From assembly GCA_037176885.1 (NCBI GenBank), contig JAWWNJ010000105.1, positions 248,001-312,000 of the forward strand: 64,000 nucleotides of DNA. Reading direction: 5' to 3'. The notes below the pieces were generated by a model that ran no database searches, had not been told where the DNA came from, and was given only the letters and a program-made list of their open reading frames with translations. Below are positions 1 through 64,000 of the stretch, piece by piece. A program made the position numbers and the translations under genes. The first letter of the stretch is position 1. Each line of letters starts with the position of its first letter. The stretch comes from Favolaschia claudopus (lineage: Eukaryota; Basidiomycota; Agaricomycetes; Agaricales; Mycenaceae).

Positions 1-174
1 CCTAATGGTGTAGATCAGGAAGAGGGAAAAGTAACGGGGAAATCAGCGGGAGAACGAATAGATAAGTAAGCAAGCGCAGGGAAAGAGACGAGATTAATCG
101 GATATGTGGATTGTGCAACGTCAACCACCACCGGACGACAAGCAAAACACGCAGAAAAAGATGGCTACACACCG

Positions 175-2343
175 TCATCCGTCAAGCTCCATCGCGTCCG
201 CGACAGGACTGAGCGGCGTCGGCGGCTCCGCATCCTCCTCCTCTCCACCTTCGTCTCCCCATCCCTCGTCTCCCTCTTCTAGATCCAGACTGCGAGGCAC
301 GGCCAACGGACTCGACGGCCGTCTCATCGCCTTCCACCCCACACCTCCATCCAACCCCCTCACACACCTCTCCCTCCTCCTCAAGATCATCCTCGCAACC
401 AACTGCTGCACACTCTCCAGCCCCGCCAAGCCCGCCTTCTCGCGCCTCAACCGCATCCCGCCCGTGCCTTTATCCTTTGCCGGAGGCTCCGGGAGAGGCG
501 GGACGGGATGCAGGGATTGCTCATCGGTGCAATCGGGAGGACTAAGAGTGGAGGCGAAAGGGGAAGCAGTAGTAGTGCAAGTGTTAGCAGCGGATCCCGC
601 CGCTGGCGGCAGGATCCCCAACACAAGCCCGACAAGCGCGTCCACCTCCCTCCCCAGCTCCTTTGCACGCTTTCGCCTCCTCCGCGGCTCGCCTGCGTCC
701 CTAGGGACGCTCCTCCGCAATTCGTGGTCGAGCACGCCACTTGGCGCCGCTGTACCGGAACCAGCGACAACGGCGTTCCCAGAACTACTGCAACTCGAGT
801 TGCTGTTGGGATTGCCGCTGCCGTTGGTCTGTGGGGAGTCAGAGCTGACGTCCATGGTGGACGGAGATTGGCTAGGCGCAGCGGCACACGCCGCCAGCGC
901 TTCGCGCGCTCGTCCTCGCACAGCCAGCAGCGCGTCCAACTCCGCTTCCGGGAAGGATGGAGGAAGGCGCGCGGTCAGCTCCGCAGGAGTAAACGGGTCC
1001 AGAATCGACGGGGGTGGCGGTTTGAAGGGAAGCGAAATGGGGGGCAGGTCGAGGCCGAGAGAGTTAGCAGGAGGGTGGGTAAGCGTCGCGTCAGCGTCGC
1101 CGATAGGAGATGATGAGACTGGGGTTGGATCTGAGTCGCTGGGGGGCGGGGACATCAGGATATCTGAGTCCTCAGTGGTGGCTTCAGCCACAGCGGAAGA
1201 GGAAGATGAATCTAGGGGTGGGGTGAAGAAAGAAGGCCAGGAATCCGAGTGGCAATGATGAGACGACTGCGCGTCGTACTCGTCATCGAGATCGGGGAGC
1301 GAAGCGACAGACCGACGCGATGGCGAAGGCGCGAGGCCTAGTCCTGGACCCAGAGCCATATCCAAGTCGAGGTCGTCGAGTTCCGGCGACAGGCATGCAA
1401 ATGAACGCAGAGGCGAAGGTATGTACGAGGACGGTCCGAAACCCAGATCGTCTTCGAAGTCTGACTCGGACATGGGCGACGGCGAATCAAAGTCGCGCGA
1501 AGAGGAAGGCGACGGCGGGGCGTAATCGAAAGGCGATATACTGTCCGCGTCCGAGTCGTGGCCACCCACAATACGGTGTGGGTGCGCCATAGTACCAGGA
1601 AAACCAAGAAGAACGCCCTCTGGTGCTCCTACTCCCGAGTTGTTGTCATGATCGTCCAGAATCATCTCGTCCTTGTGTTGGTACATAGGAATATCGAGAG
1701 GAAGCAAGGCAGGACGCCTGAACGTTCCTGCGTTGCCCAAGATATCGTCATCCGCATCAGAGTCGAAAGAATAGTCGTAAGCGCCCACAGGCTGTGACAT
1801 GAGCACACAATCGTGCCTCGAGTCATCAACGGTGTACACATCCTCCTCCTCCTCTGGTTTGCGGGTGGGCAACCATTCCGGAGAGATGGGGGAGAGCAGC
1901 TGCGGGGTTCTCGGTCGCGGAGAAGATTGAGATTCATCGTGAAGCTCTTCAATCGGAAGCAAAAGAGACGGGACCTGACTGTCCTGGGCATCCGAAGGGG
2001 GCAGCGCGTGCGTTAGAGTGGGAATCGTGGGCGGGGGAGACAACGGAGAATGTGCCGGAGCCTTCATGAGCACCAAGGGGGAATCTAGGATTCCGCCGAA
2101 CTGGTGCTGGTGATATCGTGCTGCAGAAGGCAGGGGAACGTTCTGTTTTGGCTGGGAAGTAGTTGGCGGGGGCGAAGGATATACACAAGGGTTTCCAGCG
2201 TCTTGATTTTCGTTAGGTTGGTCGGTGGTGGTACAGACAAATCCGTGAGAAGAGTGAGGACAAGAGGTGAAAGAAAAATGGGAATCGAGGTCAGTACAGG
2301 GCATCAGCAGCGCCCCTTCTTCCGGGGGCGAATCAGTGAGCAT
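175..2343 (-). CDS. Uncharacterised acidic, proline/serine-rich protein
   Basis: I do not recognise this protein (722 residues from the Met at 2343). The frame stays open further upstream to 2553, but that extension is Phe/Ser-rich and looks like translated leader. The protein is low-complexity almost throughout: a Pro/Ser-rich N-terminus, several acidic runs in the middle, a short strongly basic stretch (RRRRKRAKELG) leading into a possible helix, and an acidic tail ending MELDG. There is no signal peptide and no membrane segment. Composition suggests a nuclear regulatory or adaptor protein, which is inference only. No intron is needed. The open frames on the opposite strand are shadows of this biased sequence. 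Confidence 0.6.
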   Translation of the reverse strand: MLTDSPPEEGALLMPCTDLDSHFSFTSCPHSSHGFVCTTTDQPNENQDAGNPCVYPSPPPTTSQPKQNVPLPSAARYHQHQFGGILDSPLVLMKAPAHSPLSPPPTIPTLTHALPPSDAQDSQVPSLLLPIEELHDESQSSPRPRTPQLLSPISPEWLPTRKPEEEEDVYTVDDSRHDCVLMSQPVGAYDYSFDSDADDDILGNAGTFRRPALLPLDIPMYQHKDEMILDDHDNNSGVGAPEGVLLGFPGTMAHPHRIVGGHDSDADSISPFDYAPPSPSSSRDFDSPSPMSESDFEDDLGFGPSSYIPSPLRSFACLSPELDDLDLDMALGPGLGLAPSPSRRSVASLPDLDDEYDAQSSHHCHSDSWPSFFTPPLDSSSSSAVAEATTEDSDILMSPPPSDSDPTPVSSSPIGDADATLTHPPANSLGLDLPPISLPFKPPPPSILDPFTPAELTARLPPSFPEAELDALLAVRGRAREALAACAAAPSQSPSTMDVSSDSPQTNGSGNPNSNSSCSSSGNAVVAGSGTAAPSGVLDHELRRSVPRDAGEPRRRRKRAKELGREVDALVGLVLGILPPAAGSAANTCTTTASPFASTLSPPDCTDEQSLHPVPPLPEPPAKDKGTGGMRLRREKAGLAGLESVQQLVARMILRRRERCVRGLDGGVGWKAMRRPSSPLAVPRSLDLEEGDEGWGDEGGEEEDAEPPTPLSPVADAMELDG

Positions 2344-5159
2344 TATTCTTAATGAAAAGAAAACAATTAGAGTGGCAAAGGGAGTTTGTCGGGTAGGATA
2401 CTGACATTGCCTAGATTCTGAGAATGGGTGAAAATTGATGAGAACAAAACGGGAAAAAAGAGCAGAGGACGCACAGAAGTATGGGGAGACTAGACTGGGG
2501 GATTTAAGCGTATGGAACTGGCCATTGACGCTGGGAGAGACAACGAGTAGCACTGCAGCACCGTCGATATCGATGCGGGAAGAAAGAAGCGAGCCCCGGC
2601 CTCAAACACATCCGCTGGCCGCATTGCAATAGTCATCACGTGTCACCTATCCGCATCTCCGTCCGTCCATCACCTCAAGGCAGCAACCTCGACGTTGGCG
2701 AGGACCACCCGGCCAGCGATAACCGTAGGCGATGAGCGTGGCAGCGGGGTTCTCAAATTCTTACAATTATCGCGACACATCCTCCACAATAAAAACCAGA
2801 AATGCTTCAAGTTTTTCTTCAAACATACTGTGACTCACAATTGACCCACAAACCTTCGTGGGCGAACCGACGCCAACGCCCTGACGTATCAGTCGCCCAT
2901 ACAGCACTTCCAACCCATCGTCCCGGTCGTCATTGTTCTTTGCTCCCGCGGACGAATTTGATCCTTATATGTTCAGCTTCTCTCGGAGAGCGGGCCCGAG
3001 ATCACCACTCTAGCTTCATTCGCGTTGCGTCGAGTCTCTGGCCGAGTCGCCTGATACTATGGCGATTCATTTACAATATAATCCAGCGTGCTACGAAGGT
3101 CTCTTCAAATTCATACAAAACTTGGTTGCATTTTCTTTTCGGCGTCTAAAGTGACATCGATATCGAACATGATGAACATCGGGACGAGCAGGCGGAAACC
3201 ATTTTTGCACAAAGCAAGATTGAATACTAGCGCTGGCGGGATGTATTCAGAACCAAACTTTTCAACAGGAACGTGGCACACAATCAAGCTTTGTTCAACA
3301 TATTCCAAGTATGCGTCGGCTTCGGACAATCGTAAATTGCCGCCGACCCATCACTGGATCCTGGCTCCATATTCGTTATACTTGGGTGGGCTATACTTAT
3401 CCTCAAATCTGGCAGTAGGTTCAGTGATTGATCGAAAAATGAATGAACTTCCTTTCAGTTCAAAAACCAACAGTATCATTCAGGTGGCGTTACAGATTCG
3501 GACCCACGTATTCAATGCCCCGACGCAAAAATCCCGACCGCGTTCCTACAATCATGGCGACAGACCTACATGGAAGAATACTGTCTCCCCGACCCCCGAA
3601 GCGTCTATATTGACCTTGATGTCAATGCGTGGCGGCGGGCCCGGGTTCGCGGTTGCTGAGAGTCCGTATTTCCAGAGTCTGATGCATTCAATGGGTCTCG
3701 GGTAACTGTCGCTCGGGATGGACCTTGGACGTCAGCACTTCGTCCGGGCAACTATCTTGGTTGTTTTCGGGATCGCGATACGCTTACGCCGGGTAATTTA
3801 CAGCGGCTGGAGAGTTGGTGCGGTTCCGAGTATGATACAGCTGGTCCGGAAAGCAAGGGGCAGGGCTCGGAGAAAGAATCTGGTAGGTGATTTGTGGGGC
3901 AGGGACGACGAATTCGCGCATGGTTCAATCGACAAGGACCAGCTTGATTACGTCGCTCCTCAAAACTCTCTTGTTGAAATCCCCAACACGAATATGTGGC
4001 GCTTTCAAACTGGTCAGATAAGTACCTCGAACTTCTGCCATCACCCGCCTTTACGCAGTACACGCCTATTAGGAATACCTATTCTGGATGCGAAGACTAT
4101 ACAGTGACAAGATTGACCGTATTTACAGCGCAAAAAACTAATTACAGGTTACAATCTGCACCTGCCTGTGATTCAGCTCAGTGAACGATAGTGTTTCGTT
4201 GACCTCAACTTGACCTCAACAGAGAAGGAAACAAATTTTCAGGTACTAGTAACTACACATACTCCGACTCGGTTCCTGGCTTCGTAATAACGCAAAAATC
4301 ACGAGCATAAAAATTACAGGCCATCAATATGCATCAATGTCCACGAATCCGCGAACGGGGTCCCCGGGGAGTTGAACCCAGATTTCGTAAAGTGGTTGTG
4401 GGGAGGTCATGGCGGGAATCGAGACCCGCCCCCACTTCCATAAAGTACGGGGAGCTGAAAATACAGTGCAAAATAATCCAACTGTTTCTCCCGCCTCGAC
4501 GTTGCCCCCGCGGCAGCGGACAAGGCCCCGCGCAGCGGTCTGGGGTCTCCCCAGCCGTCCGGGCCGGCGCCCGCACCACTTCCGATATTTGAACAGCAGT
4601 ACTGCTGTATCCAACTCATTTTTAGGCTACTACCCTCACGCCCAAAATTCAGGTGGACCTGTATTGAATACGGTTCCTTGACACTGGATCAACACTGTAT
4701 CCAAAAGAAAAGAAAAGGACTGTTGTAGGCTCTTGGGAGAAACTAAGTGGACATTTCCTCCACGTATTTGCTAAACTCAGTTTTCCAACTTCAACAAGTT
4801 GAACACTCAGGCTAAACACTTGCTAGAATCTCCTAACTGCTCAAACTGCTTCATTAGTCAATCGGAAGATAGGATTGTGCTCAGTAGATCTATGCCTAGC
4901 CGGCTTGCTGGTCTATATGGATAGCTCTGAATTTACTTCTTTTTTCGAGGTTTTCAACCACGGATTTGTAAGCAGCTTCCGATCAATTCTGTTAGACCCG
5001 GGAGATGCCGGCGGCCGGAGTTTCGGTCCCATGTGCCGGCATAGGAGTTGATTCTCGCGCGCTTGCACCTACGAACCCTAGGCACGCCTCGGAAACTGAG
5101 GACTAGCACAACATGCTGATACCCTACGACTTAACCGAACGCGTTCTCAACCTCCCACC
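2344..5159. other. Gene-poor 2.8-kb stretch
   Basis: This lies between the divergent starts of the acidic protein and the FAD oxidase. Short frames occur around 3.1-4.1 kb, some lightly reminiscent of eroded coding sequence, but none chains across splice sites into a recognisable protein. A GC-rich block sits at 4324-4620. The first and last few hundred bases should carry the two promoters. No RNA gene was recognised. Confidence 0.5.
4324..4620. other. GC-rich block of unknown nature
   Basis: A 300-bp GC-rich island inside AT-richer surroundings, with self-complementary patches (for example GGCGGGaatcgagaCCCGCC at 4410-4429) and overlapping short frames on both strands. The sequence GGTTCAACTCC on the minus strand resembles a Pol III B box, but no tRNA cloverleaf can be built. 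It could be a decayed SINE or a TE end. Confidence 0.3.
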
Positions 5160-7028
5160 ATGGCCCCGCTCAAACTGTGGCCGCTGCTGCCGGCAACGTT
5201 GACGCTTTTGTGCCTCAATTCTCGCCATGTCGTCGCCTTGGAGGAGCAAGATACCCAGATTGTCTTCAGCGGGGACGGGCCTACACTTGCGGATGAGCTG
5301 TCGGATCTTCTCCAGAGCAGCATATGGCTGGAGCAGAACAAGACCGACGCGTCAGAGGTGGCTCGACATTGTGTGAGTGACCAGGAATTTGGGATCGCCC
5401 ATCGCTGAATCTGGATAAACTTTCGCTGCAAAGTGTCATGTACTAAACGGCACCCTACCTGGCCAAGTATTCTTCCCCGACTCCGCCGAATATCAAGCCC
5501 AGCAGGCGTCGTATTACTCTCTCGAGCAATCAGACCTCGAGCCAACATGCAGAGTGTCACCGCACTCTGCCATCGACGTCTCTGCTATCGTCAGCCTCGC
5601 CACGCAGTACGACTGCACATTCGCAGTTCGTTCGGGCGGCCATATGATCTCGCAGGGATTCAGCAACGTCGATGCAGCCGGGTTCACAATTGACCTTCAG
5701 AAAATGAACAGCGTGTCGCTTCTCGATGGAGGCAGTGTTGTGTCCTTTGGATCTGGTTGTAGATGGCATGAAGTTTACAGTGCGCTTACGCCTCGCAATC
5801 TTACTACGGTCGGTGGCCGGGCTTCCGATGTTGGTGTTTCGGGTTTTCTGCTGGGCGGTATGAATTCCTTGTTCGCAACACATTTTTCTTGTTCTTGATG
5901 GTGGCACCATCATATCTAGGTGGAATCTCCGCTCTATCTCTCGCGCACGGTTTTGGAAGCTCGAATATCGTGAACTATCAAGTTGTACTTGCTGACGGGA
6001 CCATATACGACGTTAATGCGCAAACTCTGCCTGATCTGTACTGGGCCCTCAAGTACGGCAGTACTAACTTTGGAATCGTTACGCGTTTCGACATGACAAC
6101 GTATCCACTGTCAGATGTCTGGGCAGGGACCCTGCTTTTCGACATTTCTAGAGGCCCCGCAATACTACAAGCCCATGTTGAATTCACCGCCAAATTATCT
6201 GAAGACCCTATGGGATTGAATGTGGTCGGACTAGCTTGGGAGCCGACGCAAAAAACCTACATTGTATGGTCGCCGAATATCTACCTCGCACCTACCCCGT
6301 TTCCACCGTTGTACTCTGATATCGAGCCCTTGGTGCCCCACGCCTTCCTCGATACGATGCGAGTCACTGACCTGGCATCCATCACCGACGAATTTCAGGC
6401 CATGGCTCCAGGTGAGTCATCATGGACTTCAGTTCTTGCCCGGATATCTTACCCATATCTCAGGATCCGGAAGGGTCCAGTGGTTCACGTTGACTTTGAA
6501 AGCGGATGCGACCCTGCTGTGGGATATTCACCTCAAAGGTGTCGAAATTTTCCAACCATATCTGAATCGATCTGGCTTTACGTGGGCGGCTGTGTTTCAA
6601 CCATTGAATCGCGGTTTTGCGGCGGCGAGTGAGAGAAACGGAGGGAATCCATCAGGTATCTCCTCTGAGGACGGAGACTTGGTAGGTATGTGCAACTCAA
6701 TTCGACGTCGCACGGAACAGTTTTACAAACGTATCTATGCTTAGTGGCCCTCGGCATGGCCCTTTGGTCTGACAGGGAGGATGATGAAGTGCTCAAGGCG
6801 AAAACGCACGAGCTGTGGAGATGGGCAGAGAATACTGCTCGCGAGCGTGGTCTCCTCCATCCTTTCATCTACATGAACTACGCGTCCAAGCTTCAGGACG
6901 TCATGGGCAGTATTGGGCCGGAAAATCTTGGACGAATGCGGGGAATCAAAGAACGGTATGATCCGTCGAACCGATTCGGTCTGTACTGGAAAGGTGGCTA
7001 CAAGTTGGAAGGCGGAGGACAGGTGTAG
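5160..7028 (+). CDS. Secreted BBE-like FAD-linked oxidase
   Basis: Five exons (5160-5372, 5434-5857, 5920-6411, 6464-6685, 6745-7028) give 544 residues in perfect phase. The N-terminus is a signal peptide (about 26 residues, ending before EEQDTQ). The FAD-binding PCMH domain shows RSGGH, whose His should carry the 8-alpha-histidyl flavin bond, followed by VGGR and the glycine-rich LLGGGIS loop. The Cys of bicovalent berberine-bridge enzymes is absent from the loop before VGGR, so attachment is probably mono-covalent. The C-terminal BBE motif is RYDPSNRFGLYWKGG. Such enzymes oxidise sugars, alkaloids or polyketide alcohols outside the cell or in vesicles; the substrate cannot be read from the sequence. 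It has no biosynthetic neighbours. Confidence 0.93.
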
Positions 7029-7609
7029 TTGGATTTCATTACATCCTTGCGGGTGAATGGCTAAATTGCTCTGGGAGTATCTATGGGCTCTGCAGAAACG
7101 TTCTTTTTTACCGTAACTACCCTTTTTCAAATTGAGTTTATTGATGGGAAGATCAGCAGGCACGCCCATGAACAGTCGCCATCACAGCCCCAACCTAGAA
7201 CTGACGAGATTGTTCATTCAAAAGTGGACTCCCTGAGAACCTCCTTGTGATCCATTATCACGATACCCAATCCTAGTTGGTGCTTCGCTGTGCTTCGAAT
7301 ATTAGACCAAGATTCTGCCATCTTTGGGTGACTTCGAAAGCGCTAGTCCGGCAAAAAGCCAAGATTGTCGCAGGGCAACGGGAGGCTTAGGAATCCGTTA
7401 AACCCCAGTTGGCGTGAAGAGTGGCAGTGATCCTGTCAGCGGACTTCAACGGACCCTTTATTTAACCCGTCCTCGTCCGCAAGCGCCGGACTCCACCTCC
7501 ATCGGCAACGAATGGAGATGAGATGGTAACGTATCCGCGATTACTTCGTTTAAAAGGGCTCGACTTCAGCTTCCGCGTCTTTTGCGCCAACCACCGTCCT
7601 TCGTTCACC
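7029..7609. promoter_or_regulatory. Intergenic region and promoter of membrane protein copy 1
   Basis: This is a 3' flank followed by promoter. A TTTAAAAG TATA-like box at about 7549-7556 lies about 55 bp before the ATG at 7610. Nothing else was recognised. Confidence 0.4.
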
Positions 7610-8981
7610 ATGCTGACCGTGCGCGATGAAGGTCCTGGGCTCGACGGCCAGGATATATACGCCCTGAAGATAATGTTTCTTCAGTTGGCGTCGGCAGCGA
7701 TCACTTACGGTGCGTGTGCTGGAAGCAAGTGAGGTGTAACCACTTATCGACCTTGGGGCTTCAGGGATTTTCCTGTGTGTCGCGATAATGTCGAGTTATA
7801 CCCTCATGTTCGTTTTCAGTTTTTTTGTCTTGCCATGTATGGTGGACGAAAACTTACCTCCCATTCAGACGGAAGGGTCTTCGAGGTGCACTGGCGCGTC
7901 AAGCCCTGCTCGGCATTACTCTCACCATGCTCCTTGCTGGCACTGCCCATCTTGGGATGTACATGGCCTATCAAATTCTTCAATTTCCTACTCTGGCGGC
8001 CGAATACGTCGACCCTGTCATGACTTTGAAACGCCTTGACATCGGTCAAACTTGGCTGCGTAGGATAACTGTGCGTGCACCCATTCAAATGCTTTACTTG
8101 GATTTCAAATTCGCCTCAGTATTTCCTCAGTGATGTTATCGTCGTGTGGAGAGCCTGGGTTATCTGGCACGATAATTTAATCGTACATGCAGTACTTGCT
8201 GTATGCCTCATCGGGACGGGAGGTATTGATTCTGGCATCCACATCTGTCGCAGCAATTAATCGTTCACCACTTGCAGCCACTTCGCTCACTTTGGCTGTA
8301 TTCAACACCAAAACAGAATTCCAGGGTACGCACTACGACCGCGATACAAAAAACTTCCTTGGAACGTTCGGCCTTCTCGTAACCAACTTCGGGGCCACAG
8401 CCCTGATCAGCTACAAGTTGTGGTGCGTCTGGTCGCCTTATCTTCGCCACACGTTGATGAACTGTCCAGGTATTATCGCCGCAACGTGAAAAAATATCTC
8501 AACCACCCTCGTAATGCCAGTACGAAGATTGAGAACGTTCTGATCTTACTTATGGAGACCGGAGGACTGTACTGCGCGTTTTGGGTACGCGTTTCCAGCG
8601 GCGTTGCTTTCGTATATTACTGACAACTATCAGATATTGCTCATGATCGGGGACTACGGCTATTATGGCCCCGACTTCGAGCTCGAATGGTTCCAACCGA
8701 ATATATCCGTGAGTCACTCACTCCATCCCCACCGTCCTGGGTATCTATATTCTGAACCTGTTCGGCAGGGCATATATCCGACGATAATTATTTTCATGGT
8801 GTCACGCAAAATGATGCTGAGTGAAGAAATGCTCAGTACACCCTCCCTTCCCACCACTTCTCATACACATATGACCGATCGGACTATCTGGTTCGCTACT
8901 CCTTCGGCCACAGGCCGGTCAGAGGGGGCGCTCCAGACGTCCGAGGATTCTGTGGGTATGGACTCATTCTCACCGAAGTAG
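7610..8981 (+). CDS. Multi-pass membrane protein, copy 1 (Agaricomycete 7TM-like family)
   Basis: Eight exons: 7610-7709, 7765-7807, 7869-8070, 8120-8222, 8278-8422, 8470-8584, 8634-8708, 8769-8981; 331 residues. About six or seven hydrophobic segments are visible, with a short cytoplasmic-looking loop YYRRNVKKYL, the conserved segment ENVLILLMETGGLYCAFW, a YGYYGPDFE loop and GIYPTIIIFMVSR before a polar tail. Proteins of this shape are numerous in mushroom-forming fungi and have no assigned function; receptor-like roles are only speculation. The copy at 14240-15639 on the other strand has all seven introns at the same places and phases. Exons 1-7 have identical lengths (100, 43, 202, 103, 145, 115 and 75 nt), so the two are recent duplicates differing mainly in the tail. 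Confidence 0.9.
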
Positions 8982-9158
8982 TGTTTATTGGGTGTACGGA
9001 GAAATAATTGTAGTAACCTCACTGTATTTTACGAGACATGTATACTTTAAATTCAACTTGTTGTAACAGAAATACTCTAATGCTGAGCTTCGTAAGGAGC
9101 TCGACAAGCGAACTCGATCCATCTGACATACTATACATTGAAATATCTGATGTGCAAA

Positions 9159-10328
9159 CTACGAAGGCGTCACATCGACCAGGAGCTGGAAGGTGTCCCC
9201 GAGCGCGTTCTTGCGCAAAGTATCCAATACCGTCCAGGATGGAAGTCCATACATGTTGGGTAATTCGTTGGTAAGCCTCTGTGCCGTTTCGTGATGCGCC
9301 TGCACCATCGAGATTTGGCATAAATGGCAGACACCGTTTAAAGATGCCCAGTCATCCTTCCTCCATATTTTCAAAGGATCATATGAAGACCTCAGACGGT
9401 CCTGGCGTTTGGCCTCGAATGCTTGCAACCTGCGCCTCTGGCACCGCACTGGCTGAGTACAGCCTACAATGTCAGCCGAAAAGAACAAGAAGCGAAGCAT
9501 GTCGTCGACTGTGCTCGCATACTGCATTTGGCTCCCTGTAAGAAACGCTTGTTGATCTGCTTCGCTCAGTTGTGAGGTAACGCCATTGTAAGTTACGCTT
9601 TGAAATATCTGGGGACCAAGCTTGGGGTAGGATGTCGCGAGGGTGTAAAATGCTCCTGGCAAGATCCAGGGAGCGTCTACCTCCCGAGCGAGCTGAATGA
9701 CCAAGATCTTGCACACCGGGTCGGGCGAACGATCGAATGTCCGCTTCGAGGGTTTGACCATACGGCCGCACGCGGGATTGAACCAAGGGAAGGCAGCAGA
9801 AAGATGAAGGAGGGCACGGTCTCGCAAGTACTGTACTCCGTACTTGTGAGAGAGGCGAAGAACGCCCGAGACTGTGGTGTAATCCGTACGTGACGGAAAT
9901 GGAGGAAAGAATCTGGAAGCTGGATGAAGTCACAGCCGCGCCGGCTTGGTAAATCATACCCAGAATCGAATATCGCCCTCAGAAATACCGCCACTTCTAC
10001 GGCAAAGTCTGAAAGTTGGACGAGAGGGCACCCCTCAACTAGCTCTGAGTCCGGAGGCTGCGGAAAGAGCAACATGTCCTGAAATCGTGTCGTCAATGTC
10101 TTGCAGAGCTGCAGAGCAGACACCCAGTTGCGCAGTGACTGAGACAAGGGACTTTACCTCGAATACAAACGATCGCGCAGCCAAAACGCCTCGATAGACA
10201 CGAAACTGCGTATTTTCAGCTTGAATTATAATGTTACCATCGTCAAACCACAAATCCAGCGGTCTAAGGACGGGCGATTCCGACGAATTAACAGCTTGCA
10301 TGACGGTGGGCGACAAGGGAGAATCCAT
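9159..10328 (-). CDS. BTB/POZ domain protein, paralogue A
   Basis: Three exons on the minus strand (10328-10158, 10078-9960, 9912-9159) give 347 residues. The BTB fold begins with LWFDDGNIIIQAENTQFRVYRG and continues through DMLLFPQPPDSELVEGCP, then LRLSHKYGVQYLRDRALLHL. BTB domains mediate dimerisation and often link to Cullin-3 ligases, but the C-terminal half here (IQLAREVDAPWILP onward, with a CxxC-like CHLC) is a fungal-specific region of unknown role. Two paralogues lie at 18894-19958 and 25177-26229. Only this copy has an intron (79 nt) splitting VFE/DML; the second intron is shared by all three at the same phase. Confidence 0.9.
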
Positions 10329-10815
10329 CAAACGCGTACACAAACCACAACAACGCGGACGCGTAAATGGAAATAGAGTTTGCGAAAATTGAGAGAAACT
10401 GCTATGTACTATTTTACTATCTAGCGGTACATAAGATGCGGAGAAAAAGAAGAAAACATGGAAAATAAATATTGCAACGCCGATGCCTATTCTAAAAATG
10501 ATATGCCAGCAAAAGAAAATACCTGGAGGTCTCACAGAGCCTGTATCATTGCTTCCACCCATAAGTCGCGTTTCTTCTTCGTTCAACGGAATTCAGAGCC
10601 ACAGGAGCTAACCGCAAAAATTGCTGCCAATGATATGGCGTCTCGTCTTTCCTCATTTTCCTCTCATCTATTCCACTCAGTACTCGTAAAGTAGTGGTCA
10701 TGGAAGCAACGAGAACGAAAACGGAAAAGAGAACGTTGGTTATTGAGTACGACAGTATCTAAAGTAAAGGTGGGTTCAAAGGAATGTTAGCGTGCCTAAG
10801 TTAGTTATAAAGTAG
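10329..10815. other. Intergenic, promoter of BTB paralogue A
   Basis: About 490 bp between the BTB start and the 3' end of the nucleotidase gene, both on the minus strand. It is AT-rich; no repeat or RNA gene was seen. Confidence 0.4.
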
Positions 10816-12607
10816 TTACGACTGCACCGGCGTCGTGTCATTGACGCGCACAACACGGTTTTGTAGCTCCTCGTCTATGGAACCTAGACGTTGAATGTAC
10901 GCCGTCAATACCTCATCTAGCGTATCCAGCACGACAATGTCGCTCTGCGCGGGCATGATGTTGTCTCCACCGCCCGCCACGTAGTCAGCCGTTACCATAC
11001 GGTACGTCGCATCGAAATCCACTGTGGGCATCTCGTCGCCTTGCCCGATCTCGAGGTTGATGAGCGTTTTGGTGGTGGGATTGTACGTTACCCGCACGCC
11101 TTTGGAGATTTGGGGCCAGGTCACGACGGGCTGGCCGTTGAAGACGGAAACGCCCGAGACAGCGCCGGCGAAGATGTCCCACAGCTGACGCCCGGTGAGG
11201 GATACGTCTGCTACGGCGTTGCCAAAGGGGAAGGCGGTGATGACGTCCCCACGAGTGATGTTCCCGATAGGAATGTCGACGCGGATTCCCCCGCCGTTGA
11301 GGAGGCAGCCTGCCGGCGCCGACTGCGCTGCGCGGTAGTCGAGCATGGCGTCGCAGATGAGGTCGCCGAAGTTGCACTCGCCGGTCTTGCACCCGTTGTG
11401 ATTCAACAGCACAGTCGTGTCGCCGATAACCTCGTTGCCGAACTCGTCAAAGGGTACGCGCCACTCCTTGATCTGGGCCTGGAGGTCGGCGTCCTGGGCG
11501 GTCTGGTTGTCAAGGTGGATGGGTCCGCCCGAAACACCGATGACTTTGCCGTTGGGTCCGAATTGGACGTCGAGGAGCCCAAGGTATTCACCGTAGCGGT
11601 AGCTGCAGAGGTCAGAAAGACGAAGGGAGGGGGGTCAAGGAGAAGGCTCACGCAGTAATCACGAATACCTCTTCACCGTCGAGGTTGGTCTCTATAGTCG
11701 GATACGGTCCCGCAGCGCCTGCCATATCGCCGAGCAGAGTGTGAGAGTGGCCTCCGATAATGAGATGGATCCCGGTGGTGTTCTGCGCCATGGCAATATC
11801 CACCTCGTAGCCAACGTGTGTCAGGGCGACGATACGCTCGACATGCTCGTGAGCACGGACATAATCAGCCCAATACTGCACTGTCTTGATTGGGTCGGCG
11901 AAGGAAGTGGAATCGTCGGAGTTGGAGATTAACGGGATGGTGTCCGTGGTGACGGCGATGACCGCGAGGTTGTACTGGGGGAAGAGGTGATACGGCTTCA
12001 CCGTGGAGTTGATGCTCTTGTCTTGACTGTCAACATTTGCGCAGATGATGGGCATGGTAAGGTTATCCAACTGGTGATAACATTGTGAGCTATCCCAATG
12101 CTACCAAAAACGCAAAAGAACATACGAATTCACCGAGATACTTGTCGCCCTGGTCAAACTCATGATTCCCAAGCGTGAAAGCGTCGATACTGAGTTGATT
12201 CAAGGTATCCGCAATCTTCTCGCCGCCGTAGTAGCTGTAGAACAGGGTGCCTTGAAACTCATCGCCTGCGTTCAGGAACAACGAGTTTTGAGCCTTTTTG
12301 CGGCCAGCGTCCACTACGGACTTTATCCGAGCGTAGCCACCGTAGCAGCCATTCTGGGGCTTCGTGCAGTCCGTTCCGGAGGTGGTAATCTCGTCCAGGT
12401 GGGCGTGTATATCATTGACATGATATATGGCTAGTATTAAGTCAGAACTTAAGCATCTAAACGCGAAGAGTAAAGGCACGCACAGATATTAAAGTAATCT
12501 GGACATGCTGGAGGGTGTATAGCGCGCTCCCGAGATGCCAAGTAGATCTCAGCGGACACGGTGGTCGCAAGAGCGAGCGAGAACGCAAAAGCAGCCCGGG
12601 GTATCAT
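10816..12607 (-). CDS. Secreted 5'-nucleotidase / UDP-sugar hydrolase family
   Basis: Four exons (12607-12484, 12430-12126, 12070-11652, 11602-10816) give 544 residues. Exon 1 encodes a signal peptide (MIPRAAFAFSLALATTVSA). The metallophosphatase domain carries the dinuclear-metal motifs NDIHAH, NAGDEFQG, GNHEFDQG, LTHVGYEVD and GGHSHT. The C-terminal 5'-nucleotidase domain shows LLNGGGIRVDIPIG and AGGGDNI, which form the substrate pocket in the family. No C-terminal hydrophobic GPI signal is seen, so it is probably secreted to dephosphorylate extracellular nucleotides and related phosphoesters for phosphate or nucleoside uptake. Length is normal for the family. A TATA box precedes the start. 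Confidence 0.95.
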
Positions 12608-12667
12608 GGGAGATAGAAACAGAAGAGAAAAACAAGGAGAAAAAGGTGATTTCGAGGGTAAAGACCA

Positions 12668-12674
12668 TTTTATA
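12668..12674 (-). promoter_or_regulatory. TATA box of the 5'-nucleotidase gene
   Basis: On the minus strand this reads TATAAAA, about 60 bp before the ATG at 12607. It supports the signal-peptide exon as the true first exon. Confidence 0.55.
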
Positions 12675-14239
12675 GGTGCTCGTCAGTGTATCTTGATGGT
12701 TAGATGCATACGCCCGTCATCCACACGTTCGCGCCGAGATCGTGGATGGACTGAGCTCGACGGCAGGCACGATGCCAAGCACTGGCAGCAGTTGGCAAGC
12801 TGACAAGTGGCGTAGCGCAACTCCCACGTCCCAAGTGTTTTACTATCCCCTTCTCGGACTTCGAATTTCTCTCTGCCACTGAGCGCTCTACCACTCTGTT
12901 GGATGCTTGCTGGACATCGCTTGAAAGTCTTGGGGTGCCTGACGCCTGGTAGAAACCCATAAAAATCCTGAGGCTTTCGCTATCAAAATCCGCGAAGGAG
13001 GGGATTTGCTGGGATTTGAAATTTCTCTCCAGCAGGTCTCTTGCTCTGAGTCAACAGGAATAAAGATGAAGCTACTACGATACCGTTTTCAGGACGCTAG
13101 CCATGCGTTCAAGCATCGATGCTCATGGACTGCGTCAAGCTCGTTTGAAACAACTCTAGTCTTTGGCTCCGGTCTCGAAGAATCTGAAGATCTCAGTTAG
13201 TGTCGATTCAGCGCCTATGGCTACATACTCGAGCCCATCGATACTGCCAGAGAAGATACGACGCCTCCTGCAAGCAGAGGGGAACGGCCTTGTCAAGAGA
13301 GAAGATAATTTAATCTCTTATATTCACTAGTGCCTGAGGTTCAGGCTTCAAGACCGGAAGCTTGAAAGACTTTCTAGCTCGTGCCGCTGTCGCTCTGTCG
13401 CGTTAATCTGAAATCACTCACATATGGTACCTGGCTAGAATTCCAAGAGCGCCCAACGTTCAACACTGGCAGTCATGATAGACGTGCAATGTTGTGCCCA
13501 TGCTGGCTGTCACCGCTCCAAGCAGGCTCCAAATCACTCAAGGCTGACCTATTCTAATGAACTACCTGCGCCAGCCAAAAGCAGTTCCGAGCTTCAATAT
13601 CTGCGTACTAGATTTCTTTTTGGGTGAACGAACGTTGCTCGGGCTTAAATAGCTGCATGTTCTGCTGCTTCCCTGCTCATGCAGCGCAATGCACCATCCT
13701 CATGGCTATCTCAGGCTTTTACCGTGACCCAGACTCAATGCCCTGACGAAGAAAACGCTCTGCAGAACGTTCTATTCTTCGCTCTCAATTTTTGCAATGA
13801 CGCATATGTACTTGCCTGCATTTTTCTCAAATTCTAATTCGATCCTCGAAGAACGCGTTGGGCACACGTCCCCAACGCGGACAACTCTCGATATTCCTTC
13901 AAACTCGTATATATTCTGGAGGTTGGCGCCTGCGTTGCTCCACCATGTTCAATGATTCACACTACGCATAGTCTCAAGACCGTCAACCCTGGCCTTCACC
14001 TTGAAAAAGTAGCCTTGATTCTACTTCAGCTAAACGCTCAACGGTTGTTTTTCTTTCGTTTGCGGAACAACTCACTAGATACCGAGTTCGCCTAATCAAA
14101 TCTCATCCATTCATATCAATTTTCGACAAGAGTCTCGTACTACTTACACTAACACCTTGAAGTTGTACAAAAATTAGTACACATACAACATCTCGTCAAT
14201 ACATTACCATACAGCTACATTCGAACAAAACTCAATTTT
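12675..14239. other. Gene-free 1.6-kb spacer
   Basis: Only short unconnected frames occur here. No splice-linked coding potential, terminal repeats, tRNA or tandem array was recognised. It separates the nucleotidase promoter from the 3' end of membrane-protein copy 2. Confidence 0.5.
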
Positions 14240-15639
14240 CTACTTGCGCTCCATCACAAACGAGTCATGCGAAGTCGCCCGCGTCCGATCCGTCTCCGTC
14301 TCCACTGTCTGGCCAGTCTCAACGGGCGTAGCGAACCAAATAGTGCGTGTACGTGTGTTCGATGAAGAAGAGGAGCTCTGAAGAGAGCCGTTACTGAGGA
14401 CTTCGTTGCTTAACATCATTTGTCGTGAAACCATGAAGATGATAATTGTTGGATATATTCCCTGAAACATTCATTAGCGTCGGCGGGTTCGAAGTGAAGA
14501 AAATCAAGTCGGCTCGAGAAGACACTCACTGAAATGTTCGGCTGGAACCACTCGAACTCGAAGTCGGGACCGTAATAACCGTAGTCGCCGACCATGAGCA
14601 ATATCTGCTTGATGTTCAGTAGTTGTTAGGGGATATACCCAAGAGTTATTACCCAAAACGCGCAATATAGGCCTCCCGTTTCCATCAGCAGAATCAACAC
14701 GTTCTCCACCTTCGTATTGGAATTACGCGGGTGGTCAAGATATTTCTTGACATTGCGGCGGTAGTACCTACGCGTCAAGGTAAACCCGAAGATCGCAAGA
14801 TAAAATGGATTGCGCATACCACAACTTGTAGCTGATGAGGGCAGTAGCAAAGAAGTTGGTCACGAGGAGACCAAATGTTCCAAGGAAATTCTGCGTGTCG
14901 CGGGAATAATGGACGTGGTGGAATTCCGAGTTGATGTTGAACACGACTAAGGTGAGAGACGTGGCTGGTAGGACGGTGAGCCAAAGGCGCACACGAGAGC
15001 AACGAGTCAGAAATCGAACCTCCTGTTGCGACGATACATGTCGCCAATGCCGCATGCACGATTCGATTTTCTTGCCAAATGACCCAAGCTCTCCACACGA
15101 CGATTATGTCGCTAAGAAAGTACTACAAACCCGTTAGCTAATTTGATGAGCACTAAAACAAGAGGAATCGTACCGTCAATCGACGCAACAGCGTCTGTGA
15201 TATATCAAGCCGCCGCATAGTTTCGATCGGGTCAACGAATTCTGCGGCGAGGGTTGGGAATTGAATTATGACGAATCCCATGTAGAGTGCAAGATGGGCT
15301 GTTGCAGCTAGCAACATCGTCAAAATGATAGAGAGGAGAGCCTGTCGCGATCTCTGTCCTCGCAAACCCTTCCGACTAGAAGAGTCAACCCGGTCAATCA
15401 CAGTAATACGCGTGTAAAAGATCGGGACTCGACGCACATGAGAGTATAGCTGGACATGGCCCCAATGCAGAGGAACAAGCCTTTGACGCGCACGCAAAAC
15501 TCAGCTGATTCCAGGAACTCCGCTTGGAGCGACACATACCATAAGAGATCGCCGCCGCCGCCAATTTGAGGAAAATTATCTTGAGAGCGTAGATAGTTTC
15601 ACCGTCAAGCCCAGGACCAGCATCGCGCACTCTCAGCAT
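14240..15639 (-). CDS. Multi-pass membrane protein, copy 2 (inverted paralogue)
   Basis: Eight minus-strand exons: 15639-15540, 15480-15438, 15375-15174, 15122-15020, 14964-14820, 14767-14653, 14604-14530, 14461-14240; 334 residues. It opens with MLRVRDAGPGLDG, against MLTVRDEGPGLDG in copy 1, and shares the loop YYRRNVKKYL and the ENVLILLMETGGLYCAFW segment. Introns differ in sequence and somewhat in length, but their positions and phases are the same as in the copy at 7610-8981. The tail (last exon) is diverged and Ser/Thr-rich. Function is unknown. Because the copies face opposite ways about 5 kb apart, recombination between them could invert the BTB/nucleotidase segment. Confidence 0.9.
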
Positions 15640-16066
15640 AGCGCAGGGAAAGACGGAGGAGTGGCCGCGTGGCCTCCGGAGCTCGCCTGGCTTTTAACGC
15701 ATAAAAATTTTCAGCATCTCCATCCGATAATGCTACATAGCAGTTTAGCGACGATTCGGTGCTGATCGGTCAGCCTCGATGCAACTTTATAGCGCAGAGT
15801 CGGCGCAAAATACAGTTCTCCGAGGTGGGGTGTTTTCGGGTCCCCGCGCAATTGCTGTGGGTGGGAGATAGTGGAAGCGTTCGTCGAGATTTCTGGATGC
15901 CGATGCCGGGATATTTGGGTAATTAATCAGGATTCAGGATGCTGGAGCGTACTAGTTCTAACCAGCAGACTGTATCCCTACCCACTGATCGGACGAATGG
16001 CTGGTCGACATTGTTAGTAAGTACTGTAACATTGAGAGAGGATCCGCCAAGGATTTGCAGCGGATG
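15640..16066. other. Promoter of copy 2 and spacer
   Basis: About 430 bp between the start of membrane-protein copy 2 and the MITE-like element. AT-rich runs lie within 80 bp of the start codon on the minus strand. Nothing else was recognised. Confidence 0.4.
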
Positions 16067-16760
16067 AATCTATTGGGAAACCCGGTTTCTCGAGAAACCC
16101 TCCCATATAAGGAAATTTCTGAGAAACCCGCGGACAATCCTAATAAGAAACCCCACTTTGCTGCACCGGCAAACTGAGGCTGATGGGGGGACATTTTGTA
16201 GATAGAGAGGTTCAATAAAAGCTCAGACACATACTGGAATAAATTTAAGTGCATCCAAGCGTTCAGGAGGGTCTTGCGAGCGTTAATCGGCGTTGCCGTA
16301 CATTGCCGCGCATTTGATGTTGATCCGATTACCCTCGGTAAGAGCGCAACGACAGTGGTGTATGATGAGGTTCAAACTACAGCTGCGCGTTGAGAGTGGG
16401 TCTTTGACCTGCCTTAATCAGAGTTCTTCGAGATTATTCTTTGTTAAATTCACCTAGGCCGCTCTCAAGGGCAATTTCGGCATTACGGCCGGCGCAGACA
16501 GTAGTTCAATTGAATATCTGGATATCGTACTTTCAGACGTATAAAGATATCCAGGAACTGAACAAAAAAGTAGTTCCCAACTGCTTTCTTGTATCTCCAA
16601 CCACTGTGGGCTTGTTTTGGGCCGAGACAATCCATGCCGGGAACTCGGCCGTTTGGCTGGCATCAGTTCCGGGGGCGGGGTTCCTCGAGAAACCCGGCTT
16701 CTGAATAACTTTCGAAATTACGGCAGGGGTTTCTCGAGAAACCGGGTTCCCCAGTAGATT
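16067..16760. mobile_element. MITE-like element with palindromic terminal repeats
   Basis: A 694-bp segment bounded by inverted repeats. The left end (AATCTATTGGG... from 16067) matches the reverse complement of the right end (...CCCAGTAGATT to 16760) over about 35 bp with few differences. Inside each terminus lies the perfect 16-bp palindrome GGTTTCTCGAGAAACC (16084-16099 and 16728-16743). A third imperfect copy lies near 16679-16696, and a weaker one near 16121-16136. No transposase frame is present, so it would be non-autonomous. A target-site duplication could not be fixed with certainty. Confidence 0.65.
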
Positions 16761-17215
16761 AATCCATTTGCAGCATCATTTCGATTTTCAAGTCAATTTC
16801 AAGTGATGCTTTGTAGCGTGACGCCTCGTGACGCTGCTTGACGGCCTCCGGAGTCCGGCACGGGACATCCGCGTCTTGCCGAGTCCTTGTTCTTGCCTTG
16901 GTCTTTCCTTTTTTGCTCGTCGCGTCGAATTCTCAGCGCATACCTTCGGGAGCCTCACAAGTGCGTACAGTATCCGAGTCATTCTTCTGTTTAGATTTCT
17001 CTTATTCTTCTTTGAGTTCTAAAATTTGCCTAGATTTCTGCCAGTGAGCGACGAACCTCAAATCACTCGGAGCGCGAAGAGATCATTCCACTCGCTACAT
17101 CGACCCAGGTGAGCTCAGATGAGGTGTAATACAGGTGTAGCCTTCTGACTTGATCTGTTCAACTTCATCCGAAGCAACTACCACCGTGTTCCTCACCGAG
17201 CCGCCCCATCTCGCC
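16761..17215. other. Spacer and 5' region of the F-box gene
   Basis: About 450 bp, T-rich towards the gene. A possible 5'-UTR intron cannot be excluded: GT- and AG-type sites occur at about 17110-17140. No other feature was seen. Confidence 0.4.
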
Positions 17216-18328
17216 ATGCTTTCCACGCGTGCAGAGGATCGCGTCCGTCTCAGGGAGCTCGAAATTCAAATACGGGATCTTGAAGGCGTACTTACTGCCT
17301 TGCGACTCGAGGAGTCAGCGACCAGGGAGAGACTCGATGCCTATAAGTACCCCGTCTTGACTTTACCCAATGAACTCGTGGCAGAAATCTTTCTACATTT
17401 CCTCCCAAGATATCCTGTTTGCCCGCCACTGACCGGTCCAAATTCACCCATCCTTCTGACGCACATCTGTCGTTTGTGGAGAGAAATCGCCCTTGCTACT
17501 CCTCAGCTCTGGCGAGCGGTTTCGCTTTCTGGACGGTGGTCCCCTTTCGATGCAAACAAGATATGGGTCAGCAGGGCCGGCTGCTGTCCACTGGCCATCC
17601 GTATGAATGGAAGGGATGCCCATGCTCTCAATGGGACAGAACTCATAGCCGCAGTTCTTCCTTACCGCACCCGTTGCCAATATCTCGAACTCCGGCTCTG
17701 CCATAACACGGACACTCTTCTCACCATGGAAGGCGAATTTCCCCTCCTCCGTCATTTCGATCTTGAAATCGACAGTTTTCCCGCTCGAGACATCCAATTT
17801 CAAAATTTGGATGTTCCAATGCTTCGCTCCGTAGTACTTGATGGTTGGGCTGCTCAATGGATTATTCTACCATGGACCCAATTGACCATACTGTGCTTGC
17901 ACGGCACAACGCTCGAGGACTACGAACGCATCTTACGACAAGCCTCCAATCTATTAGAATGCTACCTTAGCATCGTCGATGTCGATGATATTGATGAGGA
18001 CAGCATCATAGATCCCCCAATTACACTAGCGCACTTACAATCATTGAAGGTGGACGTCGAATCCTCAATGCCCAGATTCCTCGACTCCTTCATCCTTCCC
18101 GCACTTTGCAGTCTCGAAGTGGATGAATCTCTCCTCGGGGATGACATGATTTCTTCGCTCACAAGCTTCATCGCTAGATCTGGGTGCAAGCTGAAGAACC
18201 TGTGTATTACATACGGCGTTTTGGATTCCGACTCTTATTCCTTGGCCTTTCCCTCCATCCAGGAAGTGAACGTCTTGTTTAACCCTGGACCCGATCGATG
18301 GCCCATTCATTTACTATCGTATAGCTGA
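17216..18328 (+). CDS. F-box protein with N-terminal coiled coil
   Basis: Single open frame of 370 residues from the Met at 17216; an upstream in-frame Met at 17150 adds 22 unconvincing residues. Residues about 5-40 form a heptad-rich coiled coil, followed by KYPVLTLPNELVAEIFLHFLP and the CRLWREIALATPQLWRAV segment, the F-box typical of expanded Agaricomycete families. The rest has leucine-rich repeat character (LPLRHFDLEI-type units). F-box proteins recruit substrates to SCF ubiquitin ligases through Skp1; the target is unknown. It may be slightly truncated at the C-terminus, since the stop follows an LLSYS end with no terminal domain, or a further exon may have been missed. Confidence 0.85.
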   Translation: MLSTRAEDRVRLRELEIQIRDLEGVLTALRLEESATRERLDAYKYPVLTLPNELVAEIFLHFLPRYPVCPPLTGPNSPILLTHICRLWREIALATPQLWRAVSLSGRWSPFDANKIWVSRAGCCPLAIRMNGRDAHALNGTELIAAVLPYRTRCQYLELRLCHNTDTLLTMEGEFPLLRHFDLEIDSFPARDIQFQNLDVPMLRSVVLDGWAAQWIILPWTQLTILCLHGTTLEDYERILRQASNLLECYLSIVDVDDIDEDSIIDPPITLAHLQSLKVDVESSMPRFLDSFILPALCSLEVDESLLGDDMISSLTSFIARSGCKLKNLCITYGVLDSDSYSLAFPSIQEVNVLFNPGPDRWPIHLLSYS

Positions 18329-18893
18329 TGAATGTGATCAAAAACGTCTTCTATGGGTTAAAAAGATTGGAGAAGGTAGAAATGGTGTTGTCTTCGCTTC
18401 CTCTCCCGATTTTTAACTCATAGCTCCGTCGAGGATATTGTTACACAGTAATGTCTGAAACTGGACGTCTGGTAGATGAAGTCTTAAGAAATAACATACC
18501 TTGTACACGGTTCAACTGTGACAATTTGCTTTCAGAAGTCACCGCTGGTCACCTTCCTCTAGCCAAGGAATCGCGCGATACATTTCAATTTTCCCATAGT
18601 ACTACAGCCTCCTCTAGTGCCAGTGGCGACACTCAGATCAGACTCCGTGACGGTACCGCGACGTCGGCTTGTACGAGCCAAGTGGAAGATCAAGGGCGCT
18701 CAAAGTAATCCAAAGAGATAAGTATTTATTCCGAATTTTGAATACGAACATGCACATAGAACCCTCGTATGTATGACCGAGTAGGACATGTAAGTATGGG
18801 ACAAGAACACTGGGATAAGAAACATCTTGCGATTCCAAGGACATCAGCAGGAGACGAGGAAATGACACACTTTACGCACCTCCAACGTCAAAG
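18329..18893. other. Convergent 3' intergenic region
   Basis: About 565 bp between the 3' ends of the F-box and BTB genes. An 85-codon frame at 18451-18708 has no recognisable features and is not called as a gene. Confidence 0.4.
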
Positions 18894-19958
18894 TCAGTCG
18901 AATGGATTGGCACCGATAGCGGCGGTCCTCATCTGCTTCAGCTCCTCCCAGGATGAACAGTCGTACATATTCGGAAGGTCGCTGAAAAATTCTTTGCGCG
19001 CGTTCTCTAATGCATCCTTCAATCCGATGAGACACGTGTCACAGAGATCATCCTCTACAGATTTCCAGTCATAGCTGTCCCAGATATGGAGCGAGAGAGA
19101 AGGATAGTCGCGGAAATTATCCAAAACCATCTCGAGTGCGTCAAGTCTGCCCTGGTCACACTGCTGAAGGGTCTGACACCCCGCAATTTTGTTCCTCAGA
19201 CATTTCAGGATATCCGCGGAAGCTGTGATCTGCTGCTGGTGTCCGTCCAGAAACGTAAACTGGATTTCTTGAAATGAGGACTGGGTTTCGCGTAGTACCG
19301 ACGTCCCATTGGTGCCAACAAAAACAGATAGATCGTAGAACGCCCATGGTAATATCCAGGAAGCTTCAACTTCGCGGGCAAGCAGTATAGCCCGAATCCT
19401 GAATGTCGGTTCATCGGGTCTCGGCCACGAGCCTGCTAGATAGCTCCAGGCCGCCCCTGTTCTATCGTAATAATTGCGATCCGCTTGTTGTAAGTCCATA
19501 GGAAAAGCAGATGAGAGGTGAACGAGACTGCGTTTGTGGAGGTAGTCGACTTGATATTTGTTACTGAGACGGAGGCATCCAAATAGATCGTCGAAGTTTG
19601 TACGTGCTGGAAATGGCATGAAGAATCTACGGATTGTTAGTTTGAACTTACCAAAACAGCAGACCCAAAAGAATATCATTGCATATGCCACTCACTCTGG
19701 CAGAAAGATCGCTTTCAGAAATGGAGTAACTTCGTTTTCTGGGTCGGGAAGACGGACCAAAGGGCATCCCTCGACAAGCTCGGCATCGGGAGGCTGAGGA
19801 AACGCGAGCATGTCTTCAAAAACAGTAGATCGCGAGGACAAAAAGCCCCGGTATACCCGGTAGAGACTGTCCTGAGCTTGTATTACTAGATTTCCATCCT
19901 CAAACCACAAGTCTTCGAGACGGTGAGGTTCACGGCTTGTTTCTGCGTCGACGTCCAT
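18894..19958 (-). CDS. BTB/POZ domain protein, paralogue B
   Basis: Two exons (19958-19696, 19626-18894) give 331 residues, the same length as paralogue C. The BTB part runs LWFEDGNLVIQAQDSLYRVYRG, EDMLAFPQPPDAELVEGCPLVRLPD, then FLKAIFLPE split by the intron conserved in all three paralogues, and CLRLSNKYQVDYLHKRSLVHL. The C-terminal region repeats the family pattern (AILLAREVEASWILPWAFYDL, CDTCLIGL, LPNMYDCSSWEEL). It has no intron at the VFE/DML position. A role as a Cullin-3 adaptor or oligomerising scaffold is possible from the fold alone; no partner can be inferred. Confidence 0.9.
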
Positions 19959-20762
19959 TGAGTATCGAGGTTGATGTGAGGTTGGTTTGAGAATGTGGGA
20001 ATGTGTCACGCATAACGGTTTCCCGTGACTTGCCACGTGACAAAGTCACACCTTTCTCACACTTTCTCTCTCTCTTTTTTTGCGAACACGCACTCTTATG
20101 ACTCAATGCATTGCAAGAGACGAAGCTTCAAAACTTCTCTTGCTTTCCCATACTCTCTGTCCCTACCTTCTCAATTTGACTCCTCTTGGGTCATTGCGTT
20201 TGCGTTCAAGTTGACAGTTTGGTCGTCTCTTTGACCGAGGGATGGCAGCGGCGTACCATAGCTTACCCTCAAGAGCCTTGTTCCCGAGCCTGTTTGTTTC
20301 AAACTCTCTGACGTGGCCCATTCAATGTATCACCCAATCGTCATTTAGGCGTCAAGGAGGGTCAGATGGGGCTGGAGAGTCGTTCGATCTTCTAGACGTC
20401 GTTCGATGAGATAGTCAAAGATAGTGAAGCGGATTCGAAGGTCTCATCGTCATCCATTCGGGGCCTGAATATTTTCTTTCACGTTCTGTTCCACTGAATG
20501 CGTCCTTTAGCTAGTGACTGGTACATACGACACCGTAGTGGCTGTCTCTCGTATACATCAAGATATCAAGGAGATTCTGGGCGCTGTGCGCCGCCGATGC
20601 TGAACTGACGAGGATAGCGCCATCTATCGATATCGATGAGCGGTATTTCAGTCAAGTCACTTCCCCGTCTCGGCATTCTCCGACTGATCTTATCAGCAAT
20701 CTGAGCTGTGTATAAAGGAGGCATAGCGTCTAATCCCTCTTCCTCTCCTCCCACACATTATC
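19959..20762. promoter_or_regulatory. Divergent promoter region between BTB paralogue B and FKBP12
   Basis: About 800 bp of divergent upstream DNA. A TATAAAG box at 20711-20717 lies about 46 bp before the FKBP12 ATG, and a pyrimidine-rich tract (TCCCTCTTCCTCTCCTCCC) separates the two, a typical fungal core promoter for an active gene. Confidence 0.6.
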
Positions 20763-21391
20763 ATGGTACATTCGGCTTCATTGCCCCATACTCCGTTACT
20801 GACGCGTGTTTGCTCTAGGGTGTTACTGTCGATATTGCAGAACAGGGTGACGGTCAAAACTTCCCCAAGAAGAACGGTCAGCGCGCTCGCTGTGTATACC
20901 CCAAATCTGTATTAACGTTGTGGCGCGCAGACGTCGTCATTATCCACTACGATGGCTACCTATTAGACGCAAGTAAACCTGACAAGCGGGGCGACAAGTT
21001 CGACTCTAGTCGGGATCGGTGCGCATCACTCATTGTGCCCTCCTCGCAATCGCTGACCCACACACGCAGGAAAGAGGCATTCCGGACTGAGATCGGTGTA
21101 GGGAAGGTCATCAAGGGCTGGGACGAGGGTGCGTGCTCATCGCCTGCGTTGTTCATCGCAAGCTGATCACGATTATCGATGCGATTGTGATTAGGTATCC
21201 CGCAATTGTCGAAAGGCGCCAAGGCACGATTGACCATCACCCCCGACTACGTGCGTCGTCCGTGTCGTCGAGCACGACATTCCCATACTAACTTTGCGTC
21301 ATTGTAGGGCTATGGCGCCCGCGGTTTCCCCCCAGTCATCCCTGCGAACTCTACGCTCATCTTCGAAGTTGAGCTGATAGACATAAATTAG
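20763..21391 (+). CDS. FPR1: FKBP12-type peptidyl-prolyl cis-trans isomerase
   Basis: Six exons: 20763-20765, 20819-20876, 20931-21018, 21070-21128, 21195-21250, 21308-21391; 115 residues. Exon 1 is the ATG alone. Pocket residues are kept: the Tyr of IHYDG, FDSSRD, the aromatic of EAFRTEIG, VIKGWDEG (Trp floor), DYGYGARG and LIFEVEL. Cytosolic FKBP12 catalyses prolyl isomerisation and is the receptor through which FK506 and rapamycin inhibit calcineurin and TOR. An unusual insertion of about seven charged residues (within ASKPDKRGDKF) lengthens the loop before FDSS compared with yeast and human FKBP12, and a Thr/Val-Gly turn is replaced by Asp-Gly. Confidence 0.95.
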
Positions 21392-21705
21392 CGGGTTTCA
21401 TAGTGTTGTCGCTGTTGTAACATTTCTTGTGTTGTATACTGTACATACGTCCCCTTCTCCCTCGATGTGCCCGCGTCAGTGTCCATTATCGTCTCTGCCA
21501 ATCGAACGCTTCCCATTAGTGCCCCAGAATTGATGCATTTCAAACAACCTATATCGGGCCAAGTATTTGGCGCGGATCCCAATTTGGCAATTCGCTATTT
21601 TAGGCAATTTGGCTTGGCCACGGCCTGCTATGGCAGACTATAGCATACTATCATGAACTGGCCCACAACTCCGCCAATTTGAACGGTGTTTAGCAAAAAG
21701 AAAAT
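21392..21705. other. Convergent 3' intergenic region
   Basis: About 314 bp between FKBP12 and APN1 3' ends. It is AT-rich with small imperfect repeats (tggcaattt / ggcaatttgg, tatagcatactat). No gene was seen. Confidence 0.4.
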
Positions 21706-23526
21706 TTAATCCTCGTAGTCTCCATCCTCGTCGTCGTCGTCGTCATCTTCCTGCTTGTTTTTCTTCCGGCCCTTTTTAGCAGTAGTAGCCTTTTTCGGCA
21801 CCTTGGCTTTTGAATCTCCCCCGGCTTTCTTCACCACATCCCTAATCGTGTCGGCGACAGATTGCGACTCGTCAGAGGTCACACCGGACAGTGAGTTGAG
21901 CGCAGCGATTTCGGCCGCCCACACCTCCGGCTTTTCGAAACTCGGTGTTTCTAGAATCAGAGGAATGTTTGAGAATCGAGGGTCGTTCAGAATGTGGTGG
22001 AAGCCTTGGATTCCGATGTGGCCCCTTGTCGATGTGAGCGGTATAAATATCATCAAGTGGATTCATGAAGGCTCACTGACATTCCAATGTTCTCGTGCCG
22101 GTCCTTCTTGGAATTCAACTCCGTTTTCGAATCGTTTATATGCATTCCACGAAGGTAGGAGAGTCCAATTTGTTGATCGAAGTCAGTGACTGTTCGGGCT
22201 CCATGAGCAAACGGTGTTTCCTCGATAAAACAACCTAAAACTGACCAATCTTTCTTGATCGTGTTATTGGCGTTTAGTATTCTAAGAAACGAAAGAGGCT
22301 TGGACTTACTCCCAGCCTTCCTTTGTTCGAAGGTCGTATCCCTAGAACAAAAGATTAGTAGGCTCTAATGCATAGACATTATTCGACAGACCGCCGCAAA
22401 CATATGACCTGCGAAAATTTGTCAGCGTACATCAAGCACGATTGAAGATAAATCGTACAAGTATCTAAACAAACTCCAACTCTTTTTTTATCATGCACCT
22501 TCTCGATAATTTTCGCCAGGTGAGTGAATTCCCCGCCGATTATGTTTCCAGCCCCGGCCTGTGTTATGGTCATGAATGACCATGAAGGAAGAACGAGAAA
22601 AAAAGAGTCGCAAACCATGTTTTCAAGTACAGTGACAATAGTATTTGTAGCTTGGTGCGCTTCGTTGAGGCATTGAGCGATCAACGAGATGGACTCTTCT
22701 GTGGTCGCTTCTCCAACTGTAGAGCCTGGGCTATATTGTTGTTGTATTCATCTCGCTGATAGAGCTGCACGCAAAGGTAGGTGACATAACTCACTGGAAA
22801 TTATAGAGCATGAGCCCGAGAGACTCGCACCGCTCCAAATCATCCAGAAAACAATTGTATGATTTTTGTCGTTTCTCTCTGGGTTTGTGTTGGCTCTGTA
22901 TTCGTCGAGATGGGACGAAAACTAAGACATACGTGTCAGGATTCCCGAGGTTGATTAAATAGCTTCCATGAGGCAGGATATAACGAGGGTCGTAGTTATG
23001 TTCGGCTAGTTTAGCTTTGAAATTGGTGATAGTAGTGCTTGACAGGGCGGGAGACGTCCATTTCCTTTGTGATTTGACGAATAGAGCAAATGCATTTGCC
23101 CTATATAGCGAATCAGCAAAAATATCCTTTCTCGAAACGTTGAGTTACCCGATAGAGGCGGCGTTGATGACTGCGTTTTCGAGACCGCCTGCAGCGGATA
23201 CATGGGCACCGACCTTCCAGAGACTCGCAGGTCTCACGCCATATTGTGGTGGATCGACAATTTTCGCTTTCCCTTTAAAATGTGCTGTTTGAGATGAATG
23301 TAGCCATACGAACGAGGGTCAGCGCACTTGACTTAGATTTCTTGACAGGGGGTTCCGGAAGGTCGCTCTCGTTGATGTCTCCGGGGACAATTTCGTCGAT
23401 TTGTTTCCGTTTTCGAGCCATGGTTGACAACTGCGCGTTCAAGACTTTCTTGTACGTGAAATTCGTGGTGGTTGTCGGATGACTTTTGCGAAAATTGAGA
23501 GATACTAGCCCACGGGCCAAGTTCAT
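21706..23526 (-). CDS. APN1: AP endonuclease Apn1 (endonuclease IV family)
   Basis: Ten exons on the minus strand: 23526-23310, 23284-23149, 23100-22933, 22878-22795, 22730-22616, 22558-22459, 22408-22392, 22341-22310, 22281-22081, 22024-21706. It cuts abasic sites in base-excision repair. Metal ligands of the three-zinc site are visible: [55 protein letters not shown] and LILETP. The C-terminus is Lys-rich (nuclear-type) and acidic. Translation from 23526 gives 462 residues with a presequence-like N-terminus; from the second in-frame Met at 23421 it gives 427 residues. Exon 7 is only 17 nt. About 21 extra residues follow GWE where relatives run straight on, so that boundary is the least certain. 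Confidence 0.92.
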
Positions 23527-23680
23527 ATACCGTGCCCTAGTTCTGAGAATCCCAGACTAGAAATTCCGCAATGCCGAGCGGTTTCAACGCTCGATGATGG
23601 TGGCAGGTTGAAAGGGTGAAATGACGGCATTGGTCACTCTCAGTCACACATCAATTCGCGTCTTGCTGAGAACTTTCACC

Positions 23681-25095
23681 ATGCCTGTAGCTCAACCTGG
23701 TCCTTCAACGCTTCCTGTGGTGACTATCCAACCAACATTTCTTGAAGTCATCGAGGAAGTGCGGTCTGGGTTTACCACGTCGGACACCTTTTGGCTGTCG
23801 TGTTACAAATCATCCGAACCATCAACCCATGCGAAAGTACGCGTCACCCTGGATGAGGTGAATCGGGACCAAATCCATGTTGAAGCATCAGGAAACATTA
23901 ATATAAAAGATGTGGGGAAGGATGTAAGCATTTCTTGACTTTGAATCAAGATCGCGCATTTAGCCAGCGCTACAGGATTATGTTGTTTCCAAAGCCGGAG
24001 TCACGGATGGTACGAAACTCCTCATTCCAACTCATCAGTACGCCGATCCCAATCGCGCAAATCCGCAACACGTCTGTGTTTGCGCCTTGTCCCGTATTCT
24101 GCTTGGCTGATGAATTGTTCCAGCCCCACAGAATCACCGCTTTCGACGTCGCTCCAGATGGATCGCAATTTGCTACTGGTTTCCTTGACGGTTCTGTTCA
24201 TATATACGGTAACGCGATGAAGACTCCTCCGGCAGAGACAGCATTTTCGAAGGTCCACAAAAGCACTACGACCTCTCTCCAATTTTTCCCGTCCTCACGC
24301 GTCCTGCTTTCTGCTGGAGCAGACTTCACCCTGTGCATCCTGCCAGCCGATCCTACTCCATCCTCTAGCACCTTGGTGCCGGTACGCACGCTTATGGGTC
24401 ACAGAAGAGCTATCACGTCTACTGCGATTGTTTCGCGCGGGCGAAACATCTTGTCCTCTTCTCTCGATGGCACTGTGCGACTTTGGGACGTCTCTTCTGG
24501 AGAGAAAATTCATATTCTTACGGCAGGAGGCAGTCGTTTCTCCCCGGTGACGAGCATGAGTTTGGGCGAACGCGGTTCATCTACTATACCGGAAGGCACC
24601 GCTGCCGATCCAGATCCCCGCGAGGTTGAAACCAGTGGGAAGCTCCTCTTTTGTGCTCTCCAGAGCAAATCATTCGAAGTATTCGACCTTGGATCTCGAT
24701 CTGTTGTCTACGAGTCTACTCCCGGATCCTCTCCCCTCGCGGCAATTTCGTATGCATCGGATCACAACCTGCTCGCGACAGGTTCAACCACAGGCATTGT
24801 AGAACTCTTCGACACGCGTTCGCTCGGAACGCCTCTGACGTCGTTCACTCGAGGGGAAGCCGGAGTGTCGGACTTGAGATTTGGCGCCGACGGACAAATA
24901 CTGCTTGTCGGCACAGACGATGGCTTGCCTTTTGTCGCACGCATTTCCGCGCCAGAGCACCAAGTACGAGTAGAGGCTGAACTTATCGGTGCGGACTGCG
25001 ATCCAGTACGAAGTATCAGGACCGCTGGCAACGATGTCTGGACTGCTGCAGACGATGGGATTGTTCGTAAATACACTTCTGTTGTTCGAACGTAA
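23681..25095 (+). CDS. RPN14: Rpn14/PAAF1-like WD40 proteasome assembly chaperone
   Basis: Three exons (23681-23923, 23976-24071, 24124-25095) give 436 residues; an upstream in-frame Met at 23621 is judged leader. A non-repeat N-terminal region (VTIQPTFLEVIEEV, SDTFWLSCYK) precedes WD40 blades: RITAFDVAPDGSQFATG, GHRRAITSTAIVSRGRNILSSSLDGTVRLWD, NLLATGSTTGIVELFDTR, VSDLRFGADGQILLVGTDDG and VRSIRTAGNDVWTAADDGIVRKY. The GHRRAIT...RGRN block is characteristic of Rpn14/PAAF1, which binds Rpt6-type ATPases and guides 19S base assembly. Introns two and three were chosen because only those phases join the frames. Gene identity is by resemblance, not search. Confidence 0.85.
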
Positions 25096-25176
25096 TTTTT
25101 GTGTGATTTAGAATTTTCGTGTTGTGGCTTGTTTCAAAACATGCTCGTCGGAGTTTGAACAAACTTGCCTTTCGCC

Positions 25177-26229
25177 ATGGACGTCGACGACGACGACGCG
25201 CCGCCTGACCTTCCGGAAGTCTGGTTTGAAGATGGAAACATAGTGATTCGAGCAGAGAACACACAATTTCGAGTTTACCGTGGTGTCTTGGCCGCCAAAT
25301 CCCCAGTCTTTCAGGACATGTTCTCTATATTTCAACCTATTGACTCTGAAACCGTCGATGGGTGTCCCTTGATTCGCCTTCCGGATGTAGCGACAGAGGT
25401 CGCTGTGTTTCTAAAAGCCATTTTTGACTCCGCGTAAGCTACGTTTTCGAAATCCACTCAGGACGGTCGCTCAAGATGTTATCTATCCAGATTTTTCGAA
25501 ACCTATCCCTCTCCAAGCCGAATCGAACACATCATTGGCATACTTCGACTCAGCCATAAATATGATGTAGAATACCTCAAACGGAGAGCTTTTACACATT
25601 TATCAGCTGCATTCCCCACCGAGAGAACAGCTTTCCGCGCAGAAAGGGGGGAATTGTGGGACACCATTCCCCGGAATCCTCCGCCATACATGTCGATAAT
25701 CCAACTAGCTCGCGAAGTTGAGGCGCTCTGGATCCTTCCCTCTGCTTTTTACGAACTCGTGGATGCCTGTGCGGAAGCTCAAGACCTTTTGGAATGCATC
25801 CGTGAACAGGTCGTTTACAACGGTCGGACGATCCAGCTGAGCGAGGAAGACAAAGCAGCCCTGCTTGAAGGATATCTGGCTCAGCTCAATGCTGGACCAT
25901 CAGAAATGATACGTTTCCTGCATCAGAAACTCGACATCATTGGATGCACGAACCCATTACAATGTCTCAAGTCCCGGATGCGTGCCATAGAGATCGTCAG
26001 ACTGGATCGTTCTGCCAATGTGAAGGGTCTACGGTTGGATCCGTTATTGTTGTGGGACGGCGATGACCGTGACGACTGGGAACGCTTGGACGCATTATGC
26101 TCCAGATGTATCCTATCATCGAAGCTCACGCACAGTGAAGCTCAACAGGCTTTCTGGGATCAATTGCCTCAGATGTTCGGGCTACCGCCTTGGGAAGCGC
26201 TACTAGTAATGAAAACGAATGCTATGTAA
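25177..26229 (+). CDS. BTB/POZ domain protein, paralogue C
   Basis: Two exons (25177-25433, 25491-26229) give 331 residues. It starts MDVDDDDAPPDLPEVWFEDGN and shares IRAENTQFRVYRGVLAAKSPVF with paralogue A almost word for word, then LRLSHKYDVEYLKRRAFTHLSAAFP, QLAREVEALWILPSAFYEL, CSRCILSSKL and LPQMFGLPPWEALL. The single intron falls at the same phase-2 site as in the other two copies. Function beyond BTB-mediated dimerisation is unknown. It starts only 81 bp after the RPN14-like stop, in the same direction, so promoter space is very short. Confidence 0.9.
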
Positions 26230-26652
26230 TGTCGATATCACACTGAGAGCGAGTTCAAAGAGAAGTAAGATAATATTTGGAGGCTCAGAGTTGAGCTTAT
26301 ATACTGTACAGGATAATATTCTAGAATGTACTACAAGTAGATAGAAAGGAATAAATGACTCGGATAATGAGTCGACGTGTATGTTGAGTCAAAATAGAAG
26401 GTACGAGAACATGGTGGAAGATATACGAGATGACTCGTAGATTACAACACTATGAAGTCATAACTCGAGGGTATGTCCAACCTGTCTCCTTCACCGAGCA
26501 TGTAAAGTTGAATGTAATTTTGTAGGGTTGGTTTAGTCCATTTCAGTCATGTCCTACGCGCGACCGAATTTGTTCACAGGAGATCTTCTATTCATACTTT
26601 CATCGCTCGTATAAAATCGATGCTCGAGTCGCTGTCACAAAGCATGAGTTGT
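26230..26652. other. Convergent 3' region with TGACTC-type motifs
   Basis: About 420 bp between convergent 3' ends. It contains TGACTC/TGAGTCA bZIP-like hexamers at 26356-26361, 26385-26391 and 26431-26436, plus a GAGTCG variant. Being downstream of both genes, their regulatory meaning is doubtful. No gene was seen. Confidence 0.35.
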
Positions 26653-27594
26653 CTACTTCTTCTTCGCATGTTTGCCGTCTGTCGGCGCAGTGATCACCTC
26701 CCGCAACTCATCTAGGTATTTATCCCTCGCATTTCTTCCCTCCGTGTCAAGTAAATGAGATCCCACTCGGAACCAGAACTCCAGCCGCTTCAAGTTCCCA
26801 AGCGCAAGCGAACGGCGACCCCAGTCGGTGTCGAGATAGGCCCCCAATTCTGTCCGCCTGTCCATATCGAACGCCACTTGCTGGAGTCCCATCTTTCGAA
26901 GGATATCAAATACCGTCATCCAGCAAACAGAAGTATCCGCGCCAGGCCACACGTCTACATCGAGGTCGATGTAGACACTTCGAATGTCGGGAAGGCAATA
27001 TACCCCCAGGCCGCAACGAACGACTTCGTCAAGCTGGGAGGCCCAGATGTGGAATGTGTTTGTCCGATGCAGGATCGGGAGTCCTTCGAAGTATGTTTGT
27101 CGGCAGGATAGCATGAGACCCGTCGAGACCCTCGAGACGGGAGATTCTAGTAGAGCGCCAATGGGCATATGCGCCAAAGGGTCATCGGGCAAACAACTCC
27201 ATGACTTGATTACAGCGCAACGGCCTTCCGGGCTGTCGGTCAGTTTGTGTCGCAGGAAAATCAGTCGTCTGCTGAACAGCTCTTCGTAAATCATCTCCCG
27301 TATTTCGAAAGGGAGATTGAGGAAAGAGCAGGTCTCGGGTTGCGTGGCCAGTGGTCGTTTGTCGCGTCGTAGATCAACGTGAGGAGGGAGAGACGAAAAT
27401 CTGGGTGATGGAGATTTGGACCGAATCAAATCGTCTGCGTTACTTGCCGAACGCCTTCGGTTTGTACCGCATTTGCCTCCCCCACCCCTGCACAGTATGA
27501 GGCAAAAGAAGCAGGGGCAGACAACTATGAAGCCGACGCTTCCGAGAGCTATCCCGATGTTTCTAGCGAAGGTCTTGAACGCTCTTGAAACCAT
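26653..27594 (-). CDS. DUF7730-like protein with N-terminal membrane anchor
   Basis: Intronless, 313 residues. One hydrophobic segment near residues 12-34 (IGIALGSVGFIVVCPCFFCLIL) is followed by a basic, Ser-rich linker and then the fungal domain marked by FLNLPFEIREMIYEELF, LMLSCRQTYFEGLPILHRTNTFHI and NLKRLEFWFRVG. This F-box-like alpha-helical domain is very common in fungi and mostly uncharacterised. A single-pass membrane anchor followed by a cytosolic domain is the simplest reading. The C-terminus is Lys-rich (KHAKKK), which could act as an ER-retrieval-like or simply basic tail. No operon-like partner was seen. Confidence 0.8.
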   Translation of the reverse strand: MVSRAFKTFARNIGIALGSVGFIVVCPCFFCLILCRGGGGKCGTNRRRSASNADDLIRSKSPSPRFSSLPPHVDLRRDKRPLATQPETCSFLNLPFEIREMIYEELFSRRLIFLRHKLTDSPEGRCAVIKSWSCLPDDPLAHMPIGALLESPVSRVSTGLMLSCRQTYFEGLPILHRTNTFHIWASQLDEVVRCGLGVYCLPDIRSVYIDLDVDVWPGADTSVCWMTVFDILRKMGLQQVAFDMDRRTELGAYLDTDWGRRSLALGNLKRLEFWFRVGSHLLDTEGRNARDKYLDELREVITAPTDGKHAKKK

Positions 27595-27819
27595 TGAATA
27601 ACTACAACGGGCCCCGGCAGTGAAGTGAGTTCTAAACTTCTACATGTGCGGGAGATAGCTTACTCCGATAAAACTGACTTCAACGAGGCTTAGTGGCAAG
27701 TGTACGATCTGGGTGGTGGTTTGGGACAACTTGAAGCCGTGTGTATATAGCTACAACCGATGGCTGTGCGGAATCGGGGGAAGCATCAACTGCTGTTGAA
27801 TGAATCAGGAAGAGGCATC
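27595..27819. other. Spacer and upstream region of the DUF7730-like gene
   Basis: Upstream of the minus-strand start at 27594; expected to hold its promoter. No clear TATA box was seen. Confidence 0.35.
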
Positions 27820-28083
27820 TCAAGTTAGGCTGTGATCAGGTTAAAGAATGCAACGTAGGTAGGATAGGATAATTGCCTACAGACAAGGAGGCAAGACTGT
27901 AATTTTGACATCAAAATCTGTTGAAGTTGCCAGTGAACAGCAATTGAGCCCCGATTCAAGTTAGGCTGTGGTCAGGCTAGAGAATGCAACGTAGGTAGGA
28001 TAGGACAATTGCCCGCAGATGAAGGAGGCAAGATTGTAATTTTGACATCAAAATCTGTTGAAGTTGCCAGTGAAAAACAACTG
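27820..28083. repeat. Two-copy tandem repeat, 136-bp period
   Basis: The block beginning TCAAGTTAGGCTGTGATCAGG at 27820 recurs from 27956 (TCAAGTTAGGCTGTGGTCAGG). The two share GAATGCAACGTAGGTAGGATAGGA, GTAATTTTGACATCAAAATC and TGTTGAAGTTGCCAGTGAA stretches with roughly ten differences. It is non-coding and ends about 47 bp past the phosphatase stop. It is a simple duplication. Confidence 0.85.
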
Positions 28084-28129
28084 AACGCCAACACGAATGT
28101 GAATTTTGAGAGCAAGCCAACAAGTTTGT

Positions 28130-29556
28130 CTACTCAAAAAATACAACCACAGCACTCACGTCGTCCCTAGAAAAGATGAAAAACAAATTAACCGACAGCA
28201 ATGATTACACACCTGAAATACCGGGACCGAGGAGCCGGAGTAGACATAAGAGCGACGTGCAAATCTTTGTCCGCTCCTCCAAGAGCGTTCCTTGCTAGAT
28301 GCCTTGCAACATTCGACTCAACGTTAACAAATTGCTTCTTGCACCCGGGCCAGTTGGCATAATGAGTCTTGCCATCGTCTGGAAGCTGCACAGGAAGGTC
28401 CCCACGCTCGATGACTTGCTCCTCCTCGTCGTCGAAAAACGATGAGATCGCGTTGGCTTTCGATCCAGCACCATTCCGCTCAAGCCATGTCCCAACAAGC
28501 CCTACCGCCTCCTCATTCGTGAGGCAGTCCCACAACCCATCCGATGCCATAATCATGAAGTCGCCCGACTCGATTTTCGTGCTCGTTATCTCTGGCTCAG
28601 CCGTAAAATACGGCGGCGTCAGCATAACATCACGCGGTTTATGCCCCAGACACTTTTCCTGCATGAACTTCTGCACCTCGACGCTCCACTTCATCACGCC
28701 GTTCCCGAAAGCGCGACTAACACCCCACCCAAGAAACCGCGGGCCTTTGAAGAGCTTGTCTTTCTCGTCCGGGTGCAAGGCGGTGAGGCGCTCGACCTCG
28801 GCGAGGTTGTTACCAGTTTGGTCGAGGGAGAGGACGTGGACGTCGTATATGACTTTCCCGTCTAATGTCTTGTCTTTGCGGCGCCGCCCGAGGATGGCGC
28901 GGGAGTCGCCGACGACGGGGACGTGGAGGGTGCGGACGTTGTGGTCGTAGAATGCGACGAGGGCACAGGAGCCTGCGCGCGCTACGTGTAGCACGCGGGC
29001 TGCGAGAGCTTTGATCGGGGCGCCTTCAGGCTGGTTGAGGACGATCTGAGCACTGGATTTGACGATATCGTCGTCGAGAGAGACGAAGACGTCTTTGATG
29101 ACTTTGTGAATGGAGTGTGTTTGCGGTTGAAGAGCGCCAGCATACAAATCATAGAGAGACTCCGCAAGGTTTGGTAAGAGGTGCTTCTCGAGGTGCCAGG
29201 CCGTTTGAGGACTGACGTGGCCGTCGTAAACGGACCAAAAAGACCAAGACATGGGCCGGACATACATAGATGTGATCACATCTTCACAAGGATAGTTTCT
29301 GGGGTTTGACGTCTTAAAATGGACGCGAGAGTGATGTAGACACCTACGAAGGCCAAGAAACGCTGTCTACGCGGTGGACGCCAGCCTGGGGTCTGTAGAC
29401 AAAGCTTTCGCGGAGGCCTTGTTGTGGGCCTGAGACGTGCATGTCCGCATATATTTTTCTGTGAGTAGACGCGTAATACACGCCCAGTGAACTCGCAGAA
29501 ACCCCAAGAAACAAACGGGCCCTTGAGCTTGAGAACCGAGCGAAACGCGAGGCCAT
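28130..29556 (-). CDS. PP2C-family protein phosphatase, probably mitochondrial (PDP/Ptc5-like)
   Basis: Three exons (29556-29348, 29298-28213, 28166-28130) give 443 residues. The N-terminus is Arg/Ser-rich and amphipathic (MASRFARFSSSRARLF) followed by a hydrophobic stretch (LFLGVSASSLGVYYA), fitting mitochondrial import and an inner-membrane anchor. PP2C motifs follow: WSFWSVYDGH, VPVVGDSRAILG, FLGWGVSRAFGN, FMIMASDGLWDCLTNEEAV, and SRYFRDDVSAVVVFFE formed only by the last splice. Relatives dephosphorylate pyruvate dehydrogenase E1-alpha; that role is inferred from the shape. The residues after YDGH are Val-Ser where most PP2Cs have a Gly-Gly or Ala-Gly type turn, though all metal-binding Asp residues appear present. 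Confidence 0.9.
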
Positions 29557-30441
29557 TTTACGCGTCGCGACTCTAGACGTCCGTCAAAAGAGCCTTATTC
29601 TTCACCTTTACCTTGAACCTTCAATTCGCGGTAGTTCTCTATTCTTACCTTCGAACACCGTGGTCAAGAAGAAGAAGGCTTGGCAGGACGCGTCAAAGCT
29701 ATTCGAGTGATTGGCGGCTCGCTGATCCGTTCCTCCCTCTCCTCATTCACTACCACGACGAAGGATTCATAGACTATACTCGTACAATGCTGGGGGCATG
29801 TAAAGCGCCTCCCGGCCTCTCTGCTTGTTTTTCTGTTGCCCATTGAACACAATTTGGCTGACGCGTCACGCTTCATTCTCGTCTTTAAGAGTCGCCTTCA
29901 ATATTCACCGCCAGAGCATTCTTGGCAACTAGGCGAGATTCAGACAATCTATCTCAGCTCTCTACTTCTTCGCTTTTCTCAGCATTCAGAGCCCATTGAA
30001 CGCCGTCGGTCCAAGTTGATCGGCACCGCGGCCGCTTTGTCAATTTCCCCCGAGATTCGATTGAATACTTGCTCAAAACCCTACAGAATCGACAGATATC
30101 GAAGCCAGGTTCGTCCTCGTCGACGTCCCTCTGCTGTGCACAAACTGAATTTTCCGACCAATTCAGAGGTATCGACAAGGCATCGATGATGCAGATCATC
30201 CGTCCGTCGATCACACTGCCCTCAGGGTTCGTCGGCTCAACCGCTCTCCATTCTCTTCCTTCCGTACTCTCACCACCGAAACGAAACACGGGCCGCCTCG
30301 TGGCCGAAATTACTTAGTAGGACCCGACCGACGGCGATCCCAAGAGCTCAAAACTACGGAAAGCAGTGCCACGCCTAGCCCCACCATCTTGTATAAACGT
30401 CATTTCATTTTCTGTCTACCCCCTCTTTAATTATCCTAACC
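29557..30441. promoter_or_regulatory. Divergent promoter region, phosphatase / C2-domain gene
   Basis: About 885 bp between divergent starts. A TATAAA box at 30392-30397 lies 45 bp before the C2-protein ATG at 30442. Several short frames cross the region but none has family resemblance. Confidence 0.5.
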
Positions 30442-31965
30442 ATGCGCGGGGCACAGGAACGCAGAACCCGATTCAGCATGAGCAGAATAATCGAATCCAT
30501 AGGGACCAAGGTCTCTCATATGACCGACAACGCCCATGATCTTGCTGCGGTGACCAGATCAGTAGCAGAAGAAAAGTTGCTTGATATCCCTTATGTTGAC
30601 CTCACAATTCAAGTGAGACATTTCAAGTACTCTCAAGCTAGTTCTCATTATCTTTGCAGTTCATCGGTGCTTCTGGGATTCCTAAAGTCGACGTTGTGGG
30701 CTCTGCAGATCCTTACTTTGTCGCGAAGATTGACAACCGCATCTCTTTTGTGTACGTCCCGGATCTCGCTCCAATATCACTGACTCATATTCCTGCAGCT
30801 CGACGGTCCGGGTGAACACCCTGAAGCCTGTCTGGAATGAAGTCTGGAAAGTCAGAAACGTCCCCATACATGCGAGTTTGGCGGTCGAAGTGTTAGACAA
30901 GGATGATGGCGCGAAGCGGGACGACTACATTGGCAGGTTCTCCTGCAGTGTGTCCGAGGGCGCCAAAGAATGTGAGATCGAGGGTCCCCTTTTCCGACGT
31001 GCAGGAGGCACATTCTGGCTCAAAGTGCGTTCACTTGTGCTGTTCGACTAAAAGATGAATGCTCACACAATCAGATTGACAGCACCCCCGCCGCAAAAGA
31101 CCAAAACCCTAAAGCTTTCTCTTACATGTTCGACGGCCCCGTGCGCTTCTCACGACACTTTTCCCCCACCGTCGGCATCCTCACCAACACCGTCGCCTCA
31201 ACTGACGATCGCCACCGCCTCTACTCGACCTGGAAGATGTACATCCGCGGCATCCCCCTCTTCTTCGGTGACGTCACGCAGCCATGGAACCACAACTACA
31301 AAGCCGCTCAAAGCATCTTCAACCCTGGCCCCTCAGCGCTCGCAGTGCGCTCGGGCATCATGGCAGGCCACCGCCTCCTCTACGCGCGCTCCACGACCAA
31401 CAAGTTTGGTGTCGTCGACACAGGCGCAGACGTCCTCGCCGTCCTGCGCGGCGGCCAGCGCGTCAAGCCCGCGGTCTACACCTACATCATCTCCGCCGAG
31501 GACGACTCGCTCCGGTTCTCGGAAACCGGCGCGGCGTTCTTTGTCGACTTTGCCTCCAAGCATGCGTTGCACGCAAATTGCCACCCGTGTGTCCGCTATT
31601 CCGGCGAGTTCCACCCGCGACCAAAAGGCGGGTGGAAGAATTTCACCGACGCGACGCCCGATGAGGACGTCGAGTGGGAGATTGTCGTGGATAACAATTC
31701 GGGGACGTATTCCCCCGACAAGGCGCTACTCCCGAAGCTCAAGGAGCTCTTGGAGTACAACTTCATGGGGATCAAGGTCTATGCCCTGGATCGCGAAGAC
31801 CCGGACTTAGTTGAGAGTCGCGAGGCGTGCAGAGAGTACGCCTTGAAAAATCGGGGGGTTCGGCAGGAGGAACTTCAGCCGCAGAAACAGAATAATGATG
31901 AAGAGACTTTGGCGTCTCGGGCTCAGTCGATTTCTTCCCAAGAATTGGAGAATTTTTCGAGCTAG
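30442..31965 (+). CDS. C2-domain protein with conserved fungal C-terminal domain
   Basis: Four exons (30442-30612, 30660-30751, 30799-31024, 31075-31965) give 459 residues; a second in-frame Met at 30478 is possible. Residues about 55-165 form a C2 beta-sandwich: FIGASGIPKVDVVGSADPYFVAKI, TLKPVWNEVWKV and VEVLDKDDGAKRDDYIGRF, with the Asp clusters expected to bind calcium. The second half (FDGPVRFSRHFSPTVGILTN, GDVTQPWNHNYKAAQ, GIMAGHRLLYAR, WEIVVDNNSGTYSPD) recurs in mushroom fungi without an assigned activity, to my knowledge. Calcium-dependent membrane recruitment is the likely behaviour. It is not a phosphatidylserine decarboxylase: that enzyme's processing motif is absent. The 3' half is strongly GC-rich. 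Confidence 0.85.
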
Positions 31966-32136
31966 TCGGGAGGATGCTTAGACGCTGGGACCATTCGGAC
32001 CAGTGTACCTTACCATATTTACCTGTAAATTTATCTATGTACGGTGTTCCTGTTGTTCTTTCTTTGGGTAGTGCATCTCTCCCGTCTGTACAATAAGATT
32101 CAGAACATGGACCTATAACCTGGGAAGACAAGAAAT

Positions 32137-33900
32137 TCAGGCAGAAGACTCCAAACCGACCCTGAGCTTCTTCTCCGGAACTACAGTGGTCGGCTGAGCA
32201 CCTTCAGCTCCCGCAGAACGTGGTCGCTTCTTCGCAGCCACGGTATCGCTACCCTTTCCAGGAGATTCTACGGCGAGACGGTTCAGGCCATGGCAACGAC
32301 TTCGGGGAGGAACATCTCACCTTTCGGCGACGGCCTCCAATACGGCTGTGCCAACCACCAGGGCAATAGCTTGAAACCCGTCGCCTCCTGCACACCCACC
32401 AGCTCCGTCAATGTCTTCGCCTTCTCTTCCGTATCAGGGGTTTCCTCAGCCGCAGACTCAGCCCCAGCCAAACTCTCTCCACGCTCCCTCTTCTCATCCT
32501 CAACCAACCTCTCCTCCAACTCCCGCACTATTTCGATATACGGCTCCAGCCCCGTCGCCCAATACGGTGTCCCCTCCTCGCGTTTCTCCTTCGCTTTCGC
32601 GTACCCGTTGACCTGGACGCTTCCGAGGCGGGCTCGCAGGTCTGTGTGCCGTGTCAAGGCGGGATGCAGGATTTTGAAGAGGTGGCCTTTGACGGCGCTG
32701 GCGGAGGTGGCGGTGCGGAGGGTTGTTACGATGGTGAGGTATTCTTTGGCGAGGGAGGTGAGGTGGGGGTGGCGTTGGAGAAGGGAGGTATCTGGATCTT
32801 GGACGGTGGACGTGGAGGGCTCTGGAGGGGAGGGCGAGGACGAGGATAGCCCAACAAAGAGCGCAGGATTATAGAGGACGCCTTCGGCGGACATGACACC
32901 GTCACAGCCTGTCTGGCGAAGACACTCTTCAATGTCTTCTTGGAATAATATGTTCCCGTTGGCGAACACCGGGACGGACACATTTTCCTTGACGGCGCGG
33001 ATGTGGGCGAACGAAGCCAGGCCCTGGTCATTATTAAATTAAAACATGATACATATGAAGAAGAGCAGGACGTACGGTATTATGCCCTCGTTGCTCGCGA
33101 AGACGGCCGTGGCAGGTCAGAATCTGTGCTCCTGCTCTCTCGAGCATTTTTGCATACTCGACAGTCTTCTCGATGCTAGGAAATATGCGGAATTTGGCGG
33201 TGACTGGGACAGTCAGATTCTTGTGAAGCGTGTTGACTGAATTCGGGTCCATGAGTTGAGTAGAAAGAGAAGAAAGAAGGAACACACTAAGGCTAAAGAT
33301 GAGATCCCAGTCATCTTGTAAGAAGGAACCGTATCTTCCTGTTCGTGCGATATCTTGAGGGCAGCCTAGATTGATGTCGACGGCATCACAATGTTTTTCG
33401 ACAACTTTGGCGGAAGTGAGAAGCAGGTCGGGGTCGTTGGCGCAAAATTGAACTATCAGAGGCCGATCGGTTTTAGGATCGCCCTCTTCACCAGAGGGTA
33501 TATCGAAGTATTGATTTCGATACTTTTTCGAGTCGTCCGCAAACATCTTGAGCAAAAGCTAAGCCTGCCTGTATGGACTTCACGCACACGGCCACTTACC
33601 TTTGCATTGATCATGGGAGTGTATACAAGCTATACTCAAGCACAACTCAGGACGAATGCATGGGACCCATGTAATCTGACTCACTTGCCCGCCATATCGT
33701 CTACAAAGTCTGCGGAACGCCTGCAGATAAAGTTAGGGCGAAGAATTGAGGAACATAGATCAAACAATGCGTACCAGCTCACTTTGGTCAACCATCGGGG
33801 CGACGATATATTTTGGGCTGCCCAACACTTCACGATAGAATTCATAACCTTGAAGTTTTCTCCGAGGCGAATTTGAGATGATTTCTGAACCCATAGCCAT
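32137..33900 (-). CDS. DUS1: tRNA-dihydrouridine(16/17) synthase, Dus1-like
   Basis: Seven exons: 33900-33775, 33720-33685, 33629-33600, 33546-33288, 33236-33076, 33023-32321, 32267-32137; 481 residues. This FMN enzyme reduces uridines 16/17 in the tRNA D-loop. Motifs: [51 protein letters not shown] (catalytic Cys), [35 protein letters not shown] and [15 protein letters not shown]. The long C-terminal extension is charged and ends in a Lys-rich stretch ([10 protein letters not shown]), possibly nuclear. A 51-nt intron (33287-33237) keeps the frame open and would be missed by naive ORF calling. Two in-frame Mets (33900, 33894) compete for the start. Confidence 0.94.
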
Positions 33901-34290
33901 AGATACGGGTTGGAGGCGCCTGAGCAGCCCTTCAAAGTAGTTGACGAGACGAAACAGAGTAATCGAAGCGCCAAAGAGCGAGAAGAAATTAGGGAAACTT
34001 GATGGTTAAGACGAAGGGAGTTTGCGTGACAATTCTTGTGACACGCGCCTTCACGGTCACGGGATGGTCGCTCATCGCTTTTCTTTCTACTAATTGACGC
34101 GTTGGAATTCGCGTGGGTCACGGAAATACGCGTTCCATGACAGCTGCGATTCAAGTATGCAAGAAAGAATACAGTACAATACATTCTGGGAGTCGATGCT
34201 GCTACTAGTAGCCAACGACACTTGCAAAATAACGAAACTTTGTGTCCGGCGTTCTGTAAGAAATCAAAGGAGAAGATATGGGAGCAATTA
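33901..34290. other. Spacer between DUS1 start and velvet gene 3' end
   Basis: About 390 bp, both flanking genes on the minus strand. It should hold the DUS1 promoter. No other feature was recognised. Confidence 0.4.
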
Positions 34291-35492
34291 TCAGGGACTG
34301 TTTTTCTTCCGTGGGGATCTAGCCTTCTCCCGGACTTTTACCGTAACTCCTTGTTCTGCTAAACGCTGCGCAACACTGAGACTAAAATAGAGTGAACAAA
34401 TTGAAACATACATACCTTCGTGAGCTCCGTTGATTCCAGTAGGGGAGGAGCATATTTTGATGAGTATATTGGAAACGATAGGCCGTAACATTCAGCCAGC
34501 ATTGAAGAAGCAGATCCGTTGGAGCCCGACTTGGAGAAGATATCAAAGAATCGGTACCTGGATCCCAATACTCAATCTTTGAACAGCTAAGCTTTCAATT
34601 CTAACCCACCTGAGAATGAAACTGCCTTCCAATCTAACTGCCAAATCCTGTGGTGATGTCTGACGCTTTTCTCAGGGCGAAAATCAACAACCTACGTTGA
34701 AAACGAAGACTAGCTGTTTGTGAGTTTTTCCAGGCATTTGAACCCGGTGCGGCTCAGCAAATTTTGAACCAAATAATGCTGTGGTGCGGTTGGAGTCTTC
34801 CATAACATCGCACCCATTGATCGATGTCAAGACCGCACGGGATAGAGGTGGAGGCGACGGAAGAGGATATACAAGGGTGTCTTCTACTGAGTAAGGTGAA
34901 GCCGAATTCGAGCTAAATTCAGAGCTGTTGGGCTCTTGGGCGTGTGATCGTTTAACTTCAAAAAGGTCGGTCATGCACATCAGGCCTTCCAGCGCTATAT
35001 CGCTGAGAAATTGGGCATGAGAACATAGCAACTGGCAAACGTCATCGATGTGCGTACTCATAATCATGCAATTCTTGTTCCCTCTCCATCCTCGTCCCGG
35101 CATTACGCACGTCGAAAAGGCGAAGCAATACCACTGAAACGAAAGCCATGTAAGTAGGCATACACCCGACATATTACCATACCTGGGGGATCATCGAGAA
35201 CACGTCTATCAACCCTGCCGAACCTACACTGCTGTTCATTGCGCTGTGATAGGTATTGTCTCACAACTGATCACCTTCGCCCATATTGGGGTCTCTGAAC
35301 CTCCTCCAACTCAGCACGGATCGTTTGTCCAGCAAATCGACCGTTCGTGAAATGGCGGGGAAGCCCAATAGAACTTGGCGCCGGCAACGAGAGACAGGGT
35401 CGTTCAAAGTATTCTCCCAGTTGAAGCTGCAGCGGAGGGGCAGCAAACTCGGAGTGAACTAAGTACGCTGAAGATGAGGGTACAGGATGCAT
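34291..35492 (-). CDS. Velvet-domain transcriptional regulator
   Basis: Seven exons: 35492-35275, 35223-35183, 35133-35058, 35002-34696, 34647-34610, 34557-34416, 34365-34291; 298 residues, all phases consistent. Velvet landmarks in order: IRAELEEVQRPQYGR, GRVDRRVLDDPPVVLLRLFDV, DIALEGLMCMTDLFEV, a Ser/Pro-rich insert, FNDLAVRLEGSFILRYRFFDIF, FPIYSSKYAPPLLESTELTKRLAEQGVTVKV, and a basic tail (REKARSPRKK) resembling a nuclear signal. Velvet proteins are fungal NF-kB-like DNA-binding factors controlling sporulation, light response and secondary metabolism, usually as heterodimers. Which subtype (VosA, VelB, VelC or a basidiomycete clade) cannot be settled here. Short exons hide the domain from single-frame translation. 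The N-terminal Met is provisional. Confidence 0.87.
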
Positions 35493-35884
35493 CCTTGGGT
35501 GAGGATTGTCTACCCAGTAAATTCTAGGTTGGGGCTGAGGTTAACATAGGTGGTAGACTCCAAAGCGGGGGTTTTGATAGATCGGTCACCACCAGTTCCT
35601 CATCGGGTGATTATGCGGGACGTAGATTGCGGAAGATTAGTTGCATTGGGCAAGTAGAGTGTGAGTACAGCCTGAGTCTAACTGACTGATGGAAAGACGC
35701 AGCAGAATGAAGGAAGAAAGGGCAGTCATGGGCCAGACATGTGGTAGCGGGCCGGGGGTTCCAGCGGCGACTTTGCAGATAATTTATTGCTCTTTGCTAG
35801 AATGATTTGGCTGGATTAGCATCCTCGCGATATACACAACTAAATAAGGAACGCGCGCTGGGCCAGCCCCTCAACGATAGACTA
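35493..35884. promoter_or_regulatory. Upstream region of the velvet gene
   Basis: About 390 bp between the velvet start and the UGGT 3' end, both minus strand. No clear TATA box was seen. It could hold an extra 5' exon of the velvet gene. Confidence 0.35.
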
Positions 35885-38800
35885 TTACAACTCATCCCTA
35901 GGAGCCTCTAGCTCTTGCACAGTGGAGCCCTCTACTTCGACGGGATCTTCGACCTTCGTCTGTACTCCACCAGAGCCACTGGCCGCAAGCGCATTGGCAT
36001 CGGCCGCTACAATTTGCGACCTTATTACTCCGTCTTCAGCGAGCTTCCTCGCAAATCGAGAGATCTCCGAGTCATACTCTTCCCACTCTGGGATCTGCCG
36101 CGCTCGGGCCAACTTCGGCTCTTTCTGGAAATAAAGTTAGTTTTGCTGACAACCCTGAGTCGATTAGCGATACGCACAGTGAGAGGATTTTGGCAAAGAT
36201 CGATCGTCTTTGCGCGATGGAGACGGTCTTTGCTGCCTGTAAAGAAAGTGAGTGAAGTCCAGGGAAAACGACATCCCACATACACCATGTCTCGCACTGC
36301 CGACGGGTAAATGTTACTTGACGAAGGAGATAGGGAAAACGTATGGACTTACCCATAACCAGTCTTCGTGCAATGAGAACTAGAAAAGAGAATGATTCAC
36401 TACCCAACCAAAGACTCGCAAGACGTACGATAGGGACTTCACGCTGTAGATTATTCGGAAGATCTATGCAATGATCGGTGTAACGGATAGATCTCTGAGA
36501 GTCGGCGCACCTTGGTCAAGGTTCGCCAGCGAATTAGGATCAGCAGACAACTGCTGATACGAGCCACGTAGAATATCCTTTTCTCAAGTTAGATCGGCAA
36601 AAACGAGACATATTAAAAGTGGCACCCCAGCAGCAAGCTACCGGAACATGTGAGCACTTCAAAATAGGAAAAGGACAGGACAGACTTTACGGAATCGAAC
36701 GAGGTCGATAACATATAGTGCGCTTGAAGACAGTTAGACAGGCGCGGCGACCGTAAGAGGAGATGCTCGCCTAATATGATATGGGCGACCTTGTAGAAAA
36801 TCTTTCCAGTATCCCGTCTTCCAGAATCTGAATCCCTCCATGTCCGTGTTATCATCACCCATGGGAGTGTAGCCATATGGTGCGCCATGGAGGTCAAGAT
36901 CAACAAGCTCTTTCAAGTCCGCTCGCACAATTTGGTCTGCATCGACGAAGATAACCTTCTTCAAATCCATGGGAAACAGGACGTCGAGGAAGAGGATCTT
37001 ATAGGCCCAGATAACTCTCTGTTTCTCCTTCTGTGCCCGCAGCCACGACGGCCATTTGTAGGTGACTAGCTCGTATTGGAAGTTGTAGGCTTTCGCCAGA
37101 TGCGGAATGAATTCCTACAACGCCATGAATGGGCGCAAAAGGTAAAGGAAAGAGTGGCAGGCATACCAGGAACGAGGGCGACAGGAAGTTCTCGATGAAC
37201 CAAAACTTCACAGTACTATTTGTGTTCCGCAGTACACTGAGAATCATAATGGATACGAAGCGCTGGCAGGGCATTCAGGGTGAGTAGGTCATGGTAACAC
37301 TATACCGCACCTCATATAGCAATCCCGACGCCACGGTGAAGATGTTGATGTCAGCCTGGCCAGAGCCAGACACAGGTTCCATCGCGGTGGTGGTAGGAGG
37401 ACTAGGGCTCTCCTTGAAACCGAAGATCGACTTGACACTACATGAACGGTCAGTAAACAAGATGCAGGGGAAGAGAGCTAATACCGAGCAGTCAGGTCCC
37501 CGATGATCCCAGACGGTTCATCTTCATCATCATCTTCAGGGTCAGCGAGAACATCCTCCTCGTCCATCCCTGGATTCCTGCTCAGGCGAGGGTAAATTGT
37601 CAACCCCTCAAAGCTCGTCACAGTGATCTCATTTCCCACTTCCGCGACCGTTCGACTGTCCAGGCCCTCGTTTCCGACGCTGTCCATCGTGAAGATATCC
37701 CGACCGCGACCCTCGCGAATCTCAAGCTGGAATACTCCAGGCTTTGCCTTGAATTGAAGGTATCCCAAGTTCGCGACAACCTGTGTATCATCGACAGGGC
37801 TCGAATCGCCGTCGAGCAACTGGAGCTGTACACCACGGGGAGGAGCGTTGGTCAGTGAATCACGAGCGTGGCCCTCAACAACGATGTAGTCGAGCGCGAA
37901 GACGGCTTCAAGGCTTGAGTCTTCCGCTGATAAGCTGCCAAGCTGGATGTTGTCAAGGTCGTATAACGCTTCGCGGGGACGAACAAGCCACGAAGTAGGA
38001 ACATCCATGCCCAGGGTATAGATGGGTTCGATAGGGAGATCTTCAAATACAGCCTGGGTCGAAACCTCGTTGCTATCAAATGTGAGGTGAAGGCTAATAC
38101 ATTGCAGAGATAATACTTACCCAGCGTCATCGAAGATTGGGGAAGGCAATAGAGCATACCGATAGAAGCGTTTAAGAGGGATCTGCAAAAGCATGAATTG
38201 GTGTACAGGATGACCGCCCAAAGACGTCCTCACCTCTTGATGTGTCATCGGATTAGTATACACTTTGATATACACATCGGGAATATGTGAAAGCCACTGG
38301 AAGGAACGTTAGTCATGTTCACAGACACAAGAAACTGTGCACACTTCAAGAAGGCTTGACCACTTCTGCGCGATCTCGCTGACCGGGTCGATCAAGACAG
38401 CAATGTGATATAAAGCCGTCGAATTGTCTCCAAATTGGAAGGTGCTGTAGCAAAGTTAGAAGGGCACATAAGGAGAAATAGAAGCTTACGAGTAAGTATC
38501 GTCCAGCATCTGATAATTCCTCTGCCGAGGACGTTTGGGACTGTCAAAGATACCTCCACCATTGACATCAGGTGCATATAGCGCAGCGAGAACAGAGGAC
38601 GTCATCGAGATGAGATTCGCAGACGATGCTCTGTACTCGTCCCATCAACGACAGGCAACATCCCACTCAACGAAAGCACCTACCGATCCGCCTGCGTGAA
38701 ATCCGGCTTCACATTCTCAAGAGCCTGTACGACAGGCTCGGTCCTCCTATTGAGCTCGTAGCTCTCCAGTGTCTTGAAATCCATAGCTTTGAAATCCCAA

Positions 38801-41800
38801 GCAGCGATGGGACCGACGACCTAGTACACGGGACATCAACCGGCCAGAACACACCATGCGCGGAGCTCACTCACTCGTCCATTGATAACAAGCGCCTGCT
38901 GACCAGGCGCAAGCTGCAACTCCCTCGCCACCAACCGACTGCTTCGCAACCACGAATCATAGTCCTCGGCACTATACCCTGAAATGCCCACCCCGTCCGT
39001 CAAATCGTCGTCCTGAGGGAGCGGAATCTGTGTATGCGACCCGTCACCAGATGCCACCGGAGCAGCCTCATCCAATCCCAGAGCACGCAGCAATCTCGGC
39101 GCCGACGCCTTGGACAAAAGATTCCTTCCAAGAAGATGCGAAAGGAGCCATGAAACGGGTTGCCGCACAGTCGTATCGCTACCCAGGCTGGGATTATGCA
39201 TGAAGGACAACCGGGTCTTGCCTCCTTCGTCCTGCACACCAGGTGAATCAGCACAACGAATAAGAGCGAGAGCCGATGACATTTACAATAGAAAGCAGCG
39301 CCTCCTTCAACAGCGCCAACCCGCCCTCGCTATCGAAGTCCGCTACGACATACACCGTCATCGGTATCAACTCCGTCTCCGCTACGCAAACGTCATATTT
39401 TCAGTCAAAATGGTCACAGAAAGGAAACAGATGCAACGCACGAGGATACACAAAGCGCGCAGCACCAACGCGGAACCCAGTACGTCCAAACACCTCAGGG
39501 AGGCTCACAATCCGAAGATCATCGGGGGAAGGCGGGAATATGTATCGGTTACGCCGGATACTGGAGGTCGGGAGGTCGTAGAAATAGTTACTGATATTGG
39601 AAGTGTCGTCGTCCGAGATTTTGCCGCCGTAGAGCTGGAGATAATGCGCATGAATGGTATCGCATAAGTAACAAGATCGTTCAAGCGACACGTACCGCCG
39701 CCTGGTAATGCTGCAAATGCTGACTAATTTCGCCTTGCATCGACCGCCAGAAGTTCTGCGACACAGTTCGATCAACACTCCGCCTTACGTCCCAACTCAG
39801 CCCACTCACATCGTCCATCTCGATATACTTTCCGTTCACAAATCCGCATCCACCCCCGCCGCTCCCGCTCGCACTCAACCGCTCCACGTACCGTTTCCCC
39901 CGCTCAATGGAGGTTTCGACACTCACAACAACACTCGCCGCCGGCGACTTTTCCTCCTGGCCTTCACTCGCTTCACCGCCATCCTTATCCGCTTCCTTAT
40001 CCGCTTGCGGTTCAGGGTCCTCCCCAATGCCGTTCACGATCTGCTCAAAAGTGCGCACAGGTACATCCGGCGACGCAGGTGTGCCCTCGAGCACTTCGGC
40101 CGTAAACGCCGCTTTGATGACCGGCCAATCGAGACGGAGGACATCCATACCGGTGGCGGCATCAGGAGCGGTGACAAAAGCAGTGGAGGCCTCCATGGAG
40201 GGATGAGTATATATTGGGGGAAAGAGAAGACACGAAAGACGTACCGCTTTCAGGAAGCTCATCGTTCGCTTCCTCCCGTAATTTTTCACCGAATGGTAGA
40301 ACAGCCGAGCCATCTTAAGGGCTGATGGTCTTCATCAGCACACATCGCCCTGCGCTCACCAGAATTGCACTCACCGTCTTCATTTTGTGTTAGCGGCACG
40401 ATACCAAACCGGAAGGGGAACCCTCTCGAGATGATATTGGCGACAACCCCAGTGATGGTAGAGAGGCTCGATGGGTTCGAAAGGTCCAAGACGAGAACCA
40501 CGTTGAAGAGGTTAAGTTTGACTTGATGGAATTGGCCTGGGTAGAGGGGCCGGAGGATCTGGTCACGATGAGCAAGTCAAGAGGTGCATGTGTAAGGACA
40601 AACGCACCGAGTGAAGAGAAGTGGACCACTGCGCATAGCTACAAACAAAACATGAGTGAGACCCGCAGACATACAGGAAACAACGCGAAAACGCACCGAC
40701 TATCCTTCTCAATATCATTCAACCACACAATCGCACCCTGACCCTCCTCCCTATCACTCGCGTCAAAGACCCCATCCAACGCCCCCGCCTCCGTCTGCGC
40801 CTTGCTCACCCCCAAATCCGTCACCAACTCCATCGCCTGCCCACTCCCCAGCCCCAACCCCACCAACGACTGCATCACCTTCCGCTCCGTCCTCACCAAA
40901 CTCAAAAGGCTCAGCGGATGCACGTCCTTCTCCGCGACCGGCGCGCCGTTCAGCCACAACATGTTCACGCCTGCCTGGGCTTTGAGCTGGTTCGCATGAA
41001 TCTCTTCTTGCACGGATGAGTTGACTGTGACGCGGGAGAGGAGGGGCATGTATTTGGGAAAGTTTTGCGAGAGGAGGGAGAGGGTGGTGAGGGGGTCGAG
41101 GGAGTCGGCGATGAGTTGGGTAGCTTGGAATCCGAGGACTGGGTATTGCGTCAATAAATTGCGCGGACAAAAGATAACTGAACGAACGAGCGATAGCCTC
41201 CTCGGACAGTGGGGTGCCTGGGGTGTTCGTCGATTCGGGTTCGGGGTATGCCTGGATGAGAGCTAGGATTGGGTCCACCTCTGGAGTCTCCTCTGAGCCT
41301 GCAGTCGTTTCGGAAGTACTACGCGCGCGAGAAGATCCGGCGTTCCTGTCGTCAACAGCAAGGTAGTCCATCTTCTTCAAATCCAAGGAAACACCATAGC
41401 CAGAGAGGTAATTCGGTTGAGCTGTAGTTTTCGGTGGGACGTGTCGGAATATGTACTCGATAGAGGCTTTGTCGCTATCGGCGAGTGAGTACAGATATGA
41501 GTGCAAATCGCGGAAATTGGGCGAGTCGAGCGAGGCATAGAGGATGGCGGTGCGAGGGGGCCGTTCTAGGGTTTTTGCAGGGGAAGGAAGTATGTGGTCG
41601 AAAGTAAGAGTTTTCGGGCGCAAGATGGGTTCGGGGCTACAAAACAAGTCAACGAGGATATATTGAAGAAAACAAGATAACAACTCACGGAGGAATATCA
41701 GTGCTGTTAGCAGGATCTATAGTTTCTACTCCGGCAAGCTGCCTCAGCGTTTCTACATCGCATACCACCTCCCCATACCAATCCACCCATGACCCGCATC

Positions 41801-42270
41801 CCAAGTCTTGTGCATTCCGTGCAGTATAGTAGTTATAAAACGCCTCAATCTTCGGCGTCGCAGCATGCAGTCCTAAATTCATCTCCACCGCCGCAATAGA
41901 CCCAGGTTCAGACAGATAGCCATTGGACGCAGCGACTTGAAGAGCAAACTGGTGTGTCGCTTCCGGCGTCAAAGTTTGTGCAACAGGTGGGAGAACGTCG
42001 GGGTCCGTAACACGGTCCACAAATGCGAAGAATGCATCGGGGTTTTCCAACGAGACAGTCTCGCTAAAGACAAATTAATTTGAATATTATTGCTCCACGC
42101 AGTCGATGAACATACATGATTTCAAGTAAAACGGGAGGCGCTGGCCATGAGGATCTGAGCGTTACTTTCACCGGCGGAATAGAAGCTTCGACAGCGCTGG
42201 CAAGGGCAAGAAGGCTGCCAAGAATTGCTCTACTTCTCCGCCTCATAGCAAGCCAAGTTGACCCAGTCAA
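35885..42270 (-). CDS. UGGT: UDP-glucose:glycoprotein glucosyltransferase (ER folding sensor)
   Basis: A multi-exon gene of 6.4 kb with many short introns; only landmark exons were fixed. The start is 42270 or, more likely, 42246 ([21 protein letters not shown], a signal peptide), with exon 1 ending at 42116 and exon 2 at 42063-41689. The middle carries the thioredoxin-like sensor domains (e.g. [28 protein letters not shown] near 41.1 kb). The catalytic GT24 domain lies at about 37.3-36.1 kb: [29 protein letters not shown] (metal-binding DAD at 36943-36935), [10 protein letters not shown] and DLPNN. It reglucosylates misfolded N-glycoproteins for calnexin-type recycling. The protein ends RDEL, an ER-retrieval signal. 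Length and order are normal for the family. Confidence 0.94.
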
Positions 42271-44575
42271 GCGCCCGGGGTGAACTCAGTAGGTAGGAAG
42301 CGAGAAGACCGCAAGTCGAGTAGATTCAAATGCAAAAGCAATTATATGCTAACGTGGAAAGACACGTCAAATCCAAACAACGCGTAAATCGACATCAACA
42401 CGCCGTCGTCCTTCGAATCAAACAACCCGCCTTTGACCCGCCAATTACCCGCCAGCCAACATATTTTTCATACTATGAAACTGAGACGCGGAGGATGAGT
42501 AGGAATGTTGGGGTTGGAATTGCTGGATATGATTTTGGAATAATTTTTTTTGAAGGTATGACGTTGGACGCAGAGGAGATTCGAAACCGAGCAGCGAGTC
42601 CGAGTCTCGATTCTTGAAGAGCCTGCGCCGAGCTGCCCCATAGAGGAGTATAGTAAATTGTTCTCCCTTATCCTATGCTAAGGCAATTGAAGGCCCGGCT
42701 AATGGTACAAGATACAAGATGCACGTAGCTGAAGCTGTCGGAGAGTGTTCAGTACATTTGGCCTGCCAGCCCAGGACTTTGGAAGCTATCACAATCTTGC
42801 AAGTACAAGTGTTCAGCGAAAGGTCGAAAGGCACGGAGTGCGACTGATAGATGGAGAAGGTAGCCATGCGTCCTAGTCCATCGCGGAATAGCCTTGTGAA
42901 GCTCCATCAAGGTGTCAGTGAGCGAAAGGTTCGAGCTGAAGCCGCAATACTTGGAAGGTCAACATGTGCACCAAGCCGGCAACACAATTTCTCCTGTGGT
43001 TGTAGAAAGTCTCTCTCCATCGGACAGTGTTCGGATTTAGGAAGACGAAGGCTCTGCTTGAGCTCGTCACGTATGTAGAAAAACTCTTGAGGCTTGTTTT
43101 TTGCGCCATGTCAATCGTGGTGTTGATAATAACGGTCTAGTCGTTGAAGGACACTTAGTAGGTACATAGGCTAAGTCGCGGTTGAATCAACTTCGGCTGT
43201 TGGCCCTCCAGAGTTAAAAGCCTGAGTATTGGAAGTATTTGGGAAGGTTCGGAAGAAATTGAAGAGGGTCGTCGTCTTGACTTTGAAATCAGTACAGATT
43301 TGAGCTCGAGCCTGAACTAGCTTGGAACAGAGGCATATGCTGAGGCAAGGAACGCAAGCCGGGCAACCAGCGACGAGGATGTTGGGGACAAGAAGTAGCT
43401 GCCAAAGTGTGGGAAAATGGACTTCGTCGCTACTACCACAACATCTCGCACCGAACCAGGACTCAGCGCTAATACTCAGCTAGAAACTTCGTCGGCCAGC
43501 GTTTACGACTGTACACATTGTCACTTGCATAGGCGCCACACTCAATCTTCTCCTTGCGTCAAGCTCGTTGTCATGTCCTCCAACTCGATTAACCGGCATG
43601 GTCAAAATCATTGAAATCCGCATCATCCCGGCAGCTTCCCTCTTCAAAGGCTTGAAGCCAGCAATTCCAGACTGTTATCGACGTATTTGCGAGCTCTTGA
43701 ATATTAGAGTGCAATGCCAGCAGGCCCAATCGATGCATGAAAAGCGAATCGCGCAAGATGTTTGGCAACATGTCTCTAAATCTCAGAAATATACCCTACG
43801 CCCCTAACCTGTCGTTTCATGGGAATAGTCCACCTTCGAAGCGACATTCTTTCCAGAGTCTCATGTGTCGCGCTTGCCTATTCTGTAACGCTATGACCTG
43901 CACATCTTCACAGCAAGCGGGGAGGTCAAAGCAGTCGCCGACGGTAACGAGTCAATCGACTCCAAGCGGGTCCTGCAGGCTTCAACAAAATGTTCAAGCG
44001 GAACTCATCTTGTGGCGAAGCTGTCTTAGCCTAGCTTACAACCCCCATATATCATCAATTTTCGTTCGCACCCCAAGCAGGACGCCTTCAAGTTACAGAG
44101 AAAACTTTTCAAGATGCTTTTCATCTTTTGTTTCTCGGGCTTCGCTTAGGCACGAGTCTGCTCTCATTGGAGTCAAATTGGCCTCACAACTAAACTGTAC
44201 AACGACGCACAATCGTCTATGCACGTCGCTTTTCTAATATTGCGCTGAATTCTTGGTCATTCAACTCGAAGCCATATTGCCTCACAGCTTGCCATTCACT
44301 GACTTCTGGTGCTCGATATCAACGCAACTTACACACTCGGGCATAGGGCTCCAGCTACGATCCAGAATTGCAATACTAATTGACATAAGCGGACAAGCTC
44401 AAGCGTCCGTCCTGCTTGCTCAACCCCGGAAGTTGCCGCCAGCATCCATTGTCCGCCTCGGGGTCCAGGAGGTTGTGGCCACCGTCCATCCAAATCCGGT
44501 ATTGCCACTTTTCAAAGCGTTCAAGCCAAACATTGCCGTCACCGCACAATGGTGCTCGGCCGGTGGCCTCTGTGG
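42271..44575. other. Gene-poor 2.3-kb region
   Basis: Between the UGGT start and the promoter of the Ser/Pro-rich gene. Several 60-165-codon frames (for example 43737-44237) lack any family signature and do not join through plausible introns. No tRNA, tandem array or terminal repeats were recognised. It may be long regulatory DNA for the downstream gene. Confidence 0.45.
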
Positions 44576-44583
44576 TATAAAAG
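44576..44583 (+). promoter_or_regulatory. TATA box of the Ser/Pro/Gln-rich gene
   Basis: TATAAAAG, followed by pyrimidine-rich sequence. It implies transcription starts around 44.61 kb, so in-frame Mets at 44549 and upstream are not used, and supports the start at 44753. A 5'-UTR intron ending gctgcag just before the ATG is likely. Confidence 0.6.
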
Positions 44584-44752
44584 CAGCCGCAGTTGTGTTC
44601 GCAAACCATCACCCTCACTTCTCTTCTGCCTCACTTGCCTTGCCTCTGACTTCTGTTGCCTCTCACAACAAACTTTTCAAAAACCTCATCACGACTGTAC
44701 GTCGAGCTCTTCCCTTCTGCCACTCAACTGTTTGCTGACATGGCTGCAGACT

Positions 44753-46315
44753 ATGACTGAATACGATTACTCCCCTGAAGCTGTTGACCAGTATCTCAAA
44801 ATGCAGAATCGCTGCCAAAATTGGACCGTGTCCAACTCCCGCACCCAACAATGCCACCCCAACACTCCTCCGACCGAATACGGGAGCCCCGCCACCACTC
44901 TGGAGCCGCTCCCCTCCATGCACTCCGTTGCCACCCAGCGCAGTTGGGATCAGAAGAAGCACGACGCGATGCGCAAAATGCAGCAGTACCAGACCGTCTC
45001 TGCCGCTTCGGCCAGTCTCCAGCCCTACCACCAGTCCCGCGCCGCTTCGCGCGAACCGTCTCCCGCTCCTGTGGCGCAGCCAGTCAACCAAGTCTACGCC
45101 TACACCCAGCAGACGACCCCCCATGGCTCTCAGGTGAACGTCAACGTCACCACGCAGACCGCCGACGGACGCTACATTCAGCAGCAGCAGTCGTACTCCC
45201 AGACCAACAGCCGCTCCCGCACAACTTCGCGCGCCGGCACTCCGTCTCGCAATGCCTCTCGCGCCCCGTCTCGTGCCCCGACGCCTCAGACCCTCGAGGT
45301 GCCAGCCATCAACTACGCGCCGCTCGCTCATAACCCGTACCCCGCTGCGGAGCACTTCAGCCACAGCCTCCCTCGCCCCCAGGATGGTGGGGTCGACGCC
45401 TCGCAAATGCCTCTCGTCCCCAACCGTCGCAACCGCTCCCAGTCGTCCCATGGTGCCCAGGCCGCCCCTGGGTACCTCGCTGCGCCCCAGCGCTCCCGCG
45501 TCGCCTCGCATGCGACCTCTGCCAGCCGCCCACCCGGTGCCGCAGCGCCCAAGAACCCCAACAACAGCGCTTACGCCAACGGCCTGTACGCCCTCCCGGT
45601 CGCTTCTGGCCCGCCGCCCGGTTCGGTTCTCTTCCAACAAGCGCCTGCAGCTCAGGCTCAGCCCCCGATGCAGCCCCAACTGCCGTCCAACACTGGTACC
45701 GCTTTCCGGCTGCAGCCCACCGCCGCCTCCGCGCTCGCTCGAACCAGGGCCAAGTCCAAGTCCTCCGCGACGCTCAGCACCCAGTACCGCGCTGCCACCC
45801 ACGAGGCGCGTCACCCTCGCCTGGAGCAGATGCCACCGATGCCCCAGCCCCAGCGCGCGCAGACCGGTTTGGACTACCACCAGCAGCACCAGCTCGTTGC
45901 CCCGCAGATGCAGGCGTACAACACCTACCCGCCCGCTGGGCAGTCGGGCACCTTCTATGCCGCCCCCCGCGCTTCGAAGTCCAGCGCCACGCTCTACGCT
46001 GAGCCTCGCGATTCGAGTTCCAAGCGGACCAAGGGCAAGAAACGGCACGACCATGAGCGCCCACCGATGCCGGCGTTCGACAGCTCCAAGATGGTGGCGA
46101 GCTCGAGTTCGCGTCGTGCGATGCAGGAGCAGGTTGACATTGTGATTGTGAGTTTTCCTCCATCTCTCCCCCCTATTCCCTTCTCCCTCCTCTGCCCTTC
46201 CTTGAATACTTGTGCTCATTGCCACTCTTAGCCTCCCCCCGAGTACGGTCAATCCCAGACTCGTACCAAGAAGTCCGGTCTCTTCGCGCGCGTCTTTGGC
46301 AAGAACCGCGATTAA
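44753..46315 (+). CDS. Ser/Pro/Gln/Ala-rich low-complexity protein, strongly codon-biased
   Basis: Two exons (44753-46147, 46232-46315) give 492 residues. I do not recognise a domain. The start is MTEYDYSPEAVDQYLKM; the body is disordered, with repeated SRSRTTSRAGTPSR-type Ser/Arg and Gln/Pro stretches, and three RAKSKSSATL / RASKSSATLY / PRDSSSKR-like phospho-site candidates. The tail is KKSGLFARVFGKNRD, a short basic amphipathic end made by the second exon. Codons are overwhelmingly C-ending (GCC, CCC, CGC, CAG), unlike all neighbours, which in fungi usually marks high expression. The same bias creates a long false open frame on the opposite strand. An RNA-binding or membrane-curvature role would be guesswork. 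Confidence 0.8.
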
Positions 46316-46989
46316 TCGCATAGCTCCTGGAGCCTCGACATCTACATCTCGACCTCACCGCACCATCGTCTTCACGGATTTCGTTTTCCACTCTCATGAT
46401 CTCTCTGCCTCGACACTGACGTTAGTCGTCATCACGCTCTTTAACGCTCTCCGTCTTCTCTGAAAACACGCACTCTTTATCTCTCTTGCCTCTTTTCTTT
46501 TTTCCTCTGCACTCTGGACTTTCTGGGATTATATGTATCGTCGCAATTGCTCATCTCTCGCATACACACTCTTTCAATACAACTCATCTCTGTAGTCTCC
46601 AATAGCGAGGTACCGAACAATGCTTTCGATGTAGCCACAATATCTGCCTATAGATTTCTCTGAATCTCTCCTTCGAAACGAAATGTGCCCGCGAGTTCCA
46701 GCAATCTCACTTCGGCCTTCAAATTCCAGTCATGAAGAAAACAAATTCCGCCGCGGAGCCCCTGAGTACTGTTCTACTAGTAGTACTGTAACAGTCTAAG
46801 TCTTCTCCGCGTTTACTTTCCAAGGCTAGCCGGTCTCTCTGTTACTCGTGCTTTCATTGAAACGTTCTTATTCTCTGTACATCGCAGTCCGTTACATCCA
46901 ACTGGATTCAAGTTGATGCTGCCCGGATTATGATACTCTACGCTACTTCTGTTTCCGAATCAGCCAGCTACAAGTATCCGCTCGCCTTA
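46316..46989. other. Convergent 3' intergenic region
   Basis: About 670 bp, T/C-rich, probably containing the 3' UTR of the codon-biased gene. No further gene was seen. Confidence 0.4.
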
Positions 46990-48382
46990 TCAAACCCCAT
47001 TTTCTTTTCGGAACCTCTGTACAAGTAAATCCCTGGATTTGAGCCGCCTCGTGAGCCACGAGCCAATGATAATGCCCCCAAAGAAACCCAAGTATGTGAT
47101 TCCGCCCTTCTGCATTGCCGACGTGTAAGAAGAAACCTTCCAGAATATCAAGTATAAACGACACAGACCTTGCCATTCGTCAGGAATATAGCTTCAAATG
47201 CCGTTTTATACGTCTTGAGAGGAGCACCGTTGAAATGGTTCACGATGTTCTTCACGACAATTTTCGCGTGGTCTTGCGCTTTGATCGCCTGCTTCTGTTC
47301 CCTCCAGTCGACGATGTCGCCTGCAGCAAAGATATTGGGATAGTCGTGCAGCTGTAGCGTCGGCTTGACCTTGACGAAGCCAGCGGGGGTGAGAGCATCA
47401 GGATTGAGGGTGTTTACGAAGGAGGTGTTGGGTCGGGGAGCACCGACGGCTTTGACCTGAATTTGGGAGTAAGAGCGACTGCTGGTGCGGAACGGGGTGA
47501 CAACACGTACGACGAGGTCAGCGCTCAGCTTGAGCCCACCCTTGGTCAAAACGACGGCAGAACCAGTATGGTCGGGAATGTCCTCAACTAGATCCCCGAG
47601 GTGGATCTTGATGCCTCGCGCGATAAGTTGGTCCGCTGCTCGCTTGCGGTATCTGTCAGAGTATGTGTCGTTCAGCAGCAGACGTTCTCTGTGCACGATG
47701 GTGACCTCTCTATCCTATCTATTGTTGTGGATCGAATTGCAAAAGGTGGGCACGGATGCTTACAGGCCATATATCTTTCAACTCTCCAGCCAGCTCTGGA
47801 AGCAATCAGAGGTCGATACACAAGCTATCGAAGGTTGGTGGAGACGTACCACATCCTATAGCACCTCCACCAACAATCAAATAGTTTCCTGCATTTGCGA
47901 ATCTTTCCCGACTGCGTGAGATATACGCCTTCACATTCTCCGCACTATCCGGGAAGGCAATGGGGTCTGCCCAAGCCATCCCAGAACACAGGACGAGAAC
48001 ATCATAAGGCACCTCCTCGCCACTCCCCAGCGTCAAAACCTTCTCATCCATACTCCGCACAGAATCATGCATAAACACCCCATTGCCATTGTGAAAAAGT
48101 TTGTCGTAAGGCACGAGAGCAGTAGTCTGCAAATTGTCGACGTTGGAAACCACCATACGAAGTGTCGCTGGGAGCAGGATACGATACGGTCGGGGGTTAA
48201 TGAGAACGAGTTTGTATCTCGTCGCGTCAAGTTGGGCGGAGAGAGGACGCGTCAGATGGACGCCGGCATGACCTCCACCTACAATCACAACTGCACAAAG
48301 AATGTGCTGTCAGGACTGCAATCGAGCAACGGTCTTGAGAATGCATACCTGATGTTCGGCCGTCGTTCCTTGCGGCTGACAT
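46990..48382 (-). CDS. AIF/AMID-like FAD-dependent NAD(P)H oxidoreductase, tail-anchored
   Basis: Five exons (48382-48349, 48290-47850, 47795-47764, 47714-47169, 47109-46990) give 390 residues. Two Rossmann motifs are plain: VVIVGGGHAGVHLTR (FAD) and LIVGGGAIGCELAGEL (NAD(P)H), with YPNIFAAGDIVDW as the second FAD contact. The last exon, reached only by splicing out a 59-nt intron, adds a single hydrophobic helix (ITYLGFFGGIIIGSWL) and a basic tail, as expected for a tail-anchored protein of the outer mitochondrial membrane, ER or lipid droplets. Relatives (AMID/AIFM2/FSP1 and fungal Aif-like proteins) reduce quinones and affect oxidative cell death. Quinone activity here is inference. Confidence 0.88.
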
Positions 48383-49089
48383 TCTAGAGCAAAAGATGGG
48401 AGAGGACGGACTGGCGGTGGGACCCTGTCCTTCTAAATAGTTAGTAGACAATTTTGATAGCAAGCATGGAAGTGGGGGTGATCTGTCGCCCGGTAGTATA
48501 GATTGATAACTTGAAGTTAGTGGTAGCTAGTGTCAAGTGCGCCGAAGTGCGTCACAGTCCAAAGCGAGTGCTCATCTTCATGAGAATTGGGGAAGAAACG
48601 TTCATTGGTTTCTTGCAACAAAAGGTGTTGAGCGAGATGCTCCGACGTGAAGGAGCATCTCAACCCATTGTGACAGTAGCACTGTGAAGCGACAAACTCG
48701 AGTCGGACGACCAGCCAAACAGACGACTTGTAGTGAAGGTCCCTTGTTCTTTGAGCTACGATGTCGACACCGCAAGAAATAGTAGCAAAACGCGAATTTC
48801 AATTGAAGAGATGTACGAACTACCGGCTATGCCTGCCTACAGAAAGAGAAATGGTGGGCAAGCGCGACAAAGTCAAGCACTAAGACATCCGAGTCAATTT
48901 ACGCCCTACTCTGGCACAAGCCAGCCTTAGGGAAACGGCCGTTTGCAATTTGACATGAGGGCAAGAAGAGAAATTTTTGAGCGGTGTTCCGGTTTATGTA
49001 GGGCGTGCCACGTGTGACTTGCCTAATTTGGGTTGGCATCACCCAAAAATTGGGTGAAAAGCGTTCTGTAATCTACAACAGTCTACAAC
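48383..49089. other. Spacer, promoter of the oxidoreductase
   Basis: About 700 bp. A small perfect hairpin, CACCCAA-AAA-TTGGGTG (49040-49056), lies shortly past the ABC transporter stop and might shape its 3' end. No gene was seen. Confidence 0.4.
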
Positions 49090-51541
49090 CTACTCAAACG
49101 CTGTTGCCTGAATTTTGAACATTTGGCGATACTCCCCATCCCGCTCCATCAGCTCCTCATGCGTCCCCATCTCCGATATTGAGCCTCCTTTCATGCATCT
49201 AGCAACAAATGACTGATCAGCCTGGGCACGTAGAAATTGGTCCCTAAAACGTACACGATGACGTCCGCATGCTTGGTGAGATGCGCGAACCGATGAGTGA
49301 CGAATATCATCGTCTTGCCGGCTCTCGCTTTTCTGAGATTTTGAAACAATTGCCATTCGGCCTCAGGGTCGAGGTTCGAGCTTGGTTCGTCGACGCAGAC
49401 GAGCTTGACTGCGCCAGAGGTGAAGCGCATGAAAGTTCTGGATCTGTATGGAGTACGTTCAGAGGTGAAGAGATAGTCGGAGATTTCAAGATACGTACGC
49501 GACCAACCGCTGTCGCTCGCCTCCTACATCTCATGAATCAACATTTGTTCTCAGCTGATCGAGAAACACCGCACCGGAAACATCTGCCTTCTTGCTCACC
49601 CTCTCCCAGATCTCCGTCAACGCCGTCTTCCCCTTCCCCAAAGTATGACCTCTGGAATAGACCCCCCATGGATGCTCCAACACCGCATCGTACCCGTCGC
49701 TGAACTTCTTTACCACTTCCTCCGCCCCACCCTGCCTCGTCGCCGCCTGGATCATCTCCATGTTTCCCACCTGCGCCGGGTTCCCCAGCCCAATGTTGTC
49801 GCGCAGGGATAAAGGGAAGATATGGTGATCCTGCGTCAGTGACGCCGTCGCGTGACGGAGGTCCGCGAGGCGGTAGTCTTGGATGTCGGCGCCGTCGATG
49901 GTGATGTTACCGCAGGTCGCGTCGTAGAGCCGGGTGAGCAGTTTCACTATGGTGCTTTTGCCGCTGCCGTTCTCTCCGACGATGACGAGGACTTGGCCTG
50001 CTTTGATTGAGAGGCTTAGGTTGTTAAGAGCGTTGTTGGTTGCGCCTGGGTATGAGAAGCATATGTTTCTGAGGAAGGTCAATGACAGCAGACAAGGGCT
50101 TCTCTCAAATACGCACTTGAGCTCGAGAGGCATGCCCTCCTCATGCGGACGGCCAAGAGGCGGATAAGGCAGGTCGCCGCTCTTAGTTCGGTGGACGTTG
50201 TGTTGCAATTCGTATAACTCTTTGACCCGGCTGACTCTTTCTTGCATGGTCCGAGTATTCCAAAGGAGGTCATCGAACGTCCAGTATAGCATGCTCTCGC
50301 TCTGGTGAAGCGTCGCCATGGCCGTCAGTGTCAATCCTTTGGGCCGGAATATCGCATTGATAGCGTAGTATAGCTGCGAGAGAATGAGACTCGTTGAAGG
50401 GGGAGGCCGCACATACCATGGGAAGATCTCGTGCTAGCCTCGAGAAGATCCGAGACAAGGTTCCGTCCCTACGAGAATACTGCTGGTGGGGTTCGCTCAT
50501 ATCCGCATCCCCCAAAAGGTTGACCGCTCGCCGGAACTCTGGAAACGCGATTAACATAGTTCACACACAAAAAAGCACCACAAACCGCGAAGGATGTGCT
50601 GCACGATATCGCCCGTGATGATATCCTGTCTGTACTGCATCGTCCTCAATTCAAGCAGACTGCTCCGTCGCACGTAGTGGGGGTTAGTCGCTTCGACTAC
50701 GTGGGGTTTGTCGAATAGATTATAACTAGATAGAGAATCGAGGAGCGGCTTCACGAGACACAAGGCAACGAAGATGAAACCGTGTTCGGTGGAGAGGATG
50801 GTGAGAGAGATGTAGGTGAGCTGGTTGATTGCAGCTACGATCATGCTGAGTGCTTCTATGGAGAGCCGGAAAGTCGGCCAGGCGCGGTTCTCTGTGAGGT
50901 GGGCTGTGGACTGGTTGTTTGCGACGCCGGTCAGGTCTGTTGCTAACTTGGCTGGGCTTGAAATTAGCGGCAAACAAGCAAAGACCAGCTAAAACAGGCG
51001 AACCACGCAGGATAAAGCCTTGGAATTTGAGGTTCACTTTGCCATTCAACTTCGACTCGAGGCGGTGTCTATCTTTCTAATTATCTAGAAAGCCTGGAAA
51101 GGTAGCTTTACTCACCGCTCACGGGTTACGACGGCGGTAAAAGCCGTGCATATCAGGCGGAGTACGACGGCCTGGAAAATGACAGATTTGTCGGGATTGC
51201 CCGTTCTCAAGCCGCCCTCGATCTGCAACTTACTGAGCCTTTGGCCCTACGTTGAGCACAATACCTACGAGGTTGAGAACCCGACTTGAAAGGTGCAGGC
51301 TCAACACTGGCTCAATACCGGTTGACCAGACATGCCCCAAAGCAAAGAGGACGAAAAGCCGAGGACTTGCGGTGTAGACGTCTTTGAAGAGACGAAGCAA
51401 AGTGGGGAGAGCTGTTTTCGCCTGCTTCCATGGGGTAGATAGACTGAAAGGCGGGGATGCTTCTGTTACGACGCGGTAGACTCCCAGTTGTTGCGACTTG
51501 ATTGCGGGGTAGTCCTTTTCTTTTGAATCATTCTTCGTCAT
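49090..51541 (-). CDS. ABC half-transporter (exporter type, TMD-NBD)
   Basis: A multi-exon minus-strand gene starting at 51541 (MTKNDSKEKDYPAIKSQQLG). Hydrophobic segments such as RLFVLFALGHVWSTGIEPVLSL and SIEALSMIVAAINQLTYISL form one membrane domain. The ATPase domain follows: VGENGSGKSTIVKLL (Walker A), ASLTQDHHIFPLSLRDNIGLG (Q-loop), DVSGGERQRLVA (signature, formed by splicing from a donor just after DVSG), LVCVDEPSSNLDPEA (Walker B) and THRFAH (H-loop), ending GTHEELMERDGEYRQMF. Length is roughly 680-700 residues. The layout suggests a homodimeric exporter of the basidiomycete MsbA/HlyB-like group; substrate unknown. Its promoter now abuts the transposon. Confidence 0.87.
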
Positions 51542-51881
51542 GACGGTACAGAATCAAGCCTACAGCGGAACAAGGGGGCTCTTGCTCTTAAAAGCCCAGT
51601 AGGCGCGCGCCTCGCGTCGATTAGCCAGATTTAAGTTATGACTCGGAATCCTCGTGCTGAGGCTGACTCGGAACACCGCTAAAAATTGAGAGAACAGTAA
51701 CACCCTAGAGAGTTAAATCGTAGTCGCCCAGGTATTGGCCTGCACATATCGAACCGTTGACTATTGGGGGAATTGAGCTCGCAGCAAGCAAAATGCGCGA
51801 AAAATTGGGGCGAAACAAATGGTTCGGCAACCAGCTGTAACCCTAACCCTAACAAAGTAAGCATAAACCAAGGTATCATCC
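51542..51881. promoter_or_regulatory. Upstream region of the ABC transporter with a telomere-like repeat
   Basis: About 340 bp left of the transposon. It contains TAACCCTAACCCTAAC at 51838-51853, about 2.7 units of the fungal telomere repeat, only 28 bp from the target duplication. It was originally part of a divergent promoter shared with PRP4. Confidence 0.5.
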
Positions 51882-51889
51882 GCCCACCT
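51882..51889 (+). repeat. Target-site duplication, left copy
   Basis: GCCCACCT, identical to 57545-57552 on the far side of the element. Confidence 0.9.
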
Positions 51890-51928
51890 CAAGAGGTGAG
51901 CGATCGTGGCCGATCAGACACAGGGCTC
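51890..51928 (+). repeat. Left terminal inverted repeat (bipartite)
   Basis: 16 bp (CAAGAGGTGAGCGATC), an 11-bp spacer, then 12 bp (GACACAGGGCTC). The spacer differs from that of the right end but has the same length. Confidence 0.9.
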
Positions 51929-52254
51929 TTTGACAACCCCCCCAAATTAGGCAATCCGATATGTCCGACCAACTTTTCCTTGTCCGATTCCTCGACTTTT
52001 TACTGTGACTCTAACCATTGACCGATAACCCCAATTTTTTGCGAGACCCCCCATTTGTACATATTCTGTGCACATCTACACTACTCGATTGTCTATGCTC
52101 GTTTTATGTAGCTTGAAATAGAGTTTTTCGGTCATCTTCGGCGAATCAAAGATCATCACGAGACTTCGTGGATTTTTTCCAAACGCGACTTCGACGCGAC
52201 GTCGCTGGAGTCTGTACGCGGCGGCGCGCGCGCAACCTCGCTCGTCGGTCCTCC

Positions 52255-55200
52255 ATGGAGGACTATGATTCCCAACTACACTCTTTTCGTCCCCGTTCTC
52301 AATCCCAGCCTGCGGCCCCAAGCCCTTCGAACAGCTTGTTAATTTCTTTTCACCATGAGGAAGGCAGACCCTTCGACGTCGACATGCCTCCGGCTGGCCC
52401 AGCTGCATCTGAGGGTTCTCAGCGCATAACACCTCTGCTTCCTCCTCTCGACACAAATCTACGAAATTTCAATGAGTCTCCCAGTTATCCCAGCGGTTTT
52501 GCCTCAAACGTACCGAGCCCTTCCATCCCTTCAGTATCCACGTCTCAAACCTCGACAACCTCAGCAGATGAGGGACAAAAATCTGCTCCTTCTCCTCTTC
52601 CAGTGACTCCCTCCTCCCTGGAACTGTGCGAGCTCTACGATAATAGCCAGATTTCTTCCCGCACATCGCAGGTGCAGACTTGGGAGCTGCAATGCTACAA
52701 ATGCCATAGCTGGATCAATACTGCGATATCTACGACTCGTTTTCTTGATCAGAGTGGGCAGTTTCAGACCCTTGAGCAGCATATGCGCGGAAAGAAATGT
52801 AAACCAAAATCTGGGTTCCCCGCACCTCTCTCCCGGGCTCCGTCGTTCTCTGTTAGATCTACCGGGTCGCAGGGATCACCATCGCAATTTTCTCGGTCTC
52901 CCTCTCTCGCGTCTCTTCCGCCGTTTTCACCTGCCCCATCCAGCACCAACTCCCTCTCATGGTCTCCTCTGCTTGCTTCCCCTGCCCTTCCTTTTGTGAA
53001 TGAATCACCGGATAGTTTCCGACTGTCGTACGTGGTCCTTTTAGGAATAGCTCAGTCAACAGTCACTTAATTTCATACAGACATCATCGTATTTTGTGTG
53101 CTCCCCAAACACCTGCAGCCGTGCATTCTTCCATGGAGGTGGATGAGCCTGAATTTGAATCAGCGGGTTTGTGTAGTGGGCTGAGGCTGGAGTGGCCACC
53201 AGAGCTTCCCTTTCGCTCCACTTTCCCGTTCCATCGTCTCTCGTTTCTTGGCGATGACCCAGACGAATGTGCATTGCGTTTGGAGATTGAGATTCGAGAG
53301 CGTGGAAAGGTCATTGATGTGTGGTCAAAGGAGTGCCGCAGAATCACTACGCCACATTCCCCGCACTGTCAGGCCTGCGAAGGCATTCGTGGGCGGCTTG
53401 AAGACCTTGCCAAGATCGCGCGCGACGCCAAGCCGGGTACTAACTTGAAATATCTTGGTCACGATCAACTGCGTGAACAACTCGTTGAGCGGAACGAGGA
53501 AATGAACAAGCTCAAGCTTCAGGTATTCTTCTTCTATCTCCGTCATGCTCTTGACTCATTTCTGGTATTCCAGACATTGAATCTGGGGCGGCGCCTCGCG
53601 AGCTTCGCTCGGAAATTAGATGACTTTGACCGCCTTCTTGTGGCAATAGCTGAGAACGACATCCCACGAATCCATGCCATCATTGAGACGGCACGACGCA
53701 ATGGCGCCAGTGTACGAACGATGGTCAATTTTCTGACCGAAGCCGTGGATGGACTTCGACATACGAAAGGATTCACGGCTTTTGAGAAAGACCTTGGTAT
53801 CCTGATATACCGATTAGGTGGTCGCTCTCTCCTCTATGCAATGAATCATTCCCTCAATCTCCCTTCCCTACGCACCATCTGTAACTCCGCAAAATTTGTT
53901 AAAGTGACACCCACAATTGGGCCCATCTCCGAGTACGAAATTCGACGGAATATTCAGAATGTGATGCTCGTTCCACGTAGCGAGGCGGAGGTCCCATATA
54001 CCGGTCGGCGTGGTGTCACTATCATGATGGATGAATGTGCAATCGAGGAGCAAGCATGTTACTTCTCCCATGCGAATCAAGTCGGTGGACTATGCCAGAA
54101 ACACTCCCGTGGTATTCCCTTGGATCTCAAAACCCACGATTCGGCGACTCGTCTTGTCAGCTGCCTTCATGACGGGACACTTCATTTCGGCAAGGAGATG
54201 GCATTTGTCGCAGCGCGATGCAGCGGTGAAACCACCATATACCCCCTTGTATGTGCTCCGACGTGCAAGCAGGAGACATGGGAGGATATGGCTGATCTCT
54301 TTCGCATGATACTCAAGGTTTGGAAGGAGACGGGGCAGGCAGCGATCGGAGAGATATGGAACTTCGCTACGGACGGAGATCAGCTGCGTCGTCGAGCTGG
54401 GCATGCCGTGTTTATGCAGTTTGAGCTCGGGCCAGAAGACACTCTCCATTTCACGCTGTCGAATCTTCTCGGCCTGAATCTCTTCACTGGTCCTTGCAGA
54501 ATCCTCATCACATTTGATTGGCGGCACATTATAAAGCGTACGTTGTGTTGACTCACTTCACGGATGACCCGCCTGACAAAATCGCATATAGGACATTGCA
54601 CACTGCTTCGTCATGTCTTGGGAATCGCCTTAGACAATGGCCGGGTTGTTGGTCCTGTCTCTCTGACACGGTGCCTCCTTCTTCTCCCTGATCAAGATGC
54701 TGCATCAGTAAACCTACTGCTCAACCCAGATGACCCTCAGGACGTACCGACGGCCATCGAGCTTTTGGAGACCATTGTCCAGCTTCGTCAATCTCGTGCG
54801 GAATTCGACGTGCCTGCTTCCGAGGTGAATCTCAACTCCGATCTCGATGCGATTGACCTTCTGAGCTTCATGCTCGAAGCTCTTCTCAACGCATTTACCC
54901 TCCCCTCTGCATCCCTCAGCGATCAAATATATTCCCTCAGTTTATACGCCAACATGAGCTTTGTGCTCTTCCGAACGTTCCGTCTCAAATTTATGAGCAA
55001 TCAGCTGTACGGCGACTCTCAAACAATGATAAAGAACATCGTCTTCACCGTCGCGAAGCAGCAGGAGTTGGATCCGGAGGGAAAAGTCAACGCATACCAT
55101 GACGGCACGGATCCGGTAGAGCAGCATTTCGGATACACGCGGGAGCTTGGTGGGCATAATTCCGCCATGAATTTCAAGCAGGGAGTCGAACGGACAGGCT

Positions 55201-57336
55201 GGGCTTGTGATATACAAGGTGTACACGAGCGCAATCCCGGCCTTCATCCCGGGCACCGCCGACGAAATGTCACTCGGAAGGAGATCAAAGACCACCTCAA
55301 CGAGTACAACTTCAGTGGAGATTATGTGGTTGGGCACTGTGACTTGGGTGCTTCGTGGTGGAGAGGGCGTGTAGAGGCTATGCGAATATTTCGTACGCAT
55401 TCTCACCTTGACTCCAGTGTCTTCGACATTGCAGCCATTCTGGCGTCTACGCCCGGCTTGGATTTTCTACGACCTCACGGGGGCGGTCTTTATCCTGGTA
55501 TTTCCGACGAACCAGACAGATCTCTACCTCCGGCCACGACCTCGACAACGTCTGACTCGTCTCCTGACGCCCCGTCCTCCATTGTCTCTACTATCCAATC
55601 ATCGACTCTTGTCTATCAAGACCCCGATAGGTTCGATGATTTGATTCCTGACTTGCAGACCCCTGCCCTCCCTTTCGTAGAAGATATTCAGAACGAAGAT
55701 TCGGAGCCTGTTGTGCTCAAGTTGGACCCGCGCCCCGGTGTTCGCCCCGAAGACTACCTCCTCGACGAAAACAACAAATTCGTACACAAGGCATCTATAT
55801 GCCGTCTCATTCTCAACAAAGAGTTCATCGCTAAATCGAAAAATCGCACTGAACGCGCAATGGGCATGGCAATCAAGAAAGTCCGTACTTTCACTAAACC
55901 AAACGCAACTCGGCTAGGCGGCGGTATCACCGGCTCCTCATTCATTGTCGGAGACCCATTTACGACGCTCATCCGCACATCCACCAATGTTTCCCTCGCC
56001 CTCGTTCGCTGCACGGAGATTCTTGTTGACGGCAAACGTGCTACGGACGTGAACGCGGCGTCCATCAAGAATCCAAAGGCTAATGTCAAAATGTCCGGTC
56101 AAATTCTCAAACTCAAAGCTGTTGTCCGAACACAAGACGACGTCTTCAGCGACTCATCGGAAGAGATTCCCATCGAGTCGACTTGGAGTTGGTTGTGGCT
56201 GGGGTCGTATCTGATGACCAAGAGCACAATCAAGGGAACACAGATAGCCACAGACACACCGCACATCATCTCCGTTGCAGGGCATCTTGTTGAGCCTGTC
56301 AATCCCAAAGCCGTTACCGCTCACGACCGTCTTGCTACCGAGGACATGCAACACATCAACTCCACGGGCACGACGTGGGCGATGGAGCACAATCTACTGG
56401 GAGCATTGACGGAGGAGCTATGGAAGCGCGTCGAAGCTGCACAGACGGGGTTGCGAGAGATGCCGAATATCAAGGATGAACTCGCGGGGTTTCCGTACTC
56501 GTGGGCGACAGGTCAGCTCAATCTGCCTTGCGTCGTTCTCAGATACCTCATATATATTTACAGGAATACCAGCGTTGTTATCTGACGGCGGGACTGCGTT
56601 CATCACCGCAAAATCTGCCGAGGACCCATGCCTCTACTGCTCAGAGGTGCCGTCCAATTGGCGCGGCCATATGGGAGCACATATCTTACGCAAATTGCGC
56701 AATGCTGGCGAGGTCGAACGAGAGAAGAGAGGGAAAAAAACAGGAGAAGTGAAAACATATCCCGAGGTACGTGGACGTCACTGAGCAGGCTGGTGTTCGG
56801 TGACTTATTTGTTGTAGGTCGGAGAGTCGTATCCATGCGGGTTCTGTGGTCGATCAGGTCGCCCTGAATGTGCTGTTTCGATGAAACCAAAGGGCCAGTC
56901 ATTCGAAATCATCACAAAATGCAAATATGAAGTCAAATTTCAGTATCAGACAGCGAACAAAGGTTCAGCTACGACACCGTCAAGAAACCTCCCAATTATC
57001 TGTGGTCTTTGCCCGGTCCCCCAGAGCCGATATCCCACATACCCCGCTGTATGGCGATATAACATGCCACAGCACCTACTCGACCAGCATTCCGAGTACG
57101 CCTCACCTCTGCAGCCCGAGGGCATGCTTCTACCATTCAAAGTGTGGGAGAATGTACGGATAGAGAAAGCGGAGGAGCTGGCGCTCGGTATTCCGGAGTC
57201 TTCAGTCCCACAGCCATTCAGCAAAGTCGCCCAGGTTTTAGAAGAAGATGCTAGTCGTGTGCCGAAGAGAGGCCAGAGTGGTGGCCAACGCGGGGCCGGG
57301 AAACGGGGAAGGCGGGGAGGGCCACGAGGTGGTTGA
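52255..57336 (+). CDS. Transposase-like protein with N- and C-terminal zinc-finger motifs
   Basis: Six exons (52255-53027, 53081-53522, 53574-54537, 54592-56511, 56564-56766, 56818-57336) give 1,606 residues; an in-frame Met at 52168 would add 29. After a Ser/Pro-rich start comes a Cys/His motif (LQCYKCHSWI ... HMRGKKC). The core holds VTIMMDECAIEEQACYF, GLCQKHS, VCAPTCKQETWEDM, NFATDGDQLRRRAGHAVF, FDWRHIIKRHCTLLRHVLGI and NQLYGDSQTMIKNIVFTVAKQ: candidate catalytic acids and a conserved His, in P-element/THAP9 order. The C-terminus has C2H2-like motifs (PCLYCSEVPSNWRGHMGAHI; CGFC; CGLCP ... HLLDQH) and a Gly/Arg-rich tail (GQRGAGKRGRRGG). Similar proteins are widespread in Agaricomycetes, usually unnamed. 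Catalytic assignment is inference. Confidence 0.87.
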
Positions 57337-57505
57337 GCAGTATTTGTATTGGGTGAATGAGAACAATTTACATAGAATAAGCACAGTATTGAAGCGACGA
57401 TGCGTGCTGGCACTTGTCCGCTGGCAGCGTTATCTATTGTTATCTCGCCTTATCATAACCCATCAATGACGTACCCCCCCTCCCCCCCGGGTCGCTCGAC
57501 TTTTG

Positions 57506-57544
57506 GAGCCCTGTGTCACGGACTTTTTGATCGCTCACCTCTTG
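57506..57544 (-). repeat. Right terminal inverted repeat (bipartite)
   Basis: Reverse complement of the left terminus: the same 16-bp and 12-bp blocks separated by an unrelated 11-bp spacer (AAAAAGTCCGT on this strand). Confidence 0.9.
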
Positions 57545-57552
57545 GCCCACCT
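57545..57552 (+). repeat. Target-site duplication, right copy
   Basis: GCCCACCT, identical to the left copy. Confidence 0.9.
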
Positions 57553-57659
57553 TGCATCCTACCGTTGTAGGTTTGTAAAACCGCTAATTGACAATATACG
57601 GGCTAACAGACGTTGTAGGACGAGTCTCGTGCGGTGCCCGACCCAATATCTCGATAAAC

Positions 57660-60525
<2,866 letters not shown>

Positions 60526-61006
60526 GGAGCTGTGAGTGGACTATATATCTTGTAGTAATCTCGCTTGTAGACGGGCCCCGTTGCTCGGCTGGAGGGCACT
60601 GTATCCGGTAGAAGAAAGAAATAATACAAACTATATATACACGCCCTCTCTTCCTTTCAGCAATATACCGTGGGTCATGGCGTACGTACTCAGTCTGAAG
60701 ATAGTCACTTGCTCATTCTATCGAACTCGACTAGGTCTTCTCTACGCCTTGCTCCATGGGACGGCCAAAACGACCGCGAGTGGTATATCCCTACCAGCCA
60801 ATCCGCGGGATGCAATTGCGATTACGGGTTCTCATAGCCCTGGCAGTTTCTAGAATAAGAATATTTTTGCCCAGACAAAATCAACTCGAAGCCCTGCGAG
60901 CAATTAGATATAAGTATAGTTCCGTCGATGGAGATCCCCTATTCCCTTCGGAATACTAAATCGCCGAAAGTGTTCTCACCGACATCTGCCCATCTCATCT
61001 CACTTC
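60526..61006. other. Spacer and promoter of cyclase gene 1
   Basis: About 480 bp. It carries AT-rich runs such as tatatatacac near 60.63 kb, close behind the PRP4 stop. No gene or repeat was recognised. Confidence 0.4.
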
Positions 61007-62879
61007 ATGGCGGCCAGGCGTCTCAAGACTATCGTGTCTCATCTGAACCCAGCCAGTGCTTCAAGCCATCTCGATGCGACCTCTGTGGACTGGACGACTG
61101 CCGAAATTCCTTCTTACGACTTGCTTCCTGCCTTCAAAAATTTCCCGGGCTGCGCTTGGGGGGTCTGGGGAGCAGAAGATCAGCTTGGTACGGTTAACCT
61201 TTTGACGGATGAGGTGGTCAAGGCAGCCGCGAGAGAGAACATCAAGATCGGCAGGTCTGTTTCACTGAATTGGTAGGACGTTTTGGCCGAGAGACGACAA
61301 GAAAGCGCCACTAACTAATCGACCGGCAGGCCCTTGAATTTCCCTGAAAAGGTACTGGTCTAATCTTATCTGCGATACATTTTTTCGTCTCATCATCATC
61401 TGTTAGCCTGTCTTTGACCGCAAGACTCCTGAAGTTAACATGAAAATCCGGCACCCGCAAGAATATGGCATCAGGGACGACGAGATTCACATCGTAAGTC
61501 AATGGTAGCGCCATCTGTTCAACTTGGATCTCTGACCTCTTCCCGCAGAACACACAGTCAGGAACACAATGGGACGGTATGCGACACTTTCCCATCCTCG
61601 AACATGGTGTATTCTACAACAAGTAAATATGATTCGCGTGCCACGAGATATTCATGTGAACTCATCGTCAGCACTCCCGGCTCGACACTTCCAATTGGCA
61701 TTCTCCCACTCCCGAATCCGCATCAAGTGGATCCCGCACATGCCCGTATGGGAATTCAAAGTCTGTTTTAAACCGTGAATGCTGCTACACCTATTGACCC
61801 ATCGTGCTTTCACAGACTGGGCGACACATGGAATATGCGGACGCGGTGTATTGCTTGATCTCGTCTCGTACCAGACATCACTTTCCCCGAGTAATACACT
61901 TCCATACGAGTATGTTTTCAGTCTATTTCGATGCTCGGGGGTATTCGTTGACTTGGAACACGCATCATCATGAAGTCCTTGGACTACGCATCCAATTGGA
62001 GTAAATGAACTGGAAGCATGCGCAAAGGATCACGGGATAAAATTCCACAGAGGGGATATTTTAATTTTGCGGGTAGGGTTCATCAAGAAATATTATGAGG
62101 CTTCCGAGGCGGAACGGGCTGCGTTGCAGAACCGAACAGAAACATTGTCAGTGCAGTACGATAATTGAATACAGCAGTACAGCTGATATCATGAACAGTG
62201 CGGGCATTGAACAGTCGGAGGCAATGAAACGTTTCCTTTGGTGAATTCTCATCCACCTGAATTACCAGAATAGACTCATGCGACCATCTAGGGACAATCA
62301 TTTTGCGGCCATTGCCTCTGATCAGCCATCGCTTGAAGTACGGTTGTGTCGAGTCACCAAACGGAAAATTGTGTTTGATTTCAGACCTTAGTCTTGGCCT
62401 CCACCAGAGGGTACCCCCCATATGCATCAGGTTCGATCTCCATCATCTCGGTATCTCAGAACTGACACTTGCATGCATCCAGACCATTTTAAGGTGCGCA
62501 ATTTCATCCCGTCTGCCGAGGCTTACTACATGTGATGTTGGCAAATAGTCTGTGGGGGATGCCTATCGGTACGTGATTTGAAACGGCGTAAACATCATAT
62601 TCACTGAATCGATCATGCCGAGCAGGGGAATTTTTTGACCTCGAAAAACTCAGTGAATTGTGTGCTGAAACGGGACGTTATACGTTTTTCTTCTCGTCGT
62701 GGCCGCTCAATATGTATGCGACGCATTGCTTTGCACGTCTTACTATTCACACTTGCTCTGGACAACAGCATCGGCGGTTGTGCCTCTCCTCCCAATGCAG
62801 CGGTGAGTTATTGTTCTACATTCACTGTGGCTCGGAACTTGATCTGTCGGGCTTATAATGTATCTAGGCTTATTTCTGA
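61007..62879 (+). CDS. Cyclase-family metal-dependent hydrolase, copy 1
   Basis: A gene of about a dozen exons, some very short. Motifs in order: SYDLLPAFKNFPGCAWGVWG, EDQLGTVNLLTDEVV, SVSLNWPLNFPEK, DDEIHINTQSGTQWDGMRHF, PNPHQVDPAHARMGIQNWATHGICGRGVLLDLVSY, YDPWTTHPI, GDILILRVGFIKKYYEAS, TFAGIEQSEAMKRFLWDNHFAAIASD, SWPPPEGTPHMHQ, LWGMPIGEFFDLEKLSE, RYTFFFSSWPLN and NAAAYF. The fold is that of kynurenine formamidase-like 'putative cyclases' (PF04199); fungal members have QSGTQWDG where bacterial ones have HxGTHxD. The substrate is unknown. The last intron follows AAA, and the stop is at 62879. A tandem relative begins 437 bp downstream. Confidence 0.85.
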
Positions 62880-63316
62880 GTCAGGGTTGTATCTAGCCTC
62901 CGCCGGTGAAAGCCTGCCACTGTAATACTATCTTTGATTTTTTCTTTCATTCTACCGCGCAGACCCCGTCCTGTTCTGCGCTACATTTTCAAGGTCCTTC
63001 ACGTTAACGTTCGAAGACCAACTGATGTAGTATCTCCAATTGTTACCGATATGTTTAGCATTTATCTTTTTTGGTTTTTGGAAGAAAAGAAAGAATTTGG
63101 ATCACACCCCAAGCCTGAGCAGTTTCCGCACAAGTTACATGTCGGCAAGGAATAAACCCGATTTCGAAGGGGAAAAACAAGTTGAACCTTGGTTGAAATC
63201 CCACGCTGTAATCCGGCAGTGTCGGGCCGATGGGAGTTGAACAGTGCGCATGACCCTCTGCTCTTGGAACCAGCCAACTGGACCTTGCAAGGTTTCAACC
63301 CCCCACGACTAGCTGA
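62880..63316. other. Spacer between tandem cyclase genes
   Basis: About 440 bp carrying the promoter of copy 2. No other feature was seen. Confidence 0.4.
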
Positions 63317-64000
63317 ATGTCGGTGGACTGGGCGACGGCAACCATACCTTCGTACGATGAACTACCTCCTTTCAGGAACTTTCCAGGATGTGCCTGGGGC
63401 GTTTGGGGTACTGAAGACCAATTGGGAACGGTGAATCTGTTGACGGACACGCTGGTGAAGCAAAGTGCGGCGCAAGAGATTAGGTGCAGGCGCATCCGTG
63501 TTGAAACATCTGCCCTTTCTCAAAGACTCTTAGAACAGGGAAATCGGTGTCCCTCAACTGGTACGTTTTGATTTGTAGGCACTTACTATTTTCCAAAACG
63601 ACGCACATTCAGGCCTCTCAATTTTCCGGACAAGGTGGAATCATGTCTTTTCTTCGTCTACCTTCGGCCCTCAACTGTACCATAGCCCATGTTTGGCCGC
63701 CTTCCTCCTGAGGTAAACCTGATTCAGAAAGAGAAAGAAGGTCGGAACTACTCGAGGGACGATGAAATCCACATCGTGCGTAGTTGCAAGTGGTTACCTA
63801 TAGTCGCCTTGTCATTCAATCTCATCCTCTACTTTTTCGCGAAGAACACGCAATCCGGAACCCAATGGGACGGACTACGCCATTTTCCGATTCTAGAGCA
63901 TGAAATGTTCTACAACAAGTTGCGTGCTCTGTTAAGTAAAAACACCCATTTGCGACTGTAGGCTTACTACTTGAAGTACTCCTGGCTCTACGCTACCACG
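63317..64000 (+). CDS. Cyclase-family hydrolase, copy 2 (cut by window end)
   Basis: The 5' part only. It begins MSVDWATATIPSYDELPPFRNFPGCAWGVWGTEDQLGTVNLLTD, closely matching copy 1 from its residue about 27, so copy 1 has an N-terminal extension that this one lacks. Further exons read GKSVSLN, PLNFPDK, PMFGRLPPEVN, GRNYSRDDEIHI, and NTQSGTQWDGLRHFPILEHEMFYNK at the edge. Intron positions match copy 1 where both can be seen. The rest, including the remaining active-site segments, lies outside the window. Confidence 0.8.

Follow-up and report, generated by a model that had tools for sequence, protein, structure and literature searches.

We describe a DNA element of Favolaschia claudopus that is very probably a complete cut-and-paste transposon, recently active in this mushroom, whose single gene encodes a 1,606-residue transposase with a P-element-type catalytic core. 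The element lies in a 64,000-nucleotide stretch of genomic DNA (hereafter the window), to which coordinates refer unless another locus is named. It is P-type by its core and is not a canonical P/THAP9 element. P elements were reported from rust fungi in 2011, and the accessible text of that report describes them as unknown in any Dikarya before then (PMC3164196). By their description the rust elements P-1_PSt, P-1_MLP and P-2_MLP (Repbase) likewise represent the P superfamily in Basidiomycota, and the Melampsora copies have 8-bp duplications, as does the window element (PMC3164196). In the open literature, as far as its accessible text extends and with Repbase and a 2017 survey outside that scope, no report of a P element in Agaricomycetes was found. 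The accessible portions of two mushroom genome papers name KDZ, Plavaka and other elements, not P (PMC8290104, PMC7473861), and that of a 2025 study of TET/JBP-bearing transposons in fungi lacks the term 'P element' (PMC12730594).

The transposon spans positions 51890-57544 (5,655 bp) and has GCCCACCT on either flank, at 51882-51889 and 57545-57552. This is the perfect 8-bp target site duplication claimed in the preliminary description of this DNA, and a duplication of that length is among the criteria for the P superfamily. The inverted termini of that description prove to be bipartite, each end comprising 16 perfectly inverted bp, an 11-nt spacer that differs between the two ends and 12 further perfectly inverted bp, for a total of 39 bp. 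The outer repeats are located at 51890-51905 (forward strand), where the sequence is identical in 13/13 other full-length copies, and at 57529-57544 (reverse strand), also defined by comparison with other copies. The inner repeat, GACACAGGGCTC, occupies positions 28-39 from each end (51917-51928, forward; 57506-57517, reverse), and three other families of this genome carry a related motif at that offset. A simple estimate with equal base frequencies puts the expected number of 16-bp inverted pairs adjoined by an 8-bp direct repeat at approximately 2e-6 for the window. The exact bipartite terminus was counted 97 times in the genome and its backward-read pattern 0 times. A left subterminal block, TTTGACA..CCCCCAAATTA (51929-51949, forward), recurs in slightly altered form at the gene-proximal end in three other families and is a candidate transposase binding site.

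The surroundings of the insertion have features of their own. CCCTAA telomere-like repeats lie approximately 35 bp to the left (51840-51856) and are present at the empty site as well. A reading frame rich in Arg, Asp and Glu has its ATG approximately 110 bp downstream of the element end (57660 onward), and the insertion may therefore lie within a promoter or leader.

Other copies with the same termini and different duplications, which the preliminary description proposed as a check, are present in the genome. A query of 79 bases, comprising the duplication and 71 left-end bases, gave 40 scored matches of 106 candidates, with 20/40 beginning exactly at the element boundary and 31/40 within one base of it; a right-end query gave 40 scored of 70 candidates. 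Perfect 8-bp duplications were observed in all 20 loci that were cut out, which represent 19 sites since two of them (L018 and L021) share flanks. They divide into thirteen full-length copies (5,655-6,246 bp) and seven short ones (426-473 bp). Nine of the full-length copies are mutually 100% identical, with a single base (position 53098) setting them apart from the window, which encodes Cys264 there while the others encode Ser; the remaining four (L015, L016, L019 and L021) carry further changes. Among nine further short loci, six have perfect duplications (accounting for seven elements) and three do not. In one of the short loci (L064, C4:1725300-1726450) one element is nested in another, and both are flanked by perfect 8-bp duplications of their own. 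Altogether, no two of 27 sites share the same 8-mer, and the 8-mers lean weakly towards palindromes. The L021 insertion, also recovered as L055 (contig C381), is at the same site as L018 and has 22 small indel runs within the element; it is probably an unpolished allelic contig.

Empty sites were searched for with 7 of 21 joined flanks. An empty GCCCACCT site had been suggested as a further check, and a second copy of the window locus in the same genome (contig C41) indeed lacks the element and has the flanks joined at one GCCCACCT. The match spans the entire fetched stretch (99.1% identity over 3,016 bp of one flank and 96.4% over 2,997 bp of the other), and we infer that C41 represents the other haplotype. 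The L017 site has an uninterrupted counterpart (L042) at 94%, and uninterrupted copies exist of the repeats in which L019 and L013 are embedded. Three of the seven flanks had no match among the 40 scored. Ten intact copies (the window and the nine identical ones), one with an empty counterpart, suggest that the element may still move, and a possibly still mobile element could become a tool for mushrooms.

The transposase is encoded on the forward strand by one gene whose splice model has six exons (52255-53027, 53081-53522, 53574-54537, 54592-56511, 56564-56766 and 56818-57336, the last ending in TGA), GT/AG introns and 1,606 codons without a stop, in agreement with the preliminary description. 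The product is identical at every residue to a database 'hypothetical protein' of F. claudopus (P0001). The group of large mushroom proteins around it comprises 56 database members that are named hypothetical or uncharacterized and have a precomputed Pfam domain in 0/56 cases; the transposon suggests a mobile-element function for this group.

Fold comparison and aligned residues predict the catalytic core of the protein. A structure model was available for a relative lacking the first ~425 residues, and its predicted secondary structure has an RNase H fold in which a helical insertion separates strand 5 from helix 4. In a fold search, which had been proposed earlier as a check of the P assignment, this core lands on the P element transposase as the best match, approximately 8 Z units over Transib, with Transib transposase and RAG1 as the next best folds; the match to 6p5a covers residues 155-565 of that chain. 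The accessible text of PMC8230255 gives the P superfamily signature as D, D, [C/D](2)H, E. The corresponding predicted residues are D558 (54030-54032; fly D230), D672 (54372-54374; fly D303), D720-x2-H723 after strand 5 (54516-54527; fly D339 and H342) and E903 (55119-55121; fly E531). They are near invariant among the 56 members (D in 55/55 and 52/53 of those with a residue there, D in 50/52 and H in 51/52, and E in 55/56, respectively). Exon 3 encodes both Asp residues and the D-x2-H motif; exon 4 encodes the helical insertion, the Glu and a C-terminal beta domain. The motif order proposed in the preliminary description (MMDE / ATDGD / FDWRHIIKR) took in the two catalytic Asp and D-x2-H, and left out the catalytic Glu.

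At the level of single sequences the relationship is distant. The profile alignment with P has 16% identity and is significant only with profiles on both sides; when a lone fly sequence is matched to the family profile, the probability is only 4%, so the link to P needs two-sided profiles or structure. No P-type Pfam match was found in the window protein at E 10, and its gene is absent among 15 places in its own genome that match PF21787 at E 1. Among 31 members, PF21787 was matched in three (best 0.19) and PF21789 in one (0.018). No TNP-like domain scored above the Pfam curated cut-off, which is a detection rule rather than a biological feature: P0056, P0060 and three frames of the same genome were all under it, as were the P-type matches of relatives wherever a cut-off was shown. 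In individual members, better scores come from unrelated Pfam families (SCRL, 0.00022; DUF7830, 0.00066; ABM-like, 0.0069).

Compared with the Drosophila P transposase (PDB 6p5a and 6pe2), the mushroom protein has the same RNase H core with D, D and E, D-x2-H..K after strand 5, a mostly helical insertion that precedes the last catalytic helix, the motif E-x2-F-x3-R-x2-GG and 8-bp duplications. It differs in length (1,606 residues versus 751), in having ~550 residues after the core versus ~180, and in its bipartite 39-bp ends, where the fly element has a 31-bp repeat and inner 11-bp repeats according to the accessible text of PMC7776569. After the core the mushroom protein has a beta domain and three Cys/His clusters. 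According to the same source, no other transposase or integrase binds GTP as a cofactor, and P transposase contacts it at K385, K400, V401, S409, F443, D444, N447 and D528 (PMC7776569). In the mushroom family (54-56 members per position) V401 is V in 53, D528 is D in 55 and K385 is K/R in 34/54. The K400 position is D in 45/55 members, Ser is not among the commonest residues at S409 (E in 21, Q in 15 of 54), F443 is F in 10 and L in 26 of 54, D444 is E in 28 and D in 2 of 54, and fly N447 is unaligned. The FD-x2-N motif occurs in 1/56 members versus 95/106 P relatives, and the family does not carry the canonical P/THAP9 GTP-contact set as a whole. A simple THAP pattern was found in 0/22 long N-termini, and no THAP family was found by Pfam in the window protein or among the families shown for 31 members; this pattern recovers the fly protein and just 23/120 P relatives, which makes it a weak separator. 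The earlier designation 'P/THAP9' consequently holds for the P-type core and is otherwise too narrow, since the THAP pattern, S409 and FD-x2-N are absent.

The outer parts of the protein contain candidate zinc fingers. A C-x2-C...H-x5-C pattern at residues 147-182 (52693-52800), identified by pattern search, was found in its strict form, written after inspection of the sequences, in 14 of the 22 members whose core is preceded by 300 or more residues and in a looser form in 18/22; this candidate finger may be BED-like. Conserved alignment columns define three C-terminal Cys/His clusters (C1389-H1406, C1441-C1469 and C1496-H1525; 56629-57090), which are also candidate zinc fingers. The C-terminal beta domain (residues 1173-1342; 55929-56438) is possibly BAH-like, though the resemblance is weak. 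It is conceivable, if doubtful, that the mushroom proteins form a P-type lineage that has kept the P core and insertion fold and is GTP-free, in which Cys/His fingers replace THAP and a BAH-like chromatin reader may steer integration. This reading loses probability because K400 varies among P relatives as well (K in 62/106) and because D444 to E is a conservative change. A relative that shares the fold of the P transposase but has an altered pocket would allow the origin of the GTP dependence of P to be probed experimentally.

The same differences bear on the name of the element. With no THAP pattern, FD-x2-N in 1/56 members, a long C-terminal part and an alignment to P significant only between profiles, the family might be regarded as a separate superfamily that shares a common ancestor with P, RAG/Transib and hAT, for which the name P would be unsuitable. 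We consider this unlikely, as the signature D, D, D-x2-H, E and the helical insertion are retained and P stands well above Transib in the fold search. Kyakuja-Dileera-Zisupton (KDZ) elements are common in mushrooms, with at least 202 KDZ transposase domain matches in this genome, and have large fungal transposases; Zisupton makes 8-bp duplications, as stated in the accessible text of PMC12730594. A KDZ identity is nonetheless highly improbable: no PF18758 match was found in the window protein at E 10, KDZ is absent among the 25 families (of 27) shown for 31 members, the window gene is absent among the KDZ places listed, and fold and profile place the protein with P, KDZ having been judged by Pfam matches rather than by direct alignment.

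Assignment to hAT is less probable still. Duplications of 8 bp and ends starting with CA, both seen here, are hAT features, and the C-x2-C...H...C finger pattern would also suit a hAT protein. The accessible text of a 2014 classification puts P and hAT transposases in one group (PMC3985635). The probability is close to negligible that the locus is no transposon at all, being instead a host gene between chance repeats or one spread by segmental duplication. The element is known from sequence alone, and L018 and L021 do have common flanks; against this reading stand the 27 distinct duplications, the differing flanks, the exact empty sites, with the single GCCCACCT arguing against chance repeats, and termini common to four other families.

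If the window protein is a P-type transposase, its Cys/His clusters at the N and C termini would be the probable contacts to the bipartite ends, recognizing the outer 16 bp and the inner 12 bp and perhaps also the left subterminal block. Its RNase H core (D558, D672 and E903), together with the mostly helical insertion domain, would excise the element and join the 3' ends to the opposite strands of a new site with an 8-bp stagger, which gap repair would turn into the 8-bp duplication. The short elements, which share these ends, could be moved in trans.

Four further elements of this genome have perfect 8-bp duplications and ends beginning CAAGAGG, on contigs C65 (5,869 bp), C20 (5,929 bp), C53 (5,740 bp) and C172 (3,683 bp), and their proteins have 28-58% identity to the window protein in aligned pieces. 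In C65, C20 and C53 the inner motif has a related counterpart whose last position is 39, the same as in the window (with the final base altered at one of the C53 ends), and a block close to TTTGACA..CCCCCAAATTA is also present at the gene-proximal end; the inner sequence of C172 is different. Neither the 82%-identical copies nor L050-L052 yielded ends of the CAAGAGG type. A more distant P-like family has near-identical frames at four places (L031-L034; C201, C52 and C145 twice), with a 697-residue frame that matches PF21787 at E 0.0061; element ends were not found for this family. At L048 (1237-7807), the relative on C65 is enclosed by a larger pair of perfect 16-bp inverted repeats, TGTTCATGGAATGAGT, flanked in turn by TAATATTA on each side, and these outer repeats probably belong to an older element of another kind.
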